A model generated the notes under the pieces. That model was not told the DNA's origin, did no database searches, and was given only the letters and a program-made list of their open reading frames with translations. A program made the position numbers and the translations under genes. From contig DASVBS010000042.1 in the NCBI GenBank assembly GCA_036375715.1, positions 1 to 38,077 of the forward strand: 38,077 nt of DNA. The letters are read 5' to 3'. Within the stretch, counting starts at the first letter, position 1. Every line of letters begins with the position of its first letter. The stretch is from Longimicrobiaceae bacterium. GTDB taxonomy: Bacteria > Gemmatimonadota > Gemmatimonadetes > Longimicrobiales > Longimicrobiaceae. This document shows positions 1-38,077 of this stretch, piece after piece.

Positions 1-137
1 GCTACCCCCGCCCCATTAGACGTGATAACGGAGCTGACGGTACCCAAGAAGGCCGAATCGGCGTGGGTTCTGGAAGAGCCTATCCCCCCGAAGTCAGCGT
101 ACGCCTTCGATACTGCCCGCTCCGTAGGGGGATCACG

Positions 138-647
138 TAGCGGCTGAGTTGGGATAGCTCCCAGGAGGTGTGCCCGCACAACAACTCGAAGTTCGTGCAG
201 ATTACCTGCGAGGAGGCTTTCTGGCCGCGGGCGGGGGTGCACGGGGAGCGGCTGATCGAGCTGATGGGGATGTCGCAGGAGGAGTTCTCGCGCAGGTTCA
301 AGAACTCGCCGGTGAAGCGGACCAAGCGGCGCGGGCTGCTGCGCAACGTGGCGGTGGCGCTGGGGAACTGGGGGTCGCCGGAGGCGGTGCCGGTGCTGGA
401 GGCGGCGCTGGAGGATGAGGAGCCGCTGGTTCGGGGGCATGCAGCGTGGGCGCTGGGCCGGATCGGGACGGCGGCGGCGGTGGATGCGCTGCAGCGAAGG
501 GCGGGGTGCGAAACGGATGAGTGGGTGCTGGAGGAGATACAGCAAGCTGTGGAGGAGGCGCGCACCTGCACGTTTGAACCCGTCGCAAAAGGCAGTGCGA
601 CGCTCAGGGGGCACTCGGAGGGAGAGCCGCAAACACTAACCAATTGA
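138..647 (+). pseudogene. queG: C-terminal remnant of epoxyqueuosine reductase (QueG)
   Basis: The open frame from the GTG at 168 encodes 159 residues that match only the C-terminal third of QueG. It has the motif QEVCPHN, then an ELMGMSQEEF stretch, an SPVKRTKRRGLLRNVAVALGN segment, and HEAT-like repeats (LVRGHAAWALGRIG). QueG is the cobalamin and Fe-S enzyme that reduces epoxyqueuosine to queuosine in tRNA and is normally about 320-380 residues. Here the frame is closed upstream by a TAG at 138-140, and no B12-binding or first 4Fe-4S domain is seen in bases 1-137. In the second cluster motif, where the family reads D-x-C-Q-E-V-C-P, codon 159-161 is tcc (Ser) instead of Cys. Both lesions point to a non-functional remnant. 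A translated HEAT-only protein is possible but unlikely. Confidence 0.8.
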
Positions 648-898
648 CGAAGGTTTCTGGGGCCTACACCTTGCCCGCCGTATCAGATCGCGCGGTTTGC
701 CTCCGCGGAGCCACCAATGCAGGGCTCGTCTTAGACCGCGTCCGGGCGCTGAGTAGCTACTCCAGTACCGACGTCGCCGCTGCCTACGACGGTGCTGGCC
801 ATCCCGCGCGCACGATCGACGGGAACCCGGGCTTCTGAGCCGGGGCGGTGAACCGGAACCGAAGAGCGGGCTACCGCCCCTCTACCCGAGGCGCGCCG
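648..898. other. Non-coding gap before the debranching enzyme gene
   Basis: I see no convincing gene, RNA or repeat here. Short open frames have no recognisable protein. It may hold the promoter of the downstream gene, but no clear -35/-10 pair stands out. Confidence 0.4.
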
Positions 899-3136
899 AT
901 GGAACCGCCGCAAATCCCGCCGCTCGCCCGAAGTGGCCCCGACATCGAGGTCGCTTGGCGCGGCCCCTCGCTCCTCATCGTCGATACGCAGGGGTGGGCC
1001 GGCGGACACCCACTCTCCGGCTACTACTTCCGCCAGGCCCGCTTCCTCCGCTCCCTTCGCTTCGAGCTGAACGGCGAGCCCCCATATCCCTGCTCGCGGG
1101 CCGAGCGTGCGCCGAACGAGTTGGAGTTCATGTACATCTACCCGCCGGTCGAGCGCGGCGGTGGCGGCGGGAGCGGATCGGGCGGAGGGGAAGGGAAGCA
1201 CGGATTGCTCTTCCGCGACATCGACCTCCGCCTCCTCTACCGGGTTCGCCCGGCCTCTCTGGAAGTGGCCTTGTGGATCACCAACCGCTGGCAGGAGGAG
1301 GCCGAGCTCAACCTCGGGTGGATCGTCGACGCGGACTACGCGAGCGTCGACGAGGCTCACTTCGGATATCGTGAGGAGACGGCAACCGTCGATGCACTCC
1401 CCCGCGGTGGGGATCTGATCTTCCGCTACCGCCATCCTGACCTCCCCTTCGAGACCCACCTCAGCGCGAGCGGAGCGGAGTGGACCGCTTCCAGCGATCG
1501 TCTCTCCGCCAGCTTCGTGCTGCGGCGGCAGGTGACGCACACCCTGGGCTTGCGGATCCGTTCGGTGGACCTCGTAGACCCCCTGGGGGATGCCGGCGCG
1601 CAGCGGCGCGAGGAGCGGCTCCGGCACTGGCATCGCGGGGTCGCCAGGCTGCACGCGCCGGCCGAGGCGCCGCTGGTCGAGATTACCAACCGTGCACTGA
1701 CCGACCTCGGCTCTCTCGCGCTGCTCGAGGGCGCGGAGGATGAGTGGCTCGCCCCGGCGGCCGGCGTACCCCTCTACCTGACCTTCTGGGCCAGGGACGC
1801 CGTGACCACTGCCTGGCAGGCGGGGATCTTCGACGGCGGTGAGATGCTGACCGATGTGCTCACGTTCCTGGTGCGCCGACAGGGCGAGCGGGTCGACCCC
1901 GCCCACGATGAGCAGCCCGGTCGCATCCTCAACCAGGCGAGAACGGATCCCCCCTCGCGGCTGGGGAAGACCCCATTCCGCAGCTACTACGCGGATTTCG
2001 CCAGCCCGTTCATGTTCATCATCGGGCTCGGCTACCTCTACGTCCTCACCGGTGACAAGGAGCGCATCCGCGACCACTGGGCGGCGGCTCAGGGCGTTCT
2101 CACCTGGGCCCGCGAGTATGGTGATCGCGATGGGGATGGGTATCTGGAATACCTGACCGAAGCCGAGCTGGGGCCGACGCACCAGGGATGGAAGGACAGC
2201 GAGAACGCGGTGGTCGATGAGCAAGGACGCCAGGTGGACCCGCCGCTCGCTCCGTGTGAGGTGCAGGGTTACTACCACGCCTCGCTTCAGTACATGGCGG
2301 CGCTGTCGGTCGTCCTGGGAGAGCGGAGGCAGGGGCGCGAGCTGTGGCGGCAGGCGAGCGTGCTCAAGAAGCGCTTCAACCAGGATTTCTGGATGGAAAA
2401 GGAGGGATGCATCGCCTTCGGGCTCGATGCCCGCAAGCGGCCGATCCGCGCCCTCACCTCGAACGCCGCTCACTGTCTTCCGACCGGGATCGTGGCCGAC
2501 GAGCACATCCCCCGGCTGGTGGACCGGCTCTTTGCGCCCGACCTCTTTAGCGGGTGGGGGATCCGCACGCTCTCGACCCGCAACCCGGCGTACAATCCGC
2601 TCGACTATCACCTCGGCAGCGTGTGGCCGGTCGAGAACGCGAGCATCCTCTTCGGGTTGCGCCGCTACGGCCTGAACGATCGCGCGCTGGAACTGGCGCG
2701 TGGGCTGTACGATCTGGCTCGCCTGTGGCCGGGAGGCCGGACCCCGGAATGCGCAGGCGGATACTCCCGTGACGAGCTCGCGCATCCCGGTGTCTATCCG
2801 CGCGCGAATCACCCACAGACGTGGAATCAGAGCGTATTTCCGTTGCTCACCCAGTCGTTACTCGGCCTGGTGCCGTTCGCCCCCCTCCAACTCCTGCTGG
2901 TGGACCCCATCCTCCCGCCCTGGCTTCCGGAGCTCACCGTGGAGGGGCTGCGCATCGGCGACACGACGGCGACGCTGCGATTCTGGCGCGACGATGACGG
3001 TCGATCGCGTTACCGGGTGGTGGAGAAGAGTGGCAAGCTCCGCGTCCTGCGTCAGCCCTGGCTGGAATCCCGGTCGGTGGGCATTCGTGATCGGGTGGGA
3101 CCCTTGCTGAGGAGCGTCCTACACTGGAAGACGTGA
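899..3136 (+). CDS. Glycogen debranching enzyme-like protein (amylo-alpha-1,6-glucosidase family)
   Basis: The protein is about 745 residues from the ATG at 899 (MEPPQIPPL). A GTG at 848 would add 17 poorly conserved-looking residues; neither start has a strong ribosome site. The N-terminal third (LLIVDTQGWAGGHPLSGYYFRQARFLRSL) looks like the GDE_N_bis beta-sandwich domain. The rest looks like the (alpha/alpha)6 toroid of the amylo-alpha-1,6-glucosidase family, with YLTFWARDAV, DRDGDGYLEYL, QGWKDSENAV and HLGSVWPVENA segments. Members of this family trim alpha-1,6 branches of glycogen or act on related oligosaccharides; the exact substrate cannot be told from sequence. A low-complexity Gly-rich insert (GGGGGSGSGGGEG) lies about 90 residues in. 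No other glycogen genes are nearby, and the gene appears to be transcribed alone, convergent with the merR-like gene. Confidence 0.85.
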   Translation: MEPPQIPPLARSGPDIEVAWRGPSLLIVDTQGWAGGHPLSGYYFRQARFLRSLRFELNGEPPYPCSRAERAPNELEFMYIYPPVERGGGGGSGSGGGEGKHGLLFRDIDLRLLYRVRPASLEVALWITNRWQEEAELNLGWIVDADYASVDEAHFGYREETATVDALPRGGDLIFRYRHPDLPFETHLSASGAEWTASSDRLSASFVLRRQVTHTLGLRIRSVDLVDPLGDAGAQRREERLRHWHRGVARLHAPAEAPLVEITNRALTDLGSLALLEGAEDEWLAPAAGVPLYLTFWARDAVTTAWQAGIFDGGEMLTDVLTFLVRRQGERVDPAHDEQPGRILNQARTDPPSRLGKTPFRSYYADFASPFMFIIGLGYLYVLTGDKERIRDHWAAAQGVLTWAREYGDRDGDGYLEYLTEAELGPTHQGWKDSENAVVDEQGRQVDPPLAPCEVQGYYHASLQYMAALSVVLGERRQGRELWRQASVLKKRFNQDFWMEKEGCIAFGLDARKRPIRALTSNAAHCLPTGIVADEHIPRLVDRLFAPDLFSGWGIRTLSTRNPAYNPLDYHLGSVWPVENASILFGLRRYGLNDRALELARGLYDLARLWPGGRTPECAGGYSRDELAHPGVYPRANHPQTWNQSVFPLLTQSLLGLVPFAPLQLLLVDPILPPWLPELTVEGLRIGDTTATLRFWRDDDGRSRYRVVEKSGKLRVLRQPWLESRSVGIRDRVGPLLRSVLHWKT

Positions 3137-3214
3137 TGTGGAGGGCTGCGCCGAGAACGAGGCGCAAGGAATTGGCAGGATGGACGGCGTCCGTTTGAGC
3201 TGTGCTGAGAGCGT

Positions 3215-3646
3215 TCAGCCATTTTCGTCGGGGACGAGAGCGCAGTTCCCCACGTCCGCACAGCCACACGCCAGTCCGGCTCGAACCGCCCGCTTCATCC
3301 TCTCCGCCCGCGCGATCCTCTCGTCCAGCTCCCGCAGCTTCGCCTGCGCGAGCGCCTCCCAGCGTTCGCTCAGAGGTGTGTCCGCCCTGAAGCCGTGGAT
3401 CAGGGTGCGGATCTCGTCCAGCGTGAACCCCGCCAGCTGGGCGAAGCGAATCAGCTCCAGTAGCCGAACAGCCTCCGGGGCGTAGCGTCGCCGTCCATGA
3501 ACCCGCTCCGGTGGCGGCAGCACGCCCGCCTCCTCGTAGTAGCGAATGGCGGAGGTCCTCAACCCCGCTCTCCGCGCAACCTCGCCGATGCCGAGGGTGT
3601 CGGTCCGTCCCCTTGACTTCAAGTCGACTTGAACTGGTAGCGTCAT
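3215..3646 (-). CDS. MerR-family transcriptional regulator with C-terminal Cys-x-Cys motif
   Basis: This is a 143-residue MerR-type regulator. It has a winged helix-turn-helix (LGIGEVARRAGLRTSAIRYYEEAGVLPP, about residues 18-45), the RRYAPEAVRLLELI segment, a dimerisation helix (about 90-120), and a C-terminal tail CGCADVGNC with Cys127, Cys129 and Cys135 as likely ligands. Such tails hold metal ions or, in SoxR, a 2Fe-2S cluster; SoxR has four cysteines, so a thiophilic metal is more likely here. The ATG at 3646 gives about 17 residues before the domain, and the operator-promoter then lies inside the coding sequence. A TTG at 3622 would give a more usual N-terminus but has no visible ribosome site. 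It is divergent from the Cys-Cys protein gene at 3688, its probable target. Confidence 0.88.
   Translation of the reverse strand: MTLPVQVDLKSRGRTDTLGIGEVARRAGLRTSAIRYYEEAGVLPPPERVHGRRRYAPEAVRLLELIRFAQLAGFTLDEIRTLIHGFRADTPLSERWEALAQAKLRELDERIARAERMKRAVRAGLACGCADVGNCALVPDENG
3613..3643 (+). promoter_or_regulatory. MerR-type promoter with palindromic operator
   Basis: A -35 hexamer TTGACT (3613-3618) and a possible -10 TAGCGT (3638-3643) are separated by 19 bases. The spacer holds the perfect 16-base palindrome TTCAAGTCGACTTGAA (3618-3633). A long 19-20 base spacer with a central dyad is the hallmark of promoters that MerR-family activators untwist. It points rightward to the gene at 3688 and resembles the layout of ZntR-controlled promoters. 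Confidence 0.75.
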
Positions 3647-3687
3647 GGCGTCGCAATCGAGTTCACCTGTTCACGAGGATCGTGATC

Positions 3688-4014
3688 ATGACGACGACCG
3701 AAACGAGCATGCCCATTCCGCTGGCGTGTGTGCCGGGCGCAATTCCGGAGGCCGAGCGCCCGCTCCACTTTGCCCTGATCCGGAGGTTGTTCGACGAGAC
3801 GGTCGAGGAGCGTGAGCCGATCCCCAATGGCTATGCCTTCCGGTTTCCGGCGGACGCCCTCGAACCGCTGAGCCGCTTCCTGCTCAACGAGCGGAAGTGC
3901 TGCCCGTTCCTCTCCTTTGCGCTCGAAGCCGCGCCGGCTGGTGGCCCGGTGTGGCTGCGGCTCGCGGGTCCGGAAGGAACCCGGGACTTTCTGGATGCCG
4001 AGCTCGGGCTCTGA
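3688..4014 (+). CDS. Small Cys-Cys protein of metal-resistance loci (function unknown)
   Basis: This 108-residue soluble protein starts at the ATG at 3688, nine bases after a GAGG ribosome site. A longer upstream reading frame only crosses the merR promoter and is not used. The visible marks are Cys14 in PLACVPGAIP, a GYAFRFP strand, the vicinal pair Cys71-Cys72 in NERKCCPFLSFAL, and GPEGTRDFL near the end. I recall similar small proteins next to mer-like or other thiophilic-metal regulators, but none with a proven function that I can name. The vicinal cysteines plus Cys14 could bind Hg, Cd or Pb. It sits directly behind a MerR-type promoter, which supports metal-induced expression. Its last 184 bases overlap the 3' end of the antisense P-type ATPase gene. 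Confidence 0.75.
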   Translation: MTTTETSMPIPLACVPGAIPEAERPLHFALIRRLFDETVEEREPIPNGYAFRFPADALEPLSRFLLNERKCCPFLSFALEAAPAGGPVWLRLAGPEGTRDFLDAELGL

Positions 4015-6248
4015 GGAGGAACCCAGGACGCCCGCAGGCCGTTCAGCACCACCAGCAGGCTCGCTCCCATGTCGGCGAGGACGGCCATCCAGAGCGTGGC
4101 GTAGCCGAGCAGCCCCAGGAGCACGAACGCCGCCTTGGTGACCAGCGCGAAGGCGATGTTCGCGCGGATGATCCGCTCTGCCCTGCGCGCCAGCCGGATG
4201 GTGGTGGAGAGTCTGGAGAGATCGTCGGACATGAGGGCGATGTCGGCGGTCTCCAGGGCCACGTCGGTCCCCGCTGCGCCCATGGCCACGCCCACGTCGG
4301 CCGCGGCCAGCGCGGGCGCGTCGTTGACGCCGTCACCCACCATCAGGATCATGCCGTGCTCGCGGCGAAGCTCCCGGACGGCGGCCACCTTGTCGTGCGG
4401 AAGGAGCCCGGCCCGGACGCCATCCAGGCCGCGGCCGGGTCGGCCCAGGGCGTCGGCAACGGCCCGCGCCGTGCCCGGGTGGTCGCCGGTGAGCATGACC
4501 ACCTGCCGGATGCCGGCACGGTGCAGCTCGCGGAGCGCATCGGCGGCCTCAGGGCGGGGCTCGTCGGCGAGCGCGATCACGCCGCGCAGCCGCGGCGGCG
4601 TCCTATGACCGACCGGTCGACTCGCCACGAGGACGGCGGTCTGGCCGCGCGTGGACAGCTCGTCCAGCAACCGACGCGCGGGGGCAGGGAGGGCCCCATG
4701 TTCTTCGAAGAGCCGGGCACTGCCGGCATAAACCTCCTCGCCGTCCACCTGGGCGCGGACGCCGCGGCCGACGATCGCAGAGGCGTCCCGCGCCGCGCGG
4801 AGTGCGATCCCTCTCGATACCGCGTGGCGCAGGATCGCGCGGGCGAGCGGATGCTCGCTCCGCGCCTCGACCGATGCGGCCAGCGCCAGCATGTCGTTGG
4901 GGTCCTCCCCGTCCAGGGCAACGACGTCGACGACCGCGGCTTCCCCCCGCGTCAACGTGCCTGTCTTGTCCAGTGCCACGGCGCGCACACGCCCCGCGTT
5001 CTCCAGGTGCAGCCCGCCCTTGATCAGGATCCCGCGCCGTGCCGCCCCCGCCAGCGCGGAGACCACCGTCACTGGCGTGGAGATCACGAGTGCGCAGGGG
5101 CAAGCGACCACCAGCAGCACCAGCGCGCGGTATCCCCACTCGCCCCAAACCCCGAGCCCGAACAGCGGAGGAAGGATCCCGACCAGCACCGCCCCTCCCA
5201 CTACCAGGGGCGTGTAGACATGCGCGAAGCGATCCACGAAGGTCTGGCTGGGCGCGCGGGTCGCCTGCGCTTCCTCCACCGAGTGGATGATCCGAGCGAG
5301 CGTGGTGTCCGAGGCGAGCCGGGTCGAGCGGATCTCGAGCGCGCCCTCGCCGTTCAGGGTGCCGGCGAAGACTTCGTCCCCGACCCCTTTTCCCACCGGG
5401 ATCCATTCTCCGGTGATGGGCGCCTGGTTTACACTCGAAGCGCCGGCCACGATCTCGCCGTCCACGGGGATCCTGGCGCCGGGACGCACCAGCACCACTT
5501 CACCCGGCCGCACCCGGTCCGGCGGGACCCGCACCTCCTCGCCATCGCGGATCACCACGGCCTGCGCGGGGGCCAGCTCCATCAGGCGCCGGATGGCGTT
5601 GCGCGCGCGGCCCATGGAGCGAGCTTCGAGGAGCTGCGCCACGGCGAAGAGGAACATCAGCGACCCGCCCTCCTCGTAGGCGCCGATTACCAGCGCGCCA
5701 ACCGCGGCCACGGACATGAGGAAGTTCATGTCCAGGGCACCCTGCCGGAGCGCCTGCCAGCCGCGCGGGAAAACTCTCCACCCGCCCGTGAGTACCGCGG
5801 CCAGCGCCAGCACGGGCACCGCCCACTCGGTCGCTGGCCAGTAGCCGGTCAGAAGGGCAAGGCCCCAGAACAGCCCGGAGAGAACCACGAGCGTCAGGGT
5901 GCCCTGGCGCGCCCACCACCGTTCCCCGGCTTCCGATGAGGTCGCGCCCGCCGACTCCTCCCCCGCCGGCGCCTCCTCCTCCGCGCGATAGCCGAGGCGC
6001 TGAACCGCCTCGACCAGGTCGCCACGCTGGATCTGGTCTGCTACGTGGCGCACCGTGACCCGCTCGCCGACGAGATCCGTGCGCACGTCCTCCACGCCCG
6101 CGAGCGCTAGTAGCGCCTTCTCCACCTTCAGCGCGCAGCTCGAGCAATCCATTCCGCCGACGCTGATCGTGCTGGTCAGGACCGCCGCTCGGTCTCCGCC
6201 GGACTGCGGAACGGAATTCCGGGACAGGCCGCTCACGACCCTGTGCAT
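3831..6248 (-). CDS. Heavy-metal (Zn/Cd/Pb) exporting P1B-type ATPase, ZntA/CadA-like
   Basis: From the ATG at 6248 the protein is 805 residues; an ATG at 6344 is also possible. The open frame back to 6659 runs antisense through the arsR-type gene and is not coding. Visible parts are an N-terminal heavy-metal-associated domain with GMDCSSC (residues 32-38), membrane helices from about 115, the actuator motif TGE (279-281), the ion-site CPC (383-385), the phosphorylation loop DKTGT (Asp427), and the hinge GDGVNDAPAL. CPC with GMDCSSC and the CmtR-like partner fits export of Zn, Cd or Pb rather than Cu. After the usual end of the family (VVLNGLRASW) the frame continues for about 60 low-complexity residues, antisense to the Cys-Cys gene, to a TAG at 3831. 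It is divergent from the ArsR-type repressor. Confidence 0.9.
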   Translation of the reverse strand: MHRVVSGLSRNSVPQSGGDRAAVLTSTISVGGMDCSSCALKVEKALLALAGVEDVRTDLVGERVTVRHVADQIQRGDLVEAVQRLGYRAEEEAPAGEESAGATSSEAGERWWARQGTLTLVVLSGLFWGLALLTGYWPATEWAVPVLALAAVLTGGWRVFPRGWQALRQGALDMNFLMSVAAVGALVIGAYEEGGSLMFLFAVAQLLEARSMGRARNAIRRLMELAPAQAVVIRDGEEVRVPPDRVRPGEVVLVRPGARIPVDGEIVAGASSVNQAPITGEWIPVGKGVGDEVFAGTLNGEGALEIRSTRLASDTTLARIIHSVEEAQATRAPSQTFVDRFAHVYTPLVVGGAVLVGILPPLFGLGVWGEWGYRALVLLVVACPCALVISTPVTVVSALAGAARRGILIKGGLHLENAGRVRAVALDKTGTLTRGEAAVVDVVALDGEDPNDMLALAASVEARSEHPLARAILRHAVSRGIALRAARDASAIVGRGVRAQVDGEEVYAGSARLFEEHGALPAPARRLLDELSTRGQTAVLVASRPVGHRTPPRLRGVIALADEPRPEAADALRELHRAGIRQVVMLTGDHPGTARAVADALGRPGRGLDGVRAGLLPHDKVAAVRELRREHGMILMVGDGVNDAPALAAADVGVAMGAAGTDVALETADIALMSDDLSRLSTTIRLARRAERIIRANIAFALVTKAAFVLLGLLGYATLWMAVLADMGASLLVVLNGLRASWVPPQSPSSASRKSRVPSGPASRSHTGPPAGAASSAKERNGQHFRSLSRKRLSGSRASAGNRKA

Positions 6249-6432
6249 CGAACGATTCGCGGGCCTCGACGTGGCTGGAGACAGCGCCCGCCGTGGAAGG
6301 GAACCCCAGACGGCGCGGAGGACTTCGCAGAGGTTCCGGACCATCCTCCGTCCAGGTCGACTTGCGCCCTTGACGGACCACCTCAGATCGCTCTGCGACT
6401 CCCTTGACCGCAGCGAGGCGCACAAAGTATCA

Positions 6433-6470
6433 TCTGACGCTGATATATCATGCATCAGCATACGCTGATA
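6433..6470. promoter_or_regulatory. ArsR/SmtB-type operator region
   Basis: Between the divergent ATPase and arsR-type genes lie clustered TGAT half-sites. GCTGAT (6439-6444) and ATCAGC (6454-6459) form one inverted repeat with a 9-base spacer. The same ATCAGC with GCTGAT (6464-6469) forms a second one with a 4-base spacer. The block ends just before the ArsR start at 6475. Its position and AT-rich dyads fit repressor sites that silence both genes until metal binds. Confidence 0.65.
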
Positions 6471-6474
6471 CGCA

Positions 6475-6846
6475 ATGGCCCCTCCGTCCAGGCATATGCT
6501 CACCACCGAGTTCGCCCGGTCACTCGCCCTCAAAGCCAAGCTCTTCCGCGGGTTCTCCGACCCCTCCCGGCTGGCGATCGTGGAGTCTTTGCGGGTGGAA
6601 CCGCGGAGCGTGACCGAGATCGTGGAGATCACCGGCCTCTCCCAGCCGAATGCCTCCAATCACCTGGCTTGTCTGCTGGACTGCGGGTTGGTGACGCGCG
6701 AGCAACGGGGGCGCTTCGCCTTCTACAGGTTGGCGGACGAGCGGGTCGGTGCGCTGCTCACGGTGGCGGACGAGATCCTCAGCGACGTCGCGCACGGCGT
6801 GTACGTCTGCCCCCGATACGAGTCGCCGGGTGAGGATGCGGCTTGA
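6475..6846 (+). CDS. ArsR/SmtB-family metal sensor, CmtR-like
   Basis: This is a 123-residue winged-helix repressor (KLFRGFSDPSRLAIVESL, then LSQPNASNHLACLLDCGLV as the recognition helix, then GRFAFYRLAD as the wing). Cys66 and Cys70 in HLACLLDCGLV match the position of Cys57 and Cys61 of mycobacterial CmtR, and Cys112 near the C-terminus (VYVCPRY) could be the third ligand, as Cys102 is in CmtR. CmtR senses Cd and Pb through these three cysteines, so the same ligands are likely here. The ATG at 6475 follows directly on the operator; an ATG at 6496 would start closer to the domain. The gene is divergent from the P-type ATPase, the expected regulated exporter. Confidence 0.9.
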   Translation: MAPPSRHMLTTEFARSLALKAKLFRGFSDPSRLAIVESLRVEPRSVTEIVEITGLSQPNASNHLACLLDCGLVTREQRGRFAFYRLADERVGALLTVADEILSDVAHGVYVCPRYESPGEDAA

Positions 6847-7159
6847 GGTTGCATGGGAAAGAGCCTTCGGAAATCGGGACCTATCGCAAGAAGCCGTTTC
6901 AGGATTGGGTCTGAAAGAAGCCCTTTCCCTCGGAGAGGCTAGAGTAAAGATCCCCGCCGGACCTCGAGCCCGCGCGGGGATCAGATTTCATCATATTCGT
7001 TTGCGCCTTCCACGAGGTAGACGCACAATCGTGCCCTCGCTCGCGCAGTTGGATGGAAACCGAGCGATCTGCGCGAACGGCGGGAGCGAGCAATGCAGCC
7101 GCTCTCGAACAGCAGCATAGACGCGGACTTTTTGGACTTTCTGGTGAGAGGAGCGAGCG
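6847..7159. other. Non-coding stretch of 313 bases
   Basis: The reading frames here give no recognisable protein. I see no tRNA, clear terminator or repeat. It presumably holds the promoter of the monooxygenase gene that starts at 7160. Confidence 0.4.
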
Positions 7160-8284
7160 ATGCAGGAAGAACGGGTGCTCATCGTGGGCGGTGGCATGGC
7201 TGGACTCTCACTGGCAAATGCACTGAGCCAGCGCGGCCTGTCCGCCGAGGTAGTCGAACGCGCTGATGGCCCGGATAGCCGGGGCGCCGGGCAGTACCTG
7301 GTGGGTCTGGCCACGCGAGCTCTCGGTGCGTTGGGGGTCGCCGACGCCGCGCGGGAGCTCGGCCAGGTGATCCGCACGCAGACGTTCCTCGACTCCGGGG
7401 GCGCTCCGCTCGCGGAGATCGACGTGGAGAGCTACTGGGCTGGTTGCGGCTTCTGCCTGGGGATCGAGCACGCCCGGCTGCACCGCCTGTTGCTCGAGCG
7501 AGTCCCCGCGGGCGCGGTGCGCTTCGGCGTGTCGGTTCAGGCGCTCCATCAGGAGAACGACCGGGTTCTGGTGAATTTCACGGACGGGACTGAGGGCTCC
7601 TATAGCCTGGTCATTGGCGCGGACGGCATCCGGTCGGTCGTGCGCTCGCTCGCGCTCGGCGGGGCGGAGCCGCGCTTCCGCGGACAGGTGGGGTGGCGCT
7701 TTCTGGCCCCCTGTCCGCCGGAGATCGTCGGGTGGACGGTGTTCCTCGGGCGCTCGGGCGCGTTCCTCCTGGTGCCGATCGGCGGTGGCCGTGCTTACTG
7801 CTATGCGGACCAGATGGTCGCTCAAGCGGACGCCGACCCGGTGGAGGGACGGGTGGAACGGTTGCGTGAGCTATTCAGCGAGTATCCTTCGCCGGTGCCG
7901 GAAGTTCTCGCCGGTCTCGATCCTTCCGAGCAGATCCACCGCGCGGCCATCGAAGAAGTGGTACTGGATGCCTGGGGGCGGGGGAGGGTGCTGCTCATAG
8001 GCGACGCCGCGCACGCCATGTCGCCCAACATGGCCTGCGGATGCGCGATGGCGCTCGAGGACGGCCTCGTGCTGGCCGACCAGATCGAGCACACCGGGAT
8101 TCACGTCGGCATCGCTGCCGCCTTCCACCACCGACGTGCCCCGCGCGTGGATTGGTTGCGCAAGCAGACGAACCAGCGCGACCGGGTGCGAAGCCTCCCG
8201 CCCGCGATCCGCAACGCCCTGCTGCGGCGTCTGGCCGAACGAACCTATCGGGCGAACTACCAGCCGCTATTGGCCATTCCCTAG
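7160..8284 (+). CDS. FAD-dependent monooxygenase (aromatic hydroxylase-like)
   Basis: The product is 374 residues. It shows the three flavoprotein hydroxylase motifs: GGGMAGLSLANAL near the N-terminus (FAD ADP-binding fold), a DG motif in VIGADGIRSVVRSLA, and a GD motif in LLIGDAAHAMSPNMACGCAMALEDG. These enzymes use NAD(P)H, FAD and oxygen to hydroxylate aromatic or polyketide-like substrates; the substrate cannot be assigned. The ATG at 7160 has a GAGAGGAGCGAG stretch just upstream that can serve as ribosome site. It stands alone between the metal island and the broken transporter, so context gives no hint of the pathway. Confidence 0.85.
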   Translation: MQEERVLIVGGGMAGLSLANALSQRGLSAEVVERADGPDSRGAGQYLVGLATRALGALGVADAARELGQVIRTQTFLDSGGAPLAEIDVESYWAGCGFCLGIEHARLHRLLLERVPAGAVRFGVSVQALHQENDRVLVNFTDGTEGSYSLVIGADGIRSVVRSLALGGAEPRFRGQVGWRFLAPCPPEIVGWTVFLGRSGAFLLVPIGGGRAYCYADQMVAQADADPVEGRVERLRELFSEYPSPVPEVLAGLDPSEQIHRAAIEEVVLDAWGRGRVLLIGDAAHAMSPNMACGCAMALEDGLVLADQIEHTGIHVGIAAAFHHRRAPRVDWLRKQTNQRDRVRSLPPAIRNALLRRLAERTYRANYQPLLAIP

Positions 8285-8326
8285 GCTCTGGTCTGCGGAA
8301 TCATCGCCGCCGACGCCGCTCGCCTC

Positions 8327-8356
8327 CCTGTCATGCTGAGCGTCAGCGAAGCATCG
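8327..8356. repeat. Dispersed TCATNCTGA module
   Basis: CCTGTCATGCTGAGCG is followed a few bases later by GCGAAGCATC. The same module (TCATCCTGA with GCGAAG or GATCC) occurs inside the two heptamer-flanked elements near 17700 and 22490. Here it stands in a 168-base gap with no heptamer arms. Confidence 0.5.
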
Positions 8357-8452
8357 CGCGGGGTGAGGGTGCCTGCGGGTGATTCCTGGCATGGCGCGGG
8401 CGCTCAACGTGACAGGGGTGGGTTCGAGCGACGCGTTCCCCAGGGCGGATGG

Positions 8453-9455
8453 TCACGCGCTTGAATCCCCCGCCTCCGCCTCTCCCGTCCCAGGTGGGAT
8501 CATCATCACAGCCAGGAGCGCGAGGACGGCGTAGGTTGCCATCACCAGGAAGAGCGGGCCGTAGCCCCCGAGCAAGTCGAACAGCATGCCGTTGAGCGGA
8601 TCACCGACGGCGCCGCCCAGTCCCATGCACAGCAGGTAGAGCGAAGCCAGAACACCACGCAGCGAGGGGGGTACGGGCTCCACGAAGAGCGGGTAGGCGT
8701 TCACGGTGGGGAAGGTCCAGGCGGCTGAAGCGAGCAGCAGTAGCGGCATTGCCTGTCCGATCTGCGTCACCCGGTCCAGCGCGGCCAGGCACGCGGCGAG
8801 GAGCGCGAAGCCGAAGAGGATCGACATCCTCCGACCGACGCGGATACCGAAGAACCCGGCCGGAAGTGCGCCGAGCACTCCGCCGACCGCCCAGGCAATG
8901 AAGCCCAGCGTGGCCTCCTCCGGCGTAATCCGAAGCGCTCCGTGGCGTGCAGGGCGAACCAGGTGGTGAAGGTCTGGAAGGTGAGCTGGAGGAGCAGCAC
9001 GGCCAGGAAGATGGCGCGCATGCTCGAGACGGCGCCCCGCAGCGTCGCCCACGTTGCCCGAGCAAGGGAAGCGAAGGAGACCTCGGCGCCGGACGTGCCC
9101 CCGGTTGGCTCTCGCACGCCGACGCGCAGCGCCACAGCGATTGCGAGGATCGTCACTCCGGCCGTCACGAATGCCGGGGTCATGCCCAGGAGCCGGCCGA
9201 GCATGAGGAAAGCGATTGCGCCGACGCACATCTGGAAGGCCACCGACGCCGTTGCCAGGGAGCGATCGCGGGAGGGGACCGCGTCGGCGATCAGTGCCTG
9301 GAAGGGAGATCGCTGCAGGTTGATCCCGGTGTAGAGCAGCACCAGAGCGGCGATCAGGACGGCGAGCCCCACGCTCGCGGAGGCCGGGAGCAGCGCCATG
9401 CCGAGGGAGGCGAGCACCATCCCTCCCAAGCTGGAACGATGTCGCTTGCCGAGCG
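8453..9455 (-). pseudogene. Broken MFS transporter (5' truncated and frameshifted)
   Basis: Two overlapping reading frames on the minus strand together encode most of a major facilitator permease. The upstream frame gives SLGMALLPASASVGLAVLIAALVLLYTGINLQRSPFQALIADAVPSRDRSLATA and the next helices to FALHATERFG. The downstream frame resumes with ITPEEATLGFIAWAVGGVLGALPAGFFG and runs to the stop at 8453. The break is near 8932-8938 and would be mended by one extra A in the FG-IT codons. The first two helices are also missing: sequence upstream of about 9455 has no membrane character. Two separate lesions argue for a pseudogene rather than a single sequencing error. The PFQALIADAVPSRDRS loop resembles sugar-transporter-like MFS members. 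Confidence 0.8.
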
Positions 9456-9749
9456 GGGGCGCAAGCGGAACCGTCGCTGCCTGATTTTCAGCAGCGGAGA
9501 GCGATTCGAGCATCGGACGGCGATCCACCGGCTCAGAAAGGCTCGATCGCCCGAAAGAGGTAGGTTCATCGCGCTCTGGAAGGCAGCTCATTGCCGCAGG
9601 AAGGCGCCACATGTCGCCTGCCGGCAATCACCTCGCCGCCGCGCAATGGGCTTTGAGTCAGTCAACGAGAGGCGGCGCGGGCGCAATTTTGCTATCATTA
9701 GGGCACACCGGTTCTCCGCGATGTGCCACTCACCGATCAGGAAGCGGAA

Positions 9750-11645
9750 ATGCCCAGCTATCGTTCACGCACTACGACCCATGGCCGGAACATGGCCGGC
9801 GCCCGTGCGCTCTGGCGCGCGACGGGAATGAAGGACGATGACTTCGGGAAGCCGATCATCGCCATCGCGAACTCCTTCACGCAGTTCGTGCCCGGCCACG
9901 TCCACCTCAAGGACGTGGGTCAGATGGTGGCGGAAGAGATCGCGCGGGCGGGTGGCGTCGCGAAGGAGTTCAACACGATCGCGGTCGACGACGGCATCGC
10001 CATGGGCCACTCCGGGATGCTCTACTCCCTCCCGTCGCGGGAGCTCATCGCGGACGCCGTCGAATACATGGTCAACGCGCACTGCGCAGACGCGCTGGTG
10101 TGCATCTCCAACTGCGACAAGATCACCCCGGGCATGCTGATGGCCGCCCTGCGACTGAACATTCCGGTGGTCTTTGTGTCCGGTGGTCCGATGGAGGCGG
10201 GCAAAACGCGGCTGGCCTCCGGCGACGTGAAACTGGACCTGATCGACGCGATGATCCAGGCGGCCGACTCCAGCGTCAGCGACGAAGACCTGGCCGAGAT
10301 CGAGCGCTCGGCATGCCCGACCTGCGGATCGTGCTCGGGCATGTTCACGGCCAACTCGATGAACTGCCTGACCGAGGCGCTGGGGCTCTCCCTGCCGGGC
10401 AACGGCTCGCTGCTGGCCACGCACGTCGCCCGTAAGGAGCTCTTCCTGGAGGCGGCCCGGCTGATCGTGGGCCTGGCGCGCCGGTACTACGAGCAGGACG
10501 ACGGTTCGGTCCTGCCCCGCTCGATCGCCACGCGAGATGCTTTCGAGAACGCGATGTCGCTGGACATCGCCATGGGTGGATCAACCAACACCGTGCTCCA
10601 CCTGCTCGCCGCGGCACAGGAGGCCGAGGTCGATTTCACCATGGCCGACATCGATCGCCTCTCCCGCCGCGTGCCGAACCTCTGCAAGGTCGCACCGGCC
10701 ACCAACCGGTACCACATGGAGGACGTCCATCGCGCCGGCGGCGTGATGGCGATCCTTGGTGAGCTGGACCGCGCCGGCCTGATCCATCGCGATGTCCGCA
10801 CCGTGCACACGCCGACAATGGGCCAGGCACTCGACGACTGGGACGTGGCGCGCCCGACCGCGCTCGGAGATGCGCTGCAGCGCTACCTCGCCGGCCCCGG
10901 GGGAATTCGGACGCAGCAGGCGTTCAGCCAGCAGTCCTACTGGCCGGCGCTCGACCTAGACCGGGCAAACGGATGCATCCGCGACGTGGAGCACGCCTAC
11001 TCGCCCGACGGTGGGCTGGCGGTGCTGTTCGGCAACCTCGCTCCCAAGGGCTGCATCGTGAAGACCGCTGGCGTTGCGGAGGAGAATCTCGTCTTCCAGG
11101 GCACCGCTCGCATCACCGAGAGCCAGGAGGAGGCGGTCGACGCGATCCTATCCGGTCGGATTCAGGCTGGGGACGTGGTGATCGTACGCTACGAGGGCCC
11201 CAAGGGAGGTCCGGGCATGCAGGAGATGTTGTATCCGACCAGCTACATCAAGTCGGTGGGGCTGGGTAAGTCCTGTGCTCTCATCACCGACGGGCGCTTC
11301 TCCGGCGGAACCAGCGGCCTCAGCATCGGCCACGTGAGCCCGGAAGCCGCCGAAGGCGGCAACATCGCCCTGGTGGAGGAGGGGGACGTCATCGAGATCG
11401 ACATCCCGCGACGCACGATCCACATCGCCATCTCCGATGCCGAGCTGGCCGAGCGCCGCGAGCGTATGCTGGAGCGCGGGGCGGATGCGTGGAAGCCGGC
11501 GAACCGGCAACGGCAGGTGTCGGCGGCGCTCAGAGCCTACGCGGCGCTGACCACCAGCGCGGATCGCGGAGCCGTGCGCGACCTGTCCCAGCTGGAGCAA
11601 CGGGAGCCGGTCGGCGCGCCCGGCGAGCCTCAGTTCGCGGTCTGA
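9750..11645 (+). CDS. ilvD: Dihydroxy-acid dehydratase
   Basis: This enzyme dehydrates 2,3-dihydroxy-isovalerate and 2,3-dihydroxy-3-methylvalerate in valine, isoleucine and leucine synthesis. The 631-residue product is very close to the E. coli type from its first residues ([22 protein letters not shown]), which fixes the ATG at 9750 rather than the earlier in-frame start at 9723; an AGGAAG ribosome site lies just upstream. The Fe-S ligands are visible as Cys118 and Cys122 ([12 protein letters not shown]) and in the [19 protein letters not shown] block, and Asp81 of the [12 protein letters not shown] motif is a metal ligand. The C-terminal [19 protein letters not shown] block is intact. No other ilv or leu genes are adjacent, so it appears to be a stand-alone unit. 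Confidence 0.97.
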
Positions 11646-11840
11646 TCCGAGGCTGGTCCGGACGTGGGGGCGGCTGGCGACCGCAGGGGCGCCGGCCGCC
11701 TCTACTTGTTGGTATCGCGGACAATCGCCGAAATAGGCCCAGCCGCTGCAGGCTGTTCCGAAGCGCGACCATTCGCCCAGGGCATCAGCGGCGCTTCAGG
11801 GAAGCCGCCAGGCGGGTTTCAGGAGAGCTTCGGGAAGGGC

Positions 11841-12974
11841 TCAGCTCCCGCACGCAGCGGCCTTCTCACCCGCCAGACCGAGGGTGCTGAGGAGCTCCTC
11901 CACCGCCGCGCGCCCCGCCCGATTCGCTCCGATGGTCGACGCGGAGGGACCGTAGCCGACCAGGTGGATCCGTGGATCCTTGGCCACCTGGGTAGCGAGT
12001 CGTCCGGTCATCACGATCCCGCCATTCGGTTCGCGCAGCATCAGCGGCGCCAGGTGGTCCAGGGAACTGCGGAAACCCGTGCACCAGAGGATCACGTCGG
12101 CCTTCAGCTCCGTGCCGTCCGGCCAACGAACGCCGTCCTCGGTGATCTCGCTGAACATCGGCAGCCGCTCCAGGACGCCCCGTGCCCGCATCGCTTCGAT
12201 CGCCGGGGTTAGTGGGATTCCGGTGGCGGAAACCACCGAACCGGGTGGGAGCCCCCGACGCACGCGATCTTCCACCAGCGCCACTGCCTGACGCCCCAAC
12301 TCTTCATCGAAGGGAACATCGAGGAACTTCGGTGGGCGTCGGGTGACCCAGGTCGTGCGGGTGACCCGCGAGATCTCGTCGAGGAGCTGGATTGCGGAGA
12401 TCCCCGCGCCCACGACGATCACGTGCTGGCCTTCGAACTCCTCTGGTGTGCGGTAGTCCCGCGTGTGTAGCCGGCGGCCTCGGAACTTCTCCGCTCCAGG
12501 AATTTCGGGGATGTTCGGGCTCTCCCAGGTGCCGGTGGCGTTGATGATCCCCCGGGCGGAGAACTCGATCCGGTCGGTCTCCAACCGGAAGCGGCCGTCA
12601 CGCTCACATACCACCCGCACCGTCACCGGGCGGTAGACGGGTAGCTCGAACCTCTTCTCGTACTCGGCAAAGTAGCGCGGTACCGCGACGCTGGCCTGGA
12701 CATCGAGTGCGCCGTCTTCCACCACCTCGGAGAAGCGCATCCCCGGAAGATCGTGGATCCGGTTGACGGTGCTCAGCGTCAGCGAGGGCCAGCGGTACTG
12801 CCAGGCACCGCCCGGCTCCGGGGACGAGTCGAGCACCTCGTACTCCCGGTGCGGCTTCAGGCCACGCCTCTTCAAGTGATACGCCGCGGAGAGGCCCGCC
12901 TGTCCCGCTCCGATCACGACGATCTCGGTTTTAAGGGCGACGCCCGAAGTGGTGCTGCGTGGCGAGGGGGACAT
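11841..12974 (-). CDS. FAD/NAD(P)-binding oxidoreductase, CzcO/flavin monooxygenase-like
   Basis: The 377-residue protein has two Rossmann dinucleotide motifs: GAGQAGLSAAYHL near residue 22 for FAD, and VVGAGISAIQLLDE about halfway for NAD(P)H. Between them lies an ATGTWESPNIP segment typical of group B flavin monooxygenases and the CzcO family. Members oxidise small organic or sulfur compounds or act as thioredoxin-reductase-like enzymes; CzcO was named for its association with cation efflux but its role is not settled. The ATG at 12974 is used; the first domain begins soon after it. The gene lies tail-to-tail with ilvD and upstream of, but in the same direction as, the sulfatase gene, with no sign of a shared pathway. 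Confidence 0.8.
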   Translation of the reverse strand: MSPSPRSTTSGVALKTEIVVIGAGQAGLSAAYHLKRRGLKPHREYEVLDSSPEPGGAWQYRWPSLTLSTVNRIHDLPGMRFSEVVEDGALDVQASVAVPRYFAEYEKRFELPVYRPVTVRVVCERDGRFRLETDRIEFSARGIINATGTWESPNIPEIPGAEKFRGRRLHTRDYRTPEEFEGQHVIVVGAGISAIQLLDEISRVTRTTWVTRRPPKFLDVPFDEELGRQAVALVEDRVRRGLPPGSVVSATGIPLTPAIEAMRARGVLERLPMFSEITEDGVRWPDGTELKADVILWCTGFRSSLDHLAPLMLREPNGGIVMTGRLATQVAKDPRIHLVGYGPSASTIGANRAGRAAVEELLSTLGLAGEKAAACGS

Positions 12975-13013
12975 GCAAGACCTCAGTAAACCTTCGCGGT
13001 TCGTCGCGAGGCG

Positions 13014-14531
13014 CTATTGTGGGCGCCTGTCCGCTCGCGGTGCATGCCGCCGCAGGATCGGCAGGAGCTCGCGCACGACTTCCGGGTGAGACGCGGCCAC
13101 GTTGCGCGTCTCCAGCGGATCGACCGCGTGATCGTACAGCTCGACCCGCGGTTCCCCGTCGACATACTCGGTAATCCGGAAGCGGTCGGTCCGCAGGGTG
13201 GTTCGTCCCTGAGAGTAGCCATAGGCGAGACCGTCGCTTCGGAACGCCGGATCGCTGAAGGCCTTCGCGAAGCTCTGCCCGTCCAGTCCTTCGGGTGTGC
13301 TCAGCCCGCACAACTCCGCCAGGGTGGGGTAGAGGTCCACCGCTTCGACGATGGCGTCCGTGGACCGACCGGGATCGATCATTCCCGGGACGCGCATGAT
13401 CAGCGGGCTGTGCAGCGAGCGCTCGAAGGTGGTGTGCTTGCCCCAGATGGTGTGATCCCCCAGGTGCCAGCCGTGATCGCCCCAGACGATGACGATGGTG
13501 TTGTCCCGTAGCGCCAGGCGATCGAGCTCGGCGAGCACCCGCCCCACCTGCGCGTCGACGTAGCTGACGGAGGCGAGGTACGCGTGGCGGAGGGTCCGGG
13601 CATAGTCATCCGAGATGCGGACGCCCGCGCCTCCTCGCTGCGGGTGTGAATCGTAGTTGCGGAAGAGCTCGTTGCTGTCGTGCAGGCTACGGCGGTTCAC
13701 CCCAACCGGAGCTTCGGGGTTGGGGGAGATGGGGATGGCGGAGGGGTCATACATCTCCCAGTAGCGCCGCGGGGCGACGAAGGGGAGGTGGGGCTTGAAG
13801 AAGCCGACCGCGAGGAAGAAAGGCTCCTCCGCGGCGGCCAGCTCGCCCAGCTTGCGGACGGCAGCTTCGGCGGTCATCCCGTCCGGTAGCGCGTCGTCCG
13901 CGACCTCGGCGACCTCGAAGGCCGGACGTCCCGTCTTGCGAACATTGCGACTGCTGCCGTCGCCGTAGCCGAAGAAGGCATTCCAGGCGCTCCCCCATCG
14001 CCCTATCGGCCCCTCCATCTCGTCCCAGCTGAAAGGCATCTCCAGCCGGCCGTCACCCGAGCCGTCGTAAGCGCGGACACGCCCGTCGGGGTAGTGGCTG
14101 ATCTTCCCGATCCCCACCGTCCGGTACCCCGCCCGCCTGAAGTGATGGACCAGCGATTCCGGCCGGTCGCCCTCTTCGCGCGGAAGCAGCTCGACGAACG
14201 CCTCGTTGCTCAGGTGAGCGGGCGTCCTCGGCCGCCTTCCGGTGAGCAGTGCGTAGCGCGAGGCTCCGCAGGTGGGTACCTGCACGTACTGGCGCAGGAA
14301 GACCAGCCCTTCGGCAGCGAGGCGATCGAGGTTGGGGGAGCGTACGAGCGAATCCCCGTAGCTGCCCAGCTGCGGCCGCAGGTCGTCGATGGTGATCAGC
14401 AGCACGTTCATGCGCTGCCGAGCCGCGGACGGGCCCTCCTGGGCTCCGGACGTCTGCTGCTGAGCCTCGGCTATTCCCGGGATGCAGAGGGCCGCCAGGA
14501 TGGGGGTGAGGAGGAGGCGAAGACGGAGCAT
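13014..14531 (-). CDS. Exported sulfatase, iduronate-2-sulfatase-like
   Basis: The product is 505 residues from the ATG at 14531, chosen because it begins a signal peptide (MLRLRLLLTPILAALCIPGIAEA, cut before QQQ). The longer open frame to 14726 adds residues with no export signal. The catalytic domain starts MNVLLITIDDLRPQLGSYGD, where Asp49 and Asp50 bind the metal; IDDLRP is typical of iduronate-2-sulfatase-like enzymes. The formylglycine site is Cys88 in CGASR, an allowed C-x-A-x-R variant of the usual C-x-P-x-R. Later motifs WGDHGWHLGDH and KHTTFERSLHSPLI complete the active site. It probably removes sulfate esters from polysaccharides in the periplasm or outside; a formylglycine-generating or anaerobic maturase is not in the window. 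It is divergent from the DUF5916 barrel gene. Confidence 0.9.
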   Translation of the reverse strand: MLRLRLLLTPILAALCIPGIAEAQQQTSGAQEGPSAARQRMNVLLITIDDLRPQLGSYGDSLVRSPNLDRLAAEGLVFLRQYVQVPTCGASRYALLTGRRPRTPAHLSNEAFVELLPREEGDRPESLVHHFRRAGYRTVGIGKISHYPDGRVRAYDGSGDGRLEMPFSWDEMEGPIGRWGSAWNAFFGYGDGSSRNVRKTGRPAFEVAEVADDALPDGMTAEAAVRKLGELAAAEEPFFLAVGFFKPHLPFVAPRRYWEMYDPSAIPISPNPEAPVGVNRRSLHDSNELFRNYDSHPQRGGAGVRISDDYARTLRHAYLASVSYVDAQVGRVLAELDRLALRDNTIVIVWGDHGWHLGDHTIWGKHTTFERSLHSPLIMRVPGMIDPGRSTDAIVEAVDLYPTLAELCGLSTPEGLDGQSFAKAFSDPAFRSDGLAYGYSQGRTTLRTDRFRITEYVDGEPRVELYDHAVDPLETRNVAASHPEVVRELLPILRRHAPRADRRPQ

Positions 14532-14854
14532 GGCTGGGTGCGTGCGAGCGGACACCGGCGTCGAGTAGCCGTAGAGTCGAGCACCGATAGAATAGAGAAG
14601 CGGGGCCTTGGGGCCAACCCGTGCCATGTCGGGCTGTAGAGGCGCCCGGCGTCTGCACCTCATCGCGGCTGCGCGCGCCAGCGGTCCATATACTCGGCGG
14701 CGAGAAGTCCGGGCGTCGGCGGACACCCAGAGAAGAGAGGAGGCCGTCCCAACCAGAGCGATCGCACTCCTTTGCTTGCCAGCCAGCGGAGGACGATATT
14801 CCCTCGACGCAACCGTCGTTGCCGTCGCTCACTCCCTGTCTCAGATCAGACCCG
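14532..14854. other. Divergent intergenic region, sulfatase / DUF5916
   Basis: This 323-base stretch separates two divergent exported-protein genes and should hold both promoters. TATACT at 14689-14694 could be a rightward -10 box, but no good -35 is placed 16-18 bases before it. Open frames on both strands extend into it without protein-like features. Confidence 0.35.
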
Positions 14855-17641
14855 ATGACCTATCAGTTCCGGCTGCCGCGGTCCGGCAGCCTCATGGTCG
14901 CCGCGCTCCTCCTGGCCGGCACTCCCGCGGCGGCGCAGCACGGTGCACCGCCACCCCTGGCGCACGCGGTGCCGCTCGACGGCCCGATCACCCTCGACGG
15001 ACGGCTCGACGAGGAGATCTGGAGGACGGCCACGCCCATCACGGAGTTCACCCAGCTCGATCCGAACGAGGGCGAACGGGTCAGCGAGCGCACGGAGGTC
15101 TACATCGCTTTCGACCGGGAAGCGATCTACGTCGCCGCGCGTCTGCAGGATAGCGGACCGGTGTCACGGCGGCTGGCGCGGCGAGACGCCGCCGTCAACG
15201 ACTCCGACTGGTTCAGCGTGGCCTTCGACAGCTACCACGACCATCTGACCGCCTACCGCTTCTGGGTCAACCCCGACGGCGTGCGTCGCGATGAGATGCT
15301 GACCAGCGGGGGAAGCCGGAGCGCAACCACGACGAGCAGTACCGGGAGCGCCGGTACCGGCAGCTCCTTCCTGGAGCGCGGCGGGCAGCCCGACGCGAGC
15401 TGGGAGCCGGTGTGGGCGGCAGCTACCGAGGTGAGCGACTCAGGCTGGACGGCCGAGCTGCGCATCCCCTTCAGCCAGCTACGTTTCGGTCGGGAGGAGG
15501 TGCAGACCTGGGGGCTGCAGCTGGAGCGTCGCATCGCCCGTAAGCAGGAGCAGGCCTTCTTCGCTCACACGCCCAAGAACCAGCCGGCCGGCGTGGCGCT
15601 CTTCGGGCACCTCGAAGGCGTGCGCGTGGCCTCGGGTAGCCGTCCCCTCGAGGTCGCGCCCTACGCTCTGGGTCGCGTGATGCGTCGGCCGGCCTCCCTC
15701 GCCTCCGACCAGAGCGTCGATTTCGTCAACCCGTTCTCAGACCGCTCCGAAGCCACTCTGGGCATGGGAGCGGACATCAAGTACCGGGTGACGTCGAACT
15801 TCACGCTCGATGCGGCTTTGAATCCCGATTTCGGGCAGGTGGAGCTCGACCCCGCGGTGGTCAACCTCACAGCTTTCGAGACGCGGTTCGACGAGAAGCG
15901 CCCCTTCTTCGTGGAGGGCGCCGAGATCATGCGTTTCGGTACCTCCGTGCTGGGCAACCCCGAGGGCGGACCGCCGCAGCTCGTGTATTCCCGCCGGATC
16001 GGGAGGGCGCCGCAACTCGACGTTCCAGGCAGCGCCGTCTACTGGGACGGCCCGGAGACGACTACCATCCTGGGTGCAGCCAAGCTGACCGGACGCACCT
16101 CCAACGGTTGGTCGGTCGGGGTCCTCGAAGCCGTGACCGAGCACGAGAAGGCGTTGTTCGTCGACGCGGACGGGACGCGTCAGGAAGCGGTGGTGGAGCC
16201 CCTGGCTAACTACCTGGCGGGAAGGGTTCGCCGCGACCTCGACGGCGGCCGCACCACCATCGGAGTGCTGGCCACCGCGGTGAACCGCCGTCTGGATGAG
16301 CGGACCGAGGCCACCTTCCTACGCTCCTCGGCCTACACAGGCGGGATCGACTTCCGTACCGAGAGCACGGATCGCGTCTGGTCGATCTTCGGCTCGATTT
16401 CGGGCAGCCATATCCGTGGAACGCCCGAGGCGATCGGCGCGGCCCAGCGGGCCAGCGCCCGGTACTTCCAGCGCCCGGACGCCGATCACCTCGAGTTCGA
16501 TCCGGAGGCAACATCGCTTTCCGGCTATCGGGTGCAGGTCGACGCGGGGAAGCGGGCGGGCACCTGGATCTGGAATGTCGCGCTGACCGCGACCAGCCCG
16601 GGGTACGAGATCAACGACATCGGCTTCCAGCTGAACTCCGACCGGATCCTCGTCGACCCCAACATCACCTACGAGCAGAACCGGCCGGGAAGGTTTTTCC
16701 GTCGGTGGAGCCTGCGATTCGGCCCCGACTTCGATTTCAACTATGGCGGGAACCTGATCCGCGCCATCTCCATGCTCACCTTCCAGTCGCAATTGCACAA
16801 TTACTGGAACGGGAGCCTGCGACTCCACTACATCGCTCCGGTGATGAGCGACCGCCTGACGCGCGGTGGCCCGCTGGCGCGCCTCCCGGGCGGATTTCTG
16901 GCGGGTGCTACGTTGGGGACCGATCCGCGCAAGCCGTACGTGCTGGACGCCGGCCTCACCTACACCCGCGATTCGGCCGACATGTACGAGACGGAGGCCA
17001 GCCTGGGTCTGCGCGTCAAGCCCGCCGAGAACTGGGACATCCAGGTGGGGCCGAACCTGAACGTCACCCACCTGCCGGCACAGTACGTCACCACGGTGGT
17101 GGATCCGACGGCGGAGCGCACCTTCGGCAGCCGCTACGTCTTCGCGGGACTGGACCAGACCACGCTGGGGATCGAGACGCGCCTGAACGTGACCTTCACG
17201 CCCACGCTCTCGCTGGAGATGTACGCGCAGCCCTTCTTCTCCAGCAACGACTTCGGCGCGCTGAAGGAGCTGCGGGCGCCGCGCACCTTCGACTTCCTGG
17301 TGTACGGCCAGGACACCGGCACGGCCGAGCCAGAGGATGGGGCGCGAACGGTGGTGGACCCGGATGGCCCGGGGCCGGCCCCGAGCTTCGTGGTCGACGA
17401 CCGCGACTTCAACCTCAACTCGCTGCGCGGCAACGCGGTGCTCCGCTGGGAGTGGCGCCAGGGCAGCACACTCTTCCTGGTCTGGCAGCAGGACCGCGCT
17501 GGTCGCCTGGGCGCCCTCGACGGCAAGCGCCTGAGCCGCCGCGTCGGCGACTTCGACGTGCGTACGAGCATCGACGACCTGTTCGGTACGCGGCCCACCA
17601 ACGTGCTCGTACTCAAGGTCAGCTACTGGCTCAATCCGTAA
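14855..17641 (+). CDS. Outer-membrane protein with CBM9-like domain and DUF5916 beta-barrel
   Basis: The 928-residue product starts at the ATG at 14855 (MTYQFRLPRSG) with a signal peptide ending at TPAAAQ. A CBM9-like sandwich follows (PITLDGRLDEEIWRTATPI, then VYIAFDREAIYVAARLQD and a SDWFSVAFDSYHDHLTAYRF strand). Then come FTLDAALNPDFGQVELDPAVVNLT and FDEKRPFFVEGAEI, the usual DUF5916 signature. The rest is a series of alternating hydrophobic strands typical of an outer-membrane barrel, ending in VLKVSYWLNP. Proteins of this type are common in Bacteroidota, Gemmatimonadota and related phyla; their role is unknown but carbohydrate or polymer binding at the surface is plausible. It is divergent from a sulfatase, which would suit a shared role in sulfated glycan use, though this is only context. 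Confidence 0.85.
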   Translation: MTYQFRLPRSGSLMVAALLLAGTPAAAQHGAPPPLAHAVPLDGPITLDGRLDEEIWRTATPITEFTQLDPNEGERVSERTEVYIAFDREAIYVAARLQDSGPVSRRLARRDAAVNDSDWFSVAFDSYHDHLTAYRFWVNPDGVRRDEMLTSGGSRSATTTSSTGSAGTGSSFLERGGQPDASWEPVWAAATEVSDSGWTAELRIPFSQLRFGREEVQTWGLQLERRIARKQEQAFFAHTPKNQPAGVALFGHLEGVRVASGSRPLEVAPYALGRVMRRPASLASDQSVDFVNPFSDRSEATLGMGADIKYRVTSNFTLDAALNPDFGQVELDPAVVNLTAFETRFDEKRPFFVEGAEIMRFGTSVLGNPEGGPPQLVYSRRIGRAPQLDVPGSAVYWDGPETTTILGAAKLTGRTSNGWSVGVLEAVTEHEKALFVDADGTRQEAVVEPLANYLAGRVRRDLDGGRTTIGVLATAVNRRLDERTEATFLRSSAYTGGIDFRTESTDRVWSIFGSISGSHIRGTPEAIGAAQRASARYFQRPDADHLEFDPEATSLSGYRVQVDAGKRAGTWIWNVALTATSPGYEINDIGFQLNSDRILVDPNITYEQNRPGRFFRRWSLRFGPDFDFNYGGNLIRAISMLTFQSQLHNYWNGSLRLHYIAPVMSDRLTRGGPLARLPGGFLAGATLGTDPRKPYVLDAGLTYTRDSADMYETEASLGLRVKPAENWDIQVGPNLNVTHLPAQYVTTVVDPTAERTFGSRYVFAGLDQTTLGIETRLNVTFTPTLSLEMYAQPFFSSNDFGALKELRAPRTFDFLVYGQDTGTAEPEDGARTVVDPDGPGPAPSFVVDDRDFNLNSLRGNAVLRWEWRQGSTLFLVWQQDRAGRLGALDGKRLSRRVGDFDVRTSIDDLFGTRPTNVLVLKVSYWLNP

Positions 17642-17652
17642 GCGGGAGGGGG

Positions 17653-17842
17653 ATTACGAATTACGAATTACGAATTACGAACGACAACCCGACCCCTGTC
17701 ATCCTGAAGCGGAGTCACGCAGAGGCGGAGTTGAGTATCACGAGCTCACGCCGTGCCTGCCCGCGATCCTTCGCTGTCACTCAGGACGCAACCATGCAAT
17801 TCAAAATTCAAAATTTGTAATTCGTAATTCGTAATTCGTAAT
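17653..17842. repeat. Heptamer-flanked repeat element, copy 1
   Basis: Four exact copies of ATTACGA (17653-17680) form the left arm. Three exact copies of the complement TCGTAAT (17822-17842), preceded by an imperfect TTGTAAT, form the right arm. Together they can fold into a long hairpin or act as terminal inverted repeats. The interior holds CCTGTCATCCTGA (17695-17707) and, in reverse, GATCCTTCGCTG with TCAGGA (17765-17785). Other period-7 words (ATTCAAA) adjoin the right arm. The element fills the gap between two convergent genes and is far more AT-rich than its surroundings. It encodes no transposase. Confidence 0.75.
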
Positions 17843-17862
17843 TTCTAATTTTTAATTCCTAG

Positions 17863-18831
17863 TTATCGAGCGCTCCGCAGGGGCGGCAGGATCGCCATCA
17901 GCCGCTCGCGCCGCGGCTCCAGCCACGGCGGCAGCTTGAGCTGGCTCCCTAGCTCCGCGGGTGATTCATCGAAGGTGAAGCCCGGCGGGTCGGTAGCGAT
18001 CTCGAAGAGCACGCCACCCGGCTCCCGGAAGTAGATGGATCTGAAGTACTGCCGGTCGAGCACGGGCGTCACGTCCAACCCGGCCTCCACCAGCACCTCT
18101 CTCCAGAGGACCTGGTCGTTGTCCGATCGTACCCGCCAGGCGATGTGGTGCACGGCGCCGATCCCCATGCGCCCCGGTTCACCCTCGGGCTGGCAGTGCA
18201 GGTCGATCAGGGCTGCCTCGTCACCTTCTCCCACCTGAAAGCGGAAGCGCGTGCCCTCCCGCCCGATGCTGCGGAAGCCCAAGGGTCCTTCCAGCAGCGC
18301 GGCTGTCCGCTCATAGCCGTCGCTGCACAGGGTAGCCCCGGCGAAGCCCCGGATCGCGTGCTCGACGGGTATCGGTCCCTCGGGCCAGGGCGCGGGCGTC
18401 GCCCCACCCGCTCGGGCGACGAGCTCCAGTGGCAGTCCGTCGGGGTCGCGCAGCGCGAGCACCTGCTCGTCGAAGCGGGCATGCGGCCCCTCGAAGTCGA
18501 CGGCCGCGGAGGCAAGCCGATCGATCCAGTAGTCGAGAGAGTCTCGCGGAATGTGGAAGGGCGTGGCGGTGATCTGGCCGGCGCCCTGACGTGCGCGGGC
18601 GGTCACCCCCGGGGGAAGGATCCAGGCGAAGAAGGTCATAATTGTCCCGGGGGAGCCCAGGGCGTCGCCATAATAGAGGTGATAGGTGCCCGGGTCGTCG
18701 AAGTTGACCGTCTTCTTCACCAGCCGCAGACCCAGAACCCCCGAGTAGAAGTCCACATTCCGTTGCGGATCGCCGCAGATGGCGGTGATGTGATGGATGC
18801 CTGCAATCGGAGCCGGTGCAGACTCGGCCAT
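17863..18831 (-). CDS. Ring-cleaving dioxygenase family protein (VOC fold, MhqO-like)
   Basis: The 322-residue protein starts at the ATG at 18831, five bases after a perfect AGGAGG; the earlier in-frame start at 18888 is not needed. It carries two vicinal-oxygen-chelate modules: the first opens GIHHITAICGDPQRNVDFYSGVLGLRLVKKTVNFDDP, and the second carries GAVHHIAWRV and ends GGVLFEIATDPPGF. The His residues of IHHIT and VHHIAW and the Glu of LFEIATD are the expected metal ligands. Relatives include Bacillus MhqO and MhqA, linked to quinone and hydroquinone stress, and related proteins annotated as glyoxalase/extradiol dioxygenase. The substrate is not known. It is convergent with the DUF5916 gene across repeat copy 1. 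Confidence 0.88.
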   Translation of the reverse strand: MAESAPAPIAGIHHITAICGDPQRNVDFYSGVLGLRLVKKTVNFDDPGTYHLYYGDALGSPGTIMTFFAWILPPGVTARARQGAGQITATPFHIPRDSLDYWIDRLASAAVDFEGPHARFDEQVLALRDPDGLPLELVARAGGATPAPWPEGPIPVEHAIRGFAGATLCSDGYERTAALLEGPLGFRSIGREGTRFRFQVGEGDEAALIDLHCQPEGEPGRMGIGAVHHIAWRVRSDNDQVLWREVLVEAGLDVTPVLDRQYFRSIYFREPGGVLFEIATDPPGFTFDESPAELGSQLKLPPWLEPRRERLMAILPPLRSAR

Positions 18832-18974
18832 GCTGCCTCCTGGTATTCGTGGTGGGAGCACATGCGCACTGTACGCACCGCGCTGCACAGGTCATTCCGG
18901 GTCGCGCGTAGCGCCCACTTCATCGTTCTTGCACGCGCAACCGCGTCTCATGCGCGCCGCCAGAGGGACCAGGG

Positions 18975-20232
18975 ATGAAGTCAGATGAAGTAGACGAGAT
19001 GTCCTGGTGGTCGGAGCGTCCCTGGGCGGTGTGGACGCGCTGTCGCGACGGGCTGCGGGCGGTGGGGGCCTGCGGGCGCTCTGCGCGAGGTCGAGGGCGA
19101 GGGCACGGTCCGCTATCGTTGTCGCGTCGGCCACGCCTTCTCGCCCCAGGTGCTTGCCGCTGCCGCCGTTGCTGCGGGCGCGGACCGGGAAGGAGGGAGT
19201 GAGAGCCTGGTGCGTCGGGTGTGCGACCGGAGAGGAGGCGTATTCGCTCGCGATCGTCCTGCTGGAGGCGACCATGCGCCTCGAGCCAGCCCCCCAGATC
19301 CAGGTATTCGCCTCCGATCTGCACGAGAGATCCATCGAGCGGGCCCGCCAGGGCTTCTATCCTGGTGACATCGAGGCGGAGGTGAGTCCGGAGCGACTGC
19401 GACGCTTCTTCGTCCGCGAGGACGGCGGCTACCGCGTACGGAAGGAGGTGCGCGAACGGGTGACCTTCGCCCCGCATGATCTCCTGACCGATCCGCCCTT
19501 CTCGCGCCTCGACCTGATCAGTTGCCGGAACCTCCTCATCTACCTCCAGCGCGACGCTCAGCGTGACGTCCTCGAGCTGTTTCACTGCGCCCTGCGTCCC
19601 GAGGGGCTGCTCGTCTTCGGTAGTTCCGAGTCCGTGGAGGGCTCGGACCTCTTCCGATCCGAGAGCAAGCGGCACTGCATCTACCCAAAGCGGAATGTCG
19701 GCGCCGCGAGCGACGAGCGCCGGCCGTGGTACCTGACCGGAGTACGGCCCTACCGGAGCTCGTCCGACCGCATCGAGGGCGTGGTGATCACCTTTGTCGA
19801 CATCACCTCCCGAAAGCAGGCAGAGGAGGCGCTGCGGGAGAGCGAGGAGCGCTTCCGGCTCTTCGGTGAGGCCTCGACCAACGTGATCTGGATGCGCAGC
19901 GCCGACACATCGGGCTGGGCGTACGTGTGGAGACGACGCTCTACCGGGTGGTGCAGGAAGCGCTCACCAACGTGGCGAAGCACGCCGACGCGACGAGCGT
20001 GAGCGTCGTTCTCGAGAAACGCGATCGCCACGTGCAGGCCATCGTCGAGGACAACGGCGCGCGCTTCGACGTCGAGCTGACGCTGGCCTCGCCGGAGAAG
20101 GCGAAGCGGCTGGGCCTGCGCGGCATGCGTGAGCGGGTGGCCCTGCTCGGAGGGGAGCTGGAGATCGAGTCGTCCCCGGGGCAGGGGACCACTCTGTACA
20201 TTCGCCTTCCCGCTACCGGATCGAAGGAATGA
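18975..20232 (+). pseudogene. Eroded CheB-CheR-PAS-histidine kinase fusion
   Basis: Pieces of one or more large signalling proteins lie in successive, shifting frames. First comes the start of a CheB methylesterase domain (DVLVVGASLGGVDALS, near 18998). A jump of over 100 residues then leads to its C-terminal zinc-ribbon-like part in another frame (LREVEGEGTVRYRCRVGHAFSP, near 19090). From about 19198 a CheR methyltransferase core is readable (WCVGCATGEEAYSLAI, VFASDLHERSIERARQG, LDLISCRNLLIYL). It runs into a PAS segment (GVVITFVDITSRKQAEEALRESEERF). Near 19915 a further out-of-frame deletion leads to a NarL-type kinase ATP-binding domain (VVQEALTNVAKHA, then DNGARFD where the family has DNGxGFD, then LGLRGMRERVALLGG). 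Missing segments, frame changes and a lost ATP-loop glycine all point to decay. Confidence 0.85.
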
Positions 20233-20460
20233 GGGTGGTAACGGTGGTGTTGGCAGACGATCACAAGCTGGTGCGCGAGGGGCTCCGGGCGCTGGTGGAT
20301 GGCTGTACGGGCCTCTCGGTGGTCGGGTAGGCAGCAACGGCCTGGAGGCGGTGGCTCGCGTCAGGGAGCGCAAGCCGGACGTGGTGGTGATGGAACTTCC
20401 CATGTCGGGGATGGACGGAGCCACCGCCACCGATTGGATCCGTCGCGGCGGGGCTGGGTT
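20229..20460 (+). pseudogene. Remnant of NarL/FixJ-type response regulator
   Basis: The ATG at 20229 overlaps the kinase stop (ATGA), as in an intact sensor-regulator pair. The frame reads VVLADDHKLVREGLRALVDG, a canonical receiver start with the acidic pair Asp-Asp, but stops at a TAG at 20328-20330. The receiver resumes in another frame as NGLEAVARVRERKPDVVVMELPMSGMDG, where the phospho-acceptor Asp of MDL is replaced by Glu. The output helix-turn-helix domain is absent. It is clearly dead and belongs with the preceding sensor remnant. Confidence 0.85.
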
Positions 20461-20543
20461 GCGGCGCGGCCCTTGCACAGAGAGATCAACTGAGAGGCAC
20501 GTGCTTGAGCGAGTTGCCTCAGGCGGGTAGATTCAGGCCGCAC

Positions 20544-20652
20544 TGAAGGGGAGTAGCCACGCGGGAGAGACATCCCGCGATGCCGGATCGTCAAGACTGC
20601 GTCCGCGGGCGCACGGTTCGGCAGATCTGATCAGATCGGGCGAGACCTTCGC
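20544..20652 (+). ncRNA. yybP-ykoY (Mn2+-sensing) riboswitch
   Basis: The segment shows the conserved blocks of this class in order. AAGGGGAGTAGCC opens it (20546-20558). A P2 hairpin GCGGGA-GAGACA-TCCCGC follows (20561-20578). Then come CGTCAAGACTGCG (20589-20601) and finally GGCGAGACCTTCGC (20639-20652). GAAGG (20545-20549) pairs with CCTTC (20646-20650) to close P1. The next gene, 90 bases on, encodes a TerC-family protein, the classical partner of this riboswitch. Mn2+ binding would be expected to turn the gene on. Confidence 0.88.
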
Positions 20653-20741
20653 ATGGACCGAGCTGGCTCGGTACGCGCGGGGGCTCGCCCTTCTTGCGTT
20701 GAGTCCCGGGCGCGACGAACCAGACGCCAAAGGAATACTTC

Positions 20742-21812
20742 GTGGACGAGCTCTGGCTGTGGGTGGCGTTCAACGCCTTCGTGCTGGCGATGCTGGCGCT
20801 GGACCTGTTCGTGTTTCACCGCCACGCCCACGAGGTGAGAACCCGGGAAGCGGCTGGCTGGACGGCCTTCTGGGTGGCCCTCGCTCTGATCTTCAACTAT
20901 GGGGTTTACCGCTTCATGGGAGCGGAGGTAGGGCTGGAGTTCCTCACCGGCTACCTCATCGAGAAGGCGCTCTCCGTCGACAACATCTTCGTCTTCGTCC
21001 TCATCTTCAGCTACTTCAACGTCCCGCTGAAGTACCAGCATCGCGTCCTCTTCTGGGGGATCCTGGGGGCGCTGGTGATGCGGGGGACGATGATCGGAGC
21101 GGGCGCGGCGCTGATCCACCGCTTCCACTGGATCATCTACATCTTCGGGGCCTTCCTGGTGATCACGGGCGTGCGGATGGCCCTGCAGCGGGATCACGCG
21201 GTGGAGCCGGAGAGCAACCCCGTACTACGCCTCGTGCGACGCTTCCTACCGATCACCCGGGTCTACCACGGCCAGAGCTTCTTCGTGCGGGAACGGGTCG
21301 GAGGGCGGTTGCGGCGGGTGGCGACGCCGCTCTTCGTCGTCCTCCTGCTGGTGGAGACGACTGATCTGATCTTCGCGGTGGACTCCATCCCGGCGGTGTT
21401 CGCCATCACCACCGATCCCTTCATCGTCTACACCAGCAACGTCTTCGCCATCCTGGGGTTGAGGGCCCTCTACTTTCTGCTGGCCGGGGTCATCCACCGC
21501 TTCCACTACCTGCAGTTGGGGCTGGCCGTGGTGCTCGGGTTCGTGGGGACGAAGATGCTGCTGGTCGACGTGTTCCCGGTGCCGATCGGCATCTCGCTTG
21601 GCGTGATCGCGACGGTGCTCTCGATCTCGGTGGTGGCCTCGCTGATGTTCCCGCGCGGTCCGCACGAGTCGGCGCCGGTGCACGGCGATCCCCTGGATTC
21701 GCCTCGAGGACCGAAGCCGGGCGCCAGCGCGTCGGTGGATTCACCTCCGGAGGCGGAACCGGTGGCCGCGCCGGTCGAGGTAGTGGACAAAGGCGGGGAC
21801 GAACCGGCATAG
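20742..21812 (+). CDS. TerC-family membrane protein, probable manganese exporter (Alx-like)
   Basis: The 356-residue protein starts at a GTG at 20742, seven bases after AGGA. It has about eight or nine membrane helices and the two acidic TerC motifs: EKALSVDNIFVFVLIFSYF in the first half and ETTDLIFAVDSIPAVFAITTDPF in the second, which form the ion path. Alx of E. coli and related TerC proteins export Mn2+, and the riboswitch just upstream strongly supports that role here. The last 60 or so residues are a Pro/Glu/Ala-rich cytoplasmic tail without known domains (about 296-356), longer than in most relatives. It is monocistronic; the convergent lipoprotein gene follows. Confidence 0.92.
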   Translation: MDELWLWVAFNAFVLAMLALDLFVFHRHAHEVRTREAAGWTAFWVALALIFNYGVYRFMGAEVGLEFLTGYLIEKALSVDNIFVFVLIFSYFNVPLKYQHRVLFWGILGALVMRGTMIGAGAALIHRFHWIIYIFGAFLVITGVRMALQRDHAVEPESNPVLRLVRRFLPITRVYHGQSFFVRERVGGRLRRVATPLFVVLLLVETTDLIFAVDSIPAVFAITTDPFIVYTSNVFAILGLRALYFLLAGVIHRFHYLQLGLAVVLGFVGTKMLLVDVFPVPIGISLGVIATVLSISVVASLMFPRGPHESAPVHGDPLDSPRGPKPGASASVDSPPEAEPVAAPVEVVDKGGDEPA

Positions 21813-21833
21813 GGTTGGTGGCCGGAAGACCTC

Positions 21834-22397
21834 TCAAGGGGCACGGACGGCTCCGCCTCCGACGCCTGCGCAGGTCTCTGAGCGGCCTCCGGTGCCGTAG
21901 ACGAGCACGGTTGACAGCGCGACCAGGCTGTCGAAGCGGATCGGCACGGAGGAGACTGCCCGCCCGATCCCCGTGGTGTCGGCGCTCACTTCCACCAGTT
22001 GGTGCAGCGCCGGTCCGGGACGATCGCACCTACCGAGCTGAAGGGCGCCCACGTAGTTCCTCTGGGAGACCCCGCCGGTGAGGGTGACCGTCACCAGGGT
22101 CTGCCGCCCCTCGGGTCGCAGGCGCGCCGTGCCGGCAAGGATGTAGCCAGGGAAGGACCTGAAGGAAGTCTCCAGCTCGGCGGCCAGAGTAGAAGCTCCG
22201 GGCGAGGCGGGAGGCTTCGCACTGGGTACGGTCGCCGGCAGGGCCACTGCCGGAGAGATCGAGGTGCCCGAATCGTCCGCCGAGGTGGCGACGCGGTCCG
22301 CCGCGGGGGTGAAGTCCGAGGCGATCCGGTTCTGCTCGCCGCACCCCGCCAGCGCCGCGGCGATCGCCAGGCAGAAGACACTCGAAAGCGTGTGCAC
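21834..22397 (-). CDS. Putative lipoprotein of unknown function
   Basis: The 187-residue product starts at a GTG at 22397. It has a lipoprotein signal (SSVFCLAIAAALAGC, lipid Cys19), then a Ser/Ala/Pro-rich linker to about residue 70, and a C-terminal domain of roughly 100 residues with strands such as ARLRPEGRQTLVTVTLTG, YVGALQLGRCDRPGPALHQL and a final Cys. The C-R-C-D-R-P-G-P-A-L-H-like block faintly resembles the small beta domain of lipoproteins distantly related to Cu/Zn superoxide dismutase, but the copper His ligands are not visible, so no function is assigned. It is convergent with the TerC gene and next to repeat copy 2. Confidence 0.6.
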   Translation of the reverse strand: MHTLSSVFCLAIAAALAGCGEQNRIASDFTPAADRVATSADDSGTSISPAVALPATVPSAKPPASPGASTLAAELETSFRSFPGYILAGTARLRPEGRQTLVTVTLTGGVSQRNYVGALQLGRCDRPGPALHQLVEVSADTTGIGRAVSSVPIRFDSLVALSTVLVYGTGGRSETCAGVGGGAVRAP

Positions 22398-22420
22398 GCG
22401 AACTCTGCCTTATTCTAGGA

Positions 22421-22527
22421 ATTACGAATTACGAATTACGATCGTTCAATTCTGAATTCTGAATTTTGAATTAGCTTCGCCGACCCTACACCCTCAGGAT
22501 GATAGGATGTAATTCGTAATTCGTAGT
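22421..22527. repeat. Heptamer-flanked repeat element, copy 2
   Basis: Three exact copies of ATTACGA (22421-22441) form the left arm and TCGTAAT (22514-22520) with a near copy TCGTAGT (22521-22527) the right arm. Next to the left arm are period-7 words ATTCTGA, ATTCTGA and ATTTTGA. The interior contains, in reverse orientation, the TCATCCTGA module with GCGAAG (22475-22506). The element lies within the 334-base gap between the divergent lipoprotein and XoxF-like genes; the rest of the gap shows no gene. Confidence 0.7.
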
Positions 22528-22731
22528 TCCGACGCTCCCGGGCTTTCGCCCCCCCCCGAGCAGCGTCGGGCATCCGATCCTGCGCAAGGTGGGGACCGTG
22601 GGCATGTTTGCTGCTGATCCTCATACGCCGTCAGCGACGCCGGCATGGACCTGCCCGCCGCACGTCGCCCGACCGGTCGGCTAACCGCGAGCAGCCGCGC
22701 AATACCGGCTGGTGCCGCCGCGGCGACGCTC

Positions 22732-24576
22732 ATGCCCCGGAGCGCTACGATCAATCCCAGGATCCTCTGTCTCTGCGCTTTCGTCCTCTCCCTCGGGTGC
22801 GGAGAGGGCGGGCCGGAGGCACCAGCGCAGCGGGCCGCGGCGACGCGGAATCCCTCCGCCAGCCCGGCTTCCGTTCCCCTGGATTCCACGCCCCCCGGCG
22901 AGTGGCGCGTCCCCGCCCGTGACTACGCCAGCACCCGCTTCGCTCCTCTCGACCAGATCAATCGCGAGAACGTCGCCTCCCTGCGTCCGGCCTGGACGTT
23001 CTCGACCGGAGTGCTCCGCGGCCACGAGGCGGCACCTATCGTGGTCGGCAGCACGATGTACCTCGTCACTCCCTTCCCGAACTACCTGTACGCCATAGAC
23101 CTGAATCAAGCAGGGCGCGTGTTGTGGAGATATCGACCTCCCCTGCAGCGCGCTGCTCAGGGGGTGGCGTGCTGCGACGTGGTGAATCGGGGCGCAGCGT
23201 ATTTCGACACGAAGGTGTTCTTCAACACCCTGGACAATCAGACGGTAGCCGTCGACGCGACGACGGGACAGGAGGTGTGGAGGACGCGCCTGGGCAGCAT
23301 CAACGTCGGCGAGACCATCACCATGGCGCCGCTGGTGGTGAAGGGAAAGGTCCTGGTCGGCAACAGCGGTGGAGAGATGGGCGTGCGCGGCTGGCTCACC
23401 GCCCTCGACGCGCAAACGGGTGAGGTGGTGTGGCGGGCGTACAGTACAGGACCGGACGAGGACGCGCTGATCGGCCCGGAGTTCCAGCCCTACTACGCCC
23501 AGGATCGCGGGGAGGACCTCGGTGTCACCACCTGGCCGCCCGATGCCTGGCGACAGGGCGGGGGAACGGTCTGGGGGTGGATCTCCTACGACTCCGAGCT
23601 CGACCTCGTCTATTACGGAACCGGCAACCCCGGACCATGGAACCCCGACCAACGCCCGGGAGCCAATAAGTGGACGGCTGGAATCTTCGCCCGCGACCCG
23701 GACACCGGGGCGGCGCGCTGGTTCTATCAGTTCACCCCGCACGACCTGCACGACTACGACGCCGTCAACGAGAATATCCTACTCGACCTGACGATCGGTG
23801 GCGCTCCCCGCCGCGTCATCGTTCGACCCGAGCGCAACGGCTACATCTACGTGCTCGACCGGGCGACGGGCGAGCTGATCTCCGCGGACCCCTTTGTCCA
23901 CATCAACTCGTCGCTCGGGGTGGATTCGGTCACCGGCGAGTACATCCCCAACCCCCAAAAGGAGCCAGTTCTCGGAAAGGTCGTTTACGACATCTGCCCC
24001 GCGTCGCCGGGTGCGAAGGATTGGCAACCCTCCGCCTTCTCGCCGCGCACCGGTCTGCTCTACATCCCGCACAACAATCTCTGCATGGATGTGCAGAGCG
24101 TCGAGGCGAACTACATCGCCGGCACCCCATACGTCGGCGCCAACGTGATCATGAAGCCCGGACCCGGAGGGCATCGGGGCGAGTTCACCGCCTGGGATCC
24201 GGTCGCGCGGAGGCCGGTCTGGAAGATCCGCGAGCACTTTCCCACATGGAGCGGTGCGTTGGCGACGGCCGGCGATCTCGTCTTCTACGGTACTATGGAC
24301 GGCTGGTTCAAGGCCGTCGATGCGCTCTCCGGCGACCTCCTCTGGAGCTTCAAGACCGAATCGGGGATCATCGGTCAGCCGATCTCCTATCTCGGACCCG
24401 ACGGCAAGCAGTTCGTGGCGATCCTCTCGGGGGTCGGCGGCTGGTCCGGCGCGATCGTCGCCGCGGGGCTCAGCCCCGAAGACTCCACCGCGGCGCTCGG
24501 GTTCGTGGGCGCGATGGGCGACCTCCCCCAGCATACGCAGCGCGGGGGAACCCTCTACGTCTTCTCCCTGCCGTGA
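22732..24576 (+). CDS. PQQ-dependent alcohol dehydrogenase, lanthanide (XoxF) type, lipoprotein
   Basis: The 614-residue product starts at the ATG at 22732 so that a lipoprotein signal is formed (ILCLCAFVLSLGC, lipid Cys23). An upstream ATG at 22645 would bury it. The rest is an eight-bladed quinoprotein propeller. The vicinal Cys147-Cys148 (GVACCDV) gives the disulfide above PQQ. Glu215 (NSGGEMGVRG) and Asn299 (YYGTGNP) match metal ligands, and Asp341 in TPHDLHDYD is the catalytic base. Asp343, two residues on, is the extra carboxylate that marks lanthanide-dependent enzymes; calcium-type MxaF has Ala there. It oxidises methanol or another primary alcohol in the periplasm. The next genes encode its binding-protein partner, a cytochrome and a terminal oxidase. 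No PQQ biosynthesis genes lie in the window. Confidence 0.9.
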   Translation: MPRSATINPRILCLCAFVLSLGCGEGGPEAPAQRAAATRNPSASPASVPLDSTPPGEWRVPARDYASTRFAPLDQINRENVASLRPAWTFSTGVLRGHEAAPIVVGSTMYLVTPFPNYLYAIDLNQAGRVLWRYRPPLQRAAQGVACCDVVNRGAAYFDTKVFFNTLDNQTVAVDATTGQEVWRTRLGSINVGETITMAPLVVKGKVLVGNSGGEMGVRGWLTALDAQTGEVVWRAYSTGPDEDALIGPEFQPYYAQDRGEDLGVTTWPPDAWRQGGGTVWGWISYDSELDLVYYGTGNPGPWNPDQRPGANKWTAGIFARDPDTGAARWFYQFTPHDLHDYDAVNENILLDLTIGGAPRRVIVRPERNGYIYVLDRATGELISADPFVHINSSLGVDSVTGEYIPNPQKEPVLGKVVYDICPASPGAKDWQPSAFSPRTGLLYIPHNNLCMDVQSVEANYIAGTPYVGANVIMKPGPGGHRGEFTAWDPVARRPVWKIREHFPTWSGALATAGDLVFYGTMDGWFKAVDALSGDLLWSFKTESGIIGQPISYLGPDGKQFVAILSGVGGWSGAIVAAGLSPEDSTAALGFVGAMGDLPQHTQRGGTLYVFSLP

Positions 24577-25457
24577 ACCGCCCCCCGCTCCTCCGCCGCG
24601 GATGCCAGAGCCCATCGAAGCCGGGGCTCGTCCTCGCCTTGCTGCTCGCGGCTGGGGCTTGTGCGGGCTCGAGGGCGGAGCCCTCGCGGACGCTGCGGGT
24701 TTGTGCGGACCCCAACAACCTTCCGTTCTCGAACCAGCGGGGCGAGGGTTTCGAGAACCGCCTCGCGGAGCTCCTGGCACGCGAGATGGGCGCCGAGCTG
24801 CGCTACACGTGGTGGGCGCAACGCAGGGGCTTCATCCGCAACACGTTGCGCGCCGGCGAATGCGATCTGGTGATGGGGATCCCCAGCAGCTTCGAGCTGG
24901 CGCTCGCCACCGAGCCGTACTACCGCTCCACTTACGTCTTCGTCTACCGATCCGACGCCGGCTTTGCCGTCCGCTCCTTCGACGATCCCATTTTGCGGGA
25001 TGTGAGGATCGGGGTGCATCTGATCGGTGACGACGGGGCGAATGCCCCGCCCGCCCACGCCCTGGGCAAGCGCGGGATCGTCGGCAACGTGGTCGGCTAT
25101 ACCGTCTACGGCGATTACGCGCTCCCAGATCCTCCCGCGCGGATCATCGACGCGGTCGCAGCCGGAGAGATCGACGTCGCGATCGTGTGGGGCCCCCTCG
25201 CCGGCTATTTCGCGCCGCGCGCAGCTGCCCCGCTCGAGGTAGTGCCCGTCGCGCCGCAAATCGATCCGCCTTACCTCCCTTTCGTCTTCGACATCGCGAT
25301 GGGGGTGAACCGCAGCGATCCTCTTCTGAAGGTGGAGGTCGAGTCGATCCTTCACCGTCGCTCAACGGAGGTGGATTCGATTCTCACAGCGTACGGCGTT
25401 CCCCGACTCGACCGAGGCTGGCGGGGCACCATCGCCTCGGGAGGCACCACCCCATGA
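24573..25457 (+). CDS. Quinoprotein-associated periplasmic binding protein (XoxJ/MxaJ-like), lipoprotein
   Basis: The GTG at 24573 overlaps the dehydrogenase stop by four bases (GTGA). The 294-residue product has a lipoprotein signal (LALLLAAGAC, Cys30) and a type 2 periplasmic-binding fold: LRVCADPNNLPFSNQRGEGFENRLAELLAREMG, GECDLVMGIPSSFELALATEPYYRSTYVFVYR, and GEIDVAIVWGPLAGYFA. It matches the family of ABC-like solute-binding proteins encoded beside PQQ methanol dehydrogenases (MxaJ, XoxJ). XoxJ is thought to help activate or fold XoxF rather than to feed a transporter; no ABC permease is near. Position and overlap indicate co-translation with the dehydrogenase. Confidence 0.88.
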   Translation: MNRPPLLRRGCQSPSKPGLVLALLLAAGACAGSRAEPSRTLRVCADPNNLPFSNQRGEGFENRLAELLAREMGAELRYTWWAQRRGFIRNTLRAGECDLVMGIPSSFELALATEPYYRSTYVFVYRSDAGFAVRSFDDPILRDVRIGVHLIGDDGANAPPAHALGKRGIVGNVVGYTVYGDYALPDPPARIIDAVAAGEIDVAIVWGPLAGYFAPRAAAPLEVVPVAPQIDPPYLPFVFDIAMGVNRSDPLLKVEVESILHRRSTEVDSILTAYGVPRLDRGWRGTIASGGTTP

Positions 25458-26011
25458 GCTCCGTCGCCGATTGTGGAGGCGGCGGGGGCGCCGGCAGGGC
25501 GCGCTCAGGGGCGGTAGCCCTTCTCCTTCTTGGCGTGCTCGCGGCGTGTGAGCGCGAGCGTAGGGTCTACCGTGAGGTGCCTCCGGGAGCGACCGCTTTT
25601 CCGGCAGTGCAGACGGGTGAGCTGCAGGCCGGGCCGCCGACGGCCGACCCAACCGCAGGGGCATACCAGGAGAACCGTTGGGCCGTCTCGCAGGGGCAGA
25701 TCCTGTTCACGCAATTCAACTGTGCCGGCTGCCACTCCGCGGGAGGCGGGGGTGGGATGGGGCCGCCGCTCAACGATCCCGAATGGATCTACGGGAGCGA
25801 CCCCGAGAACATCTTTGCCACCGTGGTGGAGGGTCGGCCAAACGGGATGCCCTCCTTCCGCGGTCGGATCGGGAACGCCCAGGTCTGGCAACTGGTCGCC
25901 TACGTGCGCACGCTCGGAGGCCTGACGGCCAAGGATACCTGGCCCGCCCGCGCCGATGCGATGGACGAGGTCGGGCCGGAGCCCGACCCGATGCCGCGGG
26001 GTGCTCTGTGA
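25454..26011 (+). CDS. Monohaem cytochrome c, XoxG (cytochrome cL)-like, lipoprotein
   Basis: The ATG at 25454 overlaps the preceding stop (ATGA). The open frame further upstream is antisense-free but lies inside the XoxJ-like gene. The 185-residue product has a lipoprotein signal (VALLLLGVLAAC, Cys32), a linker, and a class I cytochrome domain with CAGCH (residues 90-94) and a likely axial Met132 (NGMPSF). LNDPEWIYGSDPENIFATVVEGRPNGMPSFRGRIG is typical of the cL/XoxG group, the physiological electron acceptors of methanol dehydrogenases. It probably carries electrons from the XoxF-like enzyme to the CuA site of the oxidase encoded next. Confidence 0.88.
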   Translation: MSSVADCGGGGGAGRARSGAVALLLLGVLAACERERRVYREVPPGATAFPAVQTGELQAGPPTADPTAGAYQENRWAVSQGQILFTQFNCAGCHSAGGGGGMGPPLNDPEWIYGSDPENIFATVVEGRPNGMPSFRGRIGNAQVWQLVAYVRTLGGLTAKDTWPARADAMDEVGPEPDPMPRGAL

Positions 26012-27192
26012 TCCCGAACCCACCTGCGGGTGGGGAAGCGCGCGGAACGCTCAGGCGACAAGCGCCGACCTCATCCGGCCACTGGACGGAATATCGCCGC
26101 TGGCAGGCACGACGCCGCCAGGGTGTGCTCGCGTCTCCGGCGTCTAACCCTCCCGACCATCGGCGAACGCGGCCGCGACGCAGTGCCTGCATTCCATGGT
26201 CACTCCGGCTCGCGAGCGTCGGACTCTGCCTGCTCTGCGCCTGCGACTCGCCGATGAGCGCCGCCGACCCTGCCGGGCCCCAGGCCGATCGCATCTGGGA
26301 CCTCGGTCTGCTCTTCATCACCCTCGGGTCGGTAGTGTACGCGGTGGTGATCGGCTTCCTGCTCTACGCTCTCTGGCAGGGAGGCCGCAGAGTGGAGAGC
26401 GTGGGAGGTCCTGCGGTGGAGCACGGCCTCACACAGTGGGTCGCCGGCGCGATCGTCGTGACCACCGTCCTCCTCCTCGGACTGTTGGTGGCGAACCTGG
26501 CGGTTGGTCGGGCCACGGCCGAGTTCGCCCAGCCTGGCGCGCTCACCATCCGCGTCACCGGTCACCAGTGGTGGTGGGAGATCGAGTACGCGGATCCCGA
26601 GCCTTCGCGGCGGGTCGTGACCGCCAACGAGATCCACATCCCGGTAGGACGCCAGGTCAGGGTCGAGGTCTCCTCCCGTGACGTCATCCACTCCTTCTGG
26701 GTCCCCAACCTTCACGGCAAGCTCGACCTCACGCCCGGCTACCGGGCCTCGACTGTACTACGTGCGGATCGGCCCGGGGTCTATCACGGCCGCTGCGCCG
26801 AGTTCTGCGGGCTGCAGCACGCTCGCATGGATTTTCGGGTGATCGCCGAATCTCCGGGGAGGTTTGCGGCCTGGTACGAGGGTCAGTTGCGCCCGGGCAG
26901 AGCGCCCGCCACCACGCTCGAGCAGCAGGGGCAGCAGGTGTTCCTCTCCCGGGGCTGCGTCCTCTGCCACACCGTGCGCGGCAGCGCGGCGGGAAGCCGC
27001 GTGGGACCGGACCTCACCCATCTCGCGAGCCGCGGTACGATCGCCGCAGGCACACTCCCGAACACCCGCGGTCACCTGGCGGGCTGGGTGCTCGACCCGC
27101 AATCGATCAAGCCCGGCGTGCTCATGCCGCCCAACCAGCTAGCCGCCAACGAGTTGCGCGCGCTGCTGGCCTACCTGCAGAGCCTGAACTGA
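26008..27192 (+). CDS. coxB: Cytochrome c oxidase subunit II with fused cytochrome c (caa3 type)
   Basis: The GTG at 26008 overlaps the previous stop (GTGA) and gives 394 residues. An in-frame GTG at 26125 would remove a basic N-terminal extension and place the lipoprotein signal (LASVGLCLLCAC, Cys79) close to the start, so the true start is uncertain. Two membrane helices (about 97-123 and 143-168) precede the cupredoxin domain with GHQWWWEIEY. CuA ligands are His228, Cys263, Glu265, Cys267, His271 and Met274 (CAEFCGLQHARM). A C-terminal cytochrome c domain has CVLCH (317-321) and a late Met in GVLMPPN. The fused haem domain makes this a caa3-type oxidase that accepts electrons from small cytochromes. 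Confidence 0.93.
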   Translation: MIPNPPAGGEARGTLRRQAPTSSGHWTEYRRWQARRRQGVLASPASNPPDHRRTRPRRSACIPWSLRLASVGLCLLCACDSPMSAADPAGPQADRIWDLGLLFITLGSVVYAVVIGFLLYALWQGGRRVESVGGPAVEHGLTQWVAGAIVVTTVLLLGLLVANLAVGRATAEFAQPGALTIRVTGHQWWWEIEYADPEPSRRVVTANEIHIPVGRQVRVEVSSRDVIHSFWVPNLHGKLDLTPGYRASTVLRADRPGVYHGRCAEFCGLQHARMDFRVIAESPGRFAAWYEGQLRPGRAPATTLEQQGQQVFLSRGCVLCHTVRGSAAGSRVGPDLTHLASRGTIAAGTLPNTRGHLAGWVLDPQSIKPGVLMPPNQLAANELRALLAYLQSLN

Positions 27193-27205
27193 AGCGGAGC
27201 GGGCG

Positions 27206-29131
27206 GTGGTCACCATCGAAGACGCGCTGACCGAACAACCCCTCGACCCGGGGGAGCGGGAGAAGCTGGAGCGGACCTGGCAACCGTGCCCCGGCTTCCG
27301 GGGGTGGCTGACCTCGGTCGACCACAAATCGGTCGGCAAGCGATACGTCGCTACCGCCTTCCTCTTCTTCCTGCTCGGAGGACTCGAAGCGTCCGCGATT
27401 CGCCTTCAGCTCGCCCGGCCCGAGAACCGGCTACTCGATCCCGATCAGTACAACCAGATCTTCACCATGCACGGCACGACGATGATGTTCCTCTTCGGCG
27501 TGCCGGTGGTCCTCGCCTCCGCCACCTACCTGATCCCGCTGATGGTGGGGACGCGGAACATCTCCTATCCCCGCTTGAACGCCTTCGGCTACTGGGTCTA
27601 CCTGATCGGCGGGCTCTTTCTCTACAGCGGCTTCATCCTCAACACGGGTCCGGATTCCGGCTGGTTCAGCTATGTGCCGCTGGCGGGGCCGGAGTACTCG
27701 CCCGGAAAGCGCATGGACGTCTGGGCTCAGACGGTCACCTTCACCGAGATCGCGGCGATCATTGCCGGCATCGAGCTGATCGTCACCATCCTGAAGCAGC
27801 GCGCGCCCGGCATGTCTCTCCACCGGATGCCGCTTTACGTCTGGGCGATCCTGGTGACCTCCTTTGTAGTCCTCTTCGCAATGCCCTCGGTGGCGCTCGC
27901 CAGCCAGATGCTGGCCTTCGACCGGCTGGTGGGAACCCACTTCTTCAACCCGGCCGAAGGGGGCGATCCCTTCCTCTGGCAGCATCTCTTCTGGTTCTTC
28001 GGGCATCCCGAGGTCTACATCATGTTCCTGCCCGCGGCGGGCTTCGCCTCGGAAATCATCCCGGTCTTCGCCAGGCGGAAGATGTTTGGCCACACCGCGG
28101 TGGTGCTGGCGCTGGTGGCCACCGGCTTCATCAGTTTCGGCCTGTGGGTGCACCACATGTTCGCCACCGGCCTGCCGCAGCTCTCCCAGAGCTTCTTCAC
28201 CGCGGCCAGCCTGATGATCGCCATACCGAGCGGCGTCCAAGTGTTCTGCTGGATTGCGACGCTGTGGGCGGGACGGCCGCGCTTCGATACGCCGCTGCTC
28301 TTCGTCCTCGGGTTCATCGCGCTGTTCGTGCTGGGAGGAATCACCGGCGTGATGGTCGGGTCGGTCCCCTTCGACCAGCAGGTGCACGACACCTACTTCG
28401 TCGTCGCGCATCTCCACTACGTGCAGGTGGGAGCGTTCGTCTTCCCGCTCTTCGCCGCCTTCTACTTCTGGTTCCCGAAGGTGACCGGCCGCATGCTCTC
28501 GGAGAGGGCAGGGAAGTGGAACTTCTGGCTCTTCTTCCTGGGAGTGAACATCACCTTCTTCCCCATGCACTTCCTGGGGATGATGGGGATGACTCGCCGG
28601 ATCTACACCTATCTGCCGGAGACCGGCTGGGGTGATCTGAACCTGCTGGCGACGGCGGGCGCGATGCTGATCGCGGCCAGCGTGGTGGTCTTCCTCGGCA
28701 ACATCGCGTGGTCTCTGCGGCGCGGGGGCCTCGCGGGTGAGAACCCGTGGGATGCGCACACGCTCGAATGGGCAACCTCATCGCCGCCACCCCCGTACAA
28801 CTTCACCCACCTCCCGGTAGTGGAGGGGCTCTATCCCGTCTGGGAGCGGAGCGCCGAACGGCCGGTAGTCACCGGGCTGAGTGCCGAGCGACGCGAGATC
28901 CTGGTGACCACCGTGCTCGACGCGGAGCCGGACTCACGCCACGAGAACCCCGGCCCGTCGATCTGGCCGCTGCTCTCCGCTCTCCCGGTCGGAGTCACCT
29001 TCATCGGCGGGATCTTTACTCCCTGGGCATTCGTCATCGGTCCCGCCCTGATGCTGCCGGCCCTGATCGGTTGGGGATGGCCGCAGGCCATTCCACCAGA
29101 TGATCGCTCGATCGAGGAGGTGGCTGCGTGA
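27206..29131 (+). CDS. coxA: Cytochrome c oxidase subunit I
   Basis: The 641-residue product starts at the GTG at 27206 after a GGAG site. It is the haem-copper core that reduces oxygen and pumps protons. His89 (TMHGTTMM) and His404 bind the low-spin haem, His402 (VVAHLHYV) the haem a3. CuB is held by His267, His316 and His317 (HHMFATGL), with the His-Tyr crosslink pair in WFFGHPEVY. Glu269 of that motif is the D-channel glutamate, which places it in the A1 group. There are about twelve core helices, then two more near the C-terminus (QMTR-like loop, then SIWPLLSALPVGVTFIGGIF), as seen in caa3 enzymes where part of subunit III is fused or extra helices follow. It lies between coxB and coxC. 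Confidence 0.96.
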   Translation: MVTIEDALTEQPLDPGEREKLERTWQPCPGFRGWLTSVDHKSVGKRYVATAFLFFLLGGLEASAIRLQLARPENRLLDPDQYNQIFTMHGTTMMFLFGVPVVLASATYLIPLMVGTRNISYPRLNAFGYWVYLIGGLFLYSGFILNTGPDSGWFSYVPLAGPEYSPGKRMDVWAQTVTFTEIAAIIAGIELIVTILKQRAPGMSLHRMPLYVWAILVTSFVVLFAMPSVALASQMLAFDRLVGTHFFNPAEGGDPFLWQHLFWFFGHPEVYIMFLPAAGFASEIIPVFARRKMFGHTAVVLALVATGFISFGLWVHHMFATGLPQLSQSFFTAASLMIAIPSGVQVFCWIATLWAGRPRFDTPLLFVLGFIALFVLGGITGVMVGSVPFDQQVHDTYFVVAHLHYVQVGAFVFPLFAAFYFWFPKVTGRMLSERAGKWNFWLFFLGVNITFFPMHFLGMMGMTRRIYTYLPETGWGDLNLLATAGAMLIAASVVVFLGNIAWSLRRGGLAGENPWDAHTLEWATSSPPPPYNFTHLPVVEGLYPVWERSAERPVVTGLSAERREILVTTVLDAEPDSRHENPGPSIWPLLSALPVGVTFIGGIFTPWAFVIGPALMLPALIGWGWPQAIPPDDRSIEEVAA

Positions 29132-29736
29132 GCGAGGTGCGCAGAGTCCACGACGTCTCGGGCGTGCCCACGCATGCCTTCAGTCACCATAACCTCGTGT
29201 GGTGGGGAACGGTCGGCTTCATCGTCGTCGAAGGGTTTACCCTCTTCCTGATGATGGCGAGCTACCTGTACCTGCGCCTGAACGAGCTCGACTGGCCGCC
29301 CGGCGACACTCGACTTCCCGAGCTGCTGATCCCCACGATCAACACCCTTCTTCTCTTGGTCACCATCGTACCGATGGCAAAGGCCAGCCACGCGGCGCAC
29401 CACTCCGATCGCCTCGCGGTGGCCCGCTGGCTATGGCTCGCGACGGCGCTGTCGGCCGTCTCCTCGGTGCTCCGGGTGTTCGAGCTGCGCGGATTGAACG
29501 TGCGCTGGGACTCCAACGCGTACGGCTCGGCCGCCTGGGGCCTCCTGATCCTGCACACCACTCTTCTGGTCGTAGACCTCTTCGAGACCGGCGCCTTCGC
29601 GGTGCTCTTTCAGCTGGGGCATGCGCAGCGGAAGCACTTTCCCGACGTCTCCGATGCGGCCGATTACCAGTATTACCTGTCCGTCATCTATGTCCCGATC
29701 TACCTGATCCTTTTCTGGGGTCCACGCCTGCTCTAG
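29128..29736 (+). CDS. coxC: Cytochrome c oxidase subunit III
   Basis: The GTG at 29128 overlaps the coxA stop (GTGA). The 202-residue product has five predicted helices, the short form of subunit III common in bacterial caa3 oxidases. It starts with a His-rich segment (THAFSHHNLVWWGTVGFIVVEGFTLFLMMASYLYLRLN) with the Glu of VVEG and ends in IYVPIYLILFWGPRLL. FETGAFAVLF near residue 150 and WGLLILHTTLLVVDLFE are family-like. It helps to stabilise subunit I and proton uptake. The next gene follows after ten bases. Confidence 0.88.
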   Translation: MSEVRRVHDVSGVPTHAFSHHNLVWWGTVGFIVVEGFTLFLMMASYLYLRLNELDWPPGDTRLPELLIPTINTLLLLVTIVPMAKASHAAHHSDRLAVARWLWLATALSAVSSVLRVFELRGLNVRWDSNAYGSAAWGLLILHTTLLVVDLFETGAFAVLFQLGHAQRKHFPDVSDAADYQYYLSVIYVPIYLILFWGPRLL

Positions 29737-29745
29737 AGGACGCGC

Positions 29746-30135
29746 ATGGAAGTTCAGGCGACCAGGCCCGGACGAGAATATTCGGAGCCGGAGGGAATCC
29801 TCCGGCTGTGGACGGCAATGCTGGCGGGCCCACTCGCCTGGGCCGCCGGCCTCGGGCTTGACTACACGCTGGTGATCGTCGCGTGCGAATCTGGAAACAA
29901 CGCCTGGCTGCACCTGGTGAGCCTCGTGACGCTGGGCGCAGCGGGAGCGGGTGCGTGGCTCGCCTACCGGCAGTGGCGTCGGCTGGGCGGTGGCGTGCCC
30001 GGCGAGAGAGCGGGGCGGATCGAGAGAAGCCGGTTCATGGCCGCGCTCGGAGTGATGTCGGGCGTGTTCTTCTCGCTCGTGATCATTGCGCAGTGGACGG
30101 CGAGCTTCGTCCTTCACCCCTGTATGGGGATATGA
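29746..30135 (+). CDS. Small membrane protein of the oxidase operon, unknown function
   Basis: The 129-residue product from the ATG at 29746 (AGAGGA a few bases upstream) has three predicted helices: LWTAMLAGPLAWAAGLGLDYTLV, AWLHLVSLVTLGAAGAGAWLAY, and FMAALGVMSGVFFSLVIIAQW, with a Cys at about 47 and another near the end (HPCMGI). I do not recognise a named family. Similar short membrane proteins often sit in caa3 operons behind subunit III, where a subunit IV or assembly role is plausible. It overlaps the next cytochrome gene by four bases (ATGA), so it is part of the operon. Confidence 0.75.
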   Translation: MEVQATRPGREYSEPEGILRLWTAMLAGPLAWAAGLGLDYTLVIVACESGNNAWLHLVSLVTLGAAGAGAWLAYRQWRRLGGGVPGERAGRIERSRFMAALGVMSGVFFSLVIIAQWTASFVLHPCMGI

Positions 30136-30548
30136 TCGGCGGGTTGCGCGGTGTCGCGGCCCGGAGATCGACCCATCTGGCGCTGGGAGGGGTGCTCCTG
30201 CTAGGCGTGTCGGCGTGCGGTCTGGATGCCTCGGATACGAGCTGGCAGGAAGCCGCTGCGCTGACCGGGGGCGACCCGCGGGTCGGCCGCGTCCTCATTC
30301 GCGACTACGGCTGTGGCTCCTGCCACACGGTGCCCGGAGTCGCGGGCGCCGACGCGCGGGTCGGGCCGCCCCTGACCGGCCTTTCTCAGCGGATGTACAT
30401 CGCGGGGGTACTCCCCAACGAGCCGAACAACTTGGTACGATGGATTGTGGACCCTCCCGCCGTCGATTCGCTCACCGCCATGCCGCGGGTCGGCGTCAGC
30501 GAGCAGGAAGCCCGCGACATTGCTGCCTACCTGTACGGGATGGATTAG
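30132..30548 (+). CDS. Monohaem cytochrome c, lipoprotein
   Basis: The ATG at 30132 overlaps the preceding stop. The 138-residue product has a lipoprotein signal (LALGGVLLLGVSAC, Cys29) and one cytochrome c domain with CGSCH (61-65) and a C-terminal Met in LTAMPRVGVSEQEARDIAAYLYGMD. VGPPLTGLSQRMYIAGVLPNEPNNLVRWIVDPPAVD resembles the cytochrome domain fused to CoxB in this operon, so it may be a second electron shuttle to the oxidase. It is the last clear redox gene of the operon; the cupin follows within five bases. Confidence 0.88.
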   Translation: MIGGLRGVAARRSTHLALGGVLLLGVSACGLDASDTSWQEAAALTGGDPRVGRVLIRDYGCGSCHTVPGVAGADARVGPPLTGLSQRMYIAGVLPNEPNNLVRWIVDPPAVDSLTAMPRVGVSEQEARDIAAYLYGMD

Positions 30549-30552
30549 GGTG

Positions 30553-30885
30553 ATGACGAGCAAAGGCAATCTATACCACGAGATCCCTGCATCTCTGCCG
30601 GAGGAGCATGTCACCATCGTCGCTCGCGGCGAAGACGTTCGTGTCGAACGGATCGTGTCGCGTGGGCACCGAAGCCCCGACGGGTTCTGGTACGACCAAG
30701 CGAAGCACGAATGGGTCGCCGTGATCGCAGGGAGAGCGAGACTCCGCTTCGACGATGGTGCGGACCTGGAGCTGGGACCGGGCGACCACGTCACCATCCC
30801 GGCCCACCGGCGCCATCGTGTGGAGTGGACCGATCCGGAGCAGGAAACGATCTGGCTGGCGGTCTTCTATCGGGAGGCGGGCTGA
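30553..30885 (+). CDS. Cupin-domain protein
   Basis: The 110-residue product (ATG at 30553, just past the cytochrome stop) is a single cupin barrel. The first motif is seen in EWVAVIAGRARLRFDDGADLELGPGDHVTIPAHRRHRVEWTD, and it ends in IWLAVFYREAG. The two His in PAHRRHRVEW could bind metal, but the first motif lacks the usual paired His, so catalysis is uncertain. Proteins like this are commonly annotated only as cupins. Its tight spacing suggests co-transcription with the oxidase genes, though a functional link is not known. Confidence 0.8.
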   Translation: MTSKGNLYHEIPASLPEEHVTIVARGEDVRVERIVSRGHRSPDGFWYDQAKHEWVAVIAGRARLRFDDGADLELGPGDHVTIPAHRRHRVEWTDPEQETIWLAVFYREAG

Positions 30886-31067
30886 CGATCACGGATGCCG
30901 CCAGTCACAAGCGGGAACGGACTTCGCATCGGCGCGTCGGTGGTTCAGGTCCAGCCATCGAACGGATCGATCTTTTGCACCCCGTCTTACCGCGCTTGGG
31001 CGAATCGGCACCTTCATGATCACATCTGGACGCCCGGGAAGCGGGCGATGGGTGAGGGACTGAGATC

Positions 31068-32264
31068 GTGACGCGACGGCTCCTTTCCTGGCGCTGGGCC
31101 TCCGACCTGTTGCAGCCGCCGCCTCCCACGGGTACGCCCACGCCGATCCCCATATCTCCGCGGACGCGAAACGTCCTGTGGCTGGTGGGATTGGGGCTGC
31201 TGCTCCTGCTGCTGTACCGGGTCCCCAGCCTGGTGACGCTGATGCTCGGGGGTGGTGCGCTGGCACTGGTCCTCTCCTTCCCGGTGCGGCTCCTCACCTA
31301 CGTAATGCCGCGTGGGCTCGCCATCTTCACGTCCTTCGTGCTGACGCTCGGAGGATTGGTGCTGGCGGTGGTGGTGATCGTGCCAATCCTCACGACCCAG
31401 CTGAGGGCGCTGGTCGATCAGCTCCCGCGCATCGCCGAGGAGCTGGATGAGCGACTCCCCTCCCTGCTCGAGCCGTTCGAACGGCGGGGGCTACTGCCGG
31501 GCACGCCCCGGGAGTTCATCGCCAACCTGGAGCGGGAGTTCTTCCAGTTCATCGAGTCGGTGGGCGGGCGGATCCTGGGGGGACTGGGGGGCGTGCTCTC
31601 CAGCGCCTTCACCACGCTGATCATGCTCTTCGGGATCGTGTTCATCAGCGTGTACCTGCTGCTGGATGCGCGTCGTCTGCAGGCAACTTTCCTGCGCGCC
31701 GCTCCCCACCGCTACCGGCGGGACGCGCTCGACCTCTGGAACGCCTTCAGCTTCACCCTGTCGCGCTACCTGGGCGGGCTCGGCATCTCGCTGCTGATCC
31801 AGGGGATACTCTCGGCTGCGGCGCTCTACCTGCTGGGGGTGCCCTACGCGGTACTGCTGGGGGCGTGGGTCGCGGTGACGGCGATCATACCGTACCTGGG
31901 CGCCTGGCTCGGGTCGATCCCCGCGGTGCTGCTCGCGCTCTCGGTCTCACCCACGACCGCGCTCCTCACGGCCGCTCTCTTCGTCGCGATCCAGCAGTTC
32001 GAGAGCAATCTGCTGACGCCTCAGATCCAGAGTCAGGCGGTACGAGTGCACCCCATACTGGTGCTGCTGGCAGTAATTGCCGGGGGAGACCTCGCCGGAC
32101 TTCCAGGGGTGATCTTCGCCGTTCCGGTGCTGGCGGCCCTGCGCGTGCTCTTCGACTTCTTCCGGGCAAGGTTGCGCACCTCACCGCTTACGCCGGTCCG
32201 GCACATGCCACCCCGAGCGCATCCGGTTACGCCGCCGTCAGGAGGAGGGGAAGCCCACGGGTGA
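31068..32264 (+). CDS. AI-2E family transporter
   Basis: The 398-residue membrane protein starts at a GTG at 31068. Paired helices near residues 38-100 (VLWLVGLGLLLLLLYRVPSLVTLMLGGGALALVL) are followed by a soluble loop (VDQLPRIAEELDERLPSLLEPFER), then more helices including LGGLGISLLIQGILSAAALYLLGVPYAVLLGAWVAVTAIIPYLGAWLGSIPAVLLAL and NLLTPQIQSQAVRVHP, all family marks. Some members export the signal AI-2 (TqsA) and others are Na+/H+ antiporters or have unknown substrates; the name should not be read as function. A proline-rich N-terminus precedes the first helix. The 3' end overlaps the convergent map gene by 38 bases. Confidence 0.88.
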   Translation: MTRRLLSWRWASDLLQPPPPTGTPTPIPISPRTRNVLWLVGLGLLLLLLYRVPSLVTLMLGGGALALVLSFPVRLLTYVMPRGLAIFTSFVLTLGGLVLAVVVIVPILTTQLRALVDQLPRIAEELDERLPSLLEPFERRGLLPGTPREFIANLEREFFQFIESVGGRILGGLGGVLSSAFTTLIMLFGIVFISVYLLLDARRLQATFLRAAPHRYRRDALDLWNAFSFTLSRYLGGLGISLLIQGILSAAALYLLGVPYAVLLGAWVAVTAIIPYLGAWLGSIPAVLLALSVSPTTALLTAALFVAIQQFESNLLTPQIQSQAVRVHPILVLLAVIAGGDLAGLPGVIFAVPVLAALRVLFDFFRARLRTSPLTPVRHMPPRAHPVTPPSGGGEAHG

Positions 32265-32970
32265 CCACCAGCGTGTGCTCGTAGTGCGCGGTGAGGCTCC
32301 CATCCGTGCTGGAAAGAGTCCAGCCGTCGGCAGCCGTCCGCGTCTTGCGCGACCCGGCCGAGATGATCGGCTCGAGGGCGATCACCAACCCTTCCGTCAA
32401 GCGGGTTCGCTCGCGCGGATCATAGTAGTTCGCCACGCTTGGGCTCTCGTGGATGCTGCGCCCGATGCCGTGGCCGCAGAGATCGCGCAGTACGTGGAAT
32501 CCGTGGCGCTCCACCTCCGCCTCCACCTTGCCTCCCACCACCGCGAGCCTCTCTCCGGCTCGCACCGCCCGAAGACCGCTGTGGAACGCCGCCTCGGCAC
32601 AGCTCATCAGGCGCTGCCCGAGCTCCGGCACCGGCGGCACCCCCACCGTGACGGCGGCGTCGGCGAAGTAGCCATCGAGCTCGACGGTGACGTCGAGGGT
32701 CACGAGGTCGCCCTTCTCCAGGCGACGCGGCCCCGGCACCCCATGCACCGCCTCGTCGTTTACGCTGATGCAGGTGGTCCCGGGGAAATCGTAGACCAGG
32801 TTCGGAGCGGAGCGCGCCCCGTGCTCGCGCAGAACCCGGGCCGCCACGTCGTCCAGCTCCTCGGTGGTGATCCCTTCCCGCACGGCCTCGCGCATCGCGC
32901 GAATGGTGGTGGCGACGACCCGCCCGGCGCGGCGCATCCCTTCGAGATCCTGCTCGTTGTCGATCGACAC
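32227..32970 (-). CDS. map: Type I methionine aminopeptidase
   Basis: The enzyme removes the initiator Met from new proteins. From a GTG at 32970 (VSIDNEQDLEGMRRAG) it is 247 residues, the usual length; the open frame continues to 33225 but those residues have no likeness to the family. All five metal ligands are present: Asp93 and Asp104 (LDVTVELDGYFADAAVTVG), His167 (CGHGIGRSIHESP), Glu200 (ALEPIISAG) and Glu231 (HYEHTLVVT), with His76 (DEAVHGVPG) near the substrate. It is not in the usual ribosomal-protein or secY operon, so a second map copy elsewhere is likely. Its 3' end overlaps the AI-2E transporter gene. Confidence 0.94.
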   Translation of the reverse strand: MSIDNEQDLEGMRRAGRVVATTIRAMREAVREGITTEELDDVAARVLREHGARSAPNLVYDFPGTTCISVNDEAVHGVPGPRRLEKGDLVTLDVTVELDGYFADAAVTVGVPPVPELGQRLMSCAEAAFHSGLRAVRAGERLAVVGGKVEAEVERHGFHVLRDLCGHGIGRSIHESPSVANYYDPRERTRLTEGLVIALEPIISAGSRKTRTAADGWTLSSTDGSLTAHYEHTLVVTRGLPLLLTAA

Positions 32971-33221
32971 GATGACTTTCGCTGCTGGTGGGCCTTGCCC
33001 TGCGGCGATGCGCACTCGGCAGCGCGCACGGTAAGGACGCGAATTGCGCAATGATACGCCCGCTCGCGCACTCAGATCCAGAGTTTTGCCGTCCCCTCGC
33101 GTCGCCGACCGGTGCTGATCATCCCGGTCGAGGCGCTCCCATCCTGAGGTCAGGCGCCGCAGATGCCCGGGCGACGCGCTGATCCCTGGTGAGGCGCTAT
33201 CGATCCCGGGCGAGCCGGGCG

Positions 33222-33608
33222 TCAATCTCTCCGCTGATTCGAGCTCGGGCCTTCGGGTCCTGTCCCGCCTTCCTCAAGTGCGCGGCAGCAGCCGCATCCC
33301 TTCCCGTGAAGCAGGATGCGTTGCCGCTCCGGCGAATCGATGAACTGATCCTGAACGCGGCTGCCGCTCGCCAGGGCCGCATCGAGCGGCGAGCCGTGGC
33401 GATAACCCCGGCGCTCGAGCTCGGCCACCAGCCTTTCGTGCCGCTCGTAGAGCGCGGCGAGCTTGCCTTCCCAGCGGCGCGTCTCCGGGTGGGCGCTGTA
33501 GCCGCGCTTCCCCTGCGTCAGGATGTTCCAGAGCCCGTGCAGCTCGCGGTGCTCACCCAGCAGATGGGCCCGGCACAGCTGCTCCGGCGGCAAGTCCCAG
33601 ATTCGCAT
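33222..33608 (-). CDS. Pyrimidine dimer DNA glycosylase / endonuclease V family protein
   Basis: The 128-residue product starts at the ATG at 33608 (MRIWDLPPEQLCRAHLLGEHRELHGLWNIL), followed by KRGYSAHPETRRWEGKLAALYERHERLVAELERRGYRHGSPL and a tail with DSPERQRILLHGKGCGCC. This fits the family of phage T4 endonuclease V, which cuts at UV-induced dimers. In T4 the catalytic N-terminal Thr2 and Glu23 are essential; here the Glu is kept (Glu22) but Thr2 is absent, as in many short bacterial members, so dimer-specific activity is not certain. The Cys-rich C-terminus could bind metal. It lies between map and hsp20, all on the minus strand but well separated. Confidence 0.8.
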   Translation of the reverse strand: MRIWDLPPEQLCRAHLLGEHRELHGLWNILTQGKRGYSAHPETRRWEGKLAALYERHERLVAELERRGYRHGSPLDAALASGSRVQDQFIDSPERQRILLHGKGCGCCRALEEGGTGPEGPSSNQRRD

Positions 33609-33727
33609 TGCATCCCCTATCTCGCCAAGCCGACGCCGCTCGGCCAGGTGCAGGAAGAGTTGGACGCCGTCGTCCCGGGGACGCCGAAGGTTCCAACTCC
33701 GCCAACCGCGTCGGATCGAGGGCAAAG

Positions 33728-33783
33728 AAAAAGGGCCCGGGAGGGCCCCAAGAGGAGGGGCCGGAGAGATCCTCCGGCCCCTT
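33728..33783 (-). terminator. Rho-independent terminator after hsp20
   Basis: Read on the minus strand after the hsp20 stop, a long hairpin with GGGGCCGGA / TCCGGCCCC arms (33757-33783) is followed by a second stem GGGCCC-TCCC-GGGCCC directly followed by TTTTTCTTT (about 33725-33748). The first hairpin also has a short T-rich run (TTTGTT) on the plus side, so it could work both ways. Confidence 0.8.
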
Positions 33784-33788
33784 TGTTC

Positions 33789-34280
33789 TCAGCCGGCTCC
33801 AACCCCGGCCTCGATCTCCTGCCGTTCCGTCATTTCGTGCCGATCAGAACCGCCGCGAATCTCGATCTTGCGGCGACGCGCCCGCTCGCTCTTGGGGATC
33901 ACGACGCGAAGGACGCCATTCTCGAAGGTGGCTTCGATGTTGTCCTGCTCGACATCGCGCGGCAGCACGAACGAGCGGCTGAACTGGCCGTAACGGCGCT
34001 CCGAGAGGTGCCAGCGATGCTTCTCGTCGCTCTCCTCCCTGTCCTGACGCTTCTCACCGCTGATGGTGAGGATGTTGTTCTCCAGCCCTATGTCGATGTC
34101 CTCGGGCTTCATGCCCGGCATCTCGAGATGAACCTGGATGTCCCGCTCCGTCTCGATCACATCGGCCACCGGAGCGCGCAGGAGATCGGATACCCGCGTG
34201 CCCCCGAACGGGCGGCTGAAGAACTCGTCGAAGAACTGGGTAAAGAGATCGCCAGACGGCCGGTATGGAGTGATTGCCAT
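33789..34280 (-). CDS. Small heat-shock protein, Hsp20 family
   Basis: The 163-residue product starts at the ATG at 34280, four bases after AAGGAGGT, rather than at 34298. It is an alpha-crystallin-type holdase. A short N-terminal arm (PYRPSGDLFTQFFDEFFSRPF) precedes the core sandwich: VADVIETERDIQVHLEMPGMKPEDIDIGLENNILTISGEK, then RRYGQFSRSFVLPRDVEQDNIEATFENGVLRVVIPKSE with the conserved A-x-x-x-n-G-V-L motif. The usual C-terminal I-x-I anchor is partly seen as KIEIRGG. It binds unfolding proteins as an oligomer. The gene is monocistronic with its own terminator. Confidence 0.95.
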   Translation of the reverse strand: MAITPYRPSGDLFTQFFDEFFSRPFGGTRVSDLLRAPVADVIETERDIQVHLEMPGMKPEDIDIGLENNILTISGEKRQDREESDEKHRWHLSERRYGQFSRSFVLPRDVEQDNIEATFENGVLRVVIPKSERARRRKIEIRGGSDRHEMTERQEIEAGVGAG

Positions 34281-34396
34281 GGGTACCTCCTTGAACAACT
34301 AAAGCAATCCTCGGGCTCGTCTCCGAAGCCCCTACGAGCGCTGGCTTTCTGGCGCAACCACCATGCCATCGATCAACCCGAAATTGGCCCGCTGGC

Positions 34397-34412
34397 GGCA
34401 GTCTTAACTGCC
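34397..34412. promoter_or_regulatory. Perfect inverted repeat upstream of hsp20
   Basis: GGCAGT-CTTA-ACTGCC is a perfect 6-base-arm dyad about 115 bases upstream of the hsp20 start, in an AT-rich patch (ATAATTGCAATCAGATAA beside it). It differs from the CIRCE element of HrcA. It may be an operator for hsp20, but no clear promoter boxes confirm this. Confidence 0.3.
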
Positions 34413-34511
34413 ATAATTGCAATCAGATAAGCCTATTTTGCAGACGCCGGCTCGAGGGGCTTCCCAGACCCTCTGGGCATCCGCTTCCGCGCCTGCGCGA
34501 CCCGACTCTAC

Positions 34512-35654
34512 TTACTCTCGCCGGAGGCCCACCGCCGCCACCTGCCGGGACGCTCTACGCGCGGGCAGGAACCCCCCTACGATCCCCATCAGCACGGCGA
34601 AGCCGAGGCCGAGCAGCAGGATCTGCGGAGTGATGCGGAAGGCGAAGGTCATCTCCCCGAAGGTCTGCCAGTTGGTCGTGCTGGTCCGGATGCCGTTGAT
34701 AGGCAGGGAGAGCAGGCATCCCAACACGCCGCCCACCAGCGCCAGCAGGATCGCCTCGATCATGAAGGAGCTCAACACGCTCCCGGGCCGGAAGCCCAGC
34801 GTCTGCAGCAGCGCGATCTCGCGCCCGCGAGACGCGACCATCGCGTCCATGGTGTTGATCGCGCCGAAGACGGCGCCGACCGACATGATGGAGGTGACGA
34901 AGATGGCAATGAAGCGGAGAATGTTGCTCAACATCTCCGACTGTTCGGCGTAGAACTCCGATTCCCGCTTCACCTGGACCTGCAGTCGGGGGTCTCCTTC
35001 GATACGAGCCTTCGCCGTCTCGAAGCTGGCCGGGTCGGCCAGCTTCAACGTCATCGACTGGTAGACCGGTCCGCGGAAGACCGGCATCAAGGTCTCGGCA
35101 TCGCCCCAGACCTCGGATTCGAAGGCGCCGCCGCCAGCCTCGAAGTGGCCCACCACGGTGAAGTCCTGCTGTCCGAAGCGCAGCTTGTCGCCGATCTCGA
35201 CGTTCTGCATGCGCCCGACGAGGCCTCTGCCGACGACCACCTCGGCGCGTCCGGGCTCGAACATCCGCCCCTCCACGATGCGGAACTCTTCCCGCACCCG
35301 AGGCGCGTCGGGGCCTACGCCGCGGACGGGCATGTTGGTCTCGCTGCCGTTCAGCCGGGGCTTCGAGAGGACCACGAAGACGTCCGCGGTGGAGTAGGTG
35401 AAGTCAGGGAAGGCCGCCAGGATCTGAGCCGTCTCCCGGTCGATCCCGCTGGAGATCTCCGCGTCCGCCCCTTCGCGCAGGATGAGCACGTTGTCGGGGC
35501 TTCCGGTGGAGATCATCGCCGAGCGGAAGCCGTTCGCCAGCGCGAGCATGCCCACGAAGGTCACCACCACCAGCGCGATGCCGATGGCGGTGGCCAGCGT
35601 CGTGGCGGGCCGGTTGAGCATGCTCCGCACGTTGTAGATGAAGGGGATCTTCAT
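34512..35654 (-). CDS. ABC transporter permease, MacB/FtsX type
   Basis: The 380-residue product starts at the ATG at 35654, which overlaps the stop of the upstream permease (ATGA). It has the MacB-like layout: one N-terminal helix (TTLATAIGIALVVVTFVGMLALANGF), a large periplasmic domain (about 45-250), and three C-terminal helices with the FtsX core (RFIAIFVTSIMSVGAVFGAINTMDAMVASRGREIALLQTLGFRPGSVLSSFMIEAILLALVGG). This type moves no substrate through the membrane itself but drives extrusion of lipoproteins, peptides or drugs by conformational work. It pairs with the second permease and the ATPase upstream. Confidence 0.9.
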   Translation of the reverse strand: MKIPFIYNVRSMLNRPATTLATAIGIALVVVTFVGMLALANGFRSAMISTGSPDNVLILREGADAEISSGIDRETAQILAAFPDFTYSTADVFVVLSKPRLNGSETNMPVRGVGPDAPRVREEFRIVEGRMFEPGRAEVVVGRGLVGRMQNVEIGDKLRFGQQDFTVVGHFEAGGGAFESEVWGDAETLMPVFRGPVYQSMTLKLADPASFETAKARIEGDPRLQVQVKRESEFYAEQSEMLSNILRFIAIFVTSIMSVGAVFGAINTMDAMVASRGREIALLQTLGFRPGSVLSSFMIEAILLALVGGVLGCLLSLPINGIRTSTTNWQTFGEMTFAFRITPQILLLGLGFAVLMGIVGGFLPARRASRQVAAVGLRRE

Positions 35655-36805
35655 GCGACGTACCTCAGCGCATCGACCACGCGCAGGCGCGCGGACTGGA
35701 TGGCCGGAATCAGGCCGCTGACCAGACCGATCAGGATGGCGATGATCCCGCTGAGTGCCATGGTCTCCGGCCGAACCCGAATGCCGGGGAGGAACCCACC
35801 CGCATCGAATCCCATCACGTTGAAGACCCACATCGCGCCTCCCAGACCCACCAGCAGCCCGAGCAGGGCGATCACGAGCGCTTCCGTCACCACCATTCCG
35901 GCTACGCTCCCGTCCGTGAACCCCAGCGACTTCAGCACGGCGATCTCGTTGAAGCGCTCACGCGCCGACATGGCCATGGTATTGGCCGCCACCAGCAGGA
36001 TGGCGAAGACCACGGCGGTGCCGATGGCGTTGAGGAAGAAGCCGATGTTGCCGTACAGCCCCACGAAGGAGAGGTTGAACGCCCTCTCCGTCTGCGAACG
36101 GGTGGGCGCCGCCGAGTTCTCGTAGAAGGAGTCGATGGTGGAGGCCACCTGCGGTGCGAGTTGCGGGTCGGTCAGCCCGACGACGTACCAGCCCACGAAC
36201 CCCTCCTCCGCTCCCTGCGCCCGCGCGATCTCCTCGAGGTAGCGGTGGTGGAAGAGGAACGTGCCCTCGTCGAAGCCGCGGCGGCCCGCCTCGTACACCC
36301 CGCGGATGGTGAAGCGATGCTCGCCCGGATAGATCGTCCCCTGCAGCGTCACGGTCTGTCCGACCTGCCAGCCGAAGCGCTCCATCAGCCGCACGCCCAC
36401 CAGCGCGCCGGTGCGGTCCGCCAGGAAGGCCTCGCGGTGTTCCGGCGAGACTACCAGCTCGGGATAGAGGGACAGGTAGCTCTCCGGATCCACGGCGAAG
36501 TTGGCGAAGAAATTCCGCGGATCCTGGTAGACTCCACCGAACCAGGAGGAGTAGCTGATCTGCTGCACCCCATCCACGGACTGGATCCGACTTGCGTAGG
36601 CAAGGGGCAGCGGGAAGACGATGCCCAGCTTGCTTCCCACGATCAGGCGGGACTCGCTGCCGACCTCGCCGGCCGTCTGCAGTGCCCGCAGCACGGTCTG
36701 CAGGGTCACGAAGAGGAAGAGGGCGACCCCCAGGCCGAGGATGGTGAGGATCGTCCGGCGCAGTCGTCGGCGCAGGTTGGCGCCTACCAGGGTCGCGCGG
36801 GTCAT
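35651..36805 (-). CDS. ABC transporter permease, MacB/FtsX type
   Basis: This 384-residue permease has the same layout: first helix [22 protein letters not shown], a periplasmic domain from about 50 to 260, and a FtsX-like C-terminus ([61 protein letters not shown]). Its start ATG overlaps the ATPase stop and its own stop overlaps the next permease start. It is only distantly similar to that permease, so the pair probably forms a heterodimer as in LolC/LolE. The substrate is unknown. Confidence 0.9.
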
Positions 36806-37512
36806 CGGGCCACGAGCGGCGTTTCCGACTCGCCCGCCGCCTCGAGCAGCGCCCCCTTCTCGAGGTGCAGCGTGCGCCCGGCCCGCTTGGCCGCCTGCGG
36901 ATCGTGCGTGACCATGACGATCGTCTTCTTGAACTCGGCGTTCAGCCGTTCGAGCAGGTCCAGGATCTCCGCCGCGGAGCGCGCATCGAGGTCACCGGTC
37001 GGCTCGTCCGCCAGGATGAGCGTGGGGTCGGTGGCGATGGCGCGGGCGATCCCCACGCGCTGTTCCTGTCCCCCCGAGAGCTGGCGAGGATAGTGGTTCA
37101 TCCTCTCCTCCAGCCCCACGATCCGCAGCGCACGCTGCGCCTGCTCCTTCCGCTGCTTGCGGTTGAGCGGAGTGAGGAGCAGCGGCAGCTCCACGTTCTG
37201 CAGCGCGGTGAGGACCGGAATCAGGTTGTAGAGCTGGAAGATGAAGCCGACGTGGCGGGCTCTCCACGCCGCAAGCTGCTTTGGCTTCAGCCGCGTGATG
37301 TCCTCACCGGCGACGATGATGCTCCCCGAGGTCGGGACGTCGAGGCCGGCCAGCAGGTTGAGGAGCGTGCTCTTGCCGCTGCCGGAGGGACCCATCAGTG
37401 CGAGGAACTCCCCCTCGGCGATGGTGAGATCGAGGTTCTCCAGCACCGGCACGACCACCGTGTCTCGACGATAGGTTTTGCTGACCTGCCGAACCTCTAC
37501 CAAAGGAGTCAT
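36802..37512 (-). CDS. ABC transporter ATP-binding protein, LolD/MacB type
   Basis: The 236-residue ATPase has Walker [11 protein letters not shown]-loop [23 protein letters not shown], signature [14 protein letters not shown], Walker [17 protein letters not shown] and the switch His in [31 protein letters not shown] is the mark of the LolD/MacB subgroup. It powers the two permeases encoded downstream. Its start overlaps the stop of the membrane-fusion gene by four bases and its stop overlaps the next gene. Confidence 0.95.
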
Positions 37513-38077
37513 GCTCCCTCCCGGGTGCCATTGGCTTCGACGACGCGCACCTGCGCGCCGTCTTCCAGGTTTGCCGGGGGATCGAGGACCACGCGTTCGC
37601 CCCCTTTCAGCCCCGACCGGATCTCCCGCTCGTCCCCGCTCACCGGCCCCGCCTCCACGACCTGGCGGCGGACCCGACCCTCCTCGACGACATACACAAC
37701 CGACGTCTCTCCTACGCTCCGCACCGCGGCCGCAGGCACGACCACACGGCTCGGGATGGACGCCTGATCCGCCGCGTCCTGATTCTGAAGGAAGACCACG
37801 CGCGCCCCCATCTCGGGGAGGATCCGGGCGTCGGCGCTGTCGATTGCCACGCGCACCAGGACGGTCGCTTTCTGCCGGTCCGCGGTAGGCAGGATCTGGC
37901 GAACATGGGCGGAGAATCGCTCGCTCGGATAAGCGTCCAGCACGACCTCCGCCGGCTGGGATGGCTGAATGCCGCCGATGTACGCCTCGTTGACGTCGAC
38001 CTCGACCTCCAGGGTCGACAGGTCGGCCATGGTCACGACCGCCCCGCGGGTGAGCCCACCGCCCACGGAGGGCGCGA
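37509..38077 (-). CDS. Periplasmic adaptor (membrane-fusion) subunit of ABC exporter, partial
   Basis: The gene is cut by the window edge: the frame is still open at 38077 and the N-terminal signal, hairpin and lipoyl half lie outside. What is seen are the C-terminal beta-barrel and membrane-proximal domains of an HlyD/MacA-like adaptor ([36 protein letters not shown], then [22 protein letters not shown] and [31 protein letters not shown]). It would link the inner-membrane ABC complex to an outer-membrane channel. It is the first gene of the four-gene overlap operon in the window. Confidence 0.9.

Follow-up and report, generated by a model that had tools for sequence, protein, structure and literature searches.

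The analysed window, a stretch of 38,077 nucleotides from a Longimicrobiaceae bacterium, carries a putative MerR-controlled metal-response unit whose effector comes from an apparently undescribed protein family. This effector, here called the CC protein, has a cysteine near its N-terminus (C14) and a vicinal pair (C71-C72), and its gene is read divergently from that of a MerR-family regulator. The explanation that we favour, to which we give an even chance of being right, is that it is a MerR-induced thiol protein that would bind As(III)- or Hg(II)-like ions and serve as a chaperone or buffer.

The divergent regulator and its promoter

The regulator gene lies at 3215..3646 on the minus strand, and its product scores above the cut-offs of three Pfam models (MerR_1, 66.9 bits vs 21.6; MerR, 46.4 vs 28.2; MerR-DNA-bind, 50.3 vs 25.4), which places it in the MerR superfamily. 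Its C-terminus harbors a CXCX5C motif formed by C127, C129 and C135, numbered from the ATG at 3646. This start is uncertain, given that the operator then falls inside the coding sequence, and a TTG at 3622 is a possible alternative. The relatives found by sequence in the PDB are 5crl, 6ldi and 2zhg (MerR, CueR and SoxR). Like these activators, the regulator combines a helix-turn-helix domain with a dimerisation helix, C-terminal cysteines and a 19-bp-spaced promoter with a central dyad; it differs from them in the CXCX5C motif, in the operator TTGACTTCAAGTNNACTTGAA, in having the CC gene as target and in scoring under all the equivalog cut-offs tested, including those of CueR (73.5 bits vs 147.4), ZntR (52.9 vs 167.95), CadR-PbrR (51 vs 151.45) and the mercury-responsive MerR (TIGR02051, 55.4 vs 150.85).

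Within NCBIfam the regulator is closest to SoxR (TIGR01950), with 79.9 bits, under the cut-off of 116.9. This resemblance hints at a different function, in which the vicinal cysteines of the CC protein would form a disulfide and the unit would answer oxidative or electrophile stress, a role that we consider unlikely. SoxR holds its [2Fe-2S] cluster with four cysteines, CX2CXCX5C; the regulator displays CXCX5C only, lacking the first of these four ligands, and so falls outside SoxR.

The promoter/operator upstream of the CC gene occupies 3613..3643 on the plus strand, with a -35 hexamer TTGACT (3613-3618), a spacer of 19 bases (3619-3637) and a -10-like TAGCGT (3638-3643). A perfect 16-bp (8+8) dyad, TTCAAGTC/GACTTGAA, spans 3618-3633; its first base coincides with the final one of the -35 hexamer and the other 15 of its 16 bases are inside the spacer. 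The target promoter thus displays, at the level of sequence, the 19-20 bp spacer and central dyad that characterize the MerR superfamily. A sigma-70 scan limited to spacers of 16-18 nt returned no promoter within 3550-4100, as expected for a MerR-type promoter with a 19-bp spacer. With up to 3 mismatches allowed, the window contains the operator consensus a single time, and 100 dinucleotide shuffles do not contain it at all. The initial annotation had already described the long spacer with its perfect dyad, which we find in place, and its assignment of a MerR-type promoter is borne out by the divergent MerR gene of the unit itself and by the recurrence of the operator in family loci.

The neighborhoods of family members were surveyed with tblastn at 91 loci, window included (92 were given, one of which, L050, could not be placed), and since flank lengths vary all neighbor counts are lower bounds. 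A MerR gene was found at 44 of the 91 loci, within 300 bp of the CC gene in 29 and both divergent and upstream in 34; the examined flanks of the other 47, of varying length, gave no MerR match. The operator (up to 4 mismatches, within 400 bases upstream) is present at 32 of the 91 CC genes, window included, against a shuffled mean of 0.05, the consensus having been composed after viewing these loci and the -10 element lying outside the pattern. TAnnnT follows exactly after a 19-base spacer in 30 of the 32, and the putative promoter is conserved across phyla.

A MerR gene accompanies 28 of the 32 operators, and of the 29 loci whose MerR gene is no more than 300 bp away, 22 have the operator. 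The MerR C-termini were read at 28 of the 44 MerR loci, and 19 of them carry CXCX5C (the exceptions being L028, L035, L043, L044, L049, L053, L059, L062 and L090). The operator is present at 17 of the 19 loci whose MerR has the motif, compared with none of the nine whose MerR lacks it. In 17 Gemmatimonadota stretches, 8 of them already among the 91 loci, a close MerR gene is present in five and the operator in the same five, with neither in the remaining 12. In one of these five the MerR gene follows the CC gene on the same strand, and both could there be driven by the operator. The idea that the operator is specific to CC genes was rejected, because a second perfect copy, the only further one that the genome holds, serves a paralogous CXCX5C MerR; these patterns tie the operator to the CXCX5C MerR subfamily and not to the CC gene. 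The paralogous gene is located at 5414-5884 on the minus strand of contig L183 and its operator copy at 5895-5915, separating it from a divergent small membrane protein of unknown function (6114-6581, plus strand).

The CC protein and its family

The CC gene, 3688..4014 on the plus strand, is preceded by a likely ribosome-binding site, GAGGA, at 3675..3679 on the same strand. The frame is also open from a GTG start that would give a 167-residue version; the ATG at 3688 is preferred on account of the family alignment and of GAGGA. The product contains the 108 residues, Cys14 and vicinal Cys71-Cys72 that had been annotated, together with E68, and its gene is present as a single copy in the genome. 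It matched no family at E <= 1 in either Pfam or NCBIfam. The ArsD and HMA models of Pfam gave no match to it at E <= 1, nor to ten family members at E <= 10; these ten members together hit two different Pfam families, one member each, with E values of 0.025 and 0.11, and two further members had no NCBIfam match at E <= 0.01. No description of the family was found in the titles and abstract openings of the open-licence literature, and the passages available from PMC6920998, PMC6514093 and PMC6947025 do not mention it. Within these sources, the suggestion that the protein is possibly undescribed stands.

The CC protein is a member of a widespread family. Among 99 genomes searched, including that of the window, 12 gave a match, of which 8 were judged to be real members (one broken) and 4 to be chance; the chance-looking matches (L009-L012) were dropped before counting, and the broken member (L007, minus strand) was excluded from alignments. 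Scanning genome contigs with the single CC protein as query returned no relative, and the same scan with a ten-sequence profile (A1) returned 206, the best 80 of which were kept. The titles among these best 80 of 206 include Chloroflexi, Acidobacteria, Gemmatimonadetes, Bacteroidetes, Bacillota-type genera, Myxococcaceae, Rubrobacter and others. Within the phylum of the window, Gemmatimonadota, a profile search found a member in 19 of 249 genomes.

Four residues, C14, E68, C71 and C72, are shared without variation by all 85 aligned members. The A1-profile scan used the pattern ERxCC[PA]F, which forces the vicinal pair and biases its count in the scan-derived rows, leaving C14 unforced; the search of the 99 genomes used no such constraint. 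The alignment (A2, 85 rows) leaves out near duplicates (L041, L061, L084), truncated members (L073, L087) and one that lacks C14 at the chosen start (L094). C14 and the pair are also retained in all 19 members from the search of 249 genomes, where no such pattern was imposed, even in the weakest, and in each of 12 plasmid members examined, including fusions and haloarchaeal and rhizobial members. The cysteines on which the proposed metal binding depends are therefore conserved in homologues. That C14 is kept as strictly as the pair argues against the thiol-redox role mentioned above. Some members (L039 at 5947, L085 at 5971, L089 at 5971, L059 at 5926) start with a possible signal peptide, recognised by eye, which suggests that exported versions may exist.

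An AlphaFold2 model of the CC protein built from 80 sequences (pLDDT 92.2, pTM 0.82) shows a predicted H-EE-H-EE-H fold, in which C71 would close the second long helix and C14 would sit in the N-terminal loop. Foldseek found no solved structure at E <= 0.001 with this model. The top VIA match was the C-terminal domain of the arginine repressor ArgR (Z 8.3, rmsd 3.2, 81 residues aligned), with a Z near the range that the tool calls common; pterin carbinolamine dehydratase (PCD) and MerB are not among the 50 VIA matches listed. The ArgR C-terminal domain and DCoH-like proteins represent a fold class. The CC protein has a like order of helices and strands but lacks a sequence-profile signal to this class. 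Homology to PCD, an idea based on its HHP and the CCP of the family, or to the ArgR C-terminal domain was rejected, since hhalign probabilities were 0.14% for PCD/DCoH and 0.67% for ArgR-C, and 13 control neighbor clusters gave 0.04-0.76%. A PDB sequence search with the CC protein found no match at E <= 10, and with the CC profile three matches, the best at E 0.31.

Genomic companions and the candidate ligand

The gene beyond the CC gene, convergent to it, encodes a P1B ATPase with an HMA domain at 4031..6237 on the minus strand (approximate limits, within an open frame of 3831-6659), identified with Pfam and NCBIfam. It exceeds the cut-offs of the NCBIfam heavy-metal subfamilies, and the motifs read by eye (GMDCSSC, CPC, the lysine of TM7 and DxG in TM8) presumably assign it to the P1B-2 class (Zn/Cd/Pb-type). 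Its frame has no stop until 3831, so that it overlaps the CC gene in antisense for about 180 bases (3831-4030, minus strand), and the last ~60 residues fall outside the ATPase models. Divergent from the pump, at 6475..6846 on the plus strand, lies a gene for an ArsR/SmtB-family, CmtR-like repressor (Pfam, NCBIfam), which scores 55 bits with the CmtR model, under its cut-off of 150. An 18-bp imperfect inverted repeat (78%) between the two genes, at 6427-6471, is likely the operator of this repressor, and the pump is probably a transcription unit separate from the CC gene.

In the initial annotation the CC protein was a candidate for metal binding or delivery, placed next to this pump, which can be read as delivery of Zn/Cd/Pb to it. 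The adjacency stands, and a Myxococcaceae bin (L059) shows the same MerR-CC-pump-ArsR order, with a MerR that lacks CXCX5C; the functional tie fares poorly, considering that the pump is convergent, lies beside its own CmtR-like regulator and has a P1B counterpart at 8 of the 91 loci, window included. We regard delivery to this pump as extremely improbable.

Elsewhere in the window, an ArsO-like flavin monooxygenase is encoded at 11841-12974 on the minus strand (NF040505, E 9e-94, 314.7 bits vs a cut-off of 425); situated 8 kb from the CC gene, it is the sole arsenic-type enzyme recognised among the window frames scanned. At 8453-9627 (minus strand) two overlapping frames look like parts of a single membrane transporter (MFS-like by eye), possibly split by a frameshift; neither part has an NCBIfam match.

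Across the 91 loci, YnfA was found at 21, ArsR-family regulators at 15 (a count that takes in the Cd/Pb-type regulator of the window itself), ArsM-like proteins at 14, eight of them at E <= 1e-50, and ACR3/SBF permeases at 6. Rarer companions were the zinc domain of CopZ (4 loci), a MerF-like peptide (3), DoxX (2) and MerA (2). At least one of ArsM-like, ACR3/SBF or ArsR-family proteins is present at only 25 of the 91 loci, and 29 have none of the companions sought; the operator is present at 4 of these 29. NCBIfam confirmed one YnfA, two ArsM and one CopZ-type protein among the neighbors. Pfam, applied to 129 of 177 nearest-neighbor frames (crude gene calls, with some shadow frames), identified MerR in 23, YnfA in 9, ArsR-type HTH in 5, SBF in 2, Thioredoxin_8 in 2 and many unrelated families. 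An arsenite methyltransferase above the family cut-off is encoded in 32 of 50 host genomes, and in the flanks of 4 of the 50 loci (L023, L042, L046 and L061, the last two being close relatives), compared with an expectation of about 0.06 for 32 matches spread over 50 genomes of ~6 Mb. The companions point to arsenic or mercury chemistry more than to a pump, even with 29 of the 91 loci lacking any of them.

Among 17 annotated plasmid regions, hand-picked from search matches, 10 hold an SBF-type permease and three an ACR3-annotated one, with one region having both; YnfA is found in 6, further ars genes in 6, an organomercurial or alkylmercury lyase in 4 and merA in one. The lyases and merA are consistent with a mercury-specific version of the unit, in which Hg(II) or organomercury would be sensed and retained by the regulator and the CC protein and then delivered to enzymes of the MerA or MerB type. 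Small membrane peptides, MerF-like by eye and each with a Cys-Cys pair inside the chain, could serve the same chemistry: they were seen in L013-L015 and L099, adjoining the CC gene or a fusion of it (L013 4702-4938, L014 4732-4983, L099 5303-5614), and that of L014 matched nothing in NCBIfam and no Pfam model above its cut-off. Considering that MerA occurs at 2 of the 91 loci, that arsenic-type companions are commoner and that the regulator of the window is far under the mercury MerR cut-off, we judge this version unlikely. Thioredoxin/redoxin and CcdA genes lie near a CC member in two plasmids which, along with the two Thioredoxin_8 frames, would suit the thiol-redox role, although metalloid genes are the commoner neighbors.

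The CC domain forms the C-terminal part of a MerR protein in all seven actinobacterial plasmid records examined, in one open frame with C14 and the vicinal pair intact. The hosts are Rhodococcus, Streptomyces and Mycobacterium plasmids, and the proteins are annotated as MerR family or heavy metal-responsive regulators. Immediately upstream of the fusion, six of the seven records have a promoter-like site whose spacer is 20 bases long, its dyad having 9/9 pairs in three, 8/9 in one and 6/9 in two (these sites were read without a shuffle control). The fused regulators thus share with the window unit the CC domain, its three cysteines and, in six of seven, a MerR-type promoter-like site, and differ in being one polypeptide instead of two genes and in the 20-bp spacer. 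The existence of such fusions speaks for a common pathway of the two proteins, with the signal handled by the CC part.

The fusion also bears on a catalytic role for the CC protein. MerB works with two cysteines and an aspartate, and by analogy two cysteines and E68 of the CC protein might cleave carbon-arsenic or carbon-mercury bonds. In agreement with this, E68 is as invariant as the cysteines, and arsenite methyltransferase and alkylmercury lyase co-occur with the family at some loci. Fusion to a regulator, on the other hand, better suits a binding domain; the CC gene accompanies, and does not replace, the lyase at the four lyase loci, and no profile similarity was detected to the one haloarchaeal MerB compared by hhalign (probability 0.7%). 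We therefore hold such an enzyme to be very unlikely.

For the binding protein that we favour, As(III) or a related arsenical would be the likeliest ion, and Hg(II) the next; arsenic is preferred over mercury because of the companion counts. The companions mix arsenic, mercury and thiol-redox genes, and the genome of the window, which is 95% complete, has no match to YnfA or ACR3/SBF at E <= 0.001; both facts weigh against a firm choice of ion.

Proposed mechanism and relation to known systems

In the proposed mechanism, the divergent MerR-family activator would sit on the over-long, 19-bp-spaced promoter, and binding of a soft, thiol-loving toxic ion to its CXCX5C motif would untwist the DNA and switch on the CC gene. 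The CC protein would then bind the same ion through C14 and C71-C72, as chaperone or buffer, and may hand it to whatever export or detoxification enzyme the host has.

ArsD, an arsenic metallochaperone with a vicinal cysteine pair and further thiols, is encoded in ars operons. The CC protein is likewise small, carries vicinal cysteines plus a third and is found among ars genes at part of the loci; unlike ArsD, it has the ERxCCPF motif, shows no Pfam relation at E <= 1 and adjoins a MerR gene rather than being ArsR-controlled.

More broadly, and with rather less confidence than not, we propose that the CC domain is an undescribed, portable module for metal(loid) binding by three cysteines, shared by bacteria and haloarchaea. 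On its own it would be a main product of a dedicated CXCX5C-MerR regulon and, fused to MerR, it would act as a second sensing domain, the whole constituting an arsenic/mercury response system apart from the classical ArsR and mercury MerR systems.

A hypothetical protein can in this way be linked to a regulator, a characteristic promoter, three invariant cysteines and toxic-metal companions, which make its function directly testable. The combination of C-x56-CC with the operator provides a search handle for arsenic or mercury modules that have gone unrecognised, both in uncultured phyla and among environmental plasmids.
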